Positions 1 through 64,000 of a stretch of DNA of 64,000 nucleotides are shown piece after piece. A program made the position numbers and the translations under genes. The stretch lies in assembly GCF_019203965.1 (NCBI RefSeq), contig NZ_CP076448.1, forward strand, positions 2,743,001 to 2,807,000, given 5' to 3'. Under the pieces are notes generated by a model that saw nothing but the letters and a program-made list of their open reading frames with translations, did not search any database and was not told where the DNA came from. This DNA comes from Elioraea tepida. Lineage in GTDB: Bacteria > Pseudomonadota > Alphaproteobacteria > Acetobacterales > Acetobacteraceae. Each line of letters starts with the position of its first letter. Within the stretch, counting starts at the first letter, position 1.

Positions 1-251
1 TGCGCGCCGAGGCAGAGCCGGCGGGCCGTCTCGCGGTCGAGGGCGCTCGCGCCGACGAGCCGTGGCACGAAACGTTTCGCGATCAGTCCTGATTCGGTGT
101 CGCCTGGCGCCTCGCCATAACCGACGAGGCCGTCGCGTGTGCGCACCCGGATGATCGTCCGCGTATGGCCATAGGAACGGCCGAAGGCCCAGGCGCAAGT
201 GCGCGTCGCGGGGATGCTAACCGGAGTGGCCTCCAGCGAGTCGATGATCAT
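1..251 (-). CDS. Enolase-superfamily (mandelate racemase/muconate lactonizing type) enzyme, N-terminal part
   Basis: Partial gene; the C-terminal side runs off the left edge. About 83 residues are visible. They resemble the capping-domain start of mandelate racemase/muconate-lactonizing enzymes: a first beta strand ending in TP, an aromatic/Arg segment (WAFGRSYGHTR), then the typical TIIRVRTRDGLVGYGEA strand-turn. The catalytic barrel lies outside the window, so the substrate cannot be read. The ATG overlaps the stop of the upstream LysR gene by four bases (ATGA), so the two are probably cotranslated and the regulator may control this enzyme. The family assignment is reasonable; the subfamily is unknown. 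Confidence 0.65.
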   Translation of the reverse strand, partial: MIIDSLEATPVSIPATRTCAWAFGRSYGHTRTIIRVRTRDGLVGYGEAPGDTESGLIAKRFVPRLVGASALDRETARRLCLGA

Positions 252-1246
252 GGTGTCCTCGGGTCGATCTCGATGGCCTTGCCGAGCCAGGGAATGAGGG
301 ACCGGATCTCCGGCAGGAGCTTCGCCTCGACCGTGCGCCGCGCCCTCTCCGCGAGGGCGCGCGGCAGGTCTCCGACTTCGCCGCGATGGGCGAGCAGGGT
401 GAGCCGTCGCGTGAGCCCCGGAGCGCTGAGCGGCATCGGCACGACGCGGTGATGCGCCACGTGCGCCTCATGCAGGCAGAGCGGGGTGGTCAGCGCCCAG
501 CCGTGACCGTCGCCGACGGCAGCGAGCAGGGCGGAGCTCAGGTCGAACTCCATGTAGCGCGGCACGTCGAGGCCCAGGCGGCGGATATGGCGCTCGACCA
601 TCAGGCCGGTTTGCGACCGGCTCGAGTAGCGCAGGAAGGGCAGGTCGCGCGCGAGCGTGGCGAGACCCGACTGTGCCGCCGCCTCCCGGCCGCGCGGGAC
701 GGCGAGAATGAAGGGCTCGACGAGAATCGCGTGCCGCTCGATGCCGTCGACATCCTGCCGATCGTCGGCGGAGACGACGATGTCGATCTGGCGTCGGAGC
801 AGCGCCTCACTGAGCCCTGCGGTCAGGTCCGCGAGCATCGTCGTATGCGCCGCCGCCTCGCTAAGCACCTTCGCAAGCGTCGGCCCGAGCGAGGCGGCGA
901 CAGAGTGGACGAGCCCCACGCGCACGTGCGGCAGCTTCGTGCGCGCCGACTTGAGCACGGCAGGGATGGTCTGGAACGCCTCCTCGAGGATCCGCTCCGC
1001 GCGCCGGCGCAGGGCCGCCCCTGCAGGGGTGACGCCGAGCGGCCGCATCCTGCGGTCCACCAGCGTCACGCCGAGGTTCCTCTCGAGCAGGCCGATCGTG
1101 TGCGAGACCGCCGGCTGAGTCATCCTGAAGCGGCGTGCCGCCTCGGTCATCGAGCCTGTGGTGCAGACGGCCTCGTAGACCTGCAGGGTCTTCAGGTCGA
1201 AGGGGGGGTCGCGCGAGCCCGATTTCTTCCGGCGAGGCGGTGGCAT
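248..1246 (-). CDS. LysR-family transcriptional regulator
   Basis: A 332-residue protein with the LysR layout: winged helix-turn-helix at about residues 17-76 (FDLKTLQVYEAVCTTGSM, then a QPAVSHTIGLLERNLG recognition region) and a periplasmic-binding-like effector domain from about 100 to 315. The N-terminus has an extra basic stretch (PPPRRKKSG). LysR proteins usually act as DNA-binding tetramers that respond to a small metabolite. It is followed by, and overlaps by four bases, an enolase-superfamily enzyme, and lies downstream on the same strand of the sarcosine oxidase genes. The effector may therefore be a substrate of either module; that is inference. Confidence 0.9.
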   Translation of the reverse strand: MPPPRRKKSGSRDPPFDLKTLQVYEAVCTTGSMTEAARRFRMTQPAVSHTIGLLERNLGVTLVDRRMRPLGVTPAGAALRRRAERILEEAFQTIPAVLKSARTKLPHVRVGLVHSVAASLGPTLAKVLSEAAAHTTMLADLTAGLSEALLRRQIDIVVSADDRQDVDGIERHAILVEPFILAVPRGREAAAQSGLATLARDLPFLRYSSRSQTGLMVERHIRRLGLDVPRYMEFDLSSALLAAVGDGHGWALTTPLCLHEAHVAHHRVVPMPLSAPGLTRRLTLLAHRGEVGDLPRALAERARRTVEAKLLPEIRSLIPWLGKAIEIDPRTP

Positions 1247-1352
1247 GCGGCAAGCCTAGGGCGCCTCGGTCGGGAAGGGGAACCGCCGGACGGGGTGACG
1301 GCTCGCTGCGGCCCTGCGTCGTACCGTATCGGAAACGCCCTCGCAGCCGGGC

Positions 1353-1967
1353 TTACAGGGGCACATCGGCGTCAAGCCCGAACTCGCCGGCCGAGGCGGT
1401 GAGCCAGTGCCACAGGTCTCCCGCCGCTGCACGCGGCCCGAGGAGATCGTAGGTGCTGCCGTCATCCCGCCGGGCGAGGTGCGCCTGAAGGTGGGTCACC
1501 CACACCGGAACGCTGTCGCCGGGCCGGAACACCCGCGGATGGAGATCGATCGAGATCCCCTTGGCGAGGCAGGCCCTGACCTTCGGACCGTGCAGCCGCA
1601 GGAGGAAGCGCCCGTCCGACTGGTCGACGATCGTTGCGTTCTCGCCGCAGGCTTCGAGAAGCGGGGCTTCCGGATCTTCCCAGCCCTCCGCGAGCACGAG
1701 CCAGCGGTCTGGCCCGGTCCAGGCGACGTCGACTCGGTTTCCGCTGACGAGGCGGCGCGGCGCGACCAGCGACTCGGCACAGCCCGCGAGCGACGCAAGC
1801 GCCGCGCGGCACCGATCGGCCCGGCCGCTTCGTGCCGTGACCAGGGCGATGGACAGGGGCCAGACCAGCCTTGCGCTGACTCCGGCCTCCCCCGCGTCCG
1901 CGCCGTAGCGGCCGGAGCGGGCGAGCCCGTGCAGCGCATGAGTCGCAAGCGAGGCGCAGTCACCCAC
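1353..1967 (-). CDS. soxG: Sarcosine oxidase gamma subunit
   Basis: About 204 residues from a GTG start that overlaps the soxA stop (GTGGGTGA). I prefer this to the ATG at 2045, which would add an N-terminus overlapping soxA by 86 bases. The protein matches SoxG in length and in the GPDRWLVLAEG and DQSDGRFLLRLHGPKVRACLAKG segments, ending in an aminomethyltransferase-like fold. SoxG is a structural subunit of heterotetrameric sarcosine oxidase, which oxidatively demethylates sarcosine to glycine with tetrahydrofolate. This gene is intact although soxA and soxB upstream are damaged. Confidence 0.85.
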   Translation of the reverse strand: MGDCASLATHALHGLARSGRYGADAGEAGVSARLVWPLSIALVTARSGRADRCRAALASLAGCAESLVAPRRLVSGNRVDVAWTGPDRWLVLAEGWEDPEAPLLEACGENATIVDQSDGRFLLRLHGPKVRACLAKGISIDLHPRVFRPGDSVPVWVTHLQAHLARRDDGSTYDLLGPRAAAGDLWHWLTASAGEFGLDADVPL

Positions 1968-4946
1968 GGAGACGGGTTCCTTCCAGATCAATGAAGCAGG
2001 CGGGAGAAACGCGAACCGGCGTGTCGCGACCGCGCACGGGGTCACAGGCGCGCACCACCGTTCCGAGCCGCGCCGTGCCGTTGGAGAGGAGGCCGAGGCC
2101 GATCCAGTGCCCGAGCGTCGGCGAATAGGCCGTGGAGGTCATGTGGCCGAGATCGTTCCCAACTGTCATCGGCGCGCCCGGCTCGAAGAAGTGTGCCCCG
2201 GCGGAGAGCACAGCGCTTCGGTCGATCGGCGCGAAGCCGCACAGGACAGGGCGGGCGGGATCAAGGAAGGCAGGGCGGAACGACAGGGTGCGGCCGATGA
2301 AATCCTTGCGGGTGGAGAGTAGCCGCGCCAGGCCGAGATCGGCGGCGGTGGTCTGTCCGTTGAGCTCACCTCCCGCGGGATGCCCTTTCTCGATCCTCAG
2401 GATCGAGAGTGCCTCTGTTCCGTACGGCATGATGCCGAACGGCGCGCCGGCTCGGCGAGCGCCGCGGCGAGCCAGTTTCCATAGCGCGCCGGCACGCTGA
2501 TCTCATAGCCGCGCTCGCCGGAGAAGGAGACCCGGAAGATGCGGGCGGGAACCTCTGGCCCGAGGCGCGCCGCGCGCACGGCGAGGTATGGCAGGGCCTG
2601 ATCCGACACGTCGGCTCCCCCGGCAACGATCCGCTCGAGCACGTCGCGTGATCGCGGTCCCGCAAGGGCGACCTGCGCCCACTGGTCGGTCACCGAACAG
2701 AACTGCACGTCGAGCTCCGGCCAGAGCATCGCATGGCAGTATTCCATGTGTTGCAGCACGCGTGCCGCGTTGGCGGTCGTCGTCGTGACGAACCAGCGCT
2801 CTTCGCCGAGTCGCGCGACGGTGCCGTCATCGAGAACGATGCCGTCCTCCCGGAGCATCAGGCCGTAGCGAACCCGGCCGACGGGCAGGGACGAGATCGT
2901 GTTCGCGTAGAGACGGTCAAGGAACGTTCCCGCGTCGCGACCCTGGACGTCGATCTTTCCGAGTGTCGAGACGTCGCAGAACCCGACGGCGGAGCGCACG
3001 TTCGCCGCCTCCCGCGAGGCCGACTCGAGCCAGCCGCGCTCACCCGCGCGGGGATAGTACTGCGCCCGCAGCCATGCCCCGGCCTCGACGAACACGGCGC
3101 CTGCGGCATGCGACCAGGCGTGGGTTGGCGCGAGGCGGGTCGGGCGGAAGTGCCTGCCGCGCGCGTGGCCTGGGAAGGCCCCGATTGCGACCGGTGTAAA
3201 GGGCGGGCGGAAGGTTGTCGTCCCGGCCGACTCGATCGGGCGTCCCGTCAGCTCCGCCATCAGGGCAAGCGCGGTCACGTTCGCGGTCTTCCCCTGATCC
3301 GTCGCCATGCCGAGGGTCGTGTAGCGCTTCATGTGCTCGGCGCGGCGAAACCCCTCCCGTTCGGCCAGTGCGAGATCGCGGTCGGTGACGTCATTCTGGA
3401 AATCGATGAAGCACTTCCCCCGTGCCCCGCGCACGCGCCACTGCGGCGCGTGGCTGGACGGCTCGGGCTCGGCGCGCGGTGCGGGCATGGGCCGTGCAGC
3501 ATAGCCAGCGGCTTCGGCGGCGGCAGAACCGGCGGCGATCCTGTCGGCGAGGCAAAGATCGAGGCTCCACCGTCCCGAGGCGGCTCCGGCTGCATGCATG
3601 CCTACCGGGAGCTCGCCAGGGGCGAAGGCCGAAACCGGAGGGCTCCAGACAGGCTGGCAGCCTGTGTGCGAGGCGAGGTGGATGGTCGGGTTCCACCCGC
3701 CCGACATCGCGATGAGGTCGCACGCGATGGTGCTGCGGCCCGAAGGCCCGAGAATGGAGGCGGCGGTCACGCCGCGCTTCGTTCCCTCGGCCCGGATCAC
3801 ACAGGAGCCCTGGTGCAGGCTTGCGCCCGCGCATTCCGCAGCGTGGCGCATCACCTCGCTCGACTGAGGGCGCGGGTCGACGACCGCCGCAATCGTTGCG
3901 CCGGCATAAATGAGATCGTCGATCGTGCGTGCCGCCTCGTCTCCCGTTGCGAAGACCGTCACCCTCCCGCTAGGCAGAACGGCGAAGCGGTTGATGTAGG
4001 TGCGGACCGCTCCCGCAAGCATGACACCAGGCCGATCATTGTCGCCGAAGACGAGGGGACGCTCGATCGCCCCTGTCGCGAGAACGCTTGACCGAGCGAT
4101 GACGCGCCACAGCCGCTGCCGCGGCACGAAGGGAGGCGGCTCGGCGAGATGGTCGGCGACGCGTTCGATCGCGGCGAACGTGCCGTGGTCGTAGGCCCCG
4201 AAGACGGTCGTGCGCGTGAGGATCGTCACCTCCGGCATCGAGGCGAGCTCGGCCGCGTTACGGTCGGTCCAGACCGTTCCGGCCTCGCCTTCGATGCGCA
4301 TCCGTTCCAAGAGAAGCCTGCCGCCGAGCTCGAAGTCCTGCTCGCAGAGAACCACGCGCGCCCCGGCCCGCCCTGCCGCGAGGGCGGCGGCCAGCCCGGC
4401 CGGCCCGGCGCCGATCACGAGAACATCGCTGTGCAGCGTCACCTTCTCGTAGGCGTCCGGGTCGGCGAGGCCCGAGGCACGGCCGAGCCCCGCCGCACGC
4501 CTGATCAGCGGCTCGTAGACACGCGCCCGGAACGAGGCGGGCCACATGAAGGTCTTGTAGTAGAACCACGCCGCGAGGAGGGGCGAGAACCAGCCATGGA
4601 CGGCACGCAGGTCGAAGGCGAGCGAGGGCCAGCGATTCTGGCTCTGCGCCGCGAGCCCGTCGTAGAGCTCGACCTCGGTCGCCCGCGTGTTCGGTTCGCG
4701 CCTCGCCCCGGTGCGCAGTTCGACGAGCGCATTCGGCTCTTCCGGCCCGGCGGAGAGCAGGCCGCGCGGGCGGTGATACTTGAACGACCGGCCGAACAAC
4801 CGCACGCCGGCGGCGAGCAGGGCGGAGGCGAGGGTGTCGCCGGCGAAGCCCCGGTATGCCCTCCCGTCGAACGAGAACGCGAGCTCGCGCCGGCGGTCGA
4901 TCCTTCCGCCCCCCGGTAGGCGCCTCGGTCCCGTCGTCGCGGTCAT
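1960..4946 (-). pseudogene. soxA: Sarcosine oxidase alpha subunit, interrupted by a single-base deletion
   Basis: Two reading frames together make one SoxA of about 995 residues. The first runs from the ATG at 4946 and carries a 2Fe-2S-like ferredoxin fold (residues about 15-95, KYHRPRGLLSAG), a dinucleotide-binding motif (VIGAGPAGLAAALAAGRAG) and most of the aminomethyltransferase domain. It stops at 2397 after a spurious tail. The second resumes at GAPFGIMPYGTEALS and ends at 1960 with FIDLEGTRLRG. At the junction GCCGAGCCGGCG (minus strand) needs one more G (GAGGCC) to keep frame, so a base is missing near 2450-2451. The alpha subunit forms the folate site and one end of the methylene-iminium channel, and the break removes about the last 165 residues of it. 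The ATG overlaps the soxD stop (ATGA). Confidence 0.85.
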
Positions 4947-5203
4947 CGCCGGACCTCTGCCGCTGGGATGGCGCGGAAGACGGCGTGGGTGCGCGTGTCG
5001 CGCTCGACGATCAGGATCGCGCGGCAGCCGCCGGCATGGTGGAACACTTCGCGATGGCGGCCTGCCGGATTGTCGCGCAGGTAGACGTAGTCGATGAACG
5101 CCTCATGTCCGGCATCAGGTGCCGGACGGGCCGGATCGGCCGCACCGAGCTCGACGAACTCGTCGATCGACCGCTCGCCGCAGTAGGGGCAGGGAATGCG
5201 CAT
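4943..5203 (-). CDS. soxD: Sarcosine oxidase delta subunit (zinc-binding)
   Basis: An 86-residue protein starting MRIPCPYCGER. SoxD is the smallest subunit of heterotetrameric sarcosine oxidase and carries a structural zinc. Cys5 and Cys8 in CPYCG, with His56 and Cys60 in the HHAGGC segment, fit the zinc-ligand spacing known for the family. The ATG at 5203 is chosen because upstream in-frame sequence lies in the soxB tail and has no family resemblance. Its stop overlaps the soxA start by four bases, and soxB ends 29 bases upstream, giving the usual soxB-D-A-G order. It appears intact. Confidence 0.9.
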   Translation of the reverse strand: MRIPCPYCGERSIDEFVELGAADPARPAPDAGHEAFIDYVYLRDNPAGRHREVFHHAGGCRAILIVERDTRTHAVFRAIPAAEVRR

Positions 5204-5232
5204 GAGCTGCCCTCGACCAGGACCGGGTGGCG

Positions 5233-6486
5233 TCAGTGGAGGTTCGGCATCGGGCCCTGGCCCTTCTCGTCGATGATGTGGCCGGTCGCGAACCGATCGA
5301 GACGGAAGACCGCATTCAGAGGATGTGGCTCGTTCCTGGCGATCGTGTAGGCGAAACACCACCCGGAAGCGGGTGTGGCTTTGAAGCCGCCGTAGCACCA
5401 GCCGGCGTTGAGGAAGAGGCCCTCAATCGGCGTGCGATCGATGATCGGCGAGCCGTCCATCGACATGTCCATGACGCCCCCCAGCTTCGCAGGACGCGCA
5501 GCCGTCCGAGCATCGGCATCAGCGCCATCCCCTCCTCGAAGACGTGCTCGACGGTCGCAAGCCCGCCGCGCTGGGCATAGGAGTTGTAGCCGTCGATGTC
5601 GCCGCCGAACACGAGCCCCCCCCTTGTCTGACTGGCTGATGTAGAAATGGCCGGCGCCGAAGGTCACAACCGTGTCGATCAGAGGCTTGATGCCCTCCGT
5701 GACGAACGCCTGAAGCACATAGCTCTCGATCGGCAGGCGCAACCCGGCCATGGCGGCAAGACGAGACGAATGGCCTGCGACGGCCAATCCGACACGGTTT
5801 GCAGCGATCGGGCCGCGCGTCGTCTCGACTCCGACGACACGCCCCTGCGCCGTGTTGATCCCCGTCACTTCGCAGTCCTGCACGATATCGACACCGAGAC
5901 GGTCGACCGAACGCGCATATCCCCAGGCCACCGCATCGTGCCGCACAGTGCCGCCGCGCCGCTGCAACAGCCCGCCGCGGATCGGGAAGCGTGCGTTGTC
6001 GTAGTCGAGGTAGGGAACCATCCTGCGCACCGCCTCGCGGTCGAGAAGCTCGGCATCCACGCCGGCGATCCGCATGGCATTGCCGCGCCGGGCCTAGGCA
6101 TCGCGCTGGGCGTCCGAGTGAAAGAGGTTGAGCACGCCGCGCTGGCTGACCATCGCGTTGTAATGGATCTCCTGCTCGAGCCCTTCCCAGAGCTTGAGCG
6201 ACCACTCGTAGAAGGCGGTGTTCGCCGTAAGCAGGTAGTTCGAGCGAATGATGGTCGTGTTTCGTCCGACATTTCCTGAGCCGACATGGCGGCGCTCGAG
6301 CACGGCGACATTCGTCAGCCCGTGCTCCTTTGCGAGATAGTAGGCGGTGGCGAGGCCATGCCCGCCGCCACCGACGATCACGACGTCATACGAGGGCTTC
6401 GGTGCAGCATCGCGCCAGGCGGGCTGCCAGCCGCGATGGTCTCGAACAGCTTCACGGATAAGGGCCCAGATGGAGTAGCGGGACAT
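5233..6486 (-). pseudogene. soxB: Sarcosine oxidase beta subunit, with an amber codon and two compensating frameshifts
   Basis: The full gene would encode about 417 residues from the ATG at 6486 ([14 protein letters not shown]). It includes the FAD-binding [22 protein letters not shown] motif and the RHDAVAWGYA segment, which carries the histidine for covalent flavin in this family. Three lesions are visible. An in-frame TAG at 6092-6094 lies between HSDAQRDA and ARRGNAMRIAG. The G run complementary to 5616-5623 has eight bases where seven fit the frame. The run at 5477-5482 has six where seven fit. The two indels compensate but scramble about 45 residues between SQSDKG and GGVMDMSMDG. An internal start near 6075 could still give a 280-residue fragment lacking the nucleotide-binding domain. 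Confidence 0.85.
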
Positions 6487-6857
6487 CGCGCACTCGCGCG
6501 CGCGGCCGGCTCGGGCGCCAGCGGCTGAGGCTATTATGTTCAGGCGGAGCGCATGCCGAAGATAAATCCGACTCATGTCACAGGCGGTGCGCCCGGCCCG
6601 AACAATCGATGGCGACCCGTGTCCCGCGAGTTCCATAAACACGTTCGATGGATCCCACCAATCCGGGTTATCGCGCCAGCGCGCGGCGCCATGACCAGAA
6701 AGGGATGAAGAGTCAGAATCTTGCGCGAGGCCTCGTGCCCGTTTCCGGAGTGTGCGTGCGTCTCGGCCGAGGTGCCGCCGGCGCCGGTGCGCTGGTGGAA
6801 AGTTGCGGCATACTCGTCCGATCGCGCCGGCAACGGCGGCGGAAAGGGAGAGGCAGG
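6487..6857. other. Divergent intergenic region between soxB and the ABC transporter operon
   Basis: A 371-base gap with no convincing gene. It must hold promoters for both the leftward sox operon and the rightward ABC transporter, and it is locally less GC-rich around 6530-6650. I could not identify convincing -35/-10 pairs or a clear palindromic operator. The only clear signal is a purine-rich ribosome-binding stretch (GGGAGAGGCAGG) just before the substrate-binding-protein start. Confidence 0.5.
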
Positions 6858-7688
6858 ATGATGTTCCGACGAGCGCTGTTCGGAGCCGCGGCTGCGGCGA
6901 TCGCATTTGCTGGAGCGAGCGCCCAGACGAACACGCTGGAGAAGATCCGGCAGGCGGGAAAGATTGTGGTCGGCGTCAAAGCCGATTATCCGCCTTGGGG
7001 CATGCTCCATGCGCAAGGGCGCCCGCAGGGCATGGAGATCGACATGGCGCGGGATCTTGCCCGTAGGCTCGGGGTCGAGCTGGAGCTGGTAGTTGTCCTC
7101 TCCTCCAACCGGCTCGATTTCCTGCGGCAGGGACGGATCGATCTCGTTCTCGCGACGCTGACCGACACGCCGGAGCGGCGCCAGATCGTCGGCGGCATCG
7201 ACCCGACCTACTATGCTGCCAGCACGGCGGTGTTCTCGCTGAAATCCGTTGGGCTCCGGCGATGGGAGGATCTCCGCGGCAAGCCGATCTGTGCGATCCA
7301 GGGGCCATGGTACAACCGGCTTGTCCAGGAACGTTACGGGGCGCAACTCATCACCTTCCCCTCGCGTCCCGAGGCCGAGGCCGCGGTTCAGGCGCGACGC
7401 TGCGTCGGATGGCTCTGGGATGAGACCGCTTTTCTTCCGTACCTGAACCAGCCGCAGTGGGCGCAGCGGGAGATGGCGCTGCCGCCAATCCAACCGGCGC
7501 CCTGGATGCTCGCGGTGCCGCTTGCGGAGCGCGATGGTCCGTACGGGAAGGCGATCTCGGCGATCGTGGAAGACTGGCACCGCACGGGGTTCCTAATCGA
7601 GCTCGAACGGAAGTGGGGGATCCCCCCAACCCAGTGGCTTGCGGACATGTACAACCGATACAAGAACACCCCGCGGCCGGGCGGCTAG
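6858..7688 (+). CDS. Polar amino acid-type ABC transporter substrate-binding protein
   Basis: A 276-residue periplasmic binding protein with a hydrophobic signal peptide ([21 protein letters not shown]). The mature part begins [24 protein letters not shown], the hallmark of solute-binding protein family 3 (amino acid and related ligands). An ATG pair at 6858/6861 follows a GGAGAGG ribosome-binding site; the longer upstream frame has no signal-peptide sense. It heads an operon with two permeases and an ATPase, divergent from the sarcosine oxidase genes. A methylated amino acid or betaine-like ligand is possible but not shown. Confidence 0.85.
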
Positions 7689-7742
7689 CCCCGGCGCCTC
7701 CGCCAACGGCAGGCGCCGGTCGCGGGGTGGAGTGGCACAGCC

Positions 7743-8486
7743 TTGGATCCGATCGCGGAATTCGGCCTTTACGTCCGTGACGCCATCGGGTGGAATTCTG
7801 TCCTGCACGACGGCTTCGACCGAACACAGTTCCTGCGGGGCATCTGGACGACGGTCAGGCTCGGCTTCGCCTGCGTCGTCCTCTCAGTGGTGATCGGGGC
7901 GGTCGGCGCGCTGCTGCAGGGCGCTTCCTCGAGGCTCGCGCGTGGTGTCGCCCAAGGCTATGTGCAGTTCCTCCGGAACACGCCGCCTCTCGTTCAGCTC
8001 TACTTCTTCGATTTCGGGGTCGGGCCCCTGATGCCCGAAATCACCAACGAGTGGGGCGTGCGGCAGCCCATTCCCGGAAGTTTCGGATGGGCCGTGATCT
8101 CGCTCTCACTGTTCGCCGGGGCATACAACGTCGAGATCTTCCGCTCTGGCATCGAGGCGGTGCCCCGGTCGATGGTCGAATCGGCGGAAGCGCTCGGCTA
8201 CACGCGGCTGCAGATCTTCCGCTCTGTCGTCCTGCCGCTCGGCTTCCGAATCTGCCTGCCGGCGCTCAACAACAACCTCGTCAAACTCGTGAAGACGACC
8301 TCGCAAGCCTTCGCGATCGCGGTGCCGGAGATCCTCTACGTGGCCGTGCGGATCTACACGGATCGCCTGAATGTTTGGGAGATGATGGTCGTGATGTTGC
8401 TGACCTACGTCTCGATCGTGGCTTTCCTCGTCTGGGCGATGGGCCGCTGGGAGCGGAGCTTGCGCATTCCAGGCTATTCCGTATGA
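7743..8486 (+). CDS. Amino acid ABC transporter permease
   Basis: About 247 residues from a TTG start. It is a HisM/GlnP-type inner-membrane permease with roughly five membrane segments. The EAA coupling loop is recognisable as ESAEALGYTRLQIFRSVVLP, and the QFLRNTPPLVQLYFF segment is typical of the polar amino acid uptake family. It would form the translocation pore together with the next gene, whose ATG overlaps this stop (ATGA). No obvious lesion is visible, though its ATPase partner downstream looks catalytically defective. Confidence 0.85.
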   Translation: MDPIAEFGLYVRDAIGWNSVLHDGFDRTQFLRGIWTTVRLGFACVVLSVVIGAVGALLQGASSRLARGVAQGYVQFLRNTPPLVQLYFFDFGVGPLMPEITNEWGVRQPIPGSFGWAVISLSLFAGAYNVEIFRSGIEAVPRSMVESAEALGYTRLQIFRSVVLPLGFRICLPALNNNLVKLVKTTSQAFAIAVPEILYVAVRIYTDRLNVWEMMVVMLLTYVSIVAFLVWAMGRWERSLRIPGYSV

Positions 8487-9346
8487 GACATGGAGGGACT
8501 GCGCTCCCTGTGCTTCGGGCGCAGCGCGTCGCTCAGGCGCCCACGCTGGCCGAAGGGCTGTTCTCCGGCTGGTCGTGCGTCGCGGTCATCGCGACCTTCG
8601 CGCTGACGCTCCTCGCCCTTCCGGCTGCGGCCGCTACCGACAGCCCGACCGTCGTCGAGACGCTCCTGAAATGGCTGCCGCTGATCCTCTTCGGGCCCGT
8701 CGGGGAGTTCGGCGGCTTCGCGTTGAACACCGTGGTCAGTTTTCTGGCCATGGCGATCGGCACGGTGGCTGGGCTCTTCGTCGGGCTCGGGCAGCTTTCG
8801 CCTGCGCGCTGGATCAGGGCGATCGCATGGGCGATCACGCAGTTCTTTCGGAACTCGCCGTGGCTCGCGCTCCTGTTCTTCGTGACGTTCCTCCTTCCCT
8901 TCGAGGTGGAGCTCGGCGGGTCACGCCTTCCCTTGCCCGGGTGGATCAAGGCGACCATCGGTCTTTCGCTACCGATCATGGGCAACATGTCGGAGATCGT
9001 TCGTGGCGCGGTTCGGTCTGTTCCGCTCGCGCAGTGGGAGGCGGCCGAGGCGCTCGCCGTCACGCGCCGGGAGACCCTCTGGATGGTCATCCTGCCCCAG
9101 GTGGTCAAGCGCATGACCCCGCCCTGGATGAACTGGTATGCCATCCTAACGATGGCGACTCCGCTGATCTCGATCGTTGGCGTCGCCGACGCGATGTCAC
9201 TGACCCAGGCTGCCCTCAACGCGGAAAAGCGCGATGGCCTCCTTTTGCCGATGTACGCAATGCTTCTGAGCTTCTTCTTCCTCTACTGCTATCCAATCGC
9301 GCGGCTGACGCGCCGGCTCGAGCGGCGTTTCCACGTGAGTCAGTAG
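8483..9346 (+). CDS. Amino acid ABC transporter permease, second subunit
   Basis: A 287-residue permease of the same HisM/GlnP family. A first membrane helix (about residues 30-50) is followed by the usual core, with TQFFRNSPWLALLFF and an EAA-like loop reading QWEAAEALAVTRRETLWMVILP. The ATG at 8483 overlaps the preceding permease stop by four bases; further upstream in this frame only out-of-frame shadow of the first permease is found. Pairing of two non-identical permeases is normal for this transporter type. Confidence 0.85.
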   Translation: MRHGGTALPVLRAQRVAQAPTLAEGLFSGWSCVAVIATFALTLLALPAAAATDSPTVVETLLKWLPLILFGPVGEFGGFALNTVVSFLAMAIGTVAGLFVGLGQLSPARWIRAIAWAITQFFRNSPWLALLFFVTFLLPFEVELGGSRLPLPGWIKATIGLSLPIMGNMSEIVRGAVRSVPLAQWEAAEALAVTRRETLWMVILPQVVKRMTPPWMNWYAILTMATPLISIVGVADAMSLTQAALNAEKRDGLLLPMYAMLLSFFFLYCYPIARLTRRLERRFHVSQ

Positions 9347-9353
9347 GCCCCCC

Positions 9354-10100
9354 ATGAGCTGGTCACCCGGCAGTCCGATCATCTCGATCCGCGATGTCCA
9401 CAAGTCCTTCGGGCCGGTCGAGGTGCTGAAGGGGATCACGTTCGATGTCGCGAAGGGCGAGGTTGTCTGCATCATCGGGCCTTCCGGCGCCGGGACGTCA
9501 ACGCTGCTGCGTCTCATCAACGCTCTTGTTCCGTTCGAACGCGGGTCCATCCGTGTCGAAGGGCAGGAGGGCAGGGATCCGAAGCTCGACAAACTCGCAT
9601 TGCGCCGCAAGGTGGGCATGGTGTTTCAGCAGTACAATCTGTTACCACATCGCACCGTGCGGCAGAACGTGATGATGGCGCCGATCCATGTGCTCGGCCT
9701 CCCGCGCGCGGAGGTGGAGGAGACGGCGCGGCGCCTGCTTGCGAAGGTCAGGCTTTCGGGGAAGGAACATGCCTATCCAGGCGAGCTGTCTGGCGGGCAG
9801 CAGCAGCGTGTCGCGATCGCCCGGTCACTCGCGATGAGCCCCGACATCATGCTGTTCGACGAAGTGACCGCGGCGCTCGATCCCGAAACGAAGAAGGGGG
9901 TGCTCGTCACCATCCGCGAGCTCGCCGACGAGGGGATGACGTGCATGCTTGTGACCCACGAGATGGGCTTCGCGCGGGAGGTCGCAAACCACGTCTACTT
10001 CACCGATCACGGGGTGATCGTCGAGCATGGCTCCCCCGCCCAGTTCTTCAGGGCACCACGGGACGCCCGGACACGCGCTTTCCTCGACCAGGTGTTGTAG
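9354..10100 (+). CDS. Amino acid ABC transporter ATP-binding protein lacking the Walker A lysine
   Basis: A 248-residue GlnQ/HisP-type ATPase. The signature LSGGQQQR (145-152), Q-loop (VFQQYNLLP), Walker B (IMLFDE, 165-170) and switch histidine (LVTHEMG) are present. The P-loop, however, reads GPSGAGTST at 42-50, where the family has GPSGSGKST. The essential lysine, residue 48, is threonine (ACG at 9495-9497, one base from AAG). The residue after Walker B is Val instead of the near-invariant Pro (DEVTAALD). A lysine-less P-loop is expected to abolish or cripple ATP hydrolysis. The frame is otherwise intact and full length. Confidence 0.85.
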   Translation: MSWSPGSPIISIRDVHKSFGPVEVLKGITFDVAKGEVVCIIGPSGAGTSTLLRLINALVPFERGSIRVEGQEGRDPKLDKLALRRKVGMVFQQYNLLPHRTVRQNVMMAPIHVLGLPRAEVEETARRLLAKVRLSGKEHAYPGELSGGQQQRVAIARSLAMSPDIMLFDEVTAALDPETKKGVLVTIRELADEGMTCMLVTHEMGFAREVANHVYFTDHGVIVEHGSPAQFFRAPRDARTRAFLDQVL

Positions 10101-10191
10101 CTCGCGCCTCGACGTGCGCGAGGGTTGAGCGGGAGTGGGGACAGGCGAGCAGCGGTCGGCCGAGTGGGATCTGGCGTGCCTCGGCCATACG

Positions 10192-10255
10192 ACGCCGTGG
10201 GACCGCGGAGCGCGCCGCGATCGCGGGATCCGCCCGCGGCGTGGCTCCACGGCGT
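10192..10255. terminator. Structured intergenic inverted repeat between convergent genes
   Basis: A perfect nine-base inverted repeat (ACGCCGTGG at 10192-10200 and CCACGGCGT at 10247-10255) encloses further GC-rich complementary sequence. It lies in the 206-base gap between the rightward ABC ATPase and the leftward DUF294 gene, so a bidirectional terminator role is plausible. There is no T tract, and the long loop makes this tentative. Confidence 0.3.
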
Positions 10256-10306
10256 GAGGCCGGGCGGGCGGTGTCTCCCGGCGTGGCTGGGGACAGGAGG
10301 CGGCCC

Positions 10307-11743
10307 CTAGAGCCCGCCGGTCAGGGCCGCGCGCGTCCCCTTCTGGAACGTGGCGACCGCCTTCAGCGCGTCGCGTAGCGCCGAGCGGTCGGCCTTCGCC
10401 AGCGCGGCTGTGTCGACGAGGTTTCCAGCCTCCCGCCCTGCCGCGAGATCATCGAGCTGCTGGCGAAGCAGACGCTCGACGATGATCCCGAACGCGGCGT
10501 CGAGCGCGGAGCGTTCCGATGCCGAGATGGTGCCGGCGGCGGCGAGAGTGGCAAGCCGGCCGCGCGTCGATGTCTCCTCGATCCCCTCGCGCAGCGCGAG
10601 CAGGCGCACGGAGGACACGAGCGGCATCAGCCCGTGCAACTTAAGGTCGGTGCGCCGGCCCGGCCCCTCCTCGTCATCGCGGAAGCCGCCCCAGAAGGAG
10701 AGGCCGACGGCGAATTTCGCATCCTCTGCGGCGAGTGCAGCGAGGAAAGCGGGGCGGAGGGCAAGCGCCCGCGCGAGATGCGCTCGGAGCTCGGCAGCGG
10801 GCTCGGCGGGGCCCCAGACGGGGCGGAAGTCGAACGCGATGTCGCCGAACAGGAGTGCCGCAGGCGAACGACGTTCCGTCCAGAGGGTGAACTGCTGCTT
10901 CCACTCGCTGAGCGTCTTGCGCCACAGCGGGTTGCGCGCCATCACACCCCCCTTGCAGAGCGTGAATCCGGCCCGGGCGAGGCGCGCGTTCAGGTCCTCC
11001 GCGAAGGGAATGAACCAGGCGTCCACCGCGGCGTGCAGCTCGTCCGGCCGCTCGCCTAGGATCAGACCGTTGTCCTGATCTGGGAATAGGAAGCTCTCGC
11101 CGCGACCGGCCGAGCCCATCACAAGCAGGGTGAAGGGCACGGGTGGGGGCGAGGGCGCCGCGGCCAGCGCCCGCTCGACGCAGCGCCGGTGGATATCGAG
11201 ATTGATCTCAGACACGACGCCGATGACGTCGGCTGCCGGCACGCCGTCGTCGAGCAGGCTGCGCGCGAGCCCCGCCTGGGCGGAGCGTGTTTGCGCGAAG
11301 CCCTCCTCGTTGTCCTCGGCCAAAAGCGCCTCGAGGAGGTCGAGCAGGCCGCCGGAGGCGACGGCGTAGGTCTCGAAACGATGCAGCATGCCGATCGGCC
11401 TGCGGGCCGCATCGAGAACGGGGAGGTGGCGCAGGCGCCTCAGCCGCATCAGCCCGACCGCGCGCCAGAGCGGCTCGCCAGGGCCGACGCCGATCACCGG
11501 CGCGGTCATCACCGCCGAAAGCGGGGTGTCGGCCGAGACTTGGAAGGTGATCCGTCGCGCCACGTCCTGTTCGGTGACGATGCCGATCGCCGCGCCCTCT
11601 CCGTCCACCACGAGGATCGAGGATTGGCGCGCGTCAGCCATGGCAGAGACAGCGGCGGCGACAGGGGTGGTCGCCGTGAGGCAGGGCGGCGGCTGCATCG
11701 CCGCGCGCACGGTGCCGGTGAAGGCGGCGGTACGCCCGCTCAT
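10307..11743 (-). CDS. CBS domain / DUF294 nucleotidyltransferase-like protein
   Basis: 478 residues. A pair of CBS domains (about 8-125, with SSILVVDGEGAAIGIVTEQDVARR and LRHLPVLDAARRPIG) is followed by a DUF294 nucleotidyltransferase-fold domain with MGSAGRGESFLFPDQDNG (GS at 210-211, Asp222, Asp224) and a C-terminal DUF294_C helical domain. This resembles the GlnD/adenylyltransferase fold, so it may transfer a nucleotide in response to adenylates bound by the CBS domains. The ATG overlaps the stop of the upstream unknown gene (ATGA). It is divergent from a DUF4212/symporter pair, an association seen for VC_2705-type transporters, so regulation of that transporter is a fair inference. Confidence 0.85.
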   Translation of the reverse strand: MSGRTAAFTGTVRAAMQPPPCLTATTPVAAAVSAMADARQSSILVVDGEGAAIGIVTEQDVARRITFQVSADTPLSAVMTAPVIGVGPGEPLWRAVGLMRLRRLRHLPVLDAARRPIGMLHRFETYAVASGGLLDLLEALLAEDNEEGFAQTRSAQAGLARSLLDDGVPAADVIGVVSEINLDIHRRCVERALAAAPSPPPVPFTLLVMGSAGRGESFLFPDQDNGLILGERPDELHAAVDAWFIPFAEDLNARLARAGFTLCKGGVMARNPLWRKTLSEWKQQFTLWTERRSPAALLFGDIAFDFRPVWGPAEPAAELRAHLARALALRPAFLAALAAEDAKFAVGLSFWGGFRDDEEGPGRRTDLKLHGLMPLVSSVRLLALREGIEETSTRGRLATLAAAGTISASERSALDAAFGIIVERLLRQQLDDLAAGREAGNLVDTAALAKADRSALRDALKAVATFQKGTRAALTGGL

Positions 11744-12357
11744 GCGCCGCGTGCAAGCAGTGCCTCGGCGAGCGCGGCAGGGTCGAAGCCGCGCTCGAGG
11801 TCCTGCTCGGCCGAGACGAGGTGCATCCTGAGCGCACCGAGAATCGACACGGTCTCCCCTTTGCGCAGGTCGGGGTGGATCGGCAGGGTTTCGAGCAGCA
11901 CGGGCGCCGACTCGAGCGGAAGCTCGGTCGAGGCATGCGGGGGCGCGAGTTGAAGCCGCGCAAGACGCGCGGGCAGCGCCGCGATCCTGGCTTCCGCCTC
12001 CTCCTCGTGTTGTGGTGGCACGCCGGCGGTTTGGATCGCGCCTGCGGCGAGCGCTGCGATCGGAGCGACGAGCCGTTCCGGTTCGCGCACGTGCGGGCGG
12101 AGCCACGCCTCCGCCATGGCCACGATATCTCCTTGCGCGGCGAGATAGGTGCGCCAGCGGCAGACGGTCAGCGGTGTCGTGAAGCCGGGGTCGGCGAGCG
12201 CGCTGTGCCAGTTCACGCCGAGCTTGACTGCGCAGTAGTCGAGCACGGTCTTCTGGGCGAGATAGGCGCCGCGGGCAGCGAGGAAGGCGCCGAACCGCGC
12301 GGGATCGGCGCTTCGGCGGCGCTGCAGGACACGGGTCAGTGGCGCCAGGACGCGCAC
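11740..12357 (-). CDS. Uncharacterised protein paired with the CBS-DUF294 gene
   Basis: About 205 residues from a GTG at 12357; the frame stays open further upstream to 12591, but that part is basic and promoter-like. It begins VRVLAPLTRVLQRRRSADPARFGAFLAARGAYLAQKTVLDYCAVKLG, rich in helices, with a conserved-looking segment around CRWRTYLAAQGDIVAMAEAWLRP. I do not recognise a domain. The stop overlaps the DUF294 protein start by four bases, so the two are probably cotranslated. The context suggests a helper of the DUF294 protein or of the nearby sodium:solute symporter. Confidence 0.6.
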   Translation of the reverse strand: MRVLAPLTRVLQRRRSADPARFGAFLAARGAYLAQKTVLDYCAVKLGVNWHSALADPGFTTPLTVCRWRTYLAAQGDIVAMAEAWLRPHVREPERLVAPIAALAAGAIQTAGVPPQHEEEAEARIAALPARLARLQLAPPHASTELPLESAPVLLETLPIHPDLRKGETVSILGALRMHLVSAEQDLERGFDPAALAEALLARGA

Positions 12358-12533
12358 GTCGCAAACCGCTGCAAAGACCTGTAAAGCCCCAACATCGTTC
12401 ACAAATCCGTTGGCGACGCGGTTGCCCCGTGCGACCAGCCTCGTGGCGTCAAGGAAAGAAGGGTTGCGCCGAGTCGCGCATCCTTGGGCGAAACGGAGAA
12501 GCGAACGTCGGTTCGCCGCCGAGGGGAGGAGAG

Positions 12534-12854
12534 ATGGCCGAGTTCCTGAGCAGTGAAGGCACGGCGAAGGCGCATTCGCCGCACGAGGCACCGCCCAACA
12601 TCGACCCGGCGACCGCGGCTGCCTACTGGAAGAAGACGTCCGGCCTGATGTGGCTGATGCTCGCGATCTGGTTCTTCGCGAGTTTCGTCGTGCGCTTGTT
12701 CGGGCCGAGTCTGAACAAGATCCACGTCTTCGGCTTCCCGTTGGGTTTCTACATGGCGGCGCAGGGGAGCCTGATCATCTTCGTCGCGCAACTTTTCTGG
12801 TTCGCGAGGCGCCAGAACCAGATCGACGAAGAGTTCGGTGTCGCCGAGGACTGA
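12534..12854 (+). CDS. DUF4212 small subunit of sodium:solute symporter
   Basis: A 106-residue protein with a hydrophilic start, an AYWKKTSGLMWLMLAIWFFASF first membrane helix and a second helix at GFPLGFYMAAQGSLIIFVAQLFWF. This is the DUF4212 pattern of the small membrane partner encoded just before VC_2705-type symporters, similar to the YjcH-ActP pairing. The ATG follows a strong GAGGGGAGGAGAG ribosome-binding site. The symporter starts 10 bases after its stop. Confidence 0.88.
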   Translation: MAEFLSSEGTAKAHSPHEAPPNIDPATAAAYWKKTSGLMWLMLAIWFFASFVVRLFGPSLNKIHVFGFPLGFYMAAQGSLIIFVAQLFWFARRQNQIDEEFGVAED

Positions 12855-12864
12855 GGGAACCGCC

Positions 12865-14874
12865 ATGGCAGCCCAGAGGGACGCCTTCCTCTCCCAGCTC
12901 AACAAGATCTACGCGGGCTATGTCGGCGGCTTCGCCGTGTTTGTGGCGGTCCTTGCCGTGCTCGAACAGCTCGGCGTGCCCGACCGGATCATCGGCTACC
13001 TGTTCGTCGTGCTGACGATCAGCGTCTACGCCTATATCGGCATTCTCAGCCGAACCATGCAGGTGAGCGAATACTACGTCGCCGGAAGGCGGGTGCCCGC
13101 GATCTACAACGGCATGGCCACCGGGTCTGACTGGATGTCGGCGGCGAGTTTCATCGGCATGGCGGGCAGCCTCTACCTGCTCGGCTATGGCGGGCTTGCC
13201 TTTATCCTCGGCTGGACCGGTGGCTACGTTCTGGTTGCCATCCTGCTCGCGCCTTATCTGCGCAAGTTCGGCCAGTACACCGTGCCGGACTTCCTCGGCG
13301 CCCGGTACGGGGGCAACGTCGCGCGATTCGTCGGGGTGATCGTGCTGATCACCGCGTCCTTCGTGTATGTGGTGGCGCAAATCGTCGGGGGCGGCATCAT
13401 CACCCAGCGCTTCCTCGACGTCAGTTTCGCCCTCGCAGTGTTCATCGGGCTCGCCGGCATCCTCGTGTGCTCGATGATGGGCGGCATGCGCGCGGTGACC
13501 TGGACGCAGGTCGCCCAGTACATCGTGCTGATCATCGCCTACCTGATCCCGGCGATTCTGATGTCGGTGAAACTGACCGGCGTGCCGATCCCGCAGCTGA
13601 TGTACGGCATCGCTCTCGAGCGGATCGAGGAGCTCGAGCAGGCGATGCGTGCGGCAGGTCAGGTCGTTCCCTACCACGTCGGCGCCTTCATGGACGCGCG
13701 CGGCAACTTCTCGATGCCCGCCGCGATCAACTTCTTCGCGCTGATCTTCTGCCTGATGGTCGGCACGGCCTCTCTGCCGCACATCCTGATGCGCTACTTC
13801 ACCACGCCATCGGTGCGGGAGGCGCGGCAGAGCGTGGCGTGGTCTATGCTCTTCATCTTCCTCCTCTACTTCACCGCGCCCGCCTATGCTGCCTTCGCCA
13901 AGCTCGAGATCTATCAGAACGTGATCGGCAAGCCGATCGCCGAGCTGCCGGCTTGGCTGCAGAACTGGCAGCCGATGTCGCCTTACGGCGTGACATGGAT
14001 CGGGGTGAACGACGCCAACCGTGACGGCATCCTTCAGTTGTCGGAGTTCCGAATCCACCCTGACGTGGTGGTGCTGGCGACCCCCGAGATCGCCGGGCTT
14101 CCCTACGTGATCGCCGGTCTTGTCGCCGCCGGCGGCCTCGCCGCCGCGCTGTCGACCGCGGATGGGCTTCTGCTCGCTCTCGCCAATGCTCTGAGCCACG
14201 ACATCTACTACCGGATGATCGACCCGCAGGCGCCGACCAAGCGGCGCCTCTATGTCGCGCGGACGCTCCTGATCATCGTCGCGGTCGTGGCCGCCTACAC
14301 CGCAGGACATCTCGGCGCCGACATCCTGTTCCTCGTCGCCTGGGCCTTCTCGATCGCGGCGGCGGGGCTGTTCGCGGCCCTCGTGATGGGCGTCTGGTAC
14401 AAGAACACGACCAACACCGCAGCCATCCTCGCCATGTCGATCGGCTATGTCATCACCTTCGGCTATCTCATCTGGACTGAGTTCGCCGGCCTCAGCTTCA
14501 TCGAGCTGTTCGGCGACAAGGCCGCGATCACAGCCGCCTATCGGCAGTATGTCGGGATCGCGGCGATCTCGGCCGAGGCGAAGGCGCCGATCCAGGCCCT
14601 GCTCGCGAACCCGGATGCGATCACCAACGGCCCATTCAGTGGCTGGCTGCTCTGGGCCGATACGGTGGTCCTGCGCAACCGCGTCACGGCGCGGCTGTGG
14701 GGAATCAACAACATCGCCGGCGGCATCTTCGGCGTGCCGATCTCCTTCCTCGTCATGTACCTGGTGAGCCAGGTCACGGCAGCGCCGTCGAAGGCGATGC
14801 AGGAGTTCGTGGAAAGCATCCGCATCCCAAAGGGCGGGGTGCGCCTCGTGGACAAGGCGCAGGCGGTCGACTGA
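12865..14874 (+). CDS. VC_2705-type sodium:solute symporter with an EF-hand-like insert
   Basis: 669 residues, longer than ActP (about 550). It is a multi-helix SSS-family transporter: EYYVAGRRVPAIYNGMATGSDWMSAASFIGMAG and the sodium-site region near ALSTADGLLLALANALSHD are recognisable. Acetate, propionate or another short monocarboxylate is the likely cargo by analogy with ActP. An extramembrane loop carries DANRDGILQLSE at 383-394, which fits a canonical EF-hand calcium loop (Asp383, Asn385, Asp387, backbone Ile389, Glu394). A GTG 27 bases upstream is possible, but ATG 12865 starts cleanly after the DUF4212 stop. Confidence 0.88.
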   Translation: MAAQRDAFLSQLNKIYAGYVGGFAVFVAVLAVLEQLGVPDRIIGYLFVVLTISVYAYIGILSRTMQVSEYYVAGRRVPAIYNGMATGSDWMSAASFIGMAGSLYLLGYGGLAFILGWTGGYVLVAILLAPYLRKFGQYTVPDFLGARYGGNVARFVGVIVLITASFVYVVAQIVGGGIITQRFLDVSFALAVFIGLAGILVCSMMGGMRAVTWTQVAQYIVLIIAYLIPAILMSVKLTGVPIPQLMYGIALERIEELEQAMRAAGQVVPYHVGAFMDARGNFSMPAAINFFALIFCLMVGTASLPHILMRYFTTPSVREARQSVAWSMLFIFLLYFTAPAYAAFAKLEIYQNVIGKPIAELPAWLQNWQPMSPYGVTWIGVNDANRDGILQLSEFRIHPDVVVLATPEIAGLPYVIAGLVAAGGLAAALSTADGLLLALANALSHDIYYRMIDPQAPTKRRLYVARTLLIIVAVVAAYTAGHLGADILFLVAWAFSIAAAGLFAALVMGVWYKNTTNTAAILAMSIGYVITFGYLIWTEFAGLSFIELFGDKAAITAAYRQYVGIAAISAEAKAPIQALLANPDAITNGPFSGWLLWADTVVLRNRVTARLWGINNIAGGIFGVPISFLVMYLVSQVTAAPSKAMQEFVESIRIPKGGVRLVDKAQAVD

Positions 14875-14899
14875 CGCTTCCGCCTGACCGTCGGACGGC

Positions 14900-14929
14900 A
14901 GGGCGGGGTAGAGCGATCCGCCCCGCCCT
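14900..14929 (+). terminator. GC-rich hairpin after the symporter gene
   Basis: AGGGCGGGG at 14900-14908 pairs perfectly with CCCCGCCCT at 14921-14929 around a 12-base loop, starting 26 bases after the symporter stop. It lacks a long T run, so it may be a terminator or an RNA-stabilising hairpin before the small membrane-protein genes. Confidence 0.5.
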
Positions 14930-14961
14930 TCGCATCAGAGCCGTACGTCTCGAGACCGGCC

Positions 14962-15288
14962 ATGGAGAGCCAGCCGCATTTCATCCTCTCCTTCCTGCCG
15001 TTCTGGCTGGTCGTCTACGGGTTCGCCGTGCTTGCCTGGACCTCGCTCGGCCGGTTCGTGCTCCAGGCGATGGTGGCTCCCGACAGCCGCAACTACATCT
15101 GGCGGTTCTCCTGTGTCCTCACCGACTGGTGGATTGTGGCCGTCCGCTTCGTCACGCCGCTCTATGTCGCGCCGATCTTCCTGCCGCTCGTCGCTGCCTT
15201 CTGGGCCTTCGCCCTGCGCTATGTGCTCTCCCTCTCGATGTTCGCGATGGGGTTGGCGCCGCGCCTCTCGACACTGCAGCCCCAGTAG
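14962..15288 (+). CDS. Small membrane protein of unknown function
   Basis: A 108-residue protein with about three hydrophobic segments: ILSFLPFWLVVYGFAVLAW, VRFVTPLYVAPIFLPLVAAF and a C-terminal helix. A DSRNYIWRFSCVLTDWW loop lies between the first two. I do not recognise the family. It is first of three short membrane-protein genes following the symporter on the same strand, with the next start seven bases after this stop, so they look like one transcription unit possibly linked to the transporter. Confidence 0.6.
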   Translation: MESQPHFILSFLPFWLVVYGFAVLAWTSLGRFVLQAMVAPDSRNYIWRFSCVLTDWWIVAVRFVTPLYVAPIFLPLVAAFWAFALRYVLSLSMFAMGLAPRLSTLQPQ

Positions 15289-15295
15289 CCGGCCC

Positions 15296-15622
15296 ATGGC
15301 GCCGCAGACGCTGTTCGTGCTGACGGTCGGGCTCGCGGCGCTCGCCGGGCTTGCGCACATGCTCGGCCAGACGCTGCTCTTCGCGATCGTCTTCGCCACC
15401 GCCCCGTTCTGGTGGCCCGAGGTGTTCGGCTTCTACCCCGCCGTGCTCGCCTACGCGGCGTCGCTTGTGATCGCCACGGTGACGCTCCTTGCCGGAGGCG
15501 TGCCGGCTGCGCTGGTCGAGCGCTTCGGCGGCTACCGCGAGCCACAGGCGTTGCCGATGACGGTCTGGCTCGTCTCCGTGCTCGTGCTCACCGTCGCGGG
15601 ACTCGCCTTGGGCAGAGCCTGA
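15296..15622 (+). CDS. Small membrane protein of unknown function
   Basis: 108 residues, almost entirely hydrophobic, with about three to four helices (for example TLFVLTVGLAALAGLAHMLGQ and a PMTVWLVSVLVLTVAGLALG C-terminus). No family is recognised. Its start lies seven bases after the previous membrane-protein gene, and it is probably cotranscribed with it. Confidence 0.55.
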   Translation: MAPQTLFVLTVGLAALAGLAHMLGQTLLFAIVFATAPFWWPEVFGFYPAVLAYAASLVIATVTLLAGGVPAALVERFGGYREPQALPMTVWLVSVLVLTVAGLALGRA

Positions 15623-15656
15623 GAGCACACTACGGCGCTTCACGGAGCGTCGCGCC

Positions 15657-16055
15657 ATGGAGCGGATCATCGCCGTCGCCGATCAGACGATCCGGCGCGC
15701 CTGCGGCTTCGCAGGCCTCGCCGTCGGCGCGACGATGCTCGCCCTGTCGTTCGATCTCGTTCTCGCGCTTCGTGTCGGCGCGGTGATGACCACGGGCGTC
15801 TGCGTCGTGCTGTTCGTGCAATCGCTCCGCGCCCCGCAGCAGGATGTGCGCCGGACGGAGCTCTACAGCGTGGTGGGGCGCAGCTTGACCCTGCCGCGCG
15901 AGCGGACGCAGCGGCTGCTCGGAGAGGTGCTCGCCGACCGCTATCTCTGGCACGCAGACCGCGCCGCCCTCGCCGCGCTCGGGCTGTGGTCGGGCGCTTT
16001 CCTACTCTGGCTTCTCCGCCTGCTTCGAGAGCTGCTCGCCTCGGTTCAGGCCTGA
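15657..16055 (+). CDS. Small membrane protein of unknown function
   Basis: 132 residues: two adjacent hydrophobic helices (about residues 18-55), a hydrophilic middle with RAPQQDVRRTELYSVVGRSLTLPRERTQ, and a C-terminal hydrophobic helix. No recognised domain. It ends the rightward run that starts with the DUF4212 protein and faces the leftward TRAP/hydratase operon. Confidence 0.55.
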   Translation: MERIIAVADQTIRRACGFAGLAVGATMLALSFDLVLALRVGAVMTTGVCVVLFVQSLRAPQQDVRRTELYSVVGRSLTLPRERTQRLLGEVLADRYLWHADRAALAALGLWSGAFLLWLLRLLRELLASVQA

Positions 16056-16067
16056 GGCTCCGACAGG

Positions 16068-16808
16068 TCAGCCCGTCAGCTCCGCTGTCCCGAGGCCGGT
16101 GATGGTGAGCGTCAGGGCTCCGGGCGGCAGGGGAGGCGACAGGCCGGCCGTAACCAGAACAGCGCCTGCGGGAAGATCGCCGATTTCCCGCGCCGCCTCC
16201 GCCACCTCACGCAGCGCCGCGCCGACATCGACCGTGCCGCGCCAGACGGGCGTGCCGTCCGACGTCGCGCGCGCGGGGCGTGGTGTGAGGAGCCGCTCCT
16301 CCCAGCCCGCCCGCGCTTTCCGTCCGACAACGACGAGCCCATGCCCGGCGAGGTCGGCCATGAAACCGGGCAGGTCGACCGGCCCTCGGGTGTAGCGGCT
16401 TGCGCCGATGTCCACTGCGACATGGACCGAGGCGATCCGCGCCGCCACGTCGCGCGCTGACCAGGGCTTCTCCCGTGCCGGCAGCGGCCGCGCGAGCTGC
16501 GCCACCAGCGCCGCCGTCAGGCGTGGCAGATGGAGCGGCGGTATCGCGGCGGGGGCGTGGAGAAGCCGCGCGGCGAAGACCGGGCCGGCGACCGGTGGAC
16601 CCTCGATGCTCTCCGGCGGCGGAACCAGCCTGACCCCCACCGACGGCAGGCCGAGCTTTTCCCGAAGCAGCGCCGCGACCCGCTCTCCTTGGGCCGGCGT
16701 GGTAGGAGCAAGACCTGGCGGGAAGGGCGCGAGCGTCTGCCCCGAGGTGATGGCCTCGGCGAGATACTCTGCCGCCTTCCCCGCGGCCTCAGCGGAAAGC
16801 CGCGGCAT
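16068..16808 (-). CDS. 2-keto-4-pentenoate hydratase-like protein (fumarylacetoacetase superfamily)
   Basis: A 246-residue protein of the MhpD/FahA type. It starts MPRLSAEAAGKAAEYLAEAITSG and shows EKPWSARDVAARIASVHVAVDIGASRYTRGPV, which resembles the hydratase core region around the usual acidic/metal site. Family members hydrate 2-oxo-4-pentenoate or decarboxylate related oxo-acids. The match is partial and the substrate unknown. It starts five bases after the TRAP large-permease stop, so it is the last gene of a four-gene TRAP operon. In this neighbourhood it could act on an intermediate from pyridine-ring breakdown; that is inference. Confidence 0.65.
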   Translation of the reverse strand: MPRLSAEAAGKAAEYLAEAITSGQTLAPFPPGLAPTTPAQGERVAALLREKLGLPSVGVRLVPPPESIEGPPVAGPVFAARLLHAPAAIPPLHLPRLTAALVAQLARPLPAREKPWSARDVAARIASVHVAVDIGASRYTRGPVDLPGFMADLAGHGLVVVGRKARAGWEERLLTPRPARATSDGTPVWRGTVDVGAALREVAEAAREIGDLPAGAVLVTAGLSPPLPPGALTLTITGLGTAELTG

Positions 16809-16813
16809 CGCCG

Positions 16814-18229
16814 TCAGTCGAACGAGGGGAGGGCGGGGACGAGATCGTCGACGCGGAACCCGCCTTCCGGGATCGCATCGACCGGCTCGCCTGCCGGCAG
16901 CGCGGCGGTGCCGTAGAGATAGTCGGGCAGCCAGAGCGCGAGGTGGGGGAAGACGTAGAGCAGCGTCATCGAGAGGATGACGATGCCGACGAAGGGGAGA
17001 CAGCCGGCGAAGATCTGCTGGATCCGCACCTGCGGCGGCGCCACGCCCTTGAGGTAGTAGGCCGCCATCGCGACGGGCGGCGTCATGAAGCTCGTCTGCA
17101 GGTTCAGGCCGACCAAGACGCCGAAGAAGATCGGGTCGATCCCGAAATTGTCGAGCAGGGGCAGGAAGATCGGCACGAAGATCAGCACGATCTCCGACCA
17201 TTCGAGCGGCCAGCCGAGCAGGAAGATCACCACCTGGGCGAGGATCATGAAGCCGAGCGACGACAGGTTCAGGTGCTCGACGATCCAGGTCTCGATCACA
17301 TGGTGCCCTCCGAGCCAGCCGAACACGGAGGTGAACACGTAGGCGCCGATGAACAGCCAGCACACCATCGCCGTGGTGCGCGCGGTCAGGAACACGCTCT
17401 CCTTGAGCTTGGCGAAGGTGAGCGCGCGGTAGGCGAGCGCGAGCAGGATGGCACCGAGGCTGCCCATCGCCGCCGCCTCGGACGGGGTCGCAAGGCCTGC
17501 GAGAATGGCGCCGAGCACGGCGGCGATCAGCGCCGCGAGCGGGAAGAAGCTCGTCAGCAACGCCCAGACGACCTGGGCGCCAGAGGCGGTCGCCATGTGC
17601 GCGGGAAGCTTGGGCGCCATGGAGGGGCGAAGTGTGGCGAGCCCGATCGTGTAGACCATGTAGAGCCCGGCGAGCAGGAAGCCGGGAATGAAGGCGGCGG
17701 CATAGAGCTTCACCACCGAAACGCCCGCGGTCGCGCCGTAGAGGATGAACATGATCGAGGGCGGGATGAGGATCCCGAGGCATCCGCCGGCGCAGGTGAT
17801 GCCGGAGGCAAGGCGCGCGTCATAGCCTGCGCGAAGCATGGCCGGATAGGCGAGCAGGCCCATCAGCGTCACCACGGCGCCGACGATGCCGGTGGCGGTG
17901 GCGAACAGGGCGCAGGTGAGCAGGGTTGCGACCGCGAGCGCCCCGGGAAGGTTGCGCGAGGCGAGCTGCAGCGCGTGGAACAGCCGGTCGAGGATGTTGG
18001 CGCGCTCGATCACGTAGCCCATAAAGACGAACAGCGGCACCGAGATCAGCACGTCATTGGCCATCACCGCGTAGGTGCGCTGCACGAGCAGGTCGAACAC
18101 CCGCGCCTCGAGGCTCAGGTAGCCGAAGCCGACCCCCATCGCCATCAGGGTGAAGGCGACCGGGAAGCCGAGGAGGACGATCAGGATGAAGCTTCCCAGC
18201 ATCACCATGCCGAGGATCGGGTCGCTCAT
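16814..18229 (-). CDS. dctM: TRAP transporter large permease (DctM type)
   Basis: A 471-residue multi-helix membrane protein. The N-terminus ILGMVMLGSFILIVLLGFPVAFTLM, the GITCAGGCLGILIPPSIMFILYG motif and FVPIFLPLLDNFGIDPIFFGVLVGLNLQTSFMTPPVA are characteristic of the DctM subunit. It couples sodium flux to uptake of an organic anion captured by the periplasmic DctP. Its ATG overlaps the DctQ stop by four bases. The C-terminal tail is about 40 residues longer than in a minimal DctM. Confidence 0.92.
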   Translation of the reverse strand: MSDPILGMVMLGSFILIVLLGFPVAFTLMAMGVGFGYLSLEARVFDLLVQRTYAVMANDVLISVPLFVFMGYVIERANILDRLFHALQLASRNLPGALAVATLLTCALFATATGIVGAVVTLMGLLAYPAMLRAGYDARLASGITCAGGCLGILIPPSIMFILYGATAGVSVVKLYAAAFIPGFLLAGLYMVYTIGLATLRPSMAPKLPAHMATASGAQVVWALLTSFFPLAALIAAVLGAILAGLATPSEAAAMGSLGAILLALAYRALTFAKLKESVFLTARTTAMVCWLFIGAYVFTSVFGWLGGHHVIETWIVEHLNLSSLGFMILAQVVIFLLGWPLEWSEIVLIFVPIFLPLLDNFGIDPIFFGVLVGLNLQTSFMTPPVAMAAYYLKGVAPPQVRIQQIFAGCLPFVGIVILSMTLLYVFPHLALWLPDYLYGTAALPAGEPVDAIPEGGFRVDDLVPALPSFD

Positions 18230-18840
18230 CGGGCGGCCTCCCGCGCGGCATGGTCAGCGGCAGCGGCCGCCGCCTTCTGCGCCGCGGCAAGCGCGAGCAC
18301 CTGCGTCTCCATCTCCTCGACGTCGGCGAGCTTATCGGGCCAGTGCCCGGTGCGCAGCGCGATCACGCAGCGGACGATCTCGGCAAGGCCCTGAAGCAGC
18401 ATCAGCGCCCCGGAGAGCGGGATCAGGAACTTGAATGGCCAAATCAGCGGCCCGTCAGGGGTCACCGAGGAGTGCTCGTTCTGCAGGAAGGAGATGTAGA
18501 AGAAGTCCCAGCCGAACCAGATCAGCGCCGCGGTGCCCGGGATGAAGAAGAGGAGGTAGAGCGGCAGGTCGATCATGGCCTGGCCGCGCGGGGAGAGGCT
18601 GCGATAGAGGAAGTCCGCCCGGACATGGCCGCCGCGCGAGAGCGTGTAGGCGCCGGCGACCATGAACAGAAGGCCATAGAGCATGTAGCTCGTGTCGTAG
18701 GCCCAGGAGGTCGGCGCCCGGAACATGTACCGGGCGAACACCTCGTAGCAGATAACGGCGGTGAGCGCGACGATCGCCCAGCCGGCGGTCTTGCCGGCCC
18801 AGGCGCTCACGCGGTCGATGCCGATCAGCAGGCGCTGCAT
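18226..18840 (-). CDS. dctQ: TRAP transporter small permease (DctQ type)
   Basis: About 204 residues from the ATG at 18840, preceded by a GGGGGGAG ribosome-binding site; an ATG 30 bases upstream is less well placed. It has four membrane helices, starting with AWAGKTAGWAIVALTAVICYEVFARYMFRAPTSWAYD, a classic DctQ segment, and a long charged/Ala-rich C-terminal tail. DctQ stabilises DctM and docks the binding protein. The stop overlaps dctM (ATGA). Confidence 0.9.
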   Translation of the reverse strand: MQRLLIGIDRVSAWAGKTAGWAIVALTAVICYEVFARYMFRAPTSWAYDTSYMLYGLLFMVAGAYTLSRGGHVRADFLYRSLSPRGQAMIDLPLYLLFFIPGTAALIWFGWDFFYISFLQNEHSSVTPDGPLIWPFKFLIPLSGALMLLQGLAEIVRCVIALRTGHWPDKLADVEEMETQVLALAAAQKAAAAAADHAAREAAR

Positions 18841-18875
18841 GGCCGCTCCCCCCCGCGCTTCTCCTGACATCGAAA

Positions 18876-18903
18876 CGCCCGCCCCGGTCTCCCGGAGCGG
18901 GCG
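18876..18903 (-). other. Hairpin between dctP and dctQ
   Basis: CGCCCGCCCCGG (18876-18887) pairs with CCGGAGCGGGCG (18892-18903) with one mismatch and a four-base loop. It lies between the binding-protein gene and the permease genes. Such hairpins commonly protect the upstream mRNA or partly stop transcription, so that the binding protein is made in excess. Confidence 0.55.
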
Positions 18904-18924
18904 CCCGTCCCGATCGCGGCGCGC

Positions 18925-20085
18925 TCAGCCGCGGGCGAAGAAGTGGTTGAAGGAGAGCACCGACGGCGCCTCGTAGCGCAGGTAGAAGGTCTGCACCCGG
19001 CGGCACCAGGCACGCTGGCTGTCGCACACCTTCTTGAAGAACGGTCCCGCGGCGGGCGACGAGGTGTCTCCCTCGAGCCTTGCGACCACCGCATCCCAGG
19101 CGCGAAGCTGCGCCTCGAGGATCGGCCGCGGCGTGGTGATCGCGCGCACCCCTTGGTTCTGCGTCATCTCGAGCAGGTCGCGCGAGTAGCGGTCCTGCTG
19201 CTTCCAGCTCATGTCCGCGGAGGCCGCCTCGGCCGAATGACGGAGAACGCCCTTCAGTTCGGCCGGCAGCGCATCGAACTTGGTCTTGTTGAACAGAACC
19301 TCGAAGGTTTCGGTACGCTGGTGGAAGCTCTGCAGCATGTAGACCTTCGCCACGTCCGGGAAGCCGAGCGCCCGGTCGGACGAGGGGTTGTTGAACTCGG
19401 CGCCGTCGATCACGCCGCGCTCGAGCGCCGGCACGATCTCGCCGCCCGGGAGCGCCACCACCGCGGCGCCGAGCTCGTTGAAGAGGTCGGTCGCGAGGCC
19501 GACGGTGCGGTATTTGAGGCCGCGGAGCTGCTCCACGCGCTCAATCGGGTTCTTGAACCAGCCGAGCGGCTGGGTCGGCATTGGCCCGGTCTGAAAGCCG
19601 ACGACATTCACCTTGAGGATGTCGTTGATGAGCTCGTTGTAGAGCGCCTCGCCGCCCCCGTAGTAGAACCAGCCGAGGTACTGGTTCGCGTCGCCGAACC
19701 ACGGCGGGGCAGTGCCGAACAGGCTGAACGCCTTGTTCTTGCCGAACCAGTAAGCCGAGACGCCGTGGCCGCCGTCGAGCGTACCGGCCGAGACGGCATC
19801 GAGCAGCTGGAAGGCGCCGACGACGGCACCGGCGGGCAGGAGTTCGAGCCTGAGCCGGCCGCCTCCAAGCGTGTTGACGCGGCTCACGAAGTCGGCGGCG
19901 AATTCATGGAAGATGTCGCGCTGGGGCCAAGTGCTCTGGAACCGCCATGTCATCGTCTGCGCGCGGCTCACCTGCGGCGCGGCGAGGGTCCCGGCGGCGA
20001 CGGCCCCGCCGCCGAGTGCCGCGGCCGCCAGGAAGCGGCGCCGCCCCGCCGCCGGCTTGCGGCCGTTCGTCGTCTCCTTGCTCAT
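18925..20085 (-). CDS. dctP: TRAP transporter substrate-binding protein (DctP type)
   Basis: A 386-residue periplasmic protein with a twin-arginine-like signal (GRRRFLAAAALGGGAVAAG ... SRAQ) and a mature part starting TMTWRFQSTWPQRDIFHEF. The GVIDGAEFNNPSSDRALGFPDVAKVY segment resembles the TakP/oxo-acid branch of TRAP binding proteins, so a carboxylate ligand is likely. The ATG at 20085 follows an AGGAGGAG ribosome-binding site. It heads the dctP-Q-M-hydratase operon, divergent from marR. Nicotinate, a hydroxynicotinate or another organic acid from the neighbouring pathway is a candidate ligand. Confidence 0.88.
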   Translation of the reverse strand: MSKETTNGRKPAAGRRRFLAAAALGGGAVAAGTLAAPQVSRAQTMTWRFQSTWPQRDIFHEFAADFVSRVNTLGGGRLRLELLPAGAVVGAFQLLDAVSAGTLDGGHGVSAYWFGKNKAFSLFGTAPPWFGDANQYLGWFYYGGGEALYNELINDILKVNVVGFQTGPMPTQPLGWFKNPIERVEQLRGLKYRTVGLATDLFNELGAAVVALPGGEIVPALERGVIDGAEFNNPSSDRALGFPDVAKVYMLQSFHQRTETFEVLFNKTKFDALPAELKGVLRHSAEAASADMSWKQQDRYSRDLLEMTQNQGVRAITTPRPILEAQLRAWDAVVARLEGDTSSPAAGPFFKKVCDSQRAWCRRVQTFYLRYEAPSVLSFNHFFARG

Positions 20086-20276
20086 GATCGTTCTCCTCCT
20101 CTGTTTCCGGGCGGCATGGATGGTCTCGCGTGAACGTCGTTGCCCGGTTTGGATCGGGTCTAACCACACTGGCCTGCCTTTCACAAGGCTGTCGCCGCTC
20201 CCTCTCGCCCTGCTGAACGCGCTGGCGGACCACCAGCCGCGAGCACGCAGGGCTTGCGTTCCGGGCGCGGCTTGCC

Positions 20277-20298
20277 GATCATTCGTGTGCGAATGATC
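20277..20298. promoter_or_regulatory. Candidate MarR operator, site 1
   Basis: A perfect inverted repeat, GATCATTCG (20277-20285) and CGAATGATC (20290-20298), separated by TGTG. It ends nine bases before marR and overlaps a weak promoter guess (TTGCGT at 20254-20259, 17-base spacing, then GATCAT). A near copy lies at 35029-35050 before the molybdenum-hydroxylase operon. Position next to a MarR gene and dyad symmetry both support an autoregulatory operator. Confidence 0.75.
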
Positions 20299-20306
20299 AC
20301 GGAGGA

Positions 20307-20816
20307 ATGATGGGCGCAAGCGCCGGAGCACGCCCGGAGCCACGGCAAGAGCAGGCGATCGAGGCGCGGGCGACCGCGCCGGCCGGCTACGTGCTCGAGC
20401 GCCAGGTCGGGCACCTGTTGCGCCGCGCCCACCAGCGGCACGCGGCGCTGTTCCAGGCGATGCTCGCCGACGCACACGGGGCTGAGGCGGCGCTCACGCC
20501 GACGCAGTGGGCCGCGCTCGTCACCCTCGCGAAGCTCGGGGAGGCGACGCAGAATGCGCTCGGCCGCCTCGTCGCGATGGACCCCGCCACCACTCAAGGC
20601 GTGGTCCGCCGCCTCGTCGCGCGCGGCCTCGTCGCCCGGCACGCCGACGCCACGGACCGGCGCGTGATCCGCCTCTCCGTCACCGAAGCGGGGCGCGCCA
20701 CTGTCTCCGCCGTGCTGCCGACAGCCGTCGCGATCAGCGAGGCGACGCTCGAGCCTCTCTCCGCCGAAGAGCGGCGCATCTTCCTCACCCTCCTGGAACG
20801 GATGGCCTTCCCATGA
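20307..20816 (+). CDS. MarR-family transcriptional regulator
   Basis: A 169-residue winged-helix protein. It has the MarR order: a dimerisation helix (YVLERQVGHLLRRAHQRHAALFQ), LTPTQWAALVTLAKLGEATQNALGRLVAMDPATTQGVVRRLVARGLVARH as the DNA-binding helix-turn-helix, then the wing DATDRRVIRLSVTEAG. MarR repressors typically release DNA on binding an aromatic acid. The ribosome-binding GGAGG at 20301 sits better for the second ATG (20310) than the first (20307). It overlaps ferredoxin-NADP reductase (ATGA) and precedes the enamidase, so it is the prime candidate regulator of the nicotinate-like pathway. Confidence 0.88.
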   Translation: MMGASAGARPEPRQEQAIEARATAPAGYVLERQVGHLLRRAHQRHAALFQAMLADAHGAEAALTPTQWAALVTLAKLGEATQNALGRLVAMDPATTQGVVRRLVARGLVARHADATDRRVIRLSVTEAGRATVSAVLPTAVAISEATLEPLSAEERRIFLTLLERMAFP

Positions 20817-21634
20817 GCCCCGACGTCTTTCCCGTCGCCGAGCGCCCCGCGCCGACCGGCACCCTGTTCGTCGAGACGGTCCTGTCGGTGCACCACTGGA
20901 CCGAGACGCTGTTCACGCTGACCGCGACGCGCGACCCGGCTTTCCGGTTCGAGAACGGTCAGTTCACGATGATCGGCATACCGGTCGACGGCAAGCCGCT
21001 CCTGCGTGCCTATTCGATGGTCTCCGCCAATTACGAGGAGACGCTCGAGTTCCTCTCGATCAAGGTGCCGAACGGGCCGCTCACGTCGCGGCTGATGCAC
21101 ATCCGCCAGGGCGACCCGCTCTTTGTCGGCCGCAAGCCCACCGGCACGCTCGTGATCGACTATCTCCTGCCGGGCCGGACCCTGTTCCTGCTCGCGACCG
21201 GCACCGGCATCGCCCCGTTCATGTCGATCATCAAGGACCCGGCGACCTATGAGCGCTTCGAGCGGATCGTGCTCACTCACACCTGTCGGCACGGCGCGGA
21301 ACTCGCCTATCGCGACTGGATCACCACCGAGCTGCCGCGCCACGAGCTGCTCGGCGAGCTGGCGTCGGCGCAGCTCACCTACTACCCGACGGTGACGCGC
21401 GACGGCCCCGGGCCCTGGCGCGAGGGGAGGATCACCGACCTGATCGCCTCCGGAACGCTCTTCGACGACCTCGGCCGCGGCGGGTTCGATCCGGCGTCGG
21501 ACCGGATCATGATCTGCGGCGGGCCGGAGATGCTGGCAGACTGCCGCCGGATCGCAGAGGCCGCGGGCTTCGAGGAGGGGTCCTCTGGCCGCCCGGGCAC
21601 CTACGTGATCGAGAAGGCCTTCGTCGAGAAATAG
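20813..21634 (+). CDS. fpr: Ferredoxin-NADP(+) reductase
   Basis: 273 residues. The FAD motif RAYSM is at 65-69, LATGTGIAPF at about 128-136 forms the NADP site, and CGGPEMLADC precedes the C-terminal AFVEK, as in bacterial Fpr. It moves electrons between NADPH and ferredoxin or flavodoxin in the cytoplasm. The ATG overlaps the MarR stop by four bases, and the enamidase starts 37 bases after its end. In this operon the logical task is to supply low-potential electrons to the ferredoxin-dependent 6-hydroxynicotinate reductase encoded at 29.9-31.4 kb. A general redox role is the alternative. Confidence 0.88.
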   Translation: MSPDVFPVAERPAPTGTLFVETVLSVHHWTETLFTLTATRDPAFRFENGQFTMIGIPVDGKPLLRAYSMVSANYEETLEFLSIKVPNGPLTSRLMHIRQGDPLFVGRKPTGTLVIDYLLPGRTLFLLATGTGIAPFMSIIKDPATYERFERIVLTHTCRHGAELAYRDWITTELPRHELLGELASAQLTYYPTVTRDGPGPWREGRITDLIASGTLFDDLGRGGFDPASDRIMICGGPEMLADCRRIAEAAGFEEGSSGRPGTYVIEKAFVEK

Positions 21635-21671
21635 GCCGCTTGGAACCGGCACGGAAACGAGGGGGGAAAGG

Positions 21672-22865
21672 ATGGCTCTCGCCGCCGCGCACGAGAAGCA
21701 GGTCGGGAAACTTGTGGTCCGCAATGTCGGGCTGATGCTTTCGGGGCGTTTCGACGCGCCGCTGCTCGAGGCCGACACCCTCGTCGCCGAGGGAGGGCGG
21801 ATCACGGCCGTCGGCCGGGAGGGAGATGTCGATACGGAAGGCGCGCGCGTGGTCATCGACGCCAAGGGCTGCGCCCTCGCGCCGGGGCTGATCGACAACC
21901 ACGTCCACACCGTCTTCGGCGACTGGACCCCGCGGCAGAACCAGCTCGGTTGGATCGAGGGCTGCGTGCACGGTGGCGTGACGACGATGATCTCCGCGGG
22001 CGAGGTGCACTTGCCGGGGCGGCCGCGCGACCCGGCCGGAACGAAGGCGCTCGCGATCGTCGCCCGACGCGCGTTTGAGAATTTCCGCCCCTTGGGAATG
22101 CGCGTGATCGCCGGAGCGGTGATCCCCGAACGCGGGCTGACGGAGGCCGATTTCGCCGAGATGGCGCGCGCGGGCGTGGTTCTGATGGGCGAGATCGGCC
22201 TCGGAACGGTCACCGGCGCGGAGGAGGCGCGCGAGATGGTCGGCTGGGCGCGGGCGCACGGGATGACGACGGTGACGCATGTCGGCGGCCCGTCCGTGCC
22301 CGGCTCGAGCTATATCGGCGCGGATGTGGTGCTCGCCGCCGACAGCGATGTCGCAAGCCACATCAATGGCGGCCCGACCAGCCTCGACACGGCCCAGATC
22401 ACGCGGATCTGCGAAGCGACCACCCGCGCTGTCGAGATCATCCACAACGGCAACCTGCGCACCGGCCTGTTCGCGATGCGCACCATGCTCGAGCTCGGCA
22501 AGGAGTCGCAGCTCACCATCGGCACCGACGCCCCCGCGGGCTCGGGCGTGCAGCCGCTCGGCATGCTGCGCATGGTGAGCCTCCTCTCCTCCCTCGGCGA
22601 GGTCGCGCCCGAGCGCGTCTGGGCCTGGGCGTCGGGCAATGTGGCGCGGGTGCGGCGGCTCGACACGGGGACGATCGCGCCCGGGATGAGCGCCGATTTC
22701 GTGCTGATGGACCGGCCACAAGGATCGGACGGGCGCAACGTGCTCGATGCGCTCGCCAAGGGCGATCTCGCCGGCATCGGCATGGTGGTGATCGAGGGCG
22801 TGCAGAGAATCGGCCGCAGCCGCAACACCCCGCCGGCGGAACGCGTGCCGGAGGTCGTCGTGTGA
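21672..22865 (+). CDS. ena: Enamidase-like amidohydrolase
   Basis: A 397-residue amidohydrolase. I recognise strong resemblance to the Eubacterium barkeri enamidase of nicotinate fermentation: the DNHVHTVFGDWTPRQ metal site (His77, His79), GGVTTMISAGEVHLPGRPRD followed by PAGTKALA, GEIGLGT, SHINGGPT, GTDAPAGSG and the C-terminal SRNTPPA. That enzyme hydrolyses 1,4,5,6-tetrahydro-6-oxonicotinate to ammonium and 2-formylglutarate. An AAAGG ribosome-binding site precedes the ATG. It lies third in the marR-fpr operon, and 6-hydroxynicotinate reductase is encoded 7 kb away, so function and context agree. Confidence 0.85.
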   Translation: MALAAAHEKQVGKLVVRNVGLMLSGRFDAPLLEADTLVAEGGRITAVGREGDVDTEGARVVIDAKGCALAPGLIDNHVHTVFGDWTPRQNQLGWIEGCVHGGVTTMISAGEVHLPGRPRDPAGTKALAIVARRAFENFRPLGMRVIAGAVIPERGLTEADFAEMARAGVVLMGEIGLGTVTGAEEAREMVGWARAHGMTTVTHVGGPSVPGSSYIGADVVLAADSDVASHINGGPTSLDTAQITRICEATTRAVEIIHNGNLRTGLFAMRTMLELGKESQLTIGTDAPAGSGVQPLGMLRMVSLLSSLGEVAPERVWAWASGNVARVRRLDTGTIAPGMSADFVLMDRPQGSDGRNVLDALAKGDLAGIGMVVIEGVQRIGRSRNTPPAERVPEVVV

Positions 22866-23104
22866 GCGGCGCGGGGCCGCAGACACTCTCGCTACTCTGG
22901 CGGCTTTCGCGCGACGAGGCCGAAACGCTTCGCGCTCGGATCGCGCTGGTCGAGCGCGCCGTGATGCGCGCAATCGGGGGCGAACCCGTCCCGGGCGGGG
23001 AGGCCGCCTGGGCGGAGGTGCTCGCCGATGCCGAGCGAGCGGCGGAGGCGGCGCGCGAGCGGACCGCGCGTCTCGCAGCCTTGCTCGGGCGTGGTGCCGC
23101 ATGA
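22862..23104 (+). CDS. Small helical protein of unknown function
   Basis: An 80-residue, Ala/Arg/Glu-rich and probably helical protein with a GTG start overlapping the enamidase stop (GTGA); its own stop overlaps the next gene by four bases (ATGA). It has no recognised domain. The segment LSLLWRLSRDEAETLRARIALVERAVMRA could form a helical hairpin. Tight coupling on both sides suggests it is real and cotranslated with the enamidase. Confidence 0.6.
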   Translation: MSGAGPQTLSLLWRLSRDEAETLRARIALVERAVMRAIGGEPVPGGEAAWAEVLADAERAAEAARERTARLAALLGRGAA

Positions 23105-23790
23105 GTGGGCCGATGGAGCATCCTCCCCTCGGTCCGGAGGTCGACGCTACGCCGCGGCCGCTTCCGGCCCGGATCGCGCACCGGGGCCGGTCGGTTGATC
23201 TCGAGCCGCTTCACCTCCGCCACGCCGCCGATCTCTGGCGCGCGGCCCAAGGCGCGGACGCGAGCTGGACCTATCTCGGCTACGGCCCCTTCGCCGACGA
23301 GGCGTCGATGCGCCGGCAGGTGGGCACGCTCGCCGCCCAGCACGACCCGATGTTCTTTGCGGTCCGGCCGCATCGCTCAGGGCTCGTCGAGGGCTGGCTC
23401 GCTTTCATGGAGATCTGCCCCTTCGACGGCGCGATCGAGGTCGGGCACATCTGGTTCCCGCCCTGCCTCGCGCGCACTCGCGCCGCCACGGAGGCGATGG
23501 TGCTCCTTTTCCGCCACGCGATGGACGATCTCGGCTACCGGCGGCTCGTCTGGAAATGCGACGCCCTCAACGCCCCGAGCCGGCGTGCGGCCGAACGCCT
23601 CGGTTTCGTGTATGAGGGCACGCATCGCAACCACCGGATCGTGAAAGGGCGGTCGCGCGACACGGCGTGGTATTCCATCGTCGACAGTGAGTGGCCGGCG
23701 CGGCGCGACGCCATGCTCGCCTGGCTCGACGACTCGAACTTCGACGCGAACGGCATCGCAAGACGGCCGCTCGCGTCATTCCGCGTCTAG
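23101..23790 (+). CDS. GNAT-family N-acetyltransferase (RimJ/RimL type)
   Basis: A 229-residue acetyltransferase. It has the RimJ/L-like beginning (LEPLHLRHAADLWRA), a central IEVGHIWFPPCLARTRAATEAM acetyl-CoA loop, and GYRRLVWKCDALNAPSRRAAERLGFVYEG, the usual C-terminal GNAT motif. The acceptor may be an amino group on a small molecule or protein, but is unknown. It is the last gene of the marR-led operon and its end overlaps the end of the convergent livF by four bases. Confidence 0.85.
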   Translation: MSGPMEHPPLGPEVDATPRPLPARIAHRGRSVDLEPLHLRHAADLWRAAQGADASWTYLGYGPFADEASMRRQVGTLAAQHDPMFFAVRPHRSGLVEGWLAFMEICPFDGAIEVGHIWFPPCLARTRAATEAMVLLFRHAMDDLGYRRLVWKCDALNAPSRRAAERLGFVYEGTHRNHRIVKGRSRDTAWYSIVDSEWPARRDAMLAWLDDSNFDANGIARRPLASFRV

Positions 23791-24491
23791 ACCGAGAGAT
23801 ACTGCGCCCTCACCTCCGCGGCCTCTTCGAGCGCTGCAAGCGTTCCCTGCCAGCGCACCACGCCCTTCTCGATGATCACCGCGCGATCGGCCACGCGGGC
23901 CGCGAAGTGGAGGTTCTGCTCAGAGAGAACCACGGTGAGACCTTCCGCCTTCAGGCGTCGGATCGCCTCCGCCATCTGCTCGACGATCACCGGCGCGAGG
24001 CCCTCGGAGGGCTCATCGAGAAGCACAAGGCGTGGGTTTCCCATCAGCGTGCGCGCGATCGTGAGCATCTGCTGCTCGCCGCCGCTCATCCGCCCGCCCG
24101 GCCTGTCCTGCATCCGGCCGAGATTGGGGAAGATCTCGAACAGCCGCTCGGGCGTCCAGGGAGCGAGGCCGTCGCGCGGCTTCTGGCGGCCGACCTCGAG
24201 ATTCTCCATCACCGTGAGGTCGGTGAAGATCCGCCGCTCCTCCGGCACGTAGCCGAGACCGGCGCGCGCGATCTCGTGCGGCGGGCGGCCCGCCAGCTCG
24301 ATGCCGTCGAACACGACCGAACTCCCCGGCGCGGGCCGGACGAGTCCGATGATCGACTTCATGGTGGTGCTCTTGCCGGCACCGTTTCGGCCGAGCAACA
24401 CGAGCACCTCGCCCGCCCGCGCCTCGAGCGAGATGTCACGCAGGATATGCGCCCGGCCGTAGAAGGCGTTGAGATGCTTGACCGTGAGCAT
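23787..24491 (-). CDS. livF: Branched-chain-type ABC transporter ATP-binding protein (LivF)
   Basis: A 234-residue ATPase: Walker A GRNGAGKST, signature MSGGEQQML, Walker B LVLLDEPSEGLAP and the switch histidine replaced by Gln in LSEQNLHFA, as is usual for LivF. It pairs with LivG to energise a hydrophobic amino acid or aromatic-acid family transporter (HAAT). Its ATG lies three bases after the livG stop. The operon is adjacent to nicotinate-type genes, so the ligand may be a pyridine carboxylate rather than an amino acid. Confidence 0.9.
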   Translation of the reverse strand: MLTVKHLNAFYGRAHILRDISLEARAGEVLVLLGRNGAGKSTTMKSIIGLVRPAPGSSVVFDGIELAGRPPHEIARAGLGYVPEERRIFTDLTVMENLEVGRQKPRDGLAPWTPERLFEIFPNLGRMQDRPGGRMSGGEQQMLTIARTLMGNPRLVLLDEPSEGLAPVIVEQMAEAIRRLKAEGLTVVLSEQNLHFAARVADRAVIIEKGVVRWQGTLAALEEAAEVRAQYLSV

Positions 24492-24494
24492 CGC

Positions 24495-25259
24495 TCAGTG
24501 CCCCCCGCTCGCCGCGCCCGAGCCGAGATAAACCTCGCGCACGGCCGGATCGGCGCGGATCTGCTCCGCCGTCCCTTCTGCGATCAGGTGCCCGCGGTTC
24601 ATCACGATGATCCGGTCGGCATGGCCGAACACCACGTCCATGTCGTGCTCGGTGAAGAGGCAGGCGAGGCGTCTTGCCCGCACGATGCTGCGCGTGAGGT
24701 CCATCAGCGCGCTGCGCTCGCCCGGCGCCATGCCGGCGGTCGGCTCGTCCATCAAGAGAAGCTTGGGGTCGTTGGCGAGCGCGATCGCGAGCTCGAGCCG
24801 TTTGAGGTCGCCATAGGCGAGCACGCCGCAGGGCCGCTCCGCCTGCTCGAGCATGCCGACTTGCTCGAGAAGCGACTCGGCCTCCGCGCGGAACTCGGCC
24901 GCGGCACGCGACAGGAACGACCAGACTCGCCGATGATGGCTGATCAGCGCCATCTGCACGTTCTCGCGAACCGTCATCGAGGCGAAGGTGGCGGTGATCT
25001 GGAAGGTGCGCCCCACGCCGAGGCGCCAGATCGCGCGCGGGCGAAGGCCCGCGAGGCTGCGGCCCATGAGCCTCACCTCGCCGCCATCCGCCCGCAGCTG
25101 GCCGTTCACCAAGTTGAAGCAGGTGCTTTTCCCTGCGCCGTTCGGGCCGATCAGCGCGAGCATTTCCCCGGCGGCGACCGAGAAGGAGACGCCGGCCACC
25201 GCATGAACGCCGCCGAACCGTTTTTCGAGCGCGACGGCTTCGAGGACAGGCGCCGTCAT
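24495..25259 (-). CDS. livG: Branched-chain-type ABC transporter ATP-binding protein (LivG)
   Basis: 254 residues from the ATG at 25259, which overlaps the permease stop (ATGA). Walker A is GPNGAGKST, the signature is LAYGDLKRLE (LivG commonly has LSYGQQRRLE) and Walker B is LLLMDEPTAGMAP, followed by FTEHDMDVVF with the switch histidine. The long first-half insertion typical of LivG (SHHRRVWSFLSRA) is present. No defects are visible, in contrast to the ATPase at 9.4 kb. Confidence 0.9.
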   Translation of the reverse strand: MTAPVLEAVALEKRFGGVHAVAGVSFSVAAGEMLALIGPNGAGKSTCFNLVNGQLRADGGEVRLMGRSLAGLRPRAIWRLGVGRTFQITATFASMTVRENVQMALISHHRRVWSFLSRAAAEFRAEAESLLEQVGMLEQAERPCGVLAYGDLKRLELAIALANDPKLLLMDEPTAGMAPGERSALMDLTRSIVRARRLACLFTEHDMDVVFGHADRIIVMNRGHLIAEGTAEQIRADPAVREVYLGSGAASGGH

Positions 25260-27121
25260 GCTGCCTCGATCCCCCGTGCGCGCTCCCACCGCGCCCGCGC
25301 GAAGCCCGCGATCCCCTGCGGGAAGGCGAGCACGAGCAGCACGATTACGAGCCCGAGCGCGGCGCGCCAATAGGCCGTCGCCTGCAGGATGCCGACGAAC
25401 AGGCCGTGATAAGCGATCGCGCCGACGATCGGGCCCGTCACCGTCTGCACGCCGCCGAGCAGGACCATCAGAAGAGCGTCGACCGATTTCGGAATCGAGA
25501 TGTAGGTCGGGAACACGGAGCCCTTGGCGTAGGCATAGACACCGCCTGCGAGCCCGGCCGCCGCGGCGGCGATGGTGAAGGCGACGAGCCGCAGACGCGC
25601 GATGTGAAGCCCGATCGCCTCCGCGCGAAGCTCCGAGTCGCGCGCCGCCCGCAGCCCGTAGCCGAAGGGCGAGAAGATGAGCCGCCGCAACAGAAGTGTG
25701 CCGCCGATGCAGAGCGCGAGCGCGAGCCAGAGATAGGCCGCCTTGTCGGCTGCCCAAGGCGAGGGCCAGACGCCGAGTATGCCGTTGTCGCCCCCCGTGA
25801 ACTCGACCCACTGGAAGGTCGCCGCCCAGACGATCTGCGCGAAGGCGAGCGTCAGCATCGCGAGATAGACGCCCGATAGTCGAACCACGAACACGCCAAA
25901 CAGAAGGCCGAAGAGTCCGGCGAAGAGTGGGGCGAGCACGAGCCCGCCCTCCATCGGCATGGCGAGATAGCGCAAGCCGAGCGCGGCACCGTAGGCGCCG
26001 AGGCCGAAATAGGCCGCGTGCCCGAAGCTTACCACGCCGCCCGGCCCCATCATCAGATGCAGGCTCGCGGCGAAGAGAACGAACACCGCAAGCTCGACGA
26101 GCACGGTGAGCGCATAGGCGCCGGCCCAGAATGGCGCAGAGGCCGCGACGACAAGTGCGGCTAGGCCCGCCCAGCCAAGGAGATTTGGTGCGGGGCGGAG
26201 CACCGGCTCGACCATTCCGGCGGAGGGGCGGGCATGCGCCTGCGGCTTGCCGAGCAGACCGTAGGGGCGAACCATCAGCACCGCGGCCATGACGAGGAAG
26301 ACGAGCACGAGCGTGATCTTCGGCACCAGAACGATGCCGAAGGCCTGAACCTCGGCGATCAGCAGCGAGGCGAGGAAGGCGCCCGGCACGGAGCCCATGC
26401 CGCCGACCACGACCACGACGAAGGCCTCGGCGATGATCGAGAGGTCCATCTGCAGGTTGGCCGACTGCGAGGGCAGGATCAGGGCGCCGCCGAGGCCCGC
26501 GAGAGCGGAGCCGAGGAAGAACACGCCCGAGAACAGTTTGCGCTGGTCGACGCCGAGGGCGGCGACCATCTCCCGGTCCTGTGTGGCGGCGCGCACGAGC
26601 ACGCCGAACCGCGTGCGATGGAAGAGAAGCCACAGGAGGCCGAGCACGACCGGCCCGACGAAGACGAGCACGAGGTCATAGCGCGGGAAGCGCTCGCCGG
26701 CGATGTCGACGAAGGCGCGAAGCCAAGGCGGGCGCGGAAGCGGCAGGTCTTCCGGCCCCCAGAGACCGAGCGTCGCATCCTGGATCACCAGAACCACGCC
26801 GAAGGTGGCGAGAAGCTGGAACAGTTCCGGGGCGCGATAGATGCGCCGCAACAGCACGATCTCGATCAGAAGCCCGATCAACCCGACGGCGACGGCGGCC
26901 GCCAGCACGCCGAGCACGAACAGCCAGGGCTCGCGCCCGCCCCAGTCCCACAGCCCGCGCACGATCGTCCAGGCGAGATAGGCCCCGAGCATGTAGAAGC
27001 TGCCATGGGCGAAGTTCACGATGCGGGTAACACCGAAGATCACCGTGAGCCCGGACGCGATCAGGAACAGCGCCGAGGCGTTCGAGAGCCCGGTGAGCGA
27101 CTGGATCAGGATGAAATCCAA
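25256..27121 (-). CDS. Fused LivH-LivM permease of a branched-chain-type ABC transporter
   Basis: A 621-residue protein fusing both permeases. The LivH half (about 1-290) begins MDFILIQSLTGLSNASALFLIASGLTVIFGVTRIVNFAHGSFYMLGAYLAW. The LivM half (about 310-621) has GPGGVVSFGHAAYFGLGAYGAA and ELRAEAIGLHIARLRLVAFTIAAAAAG coupling-loop sequence. In most genomes these are separate genes, but fusions are known in Alphaproteobacteria. It would form the complete membrane channel with LivG and LivF. A strong hairpin lies just upstream, after the binding-protein gene. Confidence 0.9.
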   Translation of the reverse strand: MDFILIQSLTGLSNASALFLIASGLTVIFGVTRIVNFAHGSFYMLGAYLAWTIVRGLWDWGGREPWLFVLGVLAAAVAVGLIGLLIEIVLLRRIYRAPELFQLLATFGVVLVIQDATLGLWGPEDLPLPRPPWLRAFVDIAGERFPRYDLVLVFVGPVVLGLLWLLFHRTRFGVLVRAATQDREMVAALGVDQRKLFSGVFFLGSALAGLGGALILPSQSANLQMDLSIIAEAFVVVVVGGMGSVPGAFLASLLIAEVQAFGIVLVPKITLVLVFLVMAAVLMVRPYGLLGKPQAHARPSAGMVEPVLRPAPNLLGWAGLAALVVAASAPFWAGAYALTVLVELAVFVLFAASLHLMMGPGGVVSFGHAAYFGLGAYGAALGLRYLAMPMEGGLVLAPLFAGLFGLLFGVFVVRLSGVYLAMLTLAFAQIVWAATFQWVEFTGGDNGILGVWPSPWAADKAAYLWLALALCIGGTLLLRRLIFSPFGYGLRAARDSELRAEAIGLHIARLRLVAFTIAAAAAGLAGGVYAYAKGSVFPTYISIPKSVDALLMVLLGGVQTVTGPIVGAIAYHGLFVGILQATAYWRAALGLVIVLLVLAFPQGIAGFARARWERARGIEAA

Positions 27122-27143
27122 GCGTTCTCTCTCCGCAAGGAAA

Positions 27144-27172
27144 CGGCCCGCGCGGCGCCTCCGCGCGGGCCG
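27144..27172 (-). other. Perfect hairpin between the Liv binding protein and permease genes
   Basis: CGGCCCGCGCGG (27144-27155) and CCGCGCGGGCCG (27161-27172) form a perfect 12-pair stem with a five-base loop. It lies between the stop of the binding-protein gene and the permease start on the minus strand. It probably stabilises the upstream transcript or attenuates readthrough, giving more binding protein than permease, as suggested for the dctP hairpin. Confidence 0.65.
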
Positions 27173-27187
27173 CCCGGACGGTCCGGT

Positions 27188-28399
27188 TCAGGCCTGTTGT
27201 GGCCGCATCCGGCGCACCTCGTCGTCGGGGGGCAGATAGTCCTTCCCGTCGGCATAGCGCCAATCGACCATCGTGCCGCGATTGTTGCGCAAGCCCGTCT
27301 TGCCGACAAAGGCGCCGAGCGTCGACTGGTGGTCGAGCGCGCGAAACGTCACCCGCCCGAAGGGCGACTGGAAATTGAGGCCGCGCAGCGCCTCGACGAG
27401 GCGCTCGTTGTCGGTCGTGCCGGCCTTCTTCAGCGCCTCGGCGATCGCGGTGATCGTGTCGTAGCCGACCACGGTGCCGAGCCGCGGATAGTCGTTGAAG
27501 CGCGCGCGGTAGGCGTCGCGGAAGGCCACGTGCTCGGGGGTGTTGACCTGGTCCCAGGGGTAGCCGGTGACGATCCAGCCCTGCGGCGTCTCGTCCGCGA
27601 GCGGGTCGAGATACTCCGGCTCGCCGGTGAGCAGGCTGACGACAGCGCGACGCTCGAACAGTCCACGCGTGTTGCCCTGGCGGACGAAATTTGTCAGGTC
27701 CGGCCCGAAGGTGACGTTGAAGATCGCATCGGGGCGCGCCTGGGCGAGCGCCTGCACGGTCGCGCCCGCATCGATCCGCCCGAGCGCCGGCCACTGCTCG
27801 GCGACGAACTCGACATCAGGCCGCTTCGCTTGCAACAGCTGCTTGAACCACTTCACGGCCGACTGCCCGTATTCATAGTTGGGCGCGACCGTCACCCAGC
27901 GCTTCGCGGGGAGCTTCGCCGCCTCCTCCACCAGCATCGCCGCTTGCATGTAGGTCGAGGGACGGAGCCGGAAGGTGTAGCGGTTCCCCTTCTCCCACAC
28001 GAGCGCGTCGGTCAACGGTTCGGAAGCGACGAACAGGCGCTTGCGCTGCAGCGCGAAGTCGGCCACCGCCAAGCCGATATGGGAGAAGAACGTTCCGGCA
28101 AGCAGGTCGACGCGCTCGTTGTCGAGGAGTTCGCCGGCAAGCCGCACCGCGTCCTGCGGCCTGCCCGCATCGTCGCGCCAGATCACCTCGAGTGGGCGGC
28201 CGAGCACGCCGCCCGCGGCGTTGATCTGCTCAACGCGCAGCTGCCAGCCGTTCCGGTACGGAACGGTGAAGGCGGGAAGCGTGGTGTAGCTGTTGATCTC
28301 GCCGATCCTGATCGGCTGCGTGCCTTGCGCGCGCACGAGCGCTGGCGCGGCGAGCGCCGCGGCCGTCGTGGCGAGGACACCCCGTCGTGTGAGTTTCAT
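27188..28399 (-). CDS. Branched-chain-type ABC transporter substrate-binding protein
   Basis: 403 residues with a Tat-like signal peptide (LTRRGVLATTAAALAAPALVRAQG). The periplasmic-binding fold type I follows: IRIGEINSYTTLPAF, NAAGGVLGRPLEVIWRDDAG and VAPNYEYGQSAVKWF. It matches the Liv/UrtA-like family often used for aromatic acids as well as amino acids. The ATG at 28399 follows a GGAGG-type site (GAAGGAGGCTCGAG). It heads the permease operon and lies directly downstream of DUF1185, UPF0280 and 6-hydroxynicotinate reductase on the same strand. Confidence 0.9.
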   Translation of the reverse strand: MKLTRRGVLATTAAALAAPALVRAQGTQPIRIGEINSYTTLPAFTVPYRNGWQLRVEQINAAGGVLGRPLEVIWRDDAGRPQDAVRLAGELLDNERVDLLAGTFFSHIGLAVADFALQRKRLFVASEPLTDALVWEKGNRYTFRLRPSTYMQAAMLVEEAAKLPAKRWVTVAPNYEYGQSAVKWFKQLLQAKRPDVEFVAEQWPALGRIDAGATVQALAQARPDAIFNVTFGPDLTNFVRQGNTRGLFERRAVVSLLTGEPEYLDPLADETPQGWIVTGYPWDQVNTPEHVAFRDAYRARFNDYPRLGTVVGYDTITAIAEALKKAGTTDNERLVEALRGLNFQSPFGRVTFRALDHQSTLGAFVGKTGLRNNRGTMVDWRYADGKDYLPPDDEVRRMRPQQA

Positions 28400-28439
28400 C
28401 TCGAGCCTCCTTCTGTCTCTCCAGTCTCTGCGGGCCATT

Positions 28440-29027
28440 CTAGCGAAGCCCGTCCTTGCCCTCGATCTGGTCGACGGTGAGCCCGCCGATCCGCGGCAGC
28501 GGCCGCCCGCTGTCGGTCACGGCCACCGCGACGAGAATCTCGTCGCGCCGCGGCGCGTCCGCCACGCGCACCTCTATCGCATCGAAATGGCTGCGCACAT
28601 AGGCCGCGTCCTTGTGGCCGAGCGGAATGTCGATCGGCGTGCCCATGCCGCCGCGCTTCTTCGCGGACGGGATCAGCGCCGCCCCCTTGCCGAGCACCGC
28701 GCGCACCGGCGCGCCGAGCTTCGGGTGCAGGATCGCCGCCGCGTGCTCGAGCTCGCCGTCCTCGCCGACGATCGCTGCCTTGCCGTAGCTGTGCGCCGCC
28801 GGCCCCTCGATGCCGAGCGCGGCGACCGCGCGTTCGGCAAGCAGCCGCCCGAGCATCGCGCCGACCTCGACGAGCTCGCCGAGATCGGCGACGTAGCGGC
28901 CGGCGAAGGGGTTGCCGATCACGGCGATCGCCGCCGCCTTGCGCGTCGGCGGCTGGATGCGCTCCGAGGCCTCGCGATGAGTCTCCTCCACCGTCACCAC
29001 GAGCTTGCGTATCAGCGGATCTGCCAT
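28440..29027 (-). CDS. DUF1185 (AA_synth, amino acid synthesis family) protein
   Basis: A 195-residue protein recognisable as the DUF1185/PF06684 family: IRKLVVTVEETHREASERIQPPTRKAAAIAVIGNPFAGRYV at the N-terminus, then GIEGPAAHSYGKAAIVGEDGELEHAAAILHPKLGAPVRAVLG and KKRGGMGTPIDIPLGHKDA. The family name reflects an old suggestion and no reaction is firmly established to my knowledge. It lies between UPF0280 and the Liv transporter in what looks like the 6-hydroxynicotinate reductase operon. A role in processing a cyclic amide or formyl-glutarate intermediate is possible but unproven. Confidence 0.8.
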   Translation of the reverse strand: MADPLIRKLVVTVEETHREASERIQPPTRKAAAIAVIGNPFAGRYVADLGELVEVGAMLGRLLAERAVAALGIEGPAAHSYGKAAIVGEDGELEHAAAILHPKLGAPVRAVLGKGAALIPSAKKRGGMGTPIDIPLGHKDAAYVRSHFDAIEVRVADAPRRDEILVAVAVTDSGRPLPRIGGLTVDQIEGKDGLR

Positions 29028-29040
29028 GGCTCCGGGTCCT

Positions 29041-29901
29041 TCAGGCGGCGAGGGCGAGCGCCGGCGCGCCGACGATGGCGCGCCGCCCCGCGAGATGAAT
29101 GATGGCGGCGCAAATCAGCCCGCGGGCGCGACACGCCTCGGCGAAGGCTGCGCCGGCCGCGATCGCGCGCTCAATCTCTGCGGGCGCGAGCAGGTCGACA
29201 TCCCAGGTGATGAGCCGTTCGCCGAGATCGCTGTCGGGGTCGAGCTCGCGTGCGGGGCGGCGCACGACGGCCGGATGGCCCGGCAGGTCAACCGCGTTCG
29301 CGATCATCGTCGCGGCCACGTCGGCGGCGGCGGCGTCGCGCGCGAGCACCGTGACCGAATCGGCGATTCCGAAGGAGAAGGATCGCCCGCCCCTGCCGCG
29401 GCAGCGCCAGCCGCTGGTGGCGATGCCGCCCACACCATCCGCGGCATGAATGCGTGCGATCGCATCGAGACCGGGCGAGGCGAGATCGGCGACGATGCCG
29501 CAGCGGAACGACTGTCCGGGGGCGAGGTGGAGCGCGATGTCGCCGCCGTCGTTGACGAACGCCCGCTCAAGGCGCCGCCCCTCGAGCAGAGCGGCGAGGA
29601 GGTGATCCGCCACCGCGCCGGCGACGGCGGCCATCGGCGTGATGAACCGGCCCGCGAAGGGCAGGCAGGCCGCGTGCATCCGCCGCGCCACCGGCCCCTG
29701 TGGAGGAGGCGCCGGCAGGGGCGTGCGCAACAGCGGCAGCTCCGCGCAGAGGCGCGGCAGAACGTCTTCGAAGGCCCGCGCCGCCTGCGCATAGGCCGCC
29801 CTCACCTCCGCCTCCTCGCCCCAGGCCTTGACGATCACGTCGATCGGCCCGTGATGGAGGTGGAGCCGCCCGCCGGGCAGGACTGCGGCGATCGCGCTCA
29901 T
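29041..29901 (-). CDS. UPF0280 family protein (ApbE-like superfamily)
   Basis: 286 residues from the ATG at 29901, overlapping the 6-hydroxynicotinate reductase stop (ATGA). It contains GRFITPMAAVAGAVADHLLAALLEG, FVNDGGDIALHLAPG, GGIATSGWRCRGRGGRSFSFGIADSVTVLA and ANAVDLPGH, which match the UPF0280 family, distantly related to the ApbE flavin transferase (compare VNDGGDI and GIATSG). ApbE attaches FMN to proteins, but no activity is established for UPF0280. Tight coupling to the reductase suggests maturation of, or a catalytic step next to, that enzyme. Confidence 0.8.
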   Translation of the reverse strand: MSAIAAVLPGGRLHLHHGPIDVIVKAWGEEAEVRAAYAQAARAFEDVLPRLCAELPLLRTPLPAPPPQGPVARRMHAACLPFAGRFITPMAAVAGAVADHLLAALLEGRRLERAFVNDGGDIALHLAPGQSFRCGIVADLASPGLDAIARIHAADGVGGIATSGWRCRGRGGRSFSFGIADSVTVLARDAAAADVAATMIANAVDLPGHPAVVRRPARELDPDSDLGERLITWDVDLLAPAEIERAIAAGAAFAEACRARGLICAAIIHLAGRRAIVGAPALALAA

Positions 29902-31400
29902 GCCGCCGGCCTCTCGAGCGGCCAGGGGTTGGCGTCGTTCCAGGCCCGTGCCGTCACGCGCGGCTCGTCCTTCAGCGAGGCGAGGGGGCGGACGCGATCG
30001 AGGTGCCCGCCCATCGCGGCATAGTCGGCAAGCGGCAGGGTGAACTCGATGGGGGCGACGAGAGCAGGGGTGGGCACGTGCCCGAACGAGCCGTCGGGCA
30101 TCGCCAGCACGTCGACCATGTAGGTGATTCCGCCGCCCGGCCAGAGATAGACGGGCGCGCCGCCGGAGGTGACGCGCGTCAGCGCCGCGCGCACCGACCG
30201 GGTGAGGCGCACCGGGTTCTCGGTCACGCCCGCGCGGAGCGACCCGCCCGCCCCGGCCATGAACAGAACGGAGGTCAGCGCGGGCTCGCAATTCTCGCCG
30301 ATCCGCTCGACCACGGCCGCAATGGCCGGGGGCATCGGCGCGGGCACCGGCTGCAACGACTCGTCCAACACATACCACGCCGCGTGCTCGCCGGTGGTGC
30401 TGACCATCAGCAGGCGAAGCCCGGGCCAGGCGAGCTTCGGGTCGATCCGCTCGATGATCGAAAGCGGGTCGGTGATGTCGGTTCCGCCCCAGCCGGTGCC
30501 GGGATTGGCCACCTGGAAGTAGCGGCCCGGCGTGGAGCGGCGTCCGCGCACGCGTATGCCTGAGGGACGCATGTCGAGGAAACGGCCTGCCTGGTGCTCC
30601 GTGAGAACGCCGGTGATGTGGTCATCGACCACGATCACCTCGTCGGCATGGCCGAGCCACTGGCGGGCGAAGATGCCGATCGTCGCGCTGCCGCAGCCGA
30701 CGCGCATGCGCTCCTCACGCGTGCCGTTGATGATCGGCGCCTGACCGGCCTGGATCGTCAGCGTCGCGCCGCCGTCGATCGTCATCTCCACCGCGCCCTT
30801 GTTGGCGAGGGTCAGCAGCGTCTCGCAGGTGACAACCCCTTCCTTCTTGCCGCCGCCCGTGAGATGCCGCACGCCGCCGAGCGAGAGCATCTGCGAGCCG
30901 TATTCCGCCGTGGTGACATGCCCGACCTGCTCGCCGCGGACGCGCACAGGCGCGCATTCGGGGCCGATGAAGCGGTCGGTGTCGATCTTCACCTTCAGAC
31001 CGCAGTAGCTGAAGATGCCCTCGGTCACCACCGTCACCATTTCGACGCCGTCGATCTCGGAGGAGACGATGAACGGGGCGGGCTTGTAGTCCGGGTAGGT
31101 CGTGCCGGCACCGATGCCGGTGACGAAGGCGGTGGCGCCCGAAAGCGCCGAGCCGTCCCACTCTGCACCGAGGAAGGGGATCACGCCGTCGCGGCCTGCG
31201 CGCGCCGCGATCACCAGCGGATCGAGCCGCACCAGCTTGCCCGACTCGTTCGCGTAACGGTCGCAGGCGCCTGTTTTCCCCGGGCGGATCCGGCAGAGCA
31301 CGGGGCAGGCATCGCAGGTGACAATGCCGGCCTCGCGGTCCTTCGCGTGCGCGAGTGCCTCCGCCTCCGGCGCGTCGGTCGATTGCCTTGTTTCGGTCAT
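29898..31400 (-). CDS. hnr: 6-hydroxynicotinate reductase
   Basis: A 500-residue protein that I recognise as the 6-hydroxynicotinate reductase family. The N-terminus carries four cysteines (Cys29, Cys32, Cys36, Cys46 in CDACPVLCRIRPGKTGAC), a plausible iron-sulfur cluster site. Conserved blocks follow: GIGAGTTYPDYKPAPFIV, ITTEGIFSYCG-like VVTEGIFSYCGLKVKIDTD, GSATIGIFARQW and YLWPGGGITYMVD. In the fermentative nicotinate pathway this enzyme uses reduced ferredoxin to convert 6-hydroxynicotinate to 1,4,5,6-tetrahydro-6-oxonicotinate, the enamidase substrate. The ATG overlaps the stop of the upstream molybdenum hydroxylase by four bases, and the stop overlaps UPF0280. Confidence 0.85.
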   Translation of the reverse strand: MTETRQSTDAPEAEALAHAKDREAGIVTCDACPVLCRIRPGKTGACDRYANESGKLVRLDPLVIAARAGRDGVIPFLGAEWDGSALSGATAFVTGIGAGTTYPDYKPAPFIVSSEIDGVEMVTVVTEGIFSYCGLKVKIDTDRFIGPECAPVRVRGEQVGHVTTAEYGSQMLSLGGVRHLTGGGKKEGVVTCETLLTLANKGAVEMTIDGGATLTIQAGQAPIINGTREERMRVGCGSATIGIFARQWLGHADEVIVVDDHITGVLTEHQAGRFLDMRPSGIRVRGRRSTPGRYFQVANPGTGWGGTDITDPLSIIERIDPKLAWPGLRLLMVSTTGEHAAWYVLDESLQPVPAPMPPAIAAVVERIGENCEPALTSVLFMAGAGGSLRAGVTENPVRLTRSVRAALTRVTSGGAPVYLWPGGGITYMVDVLAMPDGSFGHVPTPALVAPIEFTLPLADYAAMGGHLDRVRPLASLKDEPRVTARAWNDANPWPLERPAA

Positions 31401-34153
31401 CGCGCGGCTCCGGCCGCGAGCAGGGCGGCGCGCACCCGGTCGGGCGTGGCGGGAACCCGCGTCAGGCGAACCCCCGTGGCGTGATAGATCGCGCCGAGGA
31501 TCGCCGGCGCGGTGGCGATCAGTGCCGGTTCGCCGATGCCCTTCGCGCCGAAGGGGCCGAGCGGGTCCGGCTCCTCGATCAGCGTGATCTCGATGGGGGG
31601 AACGTCCCCGAACGTCGGGATCAGGTAGTCGTGCAGGTTCTCGTTCCGGCCGGGGAAGAACTCCTCCATCAGGGCAAGGCCGATCCCTTGGGCGATGCCG
31701 CCATGGATCTGCCCCTCCACCTGGGTGGGGTTCACCGCGCGGCCAACATCGTGCGCGGCGAGGATCCGCAGCGGCCGCACCGTTCCGAGCTCCGTGTCCA
31801 CTTCGACCATCGCCACCTGGGCCGCAAAGGCATAGGCCGCGTACGGGATGCCGCGGCCGTCGGCATCGAGCGCCGTGGTGGGCGGGTCGAACCGGCCCTC
31901 ACCGACCAGAACGTCGCCGCGCTCATCCGCCGGAAGGCGGGCGAGATCGAGCGCGACCGAACGGTCGCCGTCCTCGACCACGAGGCCGCCGGGAACGGGA
32001 ACGAGACGGGCCTCCGGCCCGGCATTGGCGAGCGCGAGCAGCTTACGGCGCAGATTCTCCGCGGCCGCCTTCGCCGCGTTGCCGGACACGAAGGTCTGCC
32101 GGCTAGCCGAGGTCTTGCCCGCATCGCGCGTGAGGTCCGTGTCCGCTCCGGTGATGCTGATCGCAGAGACCGGAACGCCGAGCGCGTCGGCCGCGATCTG
32201 CGCCATGATCGCGCGCGAGCCCTGGCCGATATCCATCGCCCCGGAATAGAGGGTGAACCTGCCGTCGCGCCCGACCCCGAGCGTCATCTCGGAGGGGTTC
32301 GACATCGAGGTGTTGCCGATCCCGTACCACATGCAGGCGACGCCGACGCCGTGGCGGAGGGGGCCGGAGCTGCCGCGGTTGAACGCCTCCGCCTCGGCGC
32401 GAAGCGCGCGCCAGCGCGGGGCGAGAGCCTCGAGGCAGGCGACGAGTCCCACGGCGCGGGGAAGAACCTGGCCGGTCGGCGTCACGTCGCCCGGGCGGAG
32501 CGCGTTGCGCAGCCGGAACTCGAGCGGATCGAGGCCGCACCGTTCCGCCAGCATGTCCATCAGCGCCTCGTGCGCGATCGCTGCCTGCGGCACGCCGAAA
32601 CCGCGGAATGCCCCTGCCGTGGTGTCGGTGGTGTGGATCGCGGCCGAGGTGTTGAGAACGTTCGGCACGGCGTAGGGGCCGGTCGCGTGCACCGGGACGC
32701 GATTGGCCACCGTGGGGCCCCAGCTCGCATAGGCGCCCGTGTTAAAGTCGCCGTGGAAGCGGAAGGCGACGAGCTTGCCCTCGCGGTCGCACGCGGCTTC
32801 GGCGCGGATCCGGGCGGGGTGGCGCTTGGTCGTCGAGGCCATGCTCTCAGGCCGCGTATAGACGCAGCGGACGGGCTGGCCGGTCAGCCACGCGGCGACC
32901 GCGACCAGCGGCTGGAGCGAGAGGTCGAGCTTGCCGCCGAAGCCCCCGCCCGTTGCGGTCGGGATCACCCGCACCTGTTCCGGCCGGAGGCCGAGGATCA
33001 GAGCGATCTCGTCGCGGTCCATGTACGGCGTCTGGGTGCAGGCGACGATCTCGATTCGATCACCCACCCGGCGGGCGTAGCCGGCTTCGGGCTCGATATA
33101 GGCATGCTCGACGAAGCCGGTCTCGATGGTGACGGCGGCGTGGTGCGACGCTGCAGCGAGCGCCGCCGACGCATCGCCCGCCTTGACGCGCCCGCGGCAG
33201 AGCACGTTGCCCGGAGCGTGCGGGTGGAGATCAGGCGCAGTGCCCGCGAGAGCATCGAAGAAGCTTACCGGCGGCAGCACCTCCCAGGCGATTGGCAGGT
33301 CCTCGTCGCGGATCGCGGCGACCGTCTCGGCATCGCCGACGAGGGCCGCGACCGCCTCGCCGCGCATCCGCACATAGCCCGGGGCGAGCACGGGCTGGTC
33401 CTTGCCGGTCGGGTAGATACCGAACAGGTTCTGGCCCGGCACATCGGCCGCCGTGAGCACGCGGACCAAGCCGGGGAAGCGCGCGAACAGGGGCGAGAGG
33501 TCGCCGATCGTGAAGCGCGCGTGCGGGTGCGGGCTGCGCACCGCGCGCAGGGTGAGGAACGCACCGTCGGGCACCTCATCGGCACCGAAACGGTGCGTGC
33601 CCGTGACGATCGCCTCGGCATCGGGGTGGCGCAGCCGCGCACCCACTGCCTGCCCGGGGCCGGGCGAGGGGACGAAGCCGGGCGAGTCGCGGCCGACGCT
33701 GAGCACCGCCTCGACGATCTTGCGATAGCCCGTGCAGCGGCAGAGCACGCCGCCGAGCGAGTCGAGCACCTGCTGCTCGTCAGGCTGCGGCGTGCGCGCG
33801 AGAAGGTCGGCCGCCGCCATCAGCATGCCCGGCGTGCAGATGCCGCACTGCGCCGCTCCGTGCCGCGCGAAGACCTCTTGCAAGGCCGACAGGCGACCCT
33901 CCGACGCGAGCCCCTCGACGGTGGTCACATGCCGACCTGCGACCTGCCCCGCGGGAACGAGACAGGCGCAGACCTGCCGGCCGTCGAGCAGCACGGTGCA
34001 GGCGCCGCAGTCGCCCGCATTGCAGCCGATCTTGGTCCCCCGCAGCCCGAGCGTGTCGCGCAACAGGTCGGACAGCCGCGTGGCGGGCGGGACGTGCACC
34101 TCGATCTGTGCGCCGTTCAGCGTGAAGACGATCCGTTCCGCGAGCGATCTCAT
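31397..34153 (-). CDS. Molybdenum hydroxylase with fused 2Fe-2S and molybdopterin domains (nicotinate dehydrogenase candidate)
   Basis: A 918-residue fusion. Residues 1-155 form a xanthine-dehydrogenase small subunit: plant-type 2Fe-2S cysteines 44, 49, 52 and 64, then the second cluster with 103, 106, 138 and 140 (CGIC and CRC). From about 170 comes the aldehyde-oxidase/xanthine-dehydrogenase Mo domain with ATGGGFGGK, AFRGFGVPQ and the catalytic-Glu motif GAKGIGEPA near the C-terminus. Such enzymes hydroxylate N-heterocycles with water as oxygen source. Next to 6-hydroxynicotinate reductase, nicotinate to 6-hydroxynicotinate is the obvious reaction. The FAD subunit is encoded by the upstream, overlapping gene. 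Confidence 0.88.
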   Translation of the reverse strand: MRSLAERIVFTLNGAQIEVHVPPATRLSDLLRDTLGLRGTKIGCNAGDCGACTVLLDGRQVCACLVPAGQVAGRHVTTVEGLASEGRLSALQEVFARHGAAQCGICTPGMLMAAADLLARTPQPDEQQVLDSLGGVLCRCTGYRKIVEAVLSVGRDSPGFVPSPGPGQAVGARLRHPDAEAIVTGTHRFGADEVPDGAFLTLRAVRSPHPHARFTIGDLSPLFARFPGLVRVLTAADVPGQNLFGIYPTGKDQPVLAPGYVRMRGEAVAALVGDAETVAAIRDEDLPIAWEVLPPVSFFDALAGTAPDLHPHAPGNVLCRGRVKAGDASAALAAASHHAAVTIETGFVEHAYIEPEAGYARRVGDRIEIVACTQTPYMDRDEIALILGLRPEQVRVIPTATGGGFGGKLDLSLQPLVAVAAWLTGQPVRCVYTRPESMASTTKRHPARIRAEAACDREGKLVAFRFHGDFNTGAYASWGPTVANRVPVHATGPYAVPNVLNTSAAIHTTDTTAGAFRGFGVPQAAIAHEALMDMLAERCGLDPLEFRLRNALRPGDVTPTGQVLPRAVGLVACLEALAPRWRALRAEAEAFNRGSSGPLRHGVGVACMWYGIGNTSMSNPSEMTLGVGRDGRFTLYSGAMDIGQGSRAIMAQIAADALGVPVSAISITGADTDLTRDAGKTSASRQTFVSGNAAKAAAENLRRKLLALANAGPEARLVPVPGGLVVEDGDRSVALDLARLPADERGDVLVGEGRFDPPTTALDADGRGIPYAAYAFAAQVAMVEVDTELGTVRPLRILAAHDVGRAVNPTQVEGQIHGGIAQGIGLALMEEFFPGRNENLHDYLIPTFGDVPPIEITLIEEPDPLGPFGAKGIGEPALIATAPAILGAIYHATGVRLTRVPATPDRVRAALLAAGAAR

Positions 34154-34974
34154 GCCAGCGCCTCCACCGCGCGGCGCACGAGGGTGAGCGCGGCATCGCG
34201 CCGATACTCGGCCGTCGCCCGCACGTCGTCGATCGGGGCGAGAGGGGCGAGATGCTCCGGCAGAACGAGCGCCGGATCGGGCCGCCGCCCGACGAGCGCT
34301 GCCTCGAGCGCGGGAAGGCGCACCGCCGCGGCCGAGCAGGCGCCGACCGCGACGCGCGCCGCAGCGATCGCACCGTCCGGGGCGAACTCCGCCACGGCCG
34401 CGACCATCACGATGCTGATCACGAGGTAGCGCCGGGCACCGAGCTTCAGGAACGCGGAGCGGGACGCAAGGCGCGGCCGCGGCACGGTGATCGCGGTCAC
34501 CATCTCGTCCATCCGCCGTGCCGTGCGGCGATTGCCGAGCACGAAGGCGCCGACGGGCAGCCTGCGCTCGCCCGCGGCGCTTGCGAGCTCGACCGAGGCG
34601 TCGAGAGCGAGCAGGTTCGGGATTCCGTCCGCCGCCGGCGAGGCATTGCAGAGATTGCCGACGATCGTGCCGGCGTTCTGGATCTGCGCCCCGCCGACCT
34701 CGCGTGCCGCGGCCTTGAGCCCGTCGAACAGCGGCGGCAGCGGGGTGGCGAGCAGGTCAGACCAGGTGACGGCGGCTCCGATCCGCCAGCCCTGTTCCGT
34801 CTCTGCGATGCCGCGGAGCGCGTCGATCCGGGTGATGTCGAGCAGGTCATCGTCCGGCACGCGGCCGACCCGCGCGGGATAGTAGTCGGTGCCGCCAGCG
34901 AGGATCACACGCTGCCCGGCGGACAGCGCCGCCAGCGCCTCCGCCAAGGATGTCGGGCGCAGGTAGCTCCCCAT
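34150..34974 (-). CDS. FAD-binding subunit of the molybdenum hydroxylase
   Basis: A 274-residue protein of the CoxM/XdhB class. It begins MGSYLRPTSLAEALAALSAGQRVILAGGTDYYP (FAD pyrophosphate site AGGTDYYP), continues with GGAQIQNAGTIVGNLCNASPAADG, the second FAD motif, and ends in the CO dehydrogenase flavoprotein C-terminal domain. It passes electrons from the iron-sulfur clusters to an acceptor. The ATG at 34974 has a GGGGGAGGAG ribosome-binding site; the frame open to 35052 would run through the operator and is not used. Its stop overlaps the fused subunit (ATGA). Confidence 0.9.
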   Translation of the reverse strand: MGSYLRPTSLAEALAALSAGQRVILAGGTDYYPARVGRVPDDDLLDITRIDALRGIAETEQGWRIGAAVTWSDLLATPLPPLFDGLKAAAREVGGAQIQNAGTIVGNLCNASPAADGIPNLLALDASVELASAAGERRLPVGAFVLGNRRTARRMDEMVTAITVPRPRLASRSAFLKLGARRYLVISIVMVAAVAEFAPDGAIAAARVAVGACSAAAVRLPALEAALVGRRPDPALVLPEHLAPLAPIDDVRATAEYRRDAALTLVRRAVEALA

Positions 34975-35028
34975 CTCCTCCCCCACGCACCCTGCCGTGC
35001 GCGCGCTCCTCGCGCCGGCCTCACGGCA

Positions 35029-35050
35029 GATCGTTCGTGTGCATACGATC
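35029..35050. promoter_or_regulatory. Candidate MarR operator, site 2
   Basis: An imperfect palindrome, GATCGTTCG (35029-35037), TGTG, then CATACGATC (35042-35050). It shares 18 of 22 positions with the palindrome before marR, including the TGTG centre and outer GATC/GATC arms. It lies 55 bases upstream of the FAD-subunit start and 132 bases upstream of the divergent dehydrogenase, so one bound dimer could control both. Confidence 0.7.
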
Positions 35051-35074
35051 AATCGGCTCCCCCGCCTCTGTCAA
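35046..35074 (-). promoter_or_regulatory. Candidate promoter of the hydroxylase/reductase operon
   Basis: On the minus strand a perfect TTGACA (-35, 35069-35074) is followed after 17 bases by a weak -10 (TGATCG, 35046-35051) that overlaps the operator-like palindrome. Bound repressor would therefore block the -10 and start point. The -35 match and the overlap are observed; activity is inferred. Confidence 0.45.
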
Positions 35075-35181
35075 TCGCCGCGTGGGCTGGCCACAAGGGC
35101 GGAGACGCTCCGGGGCGCTTTCGGCGGCGCGACGGGTCGCCTAGCCTGCGCGCCGGCAGCCGGCGGCGGGAGGGGGAGGGC

Positions 35182-36069
35182 ATGGCGCGCATCGGCTTCA
35201 TCGGGCTCGGGAACATGGGAACGCCGATGGCGCGCAATCTGCTCCGCTCCGGGCATGCGCTCACGGTGTTCGACCTCGCGGCGGAGCGTGTCGGCAGGCT
35301 CGTGGCGGAAGGCGCGGTCGGGGCGAAGACCCCTCGGGAGACGATCGCCGGCGCCCACGCCGTGATCACCATGCTGCCGACGGGGCGGGAGGTGCGCTCG
35401 GTCTATGCCGGCGCGGGCGGGCTGATCGAGGCGGCACCGCCCGGCCTCCTCCTGATCGACTGCTCGACGATCGATGTCGCGACCGCCCGCGAGATGGCGC
35501 AGGCTGCCGCGGCCGCCGGTGCGTCGATGCTTGACGCCCCGGTCTCGGGCGGTGTGGCCAGCGCCGAGGCGGCGACGCTCACCTTCATGGTCGGCGGCGA
35601 GGCGGCGGCGGTCGAGCGGGCGCAGCCGATCCTCGAAGCGATGGGGAGGCGGATCATCCACGCCGGCCCCTCTGGCTCCGGCCAGGCGGCGAAGATCTGC
35701 AACAACCTGATCCTCGGCATCTCGATGATCGCGGTGGCAGAGGCCTTCGTGCTCGGGGAGAAGCTCGGCCTGTCGCACCAGGCCCTGTTCGATGTCGCCT
35801 CCACCTCCTCGGGCCAGTGCTGGTCGCTCACGAGCTACTGCCCGGTGCCGGGGCCCGTGCCGTCGAGCCCGGCGAACCGCGGCTACGCCCCTGGCTTCAC
35901 CGCGGCGATGATGCTGAAGGATCTCGAGCTCGCGCGCGACGCCGCTTCGGAGGCGGGTGCAGCGGCGGAGCTCGGCACACACGCGGCCGCGCTCTATCGC
36001 CGCTTCGCGGAGGGTGGCGGGGCGCAGATGGATTTCTCCGCGATCATCACGATGCTCCGCGGCGGCTGA
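35182..36069 (+). CDS. Beta-hydroxyacid dehydrogenase (3-hydroxyisobutyrate / 2-(hydroxymethyl)glutarate dehydrogenase type)
   Basis: A 295-residue NAD(P)-dependent dehydrogenase: dinucleotide motif GFIGLGNMG (5-13), substrate motif DAPVSGGV (118-125) and catalytic Lys171 in GQAAKICNN. The SSGQCWSLTSYCPVPGPVPSSPANRGYAPGF segment is typical of 3-hydroxyisobutyrate dehydrogenases (MmsB). The same superfamily includes 2-(hydroxymethyl)glutarate dehydrogenase, which reduces 2-formylglutarate after the enamidase step. Divergent placement beside the hydroxylase operon and the shared operator favour a pathway role; sequence alone slightly favours MmsB. Confidence 0.85.
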   Translation: MARIGFIGLGNMGTPMARNLLRSGHALTVFDLAAERVGRLVAEGAVGAKTPRETIAGAHAVITMLPTGREVRSVYAGAGGLIEAAPPGLLLIDCSTIDVATAREMAQAAAAAGASMLDAPVSGGVASAEAATLTFMVGGEAAAVERAQPILEAMGRRIIHAGPSGSGQAAKICNNLILGISMIAVAEAFVLGEKLGLSHQALFDVASTSSGQCWSLTSYCPVPGPVPSSPANRGYAPGFTAAMMLKDLELARDAASEAGAAAELGTHAAALYRRFAEGGGAQMDFSAIITMLRGG

Positions 36070-36271
36070 GACCGCTCTATGGCGGTACGGCCGTCTCGAG
36101 ATCGGAATGGCAAGCGCACCTGCACCACGTCGAGTCGCGCGCCGCGCCCGCCGGGGCTCCGCTCGACTCCTCGCGCTCACGGGCTGCGCTGACGCCTTGG
36201 CTCGATGCCCCGGGTCGTCGAGGCGATCGCATCGGGGAGCGGCCGGGCGGAGGGCTGAGCGCGTGCGCTTC

Positions 36272-36721
36272 TCAGGGTGAGGTCGCGTCCGTCCCCAAGC
36301 GATCGAGCGCAGGGTCGAGCAAGCGCTCGGCGCTGTCGTTCCAGACATCGACGCGCCTGATCAGCCCGTCGGGGCCGACGACCATCCGGTCGATGAAGCG
36401 GTTGCCGTCGAAGCGCCGCCCGTCCGGCCAAGCCCCATGCAGCACGCCGAGGCAGTAGACGACAACGCCGCCCGTCTCCGGGTCCGGCGCGACGTCCCAG
36501 CGCTCGATGCGCTTGGCGACCTCGGCGTAGCGCGTGGCGTTGAAGCGCCCGATCTCTTGTGGTGCGGCGAAGCGCCTGCCGCCGGTGAACACGATCTCCG
36601 CTCCCGGCGCGAGGAAGGCGCTCGCTTCCGGGTCCTTCGCCATCGACAACAGAACGAAGCGCTGCACGCGCTCGAGCAGGCGCGCGTGGTCGAGGGTGTG
36701 GGGCGTGGCATCCATGCTCAT
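36272..36721 (-). CDS. SnoaL-like / nuclear transport factor 2-fold protein
   Basis: A 149-residue protein with the SnoaL/NTF2-like pattern: an N-terminal helix (ARLLERVQRFVLLSMAKDPEAS), FLAPGAEIVFTGGRRFAAPQEIGRF, and a beta-rich half ending GRRFDGNRFIDRMVVGPDGLIRRVDVWNDSAERLL. The family includes small cyclases, isomerases and steroid-isomerase-like enzymes, but many members are uncharacterised. The ATG overlaps the acetate kinase stop by four bases. No active-site assignment is possible. Confidence 0.75.
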   Translation of the reverse strand: MSMDATPHTLDHARLLERVQRFVLLSMAKDPEASAFLAPGAEIVFTGGRRFAAPQEIGRFNATRYAEVAKRIERWDVAPDPETGGVVVYCLGVLHGAWPDGRRFDGNRFIDRMVVGPDGLIRRVDVWNDSAERLLDPALDRLGTDATSP

Positions 36722-37908
36722 CCTCCTCCGGTCGGGTCGACGAGAGCAAGCGCGTGGAGCGCGATCATTCTCTCCTCGTCGGTCGGGATCCGCAGCACGG
36801 TCACCCGCGAGCGGGGAGCGGAGAGAACCGTCTCCCCGGCGGCATTTCGTGCCGGATCAAGAACAATTCCGAGCCACTCCATTCCCTCGCACACCGCGGC
36901 GCGGACCCGGGCCGAGTTCTCGCCGATTCCTGCGGTGAAGACGAGCCCGTCGAGCCCTCCGAGCGCGGCGGCAAGCGCGCCGAGCTCCTTGCGGATGCGG
37001 TAGACGAAGTAGTCGATCGCCTGAGCCGCCGCCTCCGAGCCGGAGGCCTCGAGCGCGCGCATGTCGTTTGAGAGGCCAGAGAGGCCCTTGAGCCCGCTCT
37101 CGGTGTAGATCAGGCGCGTGAGCGCGTCCGCGTCCATGCCGCGCTCGGTCATCAGGTGGATCAGCACGCCCGGGTCGAGCTGGCCGCAGCGTGTTCCCAT
37201 CGGCAGCCCGTCGACCGCCGTGAATCCCATGGTGCTGTCGATCGACCGCCCGCTTTTCAGCGCGCACATCGAGGCGCCGTTGCCGAGATGCGCAACCACG
37301 ACCCGGCCGGCGGCGAGCGAGGGCCACGTCTCGGCAAGCCGCCGTGCGACATACTCGTAGGAGAGGCCGTGGAAGCCGTAGCGCCGGATCCCCTGGTCAT
37401 AGAAGGCCCGCGGCAGCGCGAAGGTGTCGGCGACGAAGGGGTGGCCACGGTGAAAGGCGGTATCGAAGCAGGCGACCTGCGACACGAAGGGATAGAGCGC
37501 GGCCATCGCGTCGATCCCGGCGAGATTGTGCGGCTGGTGCAACGGCGCGAGCGGCACGAGCTTCTCGAGCGCGGCACGCACCGCGGAATCGACGATCAAG
37601 GGAGCGGCATAACCAGGCCCGCCATGGACGACGCGATGCCCGACCACGACCACCTTCCGGCCCGCGAGGAACGCCTCGAGCCAAGCGGTGGCCTCGGCGA
37701 GTGCGGTGCGATGATCGACAGGCTTGTCGCCCTTCAACGCGCGGTCGACGAGCACCGTGCCGCATGCGGCGTTCGCCCGAAACACGGGGCGGGAGCCGAT
37801 TCCCTCGATCAGAAGCTCTGCCAGCGAAACGAGCTCGCGCCCCGCCTCAAACACCTCGAGCTTGATCGAGGAGGAGCCGGCATTGACGACGAGCGCAACG
37901 GGGCTCAT
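36718..37908 (-). CDS. ackA: Acetate kinase
   Basis: A 396-residue acetokinase. It has NAGSSSIKLEVF at the start, GHRVVHGGPGY, the FDTAFHRGHP catalytic loop, GRVVVAHLGNGASMCALKSGRS nucleotide region, GLPMGTRCGQLDPG and VFTAGIGENSARVR. It interconverts acetate plus ATP and acetyl phosphate, and members may also use propionate. The ATG overlaps the upstream MaoC-phosphotransacetylase stop (ATGA), giving a full acyl-CoA to acyl-phosphate to acid module. It is oriented away from the nicotinate-type operon. Confidence 0.95.
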   Translation of the reverse strand: MSPVALVVNAGSSSIKLEVFEAGRELVSLAELLIEGIGSRPVFRANAACGTVLVDRALKGDKPVDHRTALAEATAWLEAFLAGRKVVVVGHRVVHGGPGYAAPLIVDSAVRAALEKLVPLAPLHQPHNLAGIDAMAALYPFVSQVACFDTAFHRGHPFVADTFALPRAFYDQGIRRYGFHGLSYEYVARRLAETWPSLAAGRVVVAHLGNGASMCALKSGRSIDSTMGFTAVDGLPMGTRCGQLDPGVLIHLMTERGMDADALTRLIYTESGLKGLSGLSNDMRALEASGSEAAAQAIDYFVYRIRKELGALAAALGGLDGLVFTAGIGENSARVRAAVCEGMEWLGIVLDPARNAAGETVLSAPRSRVTVLRIPTDEERMIALHALALVDPTGGG

Positions 37909-39329
37909 GCGCTGGGTGCGTCATCGAGCGGCGGAACCGCACTCTGCCCGGTCGCCTTCCAATGGTTGAACAGCACGGCGAGCGCGGCTGAGGCGAGGCG
38001 GGCGCGGGCGTCGTCGGCGCGGCTCGTCAGCATCACCGGCACGGCGGCGCCGACCACGAGACCGGCACTGTCGGCATGCGCGACGAAGGTGAGGTTCTTC
38101 GCGAGCATGTTGCCCGCCTCGAGATTCGGCACAACGAGCACCTCCGCCCTGCCGGCCACCGCCGAGACGATGCCCTTGGTGCGGGCAGCGTCGATGTCGA
38201 TCGCGTTGTCCATCGCGAGCGGGCCGTCCACAAGGCCGCCGGTGATCTGGCCGCGCTCGGCCATCTTGGAGAGGATCGCCGCATCGAGGCTCGAGGGGAT
38301 GGCTGGGTTGACGGTCTCGACCGCGCTCATCACCGCGACCTTGGGCCTTGCGATGCCGATCGCGCGCGCGAGGTCGATCGCATTCTGCACGATGTCGGCC
38401 TTGGTCATCAGGTCGGGCGCGATGTTGATCGCCGCGTCGGTGACGAGGAGGAGGTGCGGCAGGCCCGGGGCGTCGAGCACGAAAACGTGGCTGATCCGCC
38501 GCTTGGCGCGCAGTCCGCCCTCGCGCTTGACGATCTCGGCCAAGAGCTCGTCCGAGTGCAGTGCCCCCTTCATCACCGCCCGGGCGCGATCCTCGTGCAC
38601 GAGCGCGACCGCGCGTGCCGCGGCGGCATGGCTGTGCGGCGCGTCGACGAGCTCGAAGCCCGAGATGTCGATGCCTGAAGCGGCAGCGGCAGTACGGATC
38701 TTCGCCTCCGGACCGACGAGGACCGGAACGATCAGCCCGGCCCGTGCCGCCTCCGCGACACCTTCGAGGCTCGGCGCGTCGCAGGGATGGGCGACCGCTG
38801 TCGGCAGCGGCGGCAGCCCAGAGCAGGCGGCGATCAGACGGTCGAATTTCGCATGCTGGCGGAACACGAGCTCGGGCAGGGCGACATTCTCGAGCGTCGC
38901 CCGCGCGGTCGGCGCGAGCACCTCGCACACGGCCGTGGCGAGGACCTCGCCGCGCTGATTCGTGACCATGCCGTCGAACACGACGATGTTCGGCGGCCGC
39001 TTCTCACGCGCGCTGACGGTGGCGGTGAGCGTGTCGCCGACATGGGCGTGGCCGAGAAACTCGATCGACTGCGACTTGTAGAGCGTGCCCGGCCCGGGAA
39101 GCCTAGTGCCGAGCACGGCCGAGAGCAGGGCCGCGACCCACATGCTCGGTGCGACCGCGCGCTCGCTGTCGCCCTCCCCCTGCCTGCCTTCCAGATGGAG
39201 CGGGTTGAGGTTGCCCGAGGCATGCGCGAACACGACGAGATCGTTTGGCGTCAGCGTGCGCACGATCCGGGCGCTCTCGCCGGGGGTGATCTCGTCGAAG
39301 GTGCGGTTGGTCGCGGCCACCTGGTTCAC
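37905..39329 (-). CDS. Bifunctional MaoC hydratase / phosphate acetyl- or butyryltransferase
   Basis: A 474-residue fusion. Residues about 10-150 form a MaoC/hot-dog hydratase domain (LTPNDLVVFAHASGNLNPLHL, with the expected hydratase Asn/Asp-His pattern). From about 165 comes the phosphotransacetylase/phosphotransbutyrylase domain (AVLVGPEAKIR-like VPVLVGPEAKIR, VMKGALHSDELLAEI, VTDAAINIAPDL, ITGGLVDGPLAMDNAI). It could hydrate an enoyl-CoA and convert an acyl-CoA to its phosphate for acetate kinase downstream, which overlaps it by four bases. Substrate chain length is unknown. Confidence 0.88.
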   Translation of the reverse strand: MNQVAATNRTFDEITPGESARIVRTLTPNDLVVFAHASGNLNPLHLEGRQGEGDSERAVAPSMWVAALLSAVLGTRLPGPGTLYKSQSIEFLGHAHVGDTLTATVSAREKRPPNIVVFDGMVTNQRGEVLATAVCEVLAPTARATLENVALPELVFRQHAKFDRLIAACSGLPPLPTAVAHPCDAPSLEGVAEAARAGLIVPVLVGPEAKIRTAAAASGIDISGFELVDAPHSHAAAARAVALVHEDRARAVMKGALHSDELLAEIVKREGGLRAKRRISHVFVLDAPGLPHLLLVTDAAINIAPDLMTKADIVQNAIDLARAIGIARPKVAVMSAVETVNPAIPSSLDAAILSKMAERGQITGGLVDGPLAMDNAIDIDAARTKGIVSAVAGRAEVLVVPNLEAGNMLAKNLTFVAHADSAGLVVGAAVPVMLTSRADDARARLASAALAVLFNHWKATGQSAVPPLDDAPSA

Positions 39330-39340
39330 CCGCCGTCGCC

Positions 39341-40213
39341 TCAGCGGCTCGGCAGCGCGTTGAACAGCACCATCGCGGTGAAGGCATCGCCAGGCGCGCG
39401 GCCCGGGAAGTGTCGCTGCGCGATCTCGAGGATCCCCCCCTCGCGATAGAGCCTTGCGATCGCGCGATCCGCCGCGAGGCGAAGCGCGCTCTCCCCGCGC
39501 GGCATGGCCACCGCGTAGGTCTCGAGGGTGAGAAGCCGGTCGGCGATCGCGAACTGCTCAGGCGTGGCGGTGCGGTCGCGGAGGTCGATCAGGATCTCGA
39601 GATCCGCGGCATAGGCGTCGAGCAACCCGGCGCTCAGCGCGGTCACGCCATCTCCGTGCGACGACACGTCGATCACCTGGGCCTTCAGCGCGCCGGAGGC
39701 GACCATCGCCTTCACCGCGGCTTCGGTCGTGGTGCCGGCGAGCACGCCGAGCCGACGCGGCGGGGTCTGCGGCACGCCCACACCGCCGCCGCCGAGCGGA
39801 GGAAGCGCGACCGGCCCGGGCGACAGCCGTGCCATCAGGCCCGCGCCGGTGACGAAGGTCGGGAGCGAGAAGTCGACGAGAGAGCGTCGCTCGAGCGTCA
39901 CGGTGCTCGGCTCGCACAGGAGATCGACCTTCCGCTCGGCGAGCATCCGGAAGCGGTTGCCGGCATCGACCACCACGGACTCGACCGCGAGCGGCCTGCC
40001 GGCCTCGCGGCCGATCTCGGCGACGATCGCCTGGCAGATGTCGATCTGGTAGCCGACAAAGCTTCCATCCGGCCGTGCGGCCGAGAAGGGCGGCGCGTCG
40101 GACCGCACACCGAGGCGTATGCTGCCACGGGCGACGGAGTCGGCGAGCGCATCGGCGAGCGCGGGGCTGGACGCGAGCACGAGGGCGAAAACCGCGGCGG
40201 ACAGGCGGCGCAT
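39341..40213 (-). CDS. Orphan amino acid-type periplasmic binding protein
   Basis: A 290-residue solute-binding protein family 3 member with a signal peptide (MRRLSAAVFALVLASSPALA). It continues DSVARGSIRLGVRSDAPPFS and PDGSFVGYQIDICQAIVAEIGRE, then the CEPSTVTLERRSLVDFSLPTFVTGAGLMA lobe. It looks intact, but no permease or ATPase is encoded next to it. It lies 11 bases before the MaoC-Pta gene on the same strand and downstream of the ammonia-lyase. It may serve a transporter elsewhere or be a sensor-like binding protein. Confidence 0.85.
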   Translation of the reverse strand: MRRLSAAVFALVLASSPALADALADSVARGSIRLGVRSDAPPFSAARPDGSFVGYQIDICQAIVAEIGREAGRPLAVESVVVDAGNRFRMLAERKVDLLCEPSTVTLERRSLVDFSLPTFVTGAGLMARLSPGPVALPPLGGGGVGVPQTPPRRLGVLAGTTTEAAVKAMVASGALKAQVIDVSSHGDGVTALSAGLLDAYAADLEILIDLRDRTATPEQFAIADRLLTLETYAVAMPRGESALRLAADRAIARLYREGGILEIAQRHFPGRAPGDAFTAMVLFNALPSR

Positions 40214-40311
40214 CAGGTCATCTCTCCCCCCGGTAGGACGGGCGCGCCGACCTTGGGCCGGGATCCACGACCGACGCAAGCGCGACACTATGTCAGGGAG
40301 CGTGCCGCCCG

Positions 40312-41256
40312 TCAGGACGCGAGGGCATCGGCACCCGCGCCGCAGACGATCGCGCAGATACGTTCTCCCGGCTTCGGGCGATAGGCGCCGGCCAGCAGGG
40401 CTGCGGCCGAAGCGGCGCCAGAGAGATCGGCGGCGATGCCGTACTCCGCCCAGAGATGGCGGGCGGCGTGGGCGAGATCCTCGTCCTCGACGAGCACGAC
40501 GTCGCGCACGTGCCTCCGGATCAGCTCGAAATTGGTCCGTTCGGTCCGTCGTGCGGCGAGCGTCGGCACGCGCGTGGTGACCGAGGCGAGCGTCACCACC
40601 TCGCCGGCTGCGAGCGAGTCGTGGAGGGTCGGCGCTCCGGTCGGTTCGACGCCGACGATTCGTATGTCCGGCTTGAGCGCGGCGGCGGCGGCGGCGACGC
40701 CCGCGATCAGCCCGCCGCCGCCGATCGCGACGAGCAGGGTGTCGATCTCCGGGTCGTCGGCGAGCACCTCGAGCGCGATCGTTCCTTGCCCGGCGGCGAC
40801 GGCAGGGTCGGCGAACGGGTGCACGTAAGCCGCGCCCGTCTCCTCGGCGATCGCTCGTGCACGGGCGTTCGCCTCGTCCCACACCGCCCCCTCGAGGATC
40901 AGCGTCGCGCCATAGGCACGGATTCGTGCCGCCTTGTCTGAGTGGACACCGGTGGGCACCACGACGGTCGCCGCAAGCCCGGCGGCGTGGGCGGCGTAGG
41001 CGACCGCGATGCCGTGGTTTCCCCCAGAGGCGGTGACGAGCCCCCGCTGCCGCGCGTCCGGCCCGAGCAGGGTCAGCCGGCTGAAGGCGCCGCGCGCCTT
41101 GAAGCTGCCCGACACCTGGAGGCACTCGAGCTTGAGGCTCACCCGCGCGCCGGCTGCGAGCGGAAGCTGCGCCGGCTCGGCTGCCATCGACGGCGTGCGG
41201 CGCACCAACGGGGCGATCTGCGCGGCGGCGGCGCGCACGTCATCGAGGGTGATCAT
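40312..41256 (-). CDS. PLP-dependent threonine/serine ammonia-lyase-like enzyme
   Basis: A 314-residue fold-type II PLP enzyme. GSFKARGA carries the Schiff-base lysine, ASGGNHGIAVAYAA binds the substrate carboxylate, and IGGGGLIAGVAAAAA binds the phosphate; the C-terminal ICAIVCGAGAD is also typical. It lacks a C-terminal ACT regulatory domain, so it is like catabolic threonine/serine dehydratase, or a relative such as a hydroxyaspartate dehydratase. Products would be a 2-oxo acid and ammonium. It is followed by the orphan binding protein on the same strand. Confidence 0.85.
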   Translation of the reverse strand: MITLDDVRAAAAQIAPLVRRTPSMAAEPAQLPLAAGARVSLKLECLQVSGSFKARGAFSRLTLLGPDARQRGLVTASGGNHGIAVAYAAHAAGLAATVVVPTGVHSDKAARIRAYGATLILEGAVWDEANARARAIAEETGAAYVHPFADPAVAAGQGTIALEVLADDPEIDTLLVAIGGGGLIAGVAAAAAALKPDIRIVGVEPTGAPTLHDSLAAGEVVTLASVTTRVPTLAARRTERTNFELIRRHVRDVVLVEDEDLAHAARHLWAEYGIAADLSGAASAAALLAGAYRPKPGERICAIVCGAGADALAS

Positions 41257-41310
41257 CAGCCGCCGAGACTAGGGGCGATCCTCCCCGGCGTGAACCGCCC
41301 TCGGCGCGTC

Positions 41311-42105
41311 TCAGGCGGCGGCGGCGGCCTGCGCGGCGGCATTGGGGCACTCGCCCCTGCGGCGCTTCCGCGTCTCGGTGGCATAGCGGCCGCGGCCTCG
41401 GTCGGCGGCCGAGCAGGGCTCGACGACCGTGGCGCGGTAGTCGGCCCAGTCCTGTTCCGTCATCGCGTCGATGTCGGTAACGACCCGGCCCGTGTTCTGC
41501 AGCGCCTCGTCGTACATCATCCGCGGTACCGGCACGGCGGTGGCGAAGGGGAAGTCGGGGTCGAGACGGACGGGAACGTCGGTCTTGGTCAGGCGGAGAT
41601 TGGTGAAGAGCGGGCCGAACCAGCGATCGGTCTCGACGATGCCTTCATAGACCTCGTAGCCGGCCGCGCGGGGGAGATTGGCGGGCGGGCGGATCAGCAG
41701 GCTCCAGCCAGGGGCGGTGCGGGCGATCAGGCCTGACCAGATCTGCACCACGCCGGGCTCCTTGAGCGCGGCGACGAAGGGGGGAGAGAAGCCGCGCACC
41801 GGCTCCGGCGCGGCGGCGTCGAACTGTTCGGCGAAACCCGGGAACTGCGCCACGCCAAGGGGCAGAAGGCCGTGCTCCTCGCCGCCGTCCCAGGTCCAGA
41901 ACACCTGGGTGCCATCCCAGACGAACGTCACGCCGACAGGGGGAAACAGATACCAGCCGAGCCCCGTCGCTGTCGTCACCGCCTCGCAGTAGCGGAAGGC
42001 GCGGGTGGGAAGCGTGCCTGCTCCCGACCGGTCGGCACGCTGGGGCGGGCGTGCGGAGGGAACAAGGCGATTGAAGGTCACCAGGGGCACGGGCTGCTTC
42101 GTCAT
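41311..42105 (-). CDS. DUF6065 family protein
   Basis: 264 residues from the ATG at 42105; an upstream in-frame extension is basic and unlikely. The sequence FNRLVPSARPPQRADRSGAG, TRAFRYCEAV, GWYLFPPVGVTFVWDG (GWYLFPP at 50-56), WSGLIARTAPGWSLLIR and ETDRWFGPLFTNLRL matches what I know as DUF6065, a family without an established function. The C-terminus is a low-complexity Ala-rich tail after a Cys-containing basic segment (ETRKRRRGECPN). It lies about 230 bases downstream of, and on the same strand as, a 45-residue repeat peptide gene. A modifying enzyme, chaperone or immunity factor for that peptide is a hypothesis. Confidence 0.75.
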   Translation of the reverse strand: MTKQPVPLVTFNRLVPSARPPQRADRSGAGTLPTRAFRYCEAVTTATGLGWYLFPPVGVTFVWDGTQVFWTWDGGEEHGLLPLGVAQFPGFAEQFDAAAPEPVRGFSPPFVAALKEPGVVQIWSGLIARTAPGWSLLIRPPANLPRAAGYEVYEGIVETDRWFGPLFTNLRLTKTDVPVRLDPDFPFATAVPVPRMMYDEALQNTGRVVTDIDAMTEQDWADYRATVVEPCSAADRGRGRYATETRKRRRGECPNAAAQAAAAA

Positions 42106-42112
42106 GGGACCG

Positions 42113-42325
42113 TCATCCTCTCTTCCTCTGGCGGCTTCCCGGCGCTTCCTCTTGTTTGCCGGGGCCTGGGCGCCCGTTGCCGGGTCTTGGTCGTGGTGTG
42201 GCACGTCGGTGCGGGAGCGCGAGGCCCGGGGGCTCGGGAGGGGAGGGAGAGGGACGGCCCTTCGCCGCTCGGGCCTCGCGCATCAGGCGATGACGCAGCG
42301 CGTCCGACTGCGCCGCTGCGGCCAT
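42113..42325 (-). CDS. Possible small basic protein between the repeat peptide and the DUF6065 gene
   Basis: An open frame of 70 codons from the ATG at 42325, nine bases after the peptide stop and ending eight bases before the DUF6065 start. It begins MAAAAQSDALRHRLMREARAAKG, which could be a helix, and then becomes Pro/Arg-rich low-complexity sequence. Spacing fits an operon, but composition could equally be a chance frame in GC-rich DNA. No ribosome-binding site stands out. Low confidence. Confidence 0.25.
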   Translation of the reverse strand: MAAAAQSDALRHRLMREARAAKGRPSPSPPEPPGLALPHRRATPRPRPGNGRPGPGKQEEAPGSRQRKRG

Positions 42326-42333
42326 CGGGGTGA

Positions 42334-42471
42334 TCAGACGATCGGGGCGATGCCGCCGAGGCGCACCTTGCCGTTGTCGGCGATCGTGCGCGGCAGCGGG
42401 GTGATGATGCCGCCGAGACGGACCTTGGCGGTGTCGGCCACGAGGGCGGGGAGGCGGATTCGCTTGGTCAT
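42334..42471 (-). CDS. 45-residue repeat peptide, candidate ribosomally made natural-product precursor
   Basis: A short gene with a good ribosome-binding site (GAGAAGGAACAGACC before ATG). After MTKRIR it consists of two tandem units: LPALVADTAKVRLGGI followed by ITP, and LPRTIADNGKVRLGGI followed by APIV. The units share LPxxxADxxKVRLGGI, that is 11 identical positions of 16, with third-base differences that show selection on protein (for example GTCCGTCTC against GTGCGCCTC). The size, duplicated core and double-glycine motifs resemble multicore precursor peptides (RiPPs), but no modifying enzyme of known type is beside it. It could instead be a small structural or binding peptide. Confidence 0.6.
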   Translation of the reverse strand: MTKRIRLPALVADTAKVRLGGIITPLPRTIADNGKVRLGGIAPIV

Positions 42472-42524
42472 GGTCTGTTCCTTCTCTTGCCTGTCGGGAC
42501 GAGCAGATCCCGCCGACGCGACGG

Positions 42525-42554
42525 ACGATATGCCCAGATCGAAGGAGAGTGCAA
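42525..42554 (-). promoter_or_regulatory. Candidate promoter of the repeat-peptide gene
   Basis: On the minus strand TTGCAC (42549-42554) and TATCGT (42525-42530) are separated by 18 bases, followed by a leader of about 50 bases to the peptide ATG. The surrounding 42540-42620 stretch is unusually AT-rich for this genome (including GGATTTTTCTC on the minus strand), which supports promoter activity here. Confidence 0.4.
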
Positions 42555-42733
42555 GAGAAAAATCCTATTTCGGCGCTTTTTCCTTTCGTGAAGGTATGCC
42601 GTCCTTGCAACCATCGGTATATGCGCGATCTCACGGCCCTTGACGGCGATCTCACGCGTGCGCGCAGCGCGTCCACGCTACCTAGAGCGCGGACGAGGCG
42701 GACATCCGGGCCCCTCGCCAACAAGGACATGCG

Positions 42734-43042
42734 ATGACGAAGGACGAGCCACAGGACCTCCCGCCGGTCGCCGGCGATCCGATCCTCCTGCACGTGCTTG
42801 CCGCCGCCCAGCGCTTCGCGGCTTGGTATGCCGAGTATCTCTCGGTTGGGGCCGCTCCCGCCGGATACAGTGGACCGGCCGCGGAACAGCGCGTCGATGA
42901 GGTCGTCCGCCACTTGCAGCATGCGGTGTTCGACCTGATGGCGGCCGTGCACGCGATGAACCGCCATTGCTCGGGCCAAGCGGCGGCCTCTGAGGCGCCG
43001 AAGCGGCGGTCGCTCGCGGTGGCGCGGACGGCCGTCCACTGA
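42734..43042 (+). CDS. 102-residue protein of unknown function, divergent from the repeat peptide
   Basis: The ATG has an AAGGA ribosome-binding site six bases upstream. The protein begins MTKDEPQDLPPVAGDPILLHVLAAAQRFAAWYAEYLSVG, then AAEQRVDEVVRHLQHAVFDLMAAVHAMNRHCSG, predicted mostly helical with two His-containing helices; the C-terminal 20 residues are basic. No domain recognised. It is divergent from the peptide/DUF6065 genes across a 262-base promoter region, so shared regulation is plausible. Confidence 0.55.
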   Translation: MTKDEPQDLPPVAGDPILLHVLAAAQRFAAWYAEYLSVGAAPAGYSGPAAEQRVDEVVRHLQHAVFDLMAAVHAMNRHCSGQAAASEAPKRRSLAVARTAVH

Positions 43043-43076
43043 GCCAGGCGGCCGGCGGCCGGGCCAGACACTCCTT

Positions 43077-43104
43077 CGCCAGGGCAGCAGCTCCTGGCCT
43101 GGCG
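43077..43104 (+). terminator. Possible terminator hairpin
   Basis: CGCCAGG (43077-43083) and CCTGGCG (43098-43104) form a seven-pair stem 35 bases after the 102-residue gene, and outer CTCC/GGAG can extend it with a bulge. No T tract follows, so this is tentative. Confidence 0.35.
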
Positions 43105-43290
43105 GAGACCGGCAGGCGCGCGCCAGCGCCGCGCGGCCCTGACGGGGCGCGCAACAGCACAGGCCGGCTGATCGGATCGCGCGCAGAGGCGGTCGGCGCT
43201 AACACTTTCACGCGCGTCGCCGGTGGCCAGTTCGCGTCAGGATCGGATAGACTCGGGCTGTGGCTCCTGCACACAGCACATCGCGTTCCG

Positions 43291-45315
43291 ATGCCTGACG
43301 GTCTGGCCGATCCCGCGCTCCCGCCGGCCCAGTCGGATCAGATCACGCTCCGCCTCCGCCTGATCGGCACGATGGATGCGTGGGGGCTTGCGAGCGAGCG
43401 CGTGCTGCCGCGCGTGCGTAAGACACGCGGCATTCTCGCCGTGCTTGCCCTCTCCGCCGGGCGGCCGGTTCCGCGCGCGCGTCTCACTGGCCTGTTCTGG
43501 AGCAGGCGTGACCGGGAACAGGCCCGCGCCTCGCTCAGGCAGTCGCTGCATGAGCTCGGACATGCGCTCGCTCCCTGCGGCGGGATTCTTGTCACGACCC
43601 GCGAGACGGCCCAGCTCCTGCCCGAGCGGCTCTGGGTGGACGCGACCGAGGTGCTTCGTCTCGGCGCGACCGAGCCGGCCGCACTCGACGTGATCGAGGG
43701 GACGCTGCTCGCCGACCTCGACGGGCTCGATCCGGCCTTCGACCAGTGGCTCGCTGAGGAGAGGCGGCGTTTCCGCGCCCGCGCCAGAACCCAGGCGGAG
43801 GCCCATTACAGCGCCCACGACCCGGCCGAGGTGCGGGTCGTCGCCGCCCGGCGGATCGTGCAGATCGATCCGACCTACGAGCCTGGGTGGCTTGCGCTGA
43901 TCCAGGCGCTCGGCGATCTCGGCGACCGCTCCGCAGCGCTTGCCGCCTACGACCAGGCGCGCGCCGAACTCGCTCGCGTCGGCGCCGAGCCGGCGGCCGA
44001 GCTCGAGGCCACCGCGCAGCGGCTTCGGCTGGAACTCCGCGCCGCCGGCCAGCCGCGAACGGAGGTCTCCACAAGCCATCCGCCGCCGCAGCGGGCGACG
44101 GTGCGCGGCGCGCGAATCGGCGTCGCGCCCCTGAAGCTCCTCGGCACGGGCGCGGGCGAGCATCTCTCCATCGCTCTCGCCGACGAGATCACCACCGCTC
44201 TGTCGCGCCTGCGCTGGCTCTCGGTCGTCTCCTCGGCCACGCTCGCGCGTCTTCACGACCCGACCGACACCGTCGCCGCGCGGCGCGATCTCGGCCTCGA
44301 CTTCCTGCTGGCAGGGAGCGTGCAGGCGGCCACCTCGCCAGAGACGGGCGCGCCGCAGGTGCGCGTGTCGCTGTCGCTGCTTGATCTCCGCGCGGAGGCG
44401 CAGGTCGTCTGGGCGCAGCGGTTCGACCGCGACGCCTCCGACATCTTCGCGCTTCAGGACGCGGTGGCCTCCGAGGTGGTCGCCCGAATCGATCCCGAGA
44501 TCCTGCTGATCGAGGCGCGCCGGGCCGAGAGCAGGGTGCCCGCGCCGGCCTCCGCCTATGAGCTCCTGCTCAAGGCGATCCCGGCGATCTACCGCCTCGA
44601 CCGAGTGCCCTTCATGGAGGCGGGCGTCCTGCTCGCCGCCGCGATCGCGCGCGAGCCGGACTATGCCGCGCCGCACGCCTGGTATGCCTACTGGCACATT
44701 TTCCTCGTCGGCCAGGGCTGGGCCGAGAATGCCGAGGAGGCGATGCGGACGGCGGGCGATCTCGCCACCCGCGCCATCGCGCTCGACCCGGCGGACGCGC
44801 GCGGCCTCACCATCGCGGGGCATGTGCAGGCCTACCTCCATCGCCGCCACGACCAGGCGATCGCGTTGCACGACCGTGCCCTCAGCATCAACCCGAACCT
44901 GCCGATGGCCTGGGTGTTCTCCGGTGCTGCCCACGGCTATGCCGGCCGCCATGCCGAGGCGATCCGACGGATCGAACGCTACCGCCGCCTCTCGCCGATG
45001 GACCCGCACGCCTTCCTGTTCGAGACGGGGCTGATGACGCCGCACATCCTGCAGGGCGACTACGCCGAAGCGGTGCGGATCGGCGAGGCGGTGACGGCGA
45101 TGCAGCCCAATCTGACCGCCGCCTGGAAGCCCTATGCCATCGCGCTCGCACTGATGGGCCGCGACCAGGAGGCACGCGAGGCGGCGCGTCGTCTGCTCGC
45201 GCTCGAGCCAGGGTTCACGATCTCGGGCTTCCTCGCCACCACACCCTATGTGCGCCCGGAGGACCTCGCCACCCTCGCCGCCGGGCTGGAACGCGCAGGT
45301 CTGCCCAGCGGCTGA
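43291..45315 (+). CDS. BTAD-domain transcriptional regulator with TolB-like and TPR regions
   Basis: A 674-residue protein. The N-terminal winged-helix region (ITLRLRLIGTMDAWGL to about 110, with LPRVRKTRGILAVLALSAGRPVPRARLTGLFW) and a BTAD helical-repeat domain (about 115-260) match SARP-like regulators. Residues 275-400 contain a TolB-like/adenylate-cyclase-linked segment (RIGVAPLKLLGTGAGEHLSIALADEITTALSRL ... FLLAGSVQ). The rest is TPR-like helical repeat (HDQAIALHDRALSINPNLPMAWVFSGAAHGYAGRHAEAI). It probably activates transcription in response to protein or ligand binding on the TPRs. Its target is unknown; the adjacent 102-residue and peptide genes are candidates. Confidence 0.85.
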   Translation: MPDGLADPALPPAQSDQITLRLRLIGTMDAWGLASERVLPRVRKTRGILAVLALSAGRPVPRARLTGLFWSRRDREQARASLRQSLHELGHALAPCGGILVTTRETAQLLPERLWVDATEVLRLGATEPAALDVIEGTLLADLDGLDPAFDQWLAEERRRFRARARTQAEAHYSAHDPAEVRVVAARRIVQIDPTYEPGWLALIQALGDLGDRSAALAAYDQARAELARVGAEPAAELEATAQRLRLELRAAGQPRTEVSTSHPPPQRATVRGARIGVAPLKLLGTGAGEHLSIALADEITTALSRLRWLSVVSSATLARLHDPTDTVAARRDLGLDFLLAGSVQAATSPETGAPQVRVSLSLLDLRAEAQVVWAQRFDRDASDIFALQDAVASEVVARIDPEILLIEARRAESRVPAPASAYELLLKAIPAIYRLDRVPFMEAGVLLAAAIAREPDYAAPHAWYAYWHIFLVGQGWAENAEEAMRTAGDLATRAIALDPADARGLTIAGHVQAYLHRRHDQAIALHDRALSINPNLPMAWVFSGAAHGYAGRHAEAIRRIERYRRLSPMDPHAFLFETGLMTPHILQGDYAEAVRIGEAVTAMQPNLTAAWKPYAIALALMGRDQEAREAARRLLALEPGFTISGFLATTPYVRPEDLATLAAGLERAGLPSG

Positions 45316-45425
45316 GAAGCCCCTTTGTTGCGGCGCACCATCGCCTGGGCTAGGCTGCGCCGAGGGTCGACGAAGCCCCGCCGCGCCTTCCATACACGCG
45401 CGGTGCGCCAAAACGGGAACGCCGC

Positions 45426-48184
<2,759 letters not shown>

Positions 48185-48188
<4 letters not shown>

Positions 48189-48736
48189 GCGAGCCGAGGA
48201 TCGCCCTCTATCCCGGCACCTTCGACCCGGTGACGAAGGGGCATCTCGACATCATCGGCCGTGCCGCGAGGCTGTTCGATCGTCTCGTCATCGGGGTGGC
48301 GGCGAATGCCGGAAAGGGGCCGCTCTTCAGGCCCGAGGAACGGGTAGCGATGCTTGAGGCGGCGATCGCGCCGATCGCCGCGCGCAACGGCACGGTGATC
48401 GAGGTGATCGCCTTCGATTCGCTCTTGATCCATTTCGCGAAGCGGATCAAGGCTCGGGTGATCATCCGCGGGCTGCGCGCCGTTTCCGACTTCGAGTACG
48501 AGTTCCAGATGGCCGGCATGAATGCCCGTCTCGACCCAGGGGTGGAGACGGTGTTCCTGATGGCGTCGGAGGGCGTGCACTTCATCTCGAGCCGGTTCGT
48601 CAAGGAGATCGCGCGGCTTTCGGGCGACATCTCGCCCTTCGTCACGCCCGAGGTCCTTGCCGCCGTCACCGCCAAGGTCGCGGCCGAGGGAGAACCGGCG
48701 AGGCTTGCCTCGGGCTCGGGTTCGGCGCACGACTGA
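48185..48736 (+). CDS. coaD: Phosphopantetheine adenylyltransferase
   Basis: 183 residues from a GTG that overlaps the gyrA stop. The nucleotidyltransferase motif [16 protein letters not shown] (TxGH-like) and [21 protein letters not shown], then [19 protein letters not shown], identify CoaD. It transfers AMP from ATP to 4'-phosphopantetheine to form dephospho-CoA, the penultimate CoA step. Cotranslation with gyrA and position before a peptidyl-prolyl isomerase is common in Alphaproteobacteria. Confidence 0.95.
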
Positions 48737-48763
48737 CCGCCGATTCTTCATGGGAGGTTCCGG

Positions 48764-49333
48764 ATGACGGCCACGCTCCGCCTCGCGCTCACAGGCGCGG
48801 TGTTCCTGATGATGGCCGCGACGGCGGACGCGCAGGCGCCGCTTCCTGACCCCGAAAACACGCTCTACATGGACCTCAGGACCGGCCGGGTCGTGATCCA
48901 GCTCAGGCCCGACCTCGCGCCGAAGCATGTCGAGCAGGTCAAGACGCTCGTGCGCCAAGGGTTCTACGACAACACGCCCTTCCATCGCGTGATCGAGGGC
49001 TTCATGGCCCAGGGCGGGGACCCGACCGGCACCGGCACTGGGCGGAGCCGCCTTCCCAACCTCCCGGCCGAGTTCACGACCCGCGCGCGGTTCCTGCGCG
49101 GCACCGTCGGGGCGGCACGGTCGCAGGACCCCAACAGCGCCAACAGCCAGTTCTTCATCATGTTCGCTCCCGGCCCATTCCTCGACGGCCAGTACACGAT
49201 TTGGGGCCAGGTCATCGAAGGCATGGAGCACGTGGATGCGATCAAGCGCGGCGATCCGAACCGCAACGGACAGGTGGCGCCGCCGCCCGATCGGATCCTC
49301 AGGATGCGCGTCGCGGCCGATGTGCGCGACTGA
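48764..49333 (+). CDS. Cyclophilin-type peptidyl-prolyl cis-trans isomerase, exported
   Basis: 189 residues with a signal peptide (LRLALTGAVFLMMAATADAQA). The cyclophilin core is clear: FYDNTPFHRVIEGFMAQGGDPTGTGTGR, RGTVGAARSQDPNSANSQFFIMF and FLDGQYTIWGQVIEGME. It should catalyse proline isomerisation during protein folding in the periplasm. A GGAGGT-type ribosome-binding site precedes the ATG. It is third in the gyrA-coaD run. Confidence 0.93.
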   Translation: MTATLRLALTGAVFLMMAATADAQAPLPDPENTLYMDLRTGRVVIQLRPDLAPKHVEQVKTLVRQGFYDNTPFHRVIEGFMAQGGDPTGTGTGRSRLPNLPAEFTTRARFLRGTVGAARSQDPNSANSQFFIMFAPGPFLDGQYTIWGQVIEGMEHVDAIKRGDPNRNGQVAPPPDRILRMRVAADVRD

Positions 49334-49390
49334 CGCGCCTCTTTTGACGCGCGGGCGAGGGCGGCCTAGAACCCGCCCGGTTGCCGCAGG

Positions 49391-49465
49391 GGGCCGGTAG
49401 CTCAGCGGTAGAGCACGGGACTTTTAATCTCGTGGCCGAGGGTTCGAATCCCTCCCGGCTCACCA
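49391..49465 (+). tRNA. tRNA-Lys (anticodon TTT)
   Basis: A 75-base cloverleaf. The acceptor stem GGGCCGG pairs with CCGGCTC (one G-T pair); the D arm is GCTC/GAGC, the anticodon arm is CGGGA-CTTTTAA-TCTCG with anticodon TTT, and the T arm is GAGGG-TTCGAAT-CCCTC. The discriminator A and the CCA end are encoded at 49462-49465. Confidence 0.95.
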
Positions 49466-49472
49466 GCGCACC

Positions 49473-50633
49473 TCAGGCTGCGAACCGCACCCCCTCCCGC
49501 GCGTGCCACAGGCGGCCCGCGATCACCACGCCGTCGGACACGATCCGCCTGTCACCCTCGAGATGCTCGCCCACCACGTCCTCGTAGTCGAACCGCCCCT
49601 CGAGCACGGAGAGGATCGTCGCATCCCCCGGCGCGCCGGGGCGCAGCGTGCCGAGCTCCGGGCGCCGCAGCACCCGCGCCGCATTTACGGTGGAGGTGGC
49701 AATCACCTCCTGAAGCGTCATGCCGAGGCAGAGGAATTTCGACAGCGTCGTCACCTGATCATAGGCCGGCCCGTTGATGCAGAGGGCGTGCACGTCCGAC
49801 GAGATCGTGTCGGGCAGGAACCCGTTCGCGAGCATCGTCCGTGCGGTCTTGAACGAGAACGAGCCCTTGCCGTGGCCGATGTCGAACCAGACGCCGCGGT
49901 CCCGCGCGGCGAGCACTGCCTGCTTCACCGTCCCTTGCGCCGTCACCGGGGCGTTGGGGAAGGGGCGGAAGGCGTGGGTGAGCACGTCCCCCGGCCGCAG
50001 GCGGTTCACAACGTCCTCGTAGGACGGGGGCGGGTGGTCGATATGCGCCATCAGCGGCAGACCGGTCTCCTCCGCCACTTGGAGCGCGATCTCGAGCGGC
50101 GCTGTCCCCTGCGTGCCGGAGGAGTTCCTGCCGACCCGAACCTTGATGCCGACGATCACGTCGCGGTTCGCCTCCGCCACCGCAACCGCGTCGATCGGGT
50201 TCATCAGCCGAATCTCCTCGCTCTCGCCCACCATCACGCGTTGCGAGAAGCCGAAGATGCCGGCGTGCGAGACGTGCAGATAGGCGAGGATCCGCACCGC
50301 CGAGGGCTCGATCACATGCCTGCGGAAGCCCATGAAATTTCCTGGGCCCGCGCTGCCCGTGTCCACCGCCGTGGTCACGCCGGAGCTGCGCGCGAAGGCC
50401 TCCGCATCGATGCCGAGCGAGGTTCCGTGCACGTAGACATGGGTATGGAGGTCGATTAGCCCGGGCGTGACGATGTGGCCGGAGACGTCGCGCACGTCCT
50501 TGGCCCCGTCGCGGGGAATGTCCCGCGCCACGCGCGCCACGGTGCCGCCTGCGAAGGCGACGTCCATCACCCCGTCGAGGTTCTGGGACGGGTCGATCAC
50601 ATGCCCGCCGGCGAGGATCAGGTCGTAGCCCAT
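49473..50633 (-). CDS. Amidohydrolase/deacetylase family metallohydrolase
   Basis: A 386-residue dihydroorotase-like amidohydrolase. The DLHTHVYVHG metal site follows VTPGLI, and VIVGIKVRVGRNSSGTQG supplies the bridging lysine region; LMAHIDHPPPSYEDVV and SSDVHALCINGPAYD hold further ligands. The class includes deacetylases and cyclic amide hydrolases; the substrate is not readable. Its start lies 29 bases after the RidA-like gene stop on the same strand, so both may act in nitrogen-compound catabolism. Confidence 0.87.
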   Translation of the reverse strand: MGYDLILAGGHVIDPSQNLDGVMDVAFAGGTVARVARDIPRDGAKDVRDVSGHIVTPGLIDLHTHVYVHGTSLGIDAEAFARSSGVTTAVDTGSAGPGNFMGFRRHVIEPSAVRILAYLHVSHAGIFGFSQRVMVGESEEIRLMNPIDAVAVAEANRDVIVGIKVRVGRNSSGTQGTAPLEIALQVAEETGLPLMAHIDHPPPSYEDVVNRLRPGDVLTHAFRPFPNAPVTAQGTVKQAVLAARDRGVWFDIGHGKGSFSFKTARTMLANGFLPDTISSDVHALCINGPAYDQVTTLSKFLCLGMTLQEVIATSTVNAARVLRRPELGTLRPGAPGDATILSVLEGRFDYEDVVGEHLEGDRRIVSDGVVIAGRLWHAREGVRFAA

Positions 50634-50661
50634 GCTCGGTCCCTCATGCGTGTGCTGCGTC

Positions 50662-51135
50662 CTACGGACGGATGGCGACGATCGCCTCGATCTCGACCGT
50701 GATGTTGTTCGGCAGCGACCCCATGCCGACGGCAGAGCGCGCGTGCCGCCCCTCCTCCCCGAACACCGCCTCGAGAAGCTCCGAACACCCGTTGATCACC
50801 GCCGGATGGTCGCGGAAGCCGGCGGCGGCGTTGACCATGCCGAGCAGCTTGACGATCGCAGCCACACGGTCGAGCGAGCCCAAGGCGGAACGCATCACGG
50901 CGAGAAGCTGTAGCCCGACGAGACGGGCATGCTCATAGGCCTCGGCCACGCTAACGGCCGTTCCGACCTGGCCCTCGTGGTAGCCGCCGTCCGGGCGCCG
51001 CGGCCCCTGGCCGGAGAGGAACAGGAGGTCGCCCGCGCGGCGATAGGCCACGTAGCGTCCGACAGGGGCGGGCGCGGGCGGCAGGACGAGCCCGAGCCGT
51101 GCGAGCCGAGCCTCGGGCGTCTCCGTCTCCGCCAT
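50662..51135 (-). CDS. RidA family (YjgF/YER057c) protein
   Basis: A 157-residue RidA-like protein with an N-terminal extension. It shows VGRYVAYRRAGDLLFLSGQGPRRPDG, LVGLQLLAVMRSALGSLDRVAAIVKLLGMVNAAAGF and ARSAVGMGSLPNNITVEIEAIVAI, typical of the longer YjgF subgroup that lacks the strict arginine of true RidA (the SAVG region reads ARSAVGMG). RidA proteins hydrolyse reactive enamines and imines; this subgroup may act on other amides. It precedes the amidohydrolase in a probable operon. Confidence 0.87.
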   Translation of the reverse strand: MAETETPEARLARLGLVLPPAPAPVGRYVAYRRAGDLLFLSGQGPRRPDGGYHEGQVGTAVSVAEAYEHARLVGLQLLAVMRSALGSLDRVAAIVKLLGMVNAAAGFRDHPAVINGCSELLEAVFGEEGRHARSAVGMGSLPNNITVEIEAIVAIRP

Positions 51136-51331
51136 GGTGCGTCCTCCCGCGCGTCGTGCCGTCGAGGCAGCTCGGAGGCGAGGCTAGAGGGGCTTGATGC
51201 GGCTGGCAACGGACCGGGTGAGGTCGGGCGAAGGGGCTCAAGAGGGCGGCGCGCACCCTGGCGGCCGCGCTGGCGCGCCGCGCCATGCCGCTGCCATTGC
51301 CTTGCCTCGGAGCGCTGCTCATCTCGGAGGC

Positions 51332-51730
51332 ATGCGCCCGCGCCTGATCCTGCTCGCGCTCGGCTTCGCGGCGTCGGCCTGCGCGAGCACGCCCCATGCC
51401 TGGCAGAACCCGGCCACGGGCGAGCTTGCCCCGACGGATGTGATCGACGGGTGCCTCGCCGAGGCGCAGCGCGAGGCGCATCGCAGCGTGTTCCTCTACG
51501 GCTGGTATGGCTGGGGCACGCCCTGGGTCGGCTGGCCGTGGGGCCCGCATCCTCGTGCGTGGGGTTTCGGAACCGGGCTCGGCTACACCAATCTCGCCTT
51601 CGTGCAACGCACGCAGGAGCTGATGGCGTTCTGCATGCGTCTCAAGGGCTTCGCCTGGCTCCCGGTTCGCCCGGCCACGGGTGCGGCGGTGCCTGCGCCC
51701 GACACGGCCGCGACGCAGGCAAAGCCCTGA
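51332..51730 (+). CDS. Probable small lipoprotein, Gly/Trp/Tyr-rich
   Basis: 132 residues with a lipoprotein-like leader (RPRLILLALGFAASAC; Cys17 after SA fits a weak lipobox). The middle is unusually aromatic and glycine-rich: FLYGWYGWGTPWVGWPWGPHPRAWGFGTG. It ends CMRLKGFAWLPVRP with an Ala/Pro tail. No domain recognised; a cell-envelope anchor is likely. A GGAGG site precedes the ATG. The 196-base gap upstream of it toward the leftward RidA gene contains no other gene that I can see. Confidence 0.65.
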   Translation: MRPRLILLALGFAASACASTPHAWQNPATGELAPTDVIDGCLAEAQREAHRSVFLYGWYGWGTPWVGWPWGPHPRAWGFGTGLGYTNLAFVQRTQELMAFCMRLKGFAWLPVRPATGAAVPAPDTAATQAKP

Positions 51731-51803
51731 CAGCCCCGTGTGCTGACGTTTATCGGCGGAGCGCCCATAACTGGTGTGGTTGAGGTCGCGACGGAGGTCG
51801 TCG

Positions 51804-52829
51804 ATGGTGGTGCATCGCCGCAAGCCCTGGCAGCTCCCCGAGAGCGCCATCACGCCTGAGGAGGCTGTTCTTGCCCATGCGGCGGCGAAGCGGAGCGGGC
51901 CCTCGCGCCGCGCGCTGCTCGGCGCCGCTGCCGGCCTCGGCGCTCTCGGGCTCGGCGGCGGCCCTGCCGCGCGCGCCCAAGGGCGAGACCCGATCGGCTG
52001 GTGGAACGCGCAGATCGCGAACGATCCGAGCCGCGGCCTCTACCCCGCCGCCCGGAACGACCGCTACACCCTCGACCGGCCGCTGACCGAGGCGCGCCAG
52101 GCGATCGTCTACAACAACTTCTACGAGTTCGGCTCGCACAAGGAGATCTGGCGTGCCGCACAGCGCCTCGAGACGCGCCCCTGGACGGTGACGATCGACG
52201 GCCTCGTCGCGTCGCCGAAGACGGTCGACATCGATACCCTGATCAGGGCGTTCCCGCTCGAGGAGCGTCTCTATCGCTTCCGCTGCGTCGAGGCCTGGGC
52301 GATGGCCGTGCCATGGACCGGCTTTCCGCTCGCGGCGCTGATCCGCTGGGCTGAGCCCCTGGGCGGGGCGAAATACGTGATCTTCCAGAGCTTCGAGAAC
52401 CGGGCGATCGCTCCCGGCTTCCGCCAGACCTGGTATCCCTGGCCCTATGCGGATGCGTTCACGCTCGAGGAGTGCGTCAACGAGCTCGCGCTGATGGTCA
52501 CAGGGATCTACGGCAAGCCGCTGCCGCCGCAGATGGGCGCGCCGATCCGCCCCATCCTGCCGTGGAAATACGGCTTCAAGCAGCCGAAATCGGTGGTTCG
52601 GATCACCTTCGTGGCGGAGCGCCCGGTCGGCTTCTGGGAGAGGCTTCAGCCCTCCGAGTACGGGTTCTGGGCCAATGTGAACCCGGATGTGCCGCACCCA
52701 CGCTGGAGCCAGGCGACGGAACGCATGCTCGGCACCGGCGAACGCCGGCCGACCCTGATCTGGAACGGCTATGGCGAGCACGTGGCGCATCTCTACGCCG
52801 GGCTCGCGCACGAGCGCCTGTTCGCATGA
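51804..52829 (+). CDS. msrP: Protein-methionine-sulfoxide reductase, catalytic molybdopterin subunit
   Basis: A 341-residue MsrP (YedY). It has a twin-arginine signal (SRRALLGAAAGLGALGLGG), the molybdenum-ligating cysteine in YRFRCVEAWAMAVPW (Cys161) and the Moco domain ending around GEHVAHLYAGLAHERL. MsrP repairs oxidised methionine in periplasmic proteins using electrons from the quinone pool. ATG 51804 follows GGAGG; an upstream GTG in frame would add basic sequence before the signal. The membrane heme partner MsrQ, normally adjacent, is not in this window. Confidence 0.92.
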   Translation: MVVHRRKPWQLPESAITPEEAVLAHAAAKRSGPSRRALLGAAAGLGALGLGGGPAARAQGRDPIGWWNAQIANDPSRGLYPAARNDRYTLDRPLTEARQAIVYNNFYEFGSHKEIWRAAQRLETRPWTVTIDGLVASPKTVDIDTLIRAFPLEERLYRFRCVEAWAMAVPWTGFPLAALIRWAEPLGGAKYVIFQSFENRAIAPGFRQTWYPWPYADAFTLEECVNELALMVTGIYGKPLPPQMGAPIRPILPWKYGFKQPKSVVRITFVAERPVGFWERLQPSEYGFWANVNPDVPHPRWSQATERMLGTGERRPTLIWNGYGEHVAHLYAGLAHERLFA

Positions 52830-52860
52830 GGCCTTCCGCCGCTCACCGTCAGGACCTGCC

Positions 52861-53166
52861 ATGCGCGGCCTCGTGCGCGGGCTGATGGGCGTGCTCGGGG
52901 TGCTCCTCCTCGCCGCGTCGCTTTGGCCTGCCGCGCGCGAGGCGCTCGCGGCGTTCTCGGGCACGCACCGGCTGATCCCGCTGGGCCAGCTCTGGTTCGA
53001 GATCGATCCACCGAGCCTGAACTTGGCGCAGGCCGGGATCCAGCGCCATGTGGCGCCGTGGCTCTGGGAGGATGTGGTGCAGCCGCTGCTCGAGCTTCCC
53101 GCCTGGCCGGTGCTCGCTGGCCTCGGCACGGTGCTGCTCGCGCTTCGCCCGTTCCGCTCGCGCTAG
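52861..53166 (+). CDS. Small membrane protein of unknown function
   Basis: A 101-residue protein with an N-terminal helix (RGLVRGLMGVLGVLLLAASLW), a polar middle (FSGTHRLIPLGQLWFEIDPPSLNLAQAGIQRHVAPWLWEDVV) and a C-terminal hydrophobic helix ending RPFRSR. The middle would lie in the periplasm if both helices cross the membrane. It starts 31 bases after msrP and ends seven bases before the NtrC-like regulator, so it is probably in the same transcript. I do not recognise it; it is too short and lacks the heme histidine pattern for MsrQ. Confidence 0.6.
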   Translation: MRGLVRGLMGVLGVLLLAASLWPAAREALAAFSGTHRLIPLGQLWFEIDPPSLNLAQAGIQRHVAPWLWEDVVQPLLELPAWPVLAGLGTVLLALRPFRSR

Positions 53167-53173
53167 ATCGGGA

Positions 53174-54571
53174 ATGGCCGGGGCGTCGTCACCGCGCGAG
53201 AGCGTGCTTCTGGTCGAGGACACGCGCGCTCTCGCCGAGCTCTACACCTCCTACCTCCGCGAGGCGCCGTGGTCGGTCGCGCACGCCGCCACGGCGGCGG
53301 AGGCGCGGGCGGCACTCGCGCGCGAGCCGGCGGATGCCGTGCTGCTCGATCTCCGCCTGCCGGATGCGGACGGGCTTGATCTCTTGCGCGAGCTGCGCTC
53401 TGCGCGGCGGCCGCCCGAGGTGATCGTGATCACGGCCAACGGCTCGGTCGCGACCGCTGTCGCCGCCATGCAGGCGGGAGCGACGGATTTCCTGGTGAAG
53501 CCCTTCCCGCAGGAGCGGCTGCTCGTCACGCTGAAGAACGCGCTCGAGCGGGCGCGACTCGCGCGCGAGGTCGAGGCGCTCAAGAGCGCGGCCGACCGCA
53601 CGTCCTATTGCGGCTTCATCGGCGCGGCACCGGCGATGCAGGCGGTCTATCGCATCATCGACAACGCCGCGGCGAGCCGGGCGACGGTCTTCATCACCGG
53701 CGAGTCAGGCACCGGCAAGGAGCTCGCGGCGGAGGCGGTGCACCGGATGTCGCCGCGGCGCGACGGCCCCTTCGTCGCCATCAATTGCGCCGCGATCCCG
53801 CGCGAGCTGATCGAGAGCGAGGTGTTCGGCCATGTCCGCGGCGCCTTCACCGGAGCTGTGGCCGACCGCGCCGGGGCGGCGGCACAGGCGCACGGCGGCA
53901 CGCTGTTCCTCGACGAGATCTGCGAGATGGACCTCGCGCTCCAGGGCAAGCTCCTGCGCTTCGTCCAGACCGGCGCCTACCAGCGCGTCGGCTCCCCACG
54001 CCTCGAGCAGGGGGATGTACGGTTCATCTGCGCGACGAACCGCGACCCGCTCGCCGAGGTGAAGGCCGGTCGGTTCCGCGAGGACCTCTACTATCGCCTG
54101 CACGTGATCCCGATCGAGCTGCCGCCCTTGCGCGAGCGGGGAACCGACATCGTGATGCTCGCCGAGCATTTCCTCGCCCGCTTCGCCGCGGAGGAGGGAA
54201 AGGGCTTCCGCGGTATTGCCGAGGACGCGCGTGCGGCGCTGATGGCGCATTCCTGGCCCGGCAATGTGCGCGAGCTCGAGAACGCGATCCGCACCGCCGT
54301 GGTGCTGAACGACGGGGAGCTGCTCACTGCCGCGATGCTGCCACCACGCGTGCTCTCGCGAGGATATCCCGCCCCGGCGGCGGCGCCGGAACAGCCCGCC
54401 CGCGCGCCGCAGGCCGCAGGGCGCAGTATCCGGCCGCTTGCCGAGATCGAACGGGAGGCGATCGAGCACGCCATCACCGCCTGCGGCGGCAACATCGCCC
54501 AGGCTGCTGCCGCCTTGGGGATCTCGCCGTCGACGATCTACCGCAAGCGCGCCGCCTGGGGTGGCGGCTGA
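53174..54571 (+). CDS. NtrC-family sigma-54 response regulator
   Basis: 465 residues. The receiver domain has acidic residues at 15-16, phosphoacceptor Asp59 in LLDLRLPDADG and Lys109. The AAA+ domain (about 145-370) has Walker A GESGTGKE, the sigma-54-contacting GAFTGA loop and Walker B FLDEIC, followed by the arginine region DLYYRLHVIPIELPPLRER. A Fis-type helix-turn-helix ends the protein (NIAQAAAALGISPSTIYRKRAAW). It activates sigma-54 promoters on phosphorylation. ATG 53174 follows a GGGA site. No histidine kinase is adjacent; a degenerate HPt-like protein lies next to it on the other strand. Confidence 0.92.
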   Translation: MAGASSPRESVLLVEDTRALAELYTSYLREAPWSVAHAATAAEARAALAREPADAVLLDLRLPDADGLDLLRELRSARRPPEVIVITANGSVATAVAAMQAGATDFLVKPFPQERLLVTLKNALERARLAREVEALKSAADRTSYCGFIGAAPAMQAVYRIIDNAAASRATVFITGESGTGKELAAEAVHRMSPRRDGPFVAINCAAIPRELIESEVFGHVRGAFTGAVADRAGAAAQAHGGTLFLDEICEMDLALQGKLLRFVQTGAYQRVGSPRLEQGDVRFICATNRDPLAEVKAGRFREDLYYRLHVIPIELPPLRERGTDIVMLAEHFLARFAAEEGKGFRGIAEDARAALMAHSWPGNVRELENAIRTAVVLNDGELLTAAMLPPRVLSRGYPAPAAAPEQPARAPQAAGRSIRPLAEIEREAIEHAITACGGNIAQAAAALGISPSTIYRKRAAWGGG

Positions 54572-54575
54572 GGCG

Positions 54576-54929
54576 TCACGCGCGTCCGCGCAGCTGCGCA
54601 AGCGCGGCATGCACGCCGCATTGCAGAACGCAAAAGGCAGAGGCCACCTCGTCGAGATTGCCGCTCCGGGCGGCGCGCTCGGCACGCAGCGCATCCTCCA
54701 CAAGCCCGGCGAGACCGAAGGCTGCCGCACCGGTGGCCAGAGCATTCGCCTCCGATGCGACGGCCGCCGTACGGCCCGCATCGATCGCACGGGCGATCGC
54801 ATCGATCCGGCGCAGAAGCTCGGTGCTGAAGAGGGCCGCCCGTGCGGCCCGGTGTTCTGCCCCCTCCGCCAGGGCGCTGACGTTCGCGCGCGTCTTGGAG
54901 GGGGAACCGTCGGCCATGCTCGCGAGCAT
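54576..54929 (-). CDS. HPt-like helical protein lacking the phosphoacceptor histidine
   Basis: About 117 residues from the ATG at 54929 (another ATG at 54917 is possible). The second half has the HPt four-helix pattern: LFSTELLRRIDAIARAIDAG, then ASEANALATGAAAFGLAGLVEDALRAERAARSGNLDEVASAFCVLQ. Where functional HPt domains have AHxLKG, this reads ANALATG, so the histidine is Asn and the lysine is displaced. It ends four bases before the convergent NtrC-like regulator's stop. It may bind the receiver without phosphotransfer, or be unrelated. Moderate confidence in coding, low in function. Confidence 0.5.
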   Translation of the reverse strand: MLASMADGSPSKTRANVSALAEGAEHRAARAALFSTELLRRIDAIARAIDAGRTAAVASEANALATGAAAFGLAGLVEDALRAERAARSGNLDEVASAFCVLQCGVHAALAQLRGRA

Positions 54930-54997
54930 CCTCTCATTCGGCGCCGCGGCGGCGCTGCCGCGGCCCGTCGTCTGGTCACTGACTTGCAAGATATGTG

Positions 54998-55405
54998 CTA
55001 GACGCTGCCGCAGCGCAGCATCGCTGCCGCCTTCGTGATCACCGCATGCGTCCTCTCCCACAGCCCAAGGCCGTCGAGTGCCGCGAGCGGCGTCCAGGCG
55101 AGGGCGATGCAGTCGCCGCCGGGAACCGCCTCGCCGGGGGCGGCTTTGGCCGCGAAATCGACGAGCGTGTAGTGGAACTGAACCCGCCCCGCCGCGTCGC
55201 GCGTGATCGAATCCACCACGTCGACGAGCCGAAGCGGCCCCTCCGGCGCGAGGCCGGTCTCCTCGGCGAGTTCCCGCAACGCCGCCTGTTCGACCGTCTC
55301 GCCGAGTTCCTGCCCCCCACCCGGGAGCGACCACTCGCCCGCACGCGGCGGCGACCCGCGGCGTATCAGGAGCACCGTGTCGCCTCGGAACAGGATCACC
55401 CCCAC
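54998..55405 (-). CDS. NUDIX hydrolase
   Basis: A 135-residue NUDIX domain: GVILFRGDTVLLIRRGS, then the Nudix box starting GGGQELGETVEQAA and ending RELAEETGL, all key Gly, Glu and Arg residues present. It hydrolyses a nucleoside diphosphate linked to another group; the substrate is unknown. The GTG at 55405 starts inside the expected first strand, and family members usually have 10-15 more residues. An in-frame CTG at 55444 would add SGREYPTHPRVGV and would overlap the upstream stop, so the true start is probably there. Confidence 0.85.
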   Translation of the reverse strand: MGVILFRGDTVLLIRRGSPPRAGEWSLPGGGQELGETVEQAALRELAEETGLAPEGPLRLVDVVDSITRDAAGRVQFHYTLVDFAAKAAPGEAVPGGDCIALAWTPLAALDGLGLWERTHAVITKAAAMLRCGSV

Positions 55406-55440
55406 CCCGACGCGCGGATGGGTCGGATACTCGCGCCCGC

Positions 55441-56520
55441 TCAGGAGGGATCTCGGGCCGGCGGGGCGGCGACGTCCTCGGGCCGGTAGAGCAGGACGTC
55501 AGCCTTCCAGTCGATGAGCTGGAACGCCCAAGGCGAGAGGCGGCGGGAGAGCGCCTCTGCCTCTGCCTTCGCCTCCTCCGCGCTCTTGACCTCGTTCGGG
55601 GGATTGTCGGGCCGGGGCCGCTCCTGCCAGGCGACAGCGAACAGAGCCCAGCGTTTCTCCTCCGCCCCGACCAGCCGGACCGTGATGCCGAGCCCGTCGA
55701 AGGTCTCGAACCGCGCCTCGCCGAGCGTGGTCGCCCCGGCGAGCGAGGCGGCGGGGCGGACATCGTTGAAGGTGAGCCACTCGAGGGCGCGCGGCAGGTC
55801 GTCAACCTTCGCCTGGTCCGCCCGGAAATCCTCCGCCATCCCCTCAAGCTCGACCGACTCGAGATCGGCGCTGCGGCGGACGGCGCGCACCGGCTCCGCA
55901 CCGGCCCGGTGCGTGGTCGCCGAGGCGATCCGGGAGCGACGGATGTCGAGGATCTCGCGCTCCACCCAGAGCATCGGGTCGTTGTCGGTGCGAAGCGTTC
56001 CCTCGGCGAGGAAGGTGCGCGTCTCGCCGGGCCGGCGGAGATAGATCGCTTCGGGCAGGTTGCCCGCGGTGCGGATCCGCCTGCGGCCGAGGATCGCCTC
56101 GACGATCGCGTTTCCTTGCGCGTCGAGCACGCGCAGGAGCTGGCTCGTCCCGCCCGGAACGGTCACGTCCTCGAGGCCGAGGCGCGAGAACAGCTCGGGG
56201 TTACCGGTTCGCTCCTCGATCAGCTTGAGTTCGACAAGACCGGCGAAGAGCTCACGCACCCGGTCCGGCCGGACGGGGTAGCCGCCCTTGTCGGCAAGAC
56301 CCCAGACGCCGTCCGCACGGGTGAGCACGAGCGTTCCGTCGTGGCGCCTGATCTCGATGCGCACGGCCTCGGCAAGACGCGGCGCCACCCCGGGAAAGGC
56401 CGGCTCGCCAATCACCAACGCCTCGGTGCGCGGGCGCTCGCCACCCAGCAGCACCGCCGCTGCGCCGCCGGCAGCGGCCAGCGCCGCCGCGCCGAGCAGG
56501 AGAACCCCTCGCCGCGTCAT
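55441..56520 (-). CDS. DUF4340 domain protein of an ABC transporter operon
   Basis: 359 residues from the ATG at 56520, which overlaps the upstream GldG-like stop (ATGA). A membrane anchor (TRRGVLLLGAAALAAAGGAAAVLLGG) precedes a beta-rich DUF4340 region: VRIEIRRHDGTLVLTRADGVWGLADKGGYPVRPDRVRELFAGLVELKLIE, repeated more weakly in the second half. DUF4340 proteins usually accompany GldG/GldF-type ABC systems of unknown cargo. It is the last gene of that operon here. Confidence 0.8.
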   Translation of the reverse strand: MTRRGVLLLGAAALAAAGGAAAVLLGGERPRTEALVIGEPAFPGVAPRLAEAVRIEIRRHDGTLVLTRADGVWGLADKGGYPVRPDRVRELFAGLVELKLIEERTGNPELFSRLGLEDVTVPGGTSQLLRVLDAQGNAIVEAILGRRRIRTAGNLPEAIYLRRPGETRTFLAEGTLRTDNDPMLWVEREILDIRRSRIASATTHRAGAEPVRAVRRSADLESVELEGMAEDFRADQAKVDDLPRALEWLTFNDVRPAASLAGATTLGEARFETFDGLGITVRLVGAEEKRWALFAVAWQERPRPDNPPNEVKSAEEAKAEAEALSRRLSPWAFQLIDWKADVLLYRPEDVAAPPARDPS

Positions 56521-58511
56521 GCCGGCGCCTCCAGAGGCTCCTCGGCACGCCGGGCGCGCCGGCGTATCCGCCACAGCCCGAGCAGGATCGCGACGATTGC
56601 CACCACCACGGGGACGGCGACGATGGCGGCAAGCTTCACTGTTCGCTCGAGCGCCTCGATGTCGCGGCGGAGGTCGCGCTGCACCGCGCGCAGTTCCTGC
56701 CGCGTCTCGAGGATGACGCGCCGCGCCTCCTCGATCGCCGCGCGCTGCTCCGCCGTCAACACGGCCTCGGCCCGGCTGCGCTCGGCGGCGGTCGCACCAC
56801 CCTGGCGAAGCTCCCGCAGGCGACGCTCGGTCTCCTCGAGCTTGCGTGTGAGCGCCTGTTCGGTGGCGCGGTAGTTCGCCTCCGCCTGGCGCCGCATCGA
56901 CTCGACAAGTTCGAAGGGTCTCCGGCTCTCGCCTCGGCTGCGCAGCCCGATCAGCGCATCGGAGCCGGCGAGATTGTCGAGCGCATTCACGATCAGCGCG
57001 CCATTGTCGGCGGTCGGCTGCGCCACCTGCTGGCCGAAGAAGTCCTGCACGCGCACCCAGAACCTGTCCTCGAGCACGTCGCTGTCGGCGATCACCACGA
57101 GGTTGGCCGTGCCCTCGCTTCGCGCGAGGTGGGGCCGCGTGCGGGTCGGCGCCTCCTCTCCCTCGGCCGGCGGGGGAGGGCCATCGGGGAAGGCGGAGGG
57201 GAGCGTGCCGCGGATCCGCGCAGCGAGGGTGAGCGCCTGCCCGCCCGGGCGGAACTCGGCGAGGATGGCTGCGGGGTTGGGGTCGTTGCGCACCTTCTCG
57301 GCCGGGATCGCCGCCGCCTCCGCGCTCGTGGTGATGAGCGGGAGGAACTCGATCGCCGCCCCCTCGCGTCGCGTCAGGAAGCCTGGGCTTCCGAACGCCA
57401 CCTGGTTCAGCTCGCCCGTGACGATGTCGCCGCGCGCGATCTGGCCGGGCCCAGAGGCGACGAACCAGGCGACGTAGTCGACGGCCTGCAGACGATCCTG
57501 CGGGTTGGCGCGCACCCGAAACGCGCCGCGAAGATCGGCCGCCACCTTGTCTTTGTCGAAGCCGATTCCCCAGGCCTCGAGCAGGCGCGGCAGGTCGGAG
57601 GCGGTGTCGGTCTGCGGCCGGCCGCGCGGGTCGGGCCGGAAGGCCTGCGCCTCGGAGTGCGGATCGACGAGCAAGAGGAGCCGCCCGCCGCGCATCACGA
57701 ACTGGTCGATCGCATACTGGGCGCGGAGCGAGAGGTTCTGCGGGTGCGCCACCATCAGCACCGAGATCCCCGGATCGATCTCGGCGGCATCAAGCGGCAC
57801 CTCCCTCACCTCGAGGAACTGGCGCATCTGCGTCATCACCACCCAGGGCGGGGAGGGCCGCCCCCCGAGGCCGCGCATCTCGCCGTTCACCGGCAGGCCC
57901 GTCATGACGCCGATCACGGGCCGGCGCGGGTTCGACAGCTCGTAGACGAGGCGCGTGAGGTCGGCCTCGAGGAAGCGCTCGCGCTCCAGCTGGAAGAACG
58001 GGATCGTCCGCTCGTCGTCGAGCGTGTTCGAGCCGGCGAGCCCGAAATAGACCTGCTCGCCCGACCGGTCGACCGGCACGCCCTGCAGCCCGTAGGCGAG
58101 CGCACGGTCCTCGACCTCGGAGAACGGCTCCGGCTCGTAGAACTCGAGGCGAATCTTGCCGTTCGAGAGCTCGGCATATTCGCGCAGCAATTCGCGCACC
58201 CGGGTGGCGAGCCCGGCATAGAGCGGGATCTCCCGCCCGAGGCGCTGGGAGTAGTAGAGCCGGAGCGTGATCGGCTCCTCTAGGCTGCGCAGCACCGTCT
58301 TCGTGCCCTCGGAGAGGGTGTAGAGACGTTCCTCTGTCAGATCGATCCGGGCGGTCGCGAGAAACCGGTCGGCGAGCACGTTGACGGCGACGGCGAGCAC
58401 GAGCGCGGCGAGGATCCCGGCCGCACCGAGCAGGCGGCGCGGCGGCGCCTTTGCGGGCGGCTTCCGTGTCACCGCTGCGTCGAGCGTCGCGTGATGGGCG
58501 GCGTCCAACAT
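56517..58511 (-). CDS. GldG family (DUF7088/ABC-associated) protein
   Basis: 664 residues with an N-terminal helix (LLGAAGILAALVLAVAVNVLAD), a large extracytoplasmic domain (ATARIDLTEERLYTLSEGTKTVLRSLEEPITLRLYYS, LMVAHPQNLSLRAQYAIDQFVMRGGRLLLLVDPHSEA) and a C-terminal coiled-coil plus helix (EAVLTAEQRAAIEEARRVILETRQELRAVQRDLRRDIEALERTVKLAAIVAVPVVVAIVAILLG). This matches GldG-like components encoded with an ABC permease and ATPase. The system may move or act on a periplasmic polymer; no gliding genes are visible. The stop overlaps the DUF4340 start. Confidence 0.82.
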   Translation of the reverse strand: MLDAAHHATLDAAVTRKPPAKAPPRRLLGAAGILAALVLAVAVNVLADRFLATARIDLTEERLYTLSEGTKTVLRSLEEPITLRLYYSQRLGREIPLYAGLATRVRELLREYAELSNGKIRLEFYEPEPFSEVEDRALAYGLQGVPVDRSGEQVYFGLAGSNTLDDERTIPFFQLERERFLEADLTRLVYELSNPRRPVIGVMTGLPVNGEMRGLGGRPSPPWVVMTQMRQFLEVREVPLDAAEIDPGISVLMVAHPQNLSLRAQYAIDQFVMRGGRLLLLVDPHSEAQAFRPDPRGRPQTDTASDLPRLLEAWGIGFDKDKVAADLRGAFRVRANPQDRLQAVDYVAWFVASGPGQIARGDIVTGELNQVAFGSPGFLTRREGAAIEFLPLITTSAEAAAIPAEKVRNDPNPAAILAEFRPGGQALTLAARIRGTLPSAFPDGPPPPAEGEEAPTRTRPHLARSEGTANLVVIADSDVLEDRFWVRVQDFFGQQVAQPTADNGALIVNALDNLAGSDALIGLRSRGESRRPFELVESMRRQAEANYRATEQALTRKLEETERRLRELRQGGATAAERSRAEAVLTAEQRAAIEEARRVILETRQELRAVQRDLRRDIEALERTVKLAAIVAVPVVVAIVAILLGLWRIRRRARRAEEPLEAPA

Positions 58512-58512
58512 C

Positions 58513-59247
58513 TCACCCCGCCTTCTTGAGTTCGACGATCACCGCGTTGGCATAGAGCCAGAAGGCGATGAAGGAGGCGAAGAACACGAGGTCGCGGGCC
58601 GCGATCACGCCGCGGGTGATGCTGTCGTAGCGGCCGATCAGGCTGATCCGCCGCGCCGCTTCGAGCGCCTCCGCTGGGATCGCATCGGCGATGAAGCCCG
58701 CGACCACGGGGCTGCCGAACACGGTGAAGACGAAGCAGACGGCGGTCGCGAGAACGAAAGCGATCACCTGGTTCTTCGTCAGCGCCGACACCGCCGCGCC
58801 AACCGCGAGATAGCAACCGGCGAGCAGGAGCGAGCCCGCGTAGCCCGCGACGATCACGCCATTGTCCGGCGTGCCGAGCAGGTTGACGATCACGACAAAG
58901 GGGAAGGTGAGCGCGAGCGCGATCGCCGTGAACGCCCAGGCCGCGAGGAACTTGCCCAAGACCGCCTGCCACATCGCCACCGGCAGGGTGAGCAGGAGTT
59001 CGATCGTCCCGGTGCGCCTCTCTTCCGCCCAAAGCCGCATTGTGATCGCCGGGATGAGCAAGAGGTAGAGCCAGGGGTGGAAGGTGAAGAAGGGAGCGAG
59101 GTCGGCCTGGCCGCGCTCGAAGAAGGAGCCGACGGAGAAGGTCAACGCGCCGAGCAGGACGAGGAAAATGACGATGAACACATACGCGACGGGGGTCGCG
59201 AAATAGGCCGCAAGCTCGCGCCGCGTGATGGCAAGGAGCGTGCGCAT
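58513..59247 (-). CDS. ABC-2 type permease
   Basis: 244 residues and six predicted helices, starting MRTLLAITRRELAAYFATPVAYVFIVIFLVLLG. The RLWAEERRTGTIELLLTLPVAMWQAVLGKFLAAW motif is characteristic of ABC-2 permeases of the GldF/YhgE kind. It forms the membrane part of the ABC system with the adjacent ATPase (one base between ATPase stop and this ATG) and the GldG-like subunit (one base downstream). Confidence 0.9.
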   Translation of the reverse strand: MRTLLAITRRELAAYFATPVAYVFIVIFLVLLGALTFSVGSFFERGQADLAPFFTFHPWLYLLLIPAITMRLWAEERRTGTIELLLTLPVAMWQAVLGKFLAAWAFTAIALALTFPFVVIVNLLGTPDNGVIVAGYAGSLLLAGCYLAVGAAVSALTKNQVIAFVLATAVCFVFTVFGSPVVAGFIADAIPAEALEAARRISLIGRYDSITRGVIAARDLVFFASFIAFWLYANAVIVELKKAG

Positions 59248-59248
59248 C

Positions 59249-60217
59249 TCAGGCCGCCTCGCGCAGCCCGCCGGCGGCGGTCGTGATGGTGCGGAACACC
59301 TCGTCGAGCCGCCCGCGCTCGACCCAGAGCTCCGCGGGCGAGATCGAGGCGGCGGCAAGCGCCTGCCTGACCGACACCTCGATCGACTGCCCGCTGGCCG
59401 GAAGAGCCGAGACGGAGACGAGGCCATCGATCGGCGTCTCCTCCGCCTCGACGGCCGCCACGCCGGCAAGCCCCCGCAACGCGGCCATCGCCGCCGCCCG
59501 CTGCCCCGGCGGCACCCGGACCGTCACCGCATTGTGCCAGCGCGAGCGCGCCGCGAGAGCGGCCGGAGAGCCATCCGCCACCAGCCGGCCGCGGGCGATC
59601 ACCACCGCGCGGGTGCAGATTGCCTCCACCTCTTCGAGGATGTGGGTGGAGATGATGATCGCCTTCTCTGACGCCATCGCGCTGATCAGCCGCCGAACCT
59701 CGTGCTTCTGGTTCGGGTCGAGCCCGTCGGTCGGCTCGTCGAGGATCAGAACCTCGGGGTCGTGGAGCAGCGCCTGGGCGAGGCCCACGCGTCGCTTGAA
59801 CCCCTTCGAGAGCGCCTCGATCGGGTAGTAGATCACATCGCCGAGGCTCGTTGCCCGCATCGCCCGCTCGACGCGCGCGCGGCGTTCCGCCCCGGAGAAG
59901 CCGCGCACCGAAGCCACCCAGTCAAGGAAGGCGAGCACGGTCATGTCCGGGTAGGTCGGCGCTCCTTCGGGCAGGTAGCCGAGGCGACGCTTCACCGCGA
60001 GCGGCTCGGCAAGCACGTCGTGCCCGGCAAGCCGCGCAGTGCCGGCGGTCGGCGTGAGGAAGCCCGCAATCATCTTCATGGTGGTGGACTTGCCCGCGCC
60101 GTTCGGCCCGAGGAATCCGAGCACCTCGCCGCGCTCGACCGTCATCGAGACGTCGTCGACGGCAATCACCGGCCCGAAGCGTTTGGTGAGGCCCTCGACC
60201 TCGATCATCGCCGCCAT
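59249..60217 (-). CDS. ABC transporter ATP-binding protein
   Basis: 322 residues. Walker A GPNGAGKST, signature LSKGFKRRVGLAQ, Walker B VLILDEPTDGLDPNQ and switch histidine in STHILEEVEA are all intact, with the C-terminal extension seen in NodI/CcmA-like and GldA ATPases. It energises the ABC-2 permease downstream. A second ATG three codons in is possible. It heads the four-gene ATPase, permease, GldG and DUF4340 operon. Confidence 0.9.
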   Translation of the reverse strand: MAAMIEVEGLTKRFGPVIAVDDVSMTVERGEVLGFLGPNGAGKSTTMKMIAGFLTPTAGTARLAGHDVLAEPLAVKRRLGYLPEGAPTYPDMTVLAFLDWVASVRGFSGAERRARVERAMRATSLGDVIYYPIEALSKGFKRRVGLAQALLHDPEVLILDEPTDGLDPNQKHEVRRLISAMASEKAIIISTHILEEVEAICTRAVVIARGRLVADGSPAALAARSRWHNAVTVRVPPGQRAAAMAALRGLAGVAAVEAEETPIDGLVSVSALPASGQSIEVSVRQALAAASISPAELWVERGRLDEVFRTITTAAGGLREAA

Positions 60218-60394
60218 GCGGCCTCGATCCTCTGTCTCTGCCCGAAACCGGCGGCGGATTTAGAAGCGCCGCCGCCGGCGATCAAGTCAGGACCAGGGGG
60301 TTGATTATGGCGTCAGGTGCGGGTCAAGGCGGGCTGACCGGGTCGTGATCGGCGCTTCGCCGCGTCCGGCCGGCTCGGGACGAGGGGGGAAGCG

Positions 60395-60850
60395 ATGGAC
60401 CTGCGCGAGCGCTACGTCGAGGACTACACGCCCGGCCACAGCGTGACATTCGGCGCGCGCACCGTGACCGCGGAGGAGATCATCGCCTTCGCGCGGGCCG
60501 TCGACCCGCAAGCCTTCCACCTCTCGGAGGAGGGCGGCCGATCGAGCCCCTATGGCGGGCTGATCGCCTCCGGCTGGCACACGGCGGCGCTGACCATGCG
60601 CATGCTCGTCGACACGGTCGTCTCCCGCCACGGCCTCGGCTCTCCCGGCCTCGACGAGCTCCGCTGGCTCAAGCCTGTCCGGCCCGGAGACACGCTCTCG
60701 GTGCGCGTCACTGTGCTCGAGACGCGGCAGTCCCGCTCGAAGCCCGATCGCGGCATCGTCAAGCAGCGCACCGAGGCGCTGAACCAGAACGGCGAGGTGG
60801 TGATGCTCTGGACCGGCACCATCCTCGTCCGCTGCCGCACGCCCGCCTAG
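60395..60850 (+). CDS. MaoC-like dehydratase
   Basis: 151 residues: [47 protein letters not shown] and [21 protein letters not shown] show the hot-dog fold with the hydratase Asp/His pattern (DPQAFH). It probably hydrates or dehydrates an enoyl-CoA. The end overlaps the convergent gltX by four bases, and no partner is adjacent. Substrate unknown. Confidence 0.88.
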
Positions 60851-62244
60851 CCCGACACGGCGGCGATCCGCGCCAGCGTTTCCGCCTCGCCGAGCGCGGC
60901 CGCGACGTCGAACACAGGAGGGCTCACCGTCGAGCCGGTCAGCGCAGCGCGCAGCGGCATCGCGAGATCCTTCAGCGTCACGCCGGTGGCGGCGGCGTGC
61001 GCGCGCGCGGCCGCCTCAAGCGCGGCCGGCTCCCACGCCACGCCCTCGAAGGCGCGCGCGAGCCCGCGCAGGGCGATGCGCGCCTCCGGCGTGAGCAGTG
61101 CTTGGGCCTTCGGCTCGAAGCTGAGCGGAATGGTTCTGACCAGGAACGAAGCCTGGTCAGCGAGCTCCTCGAGCGTCTGCGCACGCTCCTTCAGCGCCGG
61201 CATCAGCTTCGCCACACGCTCCGCCGTGATCGCGCCGATCGCCCCTTCGGCGCGCCGGGCGAGCCGCTCGAGCGTGAGCTTCGTCAGCCGCTCGTTGTCG
61301 GCGCGGCGTATCCAGACGCCGTTGAGGTGCCTGAGCTTGGCATAGTCGAACCGGGCCGCGCCGCGCCCGACATCGGCGAGGTCGAAGATCGCCGCCGCTT
61401 CCTCGAGCCCGATCACCTCGATGTCGCCGCGGCCCCAGCCGAGGCGGAGCAGGTAGTTCGCCACCGCCTCGGGAAGGTAGCCCTGGTCGCGGAAGTCGAG
61501 CACGCTCACCGCCCCGTGGCGCTTCGAAAGCTTCGCCCCGTCCTGGCCGTGGATCAGCGGGATGTGGGCGAAGCGCGGCGGCTCCCACCCCATCGCGCGA
61601 TAGACCTGGACCTGGCGGAAGGTGTTGGTCAGGTGGTCGTCGCCGCGGATCACGTGGGTGATCCCCATGTCGTGGTCATCGACAACCACGGCGTGGAGAT
61701 AGGTCGGGCGCCCGTCGCTGCGGAGCAGGATCATGTCATCGAGCTCCGCGTTGGCGACCCGGACCGTGCCCTGCACGAGGTCCTCGACCACCGTCTCGCC
61801 CTCGCGCGGCGCCTTGAGGCGTATCGCCCCGGGCACGCCGGGCGGGGCCTCCTTCGGGTCGCGGTCGCGCCAGGTGCCGTCGTAGCGCGGCGGCCGGCCT
61901 TCCGCGATCGCCCGCTCCCGCATCGCCTGCAGCTCCTCGGGCGTCTCATAGGCGTAGTAGGCCGTGCCGGCAGCCACCATCGCGCGCGCCACCTCGGCGT
62001 GGCGTGCGGCGCGCGCGCGCTGCGAGACGGGCGGCTCGTCTGGCGGAATGCCGAGCCATGCGAGGCTCTCGATGATCTGCTCGACCGCGCCGGGCACCTC
62101 GCGCGTCGTGTCCGTGTCCTCGATCCTGAGCAGGAACCGGCCGCCGGTGGCCCGCGCGAACAGCCAGTTGAAGAGAGCGGTGCGGGCGCCGCCGATGTGG
62201 AGGAACCCCGTGGGAGAGGGAGCGAAGCGCGTGACGGTTGACAT
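60847..62244 (-). CDS. gltX: Glutamate-tRNA ligase
   Basis: A 465-residue class I synthetase: HIGH-like [12 protein letters not shown] near the N-terminus, [13 protein letters not shown]-type motif, and the D-type insertion and anticodon-binding C-terminal half. It charges tRNA-Glu (and often tRNA-Gln in bacteria lacking a glutaminyl synthetase). No defects are visible. Position next to recG is convergent-neutral; the two are on the same strand with a 32-base gap. Confidence 0.95.
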
Positions 62245-62276
62245 GCCGGGGCCTCTACCATGCTGCCGTCGGGGCG

Positions 62277-64000
62277 TCAGCCCGAGCCGATGGTCGGGAT
62301 CGACGCCTCCGCCTCGAACAGGTGGAGCAGGAGCCGCGCCGCCCGCCCGCGGGGTCCCTGGAGCTCGGGGTCGCGCTCGAGCAGGAGCACGGCGTCATCG
62401 CGGGCTGGCTCGATCAGGTGCCGGTGCGAGGCGGGGTCGGCAAGGCGGAAGGAGGGAAGGCCCGACTGCCTTGTGCCGAGCGTGTCGCCGCCTCCTCTGA
62501 GCTTAAGGTCTTCTTCCGCGATCGCGAACCCGTCGTCGCTCGCGCAGAGGGTCTCGATCCTCCGGCGCGCGACCTCCGACAGCGGCTCGTCATAGACGAG
62601 AATGCAGTAGGAGGCCTCCGCCCCGCGCCCGACCCGCCCGCGAAGCTGGTGCAGCTGGGCGAGGCCGAAGCGCTCGGCCTGCTCGATCACGATCACCGAG
62701 GCCTCGGGAACGTCGACCCCGACTTCGACCACGGTGGTGGCGACGAGCACTGTCTTCTCCCCCCGCGCGAAGGCCGCCATCGCCGCGTCTTTCTCCGCCC
62801 CGCGCATCCTCCCGTGCAGGAGCGCGACGCGGCCGGGGAAGTGGCGGGCGAGCCCGGCCGCGCGTGCCTCGGCGGCGGCGAGGTCGGCCGCCTCGCTGTC
62901 GGAGACGACTGGGCAGATCCAGTAGGCGCGCGCCCCCGCCGCAAGCCGCCGCCCGAGGGCCTCGACCACCTCGGCGAGCTTCGCCGCCGGCTTGGCAAGG
63001 GTGGTGACGGGTCGCCGCCCGGGCGGGCGGCCGGTGATCCGGCTCACCTCCATGTCGCCCCAGGCCGTGAGCAGGAGTGTGCGGGGGATTGGCGTGGCCG
63101 TCATCACGAGCACATCCACGGCGCGACCCTTCGCCGCGAGCATCAGCCGCTGGTGCACGCCGAACCGGTGCTGCTCGTCGATCACGGCGAGAGCGAGATC
63201 GGCGAACGCCACCTCGTCCTGGAACAGGGCGTGCGTGCCGACGGCAAGGCGCGTCCGGCCCGAGGCGAGGCCGGCGAGCGCCGCCTCGCGCGCCTTGCCC
63301 TTCTCCCGGCCCGTGAGAAGAGCGACTTCGAGCCCGGCGGCGGCGGCGAGACGGCCGATCGTCGCATGGTGCTGGCGGGCGAGGAGCTCGGTGGGCGCCA
63401 TCAGGACGGCCTGCGCGCCCGCCTCGACCGCGCGCAGCATCGCAAGCAGCGCGACAAGCGTCTTGCCCGAGCCGACATCGCCCTGAAGAAGCCTTAGCAT
63501 GCGACGCGGCGCGGCGAGGTCGCGGTCGATCTCGGCGAGCGCCGCCGCCTGGGCGGGGGTCAAGGCGTGGCCGAAGGCGTCGAGGGCGCGCGCGCGCAGC
63601 CGCCCGTCGCCGATCAGCGCCCGGCCGGGTTGGCTGCGGAGTGCGCGCCGCGACAGGGCAAGCGCGAGCTGCTGGGCGAACAGCTCGTCATAGGCAAGCC
63701 GCATCCGTGCCGGATGCGCGGGCGCGACCGCCGCTGCGTCCCCAGGGCGATGGCAGGCCTCGAGAGCAGCCTTCCAGGACGGCCAGCGCTCGCGTCGCAC
63801 AAGCCCAGGCTCGATCCACTCGGGAAGGTCGGGGGCGCGCGCGAGCGCCGCCTCAACTGCCAGGCGCATCTCCCAGGGCCGGAGCGTGGCCGTGAGGCCC
63901 CAGACGGGCTCGATAAGCGGCAGCTCGCCCGCCCGCTCGGGCGGCAGAATGAAATCGGGGTGCGGCATGACGAGCCGGCCGCGGTCGAGCTTCAGCATCC
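62277..64000 (-). CDS. recG: ATP-dependent DNA helicase RecG, C-terminal part
   Basis: Truncated by the right edge; the N-terminal wedge domain is cut. At least 573 residues are visible: the end of the wedge/OB region (RGRLVMPHPDFILP), the helicase core with LLQGDVGSGKTLVALLAML (Walker A), APTELLARQH, DEQH box VIDEQHRFGVHQR, MTATPIPRT, the second RecA domain ending RGRVGRGAEAS, and the C-terminal LRGGGDTLGTRQSGLPSFRLADP hook region. It reverses stalled replication forks. No lesion is visible in the part seen. Confidence 0.95.
   Translation of the reverse strand, partial: MLKLDRGRLVMPHPDFILPPERAGELPLIEPVWGLTATLRPWEMRLAVEAALARAPDLPEWIEPGLVRRERWPSWKAALEACHRPGDAAAVAPAHPARMRLAYDELFAQQLALALSRRALRSQPGRALIGDGRLRARALDAFGHALTPAQAAALAEIDRDLAAPRRMLRLLQGDVGSGKTLVALLAMLRAVEAGAQAVLMAPTELLARQHHATIGRLAAAAGLEVALLTGREKGKAREAALAGLASGRTRLAVGTHALFQDEVAFADLALAVIDEQHRFGVHQRLMLAAKGRAVDVLVMTATPIPRTLLLTAWGDMEVSRITGRPPGRRPVTTLAKPAAKLAEVVEALGRRLAAGARAYWICPVVSDSEAADLAAAEARAAGLARHFPGRVALLHGRMRGAEKDAAMAAFARGEKTVLVATTVVEVGVDVPEASVIVIEQAERFGLAQLHQLRGRVGRGAEASYCILVYDEPLSEVARRRIETLCASDDGFAIAEEDLKLRGGGDTLGTRQSGLPSFRLADPASHRHLIEPARDDAVLLLERDPELQGPRGRAARLLLHLFEAEASIPTIGSG

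Follow-up and report, generated by a model that had tools for sequence, protein, structure and literature searches.

A short gene in the window, i.e. the whole stretch of 64,000 nucleotides that was analysed, encodes a tandem-unit peptide from an apparently so far undescribed family, the members of which contain one short unit in 1 to 19 or more copies. Within this family the peptide is under selection at the amino-acid level and the arrays vary in length, the peptide is the partner of one particular subfamily of DUF6065 proteins, from whose gene it can be separated, and the loci are linked to a transcriptional regulator of the BTAD/TPR type. We lean, to a modest degree, towards the reading that the peptide is a multi-unit substrate or ligand for which the DUF6065 protein is the dedicated partner, acting in trans. 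A literature search, whose scope may not have extended to subscription papers, retrieved no paper that names DUF6065 or KVRLGG. The features of the locus are collected in Table 1.

Table 1. Features of the peptide-DUF6065 locus, in window positions
Feature	Position	Strand	Basis and remarks
DUF6065-family protein, 264 aa, predicted dUTPase-like fold	41311..42105	-	Pfam PF19541; AlphaFold, Foldseek; hhalign
45-aa tandem-unit peptide gene	42334..42471	-	frame, relatives' matches, codon comparison; conserved family
Unit 2 LPRTIADNGKVRLGGI	42349..42396	-	sequence
Unit 1 LPALVADTAKVRLGGI	42406..42453	-	sequence
Ribosome-binding site AAGGAA	42478..42483	-	sequence
Predicted promoter: ATAGGATTTTT box, TTGCAC (-35), CATATC (-10)	42527..42568	-	comparison with relatives, by-eye alignment
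Direct repeat GCGATCTCACG x2, 21 bp apart, CGTGA half-sites; possible regulator operator	42625..42656		Elioraea only
102-aa conserved protein	42734..43042	+	Elioraea-type loci only; cluster c15, 8 loci
BTAD/TPR transcriptional regulator, divergent	43291..45315	+	BTAD and TPR domain matches; homologues beside many loci

The peptide gene and its family

The genome that holds the window is a single 3.37-Mb contig, and its closest named relatives are Elioraea. The product of the peptide gene is MTKRIRLPALVADTAKVRLGGIITPLPRTIADNGKVRLGGIAPIV and, as had been noted in a sequence-only reading of this DNA, it contains two units that both fit LPxxxADxxKVRLGGI, in which four shared residues are specified by different codons (CTC/CTG, CCC/CCG, GTC/GTG and CGT/CGC). 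The strong ribosome-binding site and the AT-rich promoter described in the same reading were recovered as well: the last base of AAGGAA lies 6 nt ahead of the ATG, and the region 42520-42600 has an AT content of 52%, versus 30% for the window. An AGGA box plus a TTGCAC/CATATC-type promoter is also found in the upstream regions of relatives, and the pattern AGGA-N5-8-TTG[AC] is present in 18 of 56 peptide upstreams, where shuffled sequences give 1.67; a generic scan for sigma-70 promoter and terminator patterns gave no match at the window locus. The CGTGA direct repeat with its 21-bp spacing was found at 4 of 56 loci, exclusively in Elioraea (0.15 expected). Its layout is like that of SARP operators, and the BTAD/TPR regulator may bind there.

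Neither Pfam nor NCBIfam holds a model that matches the window peptide, and a search of both with six peptides gave no convincing family match above cut-off (DUF3299 reached 27 bits, with a cut-off of 22, on one repeat array, where it covered 29 residues and no single stretch passed alone). Counterparts with 73-80% identity (E 1e-14 to 1e-17) are present in both other genomes of this genus, and in the other genera among 60 relatives the counterparts are longer arrays. Two orthologous copies, in genomes G001 and G002, differ over 36 codons by 7 synonymous and 0 nonsynonymous changes; the Elioraea relatives of the window peptide are under purifying selection.

For a broader comparison, the best 80 of 271 relatives of the DUF6065 subfamily (mainly from Acetobacteraceae and Elioraea) were retained from a scan of GTDB genomes, and 19 further loci of the subfamily were taken from viral contigs. 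Upstream of these DUF6065 genes a core recurs (e.g. DAGKVRLGGMSPSL, DASKVRLGGYAPTL, DAGKVRIGGNAPSL, DAGRVRLGAGMRRG and DTGRIRLGAGWRLP) with the consensus D-[AST]-G-[KR]-V-R-L-G-[GA]-x-[AP/R...] or, in a broader form, D-x-G-[KR]-[VI]-R-[LIF]-G-[GA]-x-.... Upstream regions were scored for the 14-residue core by means of a left-out position matrix, with their reverse strands and shuffled versions of them as controls, and 97 of the 108 (a number that includes a few places fetched twice) exceed the 99th percentile of the controls. The sequence-only reading had proposed such a search for the repeat peptide next to DUF6065, and the frame is indeed conserved in the relatives that keep DUF6065. Among the 11 regions below the threshold, two contain what look like genuine divergent single units (DSGLIRLGAAVGGP and DQGRVHVGGAFIRF) and four belong to Elioraea genomes that have the peptide elsewhere. 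Across the scored regions the unit is strongly conserved and the linkers are variable; a conserved leader was not found in the peptides, the N-terminus being merely short and variable.

The peptides differ in their number of units, a variation that had also been proposed for examination, and hold between 1 and at least 19 of them. The shortest members are 30 aa (e.g. MTPSTLPATSDTGRIRLGAGWRLPSTKPSR), and a single unit was tallied at 29 loci, some of these counts being lower bounds since short-read assemblies break in the array (contigs stop within it at L116, L122, L126, L133, L156 and others). Within 37 arrays, units differ from each other by on average 123.6 synonymous versus 50.9 nonsynonymous codon differences. 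The synonymous share of 71%, versus 28% for random single-base changes, implies that selection acts on the peptide and not on DNA repeats, and a repeat element at the DNA level is thereby ruled out; arrays of 6, 8 and 17 units show zero amino-acid difference inside the core. Two marks of a multicore RiPP precursor are present in the family, namely that selection acts on the amino acids of the encoded peptide and that one precursor can hold several core copies (1 to 19 or more units). A GC-rich genome like that of the window does contain many spurious frames, but the probability that the peptide gene is one of them is practically nil: a chance frame is ruled out by the matches in relatives, the 97 of 108 loci, the synonymous bias and the G001/G002 orthologues.

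Partnership with a DUF6065 subfamily

The gene downstream of the peptide on the same strand encodes, as had been claimed, a DUF6065 protein (PF19541, E 4.6e-15, 56.2 bits with a curated cut-off of 26.6). The partnership of the peptide with this subfamily is solid. In most loci the peptide is located just upstream of DUF6065 (median gap 130 nt), and a class-wide sample of 385 genomes yielded four further carriers of the subfamily, from two other families. Each of these four alphaproteobacterial genomes has a tandem peptide directly upstream of DUF6065, e.g. ATKDTGKVRLGNMSPAF or about eleven copies of FGKSKVKLGMMAPA, with cores like VRLGNMSPAF and VKLGMMAPAF. A peptide with three units is paired with DUF6065 in a Sneathiella MAG, and on two Rhizobium plasmids an annotated hypothetical protein with three copies of DGKVHIANKSPAF precedes a DUF6065 gene whose product is 40% identical. 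In Rhizobium SRDI969 the latter is followed by an MFS transporter gene with a 4-nt overlap; such an exporter-like gene was found beside DUF6065 in the Rhizobium lineage only, and strain WSM4643 has two shorter frames at its place (L291:8843-9861). Nine canonical DUF6065 loci had neither the peptide (0/9) nor the regulator (0/9), and in a phylum-wide scan of 398 genomes the sole match was the window's own genome. When the peptide type (AP or R) is mapped onto the DUF6065 tree only 2 changes are needed, where shuffled labels give a mean of 22, as is expected when partners are inherited together.

Four Elioraea genomes keep both DUF6065 and the peptide at different sites, which implies that the pair can work in trans. 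In the three best-assembled of these the surroundings of the peptide match those in the window: it is divergent from the BTAD regulator and lies beside gyrA. The linkage of peptide and regulator is thus independent of DUF6065; the 102-aa protein of cluster c15, for which no Pfam match was obtained, remains with DUF6065. Orphan peptide copies that have no DUF6065 neighbour were seen at G001:C5:221672-221803 and at G002:C24:3141-3275 and 20350-20481 (L030, L064 and L065), and two of the orphan copies in these genomes stand before a conserved frame of 94-95 aa (VCxGRGGKH...).

That the peptide directly precedes DUF6065 in the majority of loci, at a median gap of 130 nt, would suit a cis-acting leader peptide or attenuator of that gene. 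We attach hardly any weight to this explanation, given the orphan copies, the long arrays and the conservation at the amino-acid level, and it is largely ruled out by the four Elioraea genomes in which the peptide is apart from DUF6065 together with the RNA of the gap, which has an ordinary fold (z -0.58).

The DUF6065 protein and the neighbouring genes

The DUF6065 protein is predicted to have a dUTPase fold with altered catalytic motifs. Its AlphaFold model (pLDDT 87) was compared with the PDB using Foldseek, and the top 50 matches were all dUTPases (target TM-score up to 0.75); an alignment by hhalign is colinear with dUTPase across motifs II-III, be it weak when taken alone (E 0.068). The catalytic Asp of dUTPases is replaced by Glu158, PRSG of motif II by PPAN, and motif V (the GGFGSTG tail) is absent, and therefore the protein is probably not a dUTPase. 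The conservation of R139, N143, E154, G155, W162, G164 and others as invariant residues nevertheless suggests a retained site. Searching by sequence gave nothing useful in the PDB, no defence match in PADLOC, no match in an annotated phage collection and in PHROGs nothing but one weak match to a family of unknown function. To our knowledge the dUTPase fold has no precedent among peptide-modifying enzymes.

In dUTPases motif V (RGxGGFGSTG) is a glycine-rich C-terminal arm, and the repeated unit could be imagined to be its detached stand-in, completing the nucleotide-binding site of DUF6065 in trans. The protein has the fold without motif V, cores like VRLGGFAPTL and RIRFGAGYRLP are similar to the motif, and positions in the C-terminal tail of DUF6065 vary with the peptide type. 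The likeness, however, is short and glycine-rich with the spacing of the Arg one residue off, and the changes to PPAN and Glu also speak against the idea. Moreover, in an AlphaFold model of a read-through chain (peptide, linker and DUF6065) the peptide is disordered (pLDDT about 30) and undocked, which is weak evidence because a single chain cannot form a trimer. We consider this explanation very improbable.

The sequence-only reading had presented a system of two components that extends from 42105 to 42733. Both components are confirmed, and within that interval lie the peptide with its promoter and the DNA that separates it from DUF6065; in fact the system reaches 41311 and probably 45315, and a third component, the BTAD/TPR regulator, had been missed. 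Of 38 fully flanked loci, 22 have the regulator on one side or the other of the pair; it was also seen at one out-of-family locus, and is missing near the remaining 16 as well as at the Sneathiella-like and Rhizobium loci. Its TPR part might sense the unit, as in the RRNPP pairs (Rap-Phr, PlcR-PapR), which likewise have a TPR regulator beside a small peptide gene, with DUF6065 as an accessory. Such peptide signalling would agree with the adjacency in the 22 loci and with the peptide and regulator remaining together where DUF6065 sits elsewhere. Unlike RRNPP pairs, however, the system combines a BTAD architecture, tandem units and an extra DUF6065 protein with peptides that have no secretion signal; the regulator is missing at the loci just named, and DUF6065 is the more constant partner. 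We therefore regard signalling as improbable.

Several other neighbours were observed. On IMG/VR contigs and in two MAGs (L175-L190, L192, L145 and L169) the genes that come after DUF6065 encode, in a conserved order, terminase, portal, scaffold and major head proteins, an arrangement that we read as a prophage or a domesticated head module that may have become fixed there. A receiver-like protein of 150-200 aa (cluster c3, 21 loci, including L145, L146 and L175-L192) is encoded convergently and directly downstream of DUF6065. In the window, at 36718-39329, acetate kinase adjoins a fused MaoC-phosphate acetyl/butyryl transferase.

Proposed working and relation to known systems

In the reading that we favour, the peptide acting as multi-unit substrate or ligand, the repeated unit would be the functional element of a short precursor-like peptide that is made from its own promoter. 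The DUF6065 protein, with its dUTPase fold minus the catalytic motifs, would recognise each unit and either modify it or hold it; dUTPases are trimeric, and DUF6065 therefore probably is as well. With extra units each transcript would yield more product or a higher valency, which would explain why arrays expand and contract with the unit fixed at the amino-acid level. The BTAD/TPR regulator would control the genes in many lineages, and the MFS transporter of Rhizobium would fit export of a product. Physical binding, modification, regulation and export are what we infer here.

The closest comparison is that with multicore RiPP precursors (of the microviridin/graspetide type, and dikaritin), with which the system shares a short gene with tandem, near-identical units in variable number, an adjoining conserved partner gene of unknown function, a pathway-type regulator and, in one lineage, an MFS gene. 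The layout is RiPP-like, and the system is a candidate member of the class. The multicore RiPP reading proposed from the sequence stands as far as the multi-unit gene, its varying repeat number and the link to DUF6065 are concerned. Against it speak that a conserved leader was not seen, that neither a known RiPP modifying enzyme (as already noted in that reading) nor a protease is found beside the window peptide, and that the fold of DUF6065 is unlike that of known RiPP enzymes; furthermore, the repeated unit itself is the most conserved part here, its modification is putative and DUF6065 is a candidate modifier only. With the dUTPase/dCTP deaminase superfamily DUF6065 has in common the predicted fold and the colinear motif II-III region, whereas Glu158, PPAN, the lack of motif V and the peptide partner set it apart. 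Canonical DUF6065 proteins (e.g. of Caulobacter) belong to the same Pfam family, but at the nine loci examined they lack the repeat peptide and the BTAD regulator.

Next after the multi-unit substrate reading ranks the explanation that the peptide stays unmodified, is intrinsically disordered and, as a multivalent ligand or a scaffold made up of short linear motifs, binds DUF6065 (or the regulator) and thereby gathers or regulates it. The very strong conservation of the unit between variable linkers, the predicted disorder, the variable valency and the lack of modification machinery beside the peptide would all fit, although the MFS gene in Rhizobium is then left unexplained; multivalency cannot be required, because many loci have a single unit. 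We consider it rather unlikely.

The peptide family escapes Pfam and NCBIfam and yet it is widespread in Acetobacteraceae and their kin and extends to Rhizobium plasmids. The constant peptide partner gives DUF6065 a function that is directly testable. Tentatively, a dUTPase-fold protein may have been repurposed to work on a short repeated peptide unit under a BTAD/TPR regulator, yielding a modified multi-copy product (i.e. a new RiPP class) or a nucleotide-binding complex completed by the peptide. If DUF6065 modifies the unit, this would be a RiPP class whose enzyme has a fold without precedent in that role, and if DUF6065 only binds the unit, it would be a new multivalent motif system.
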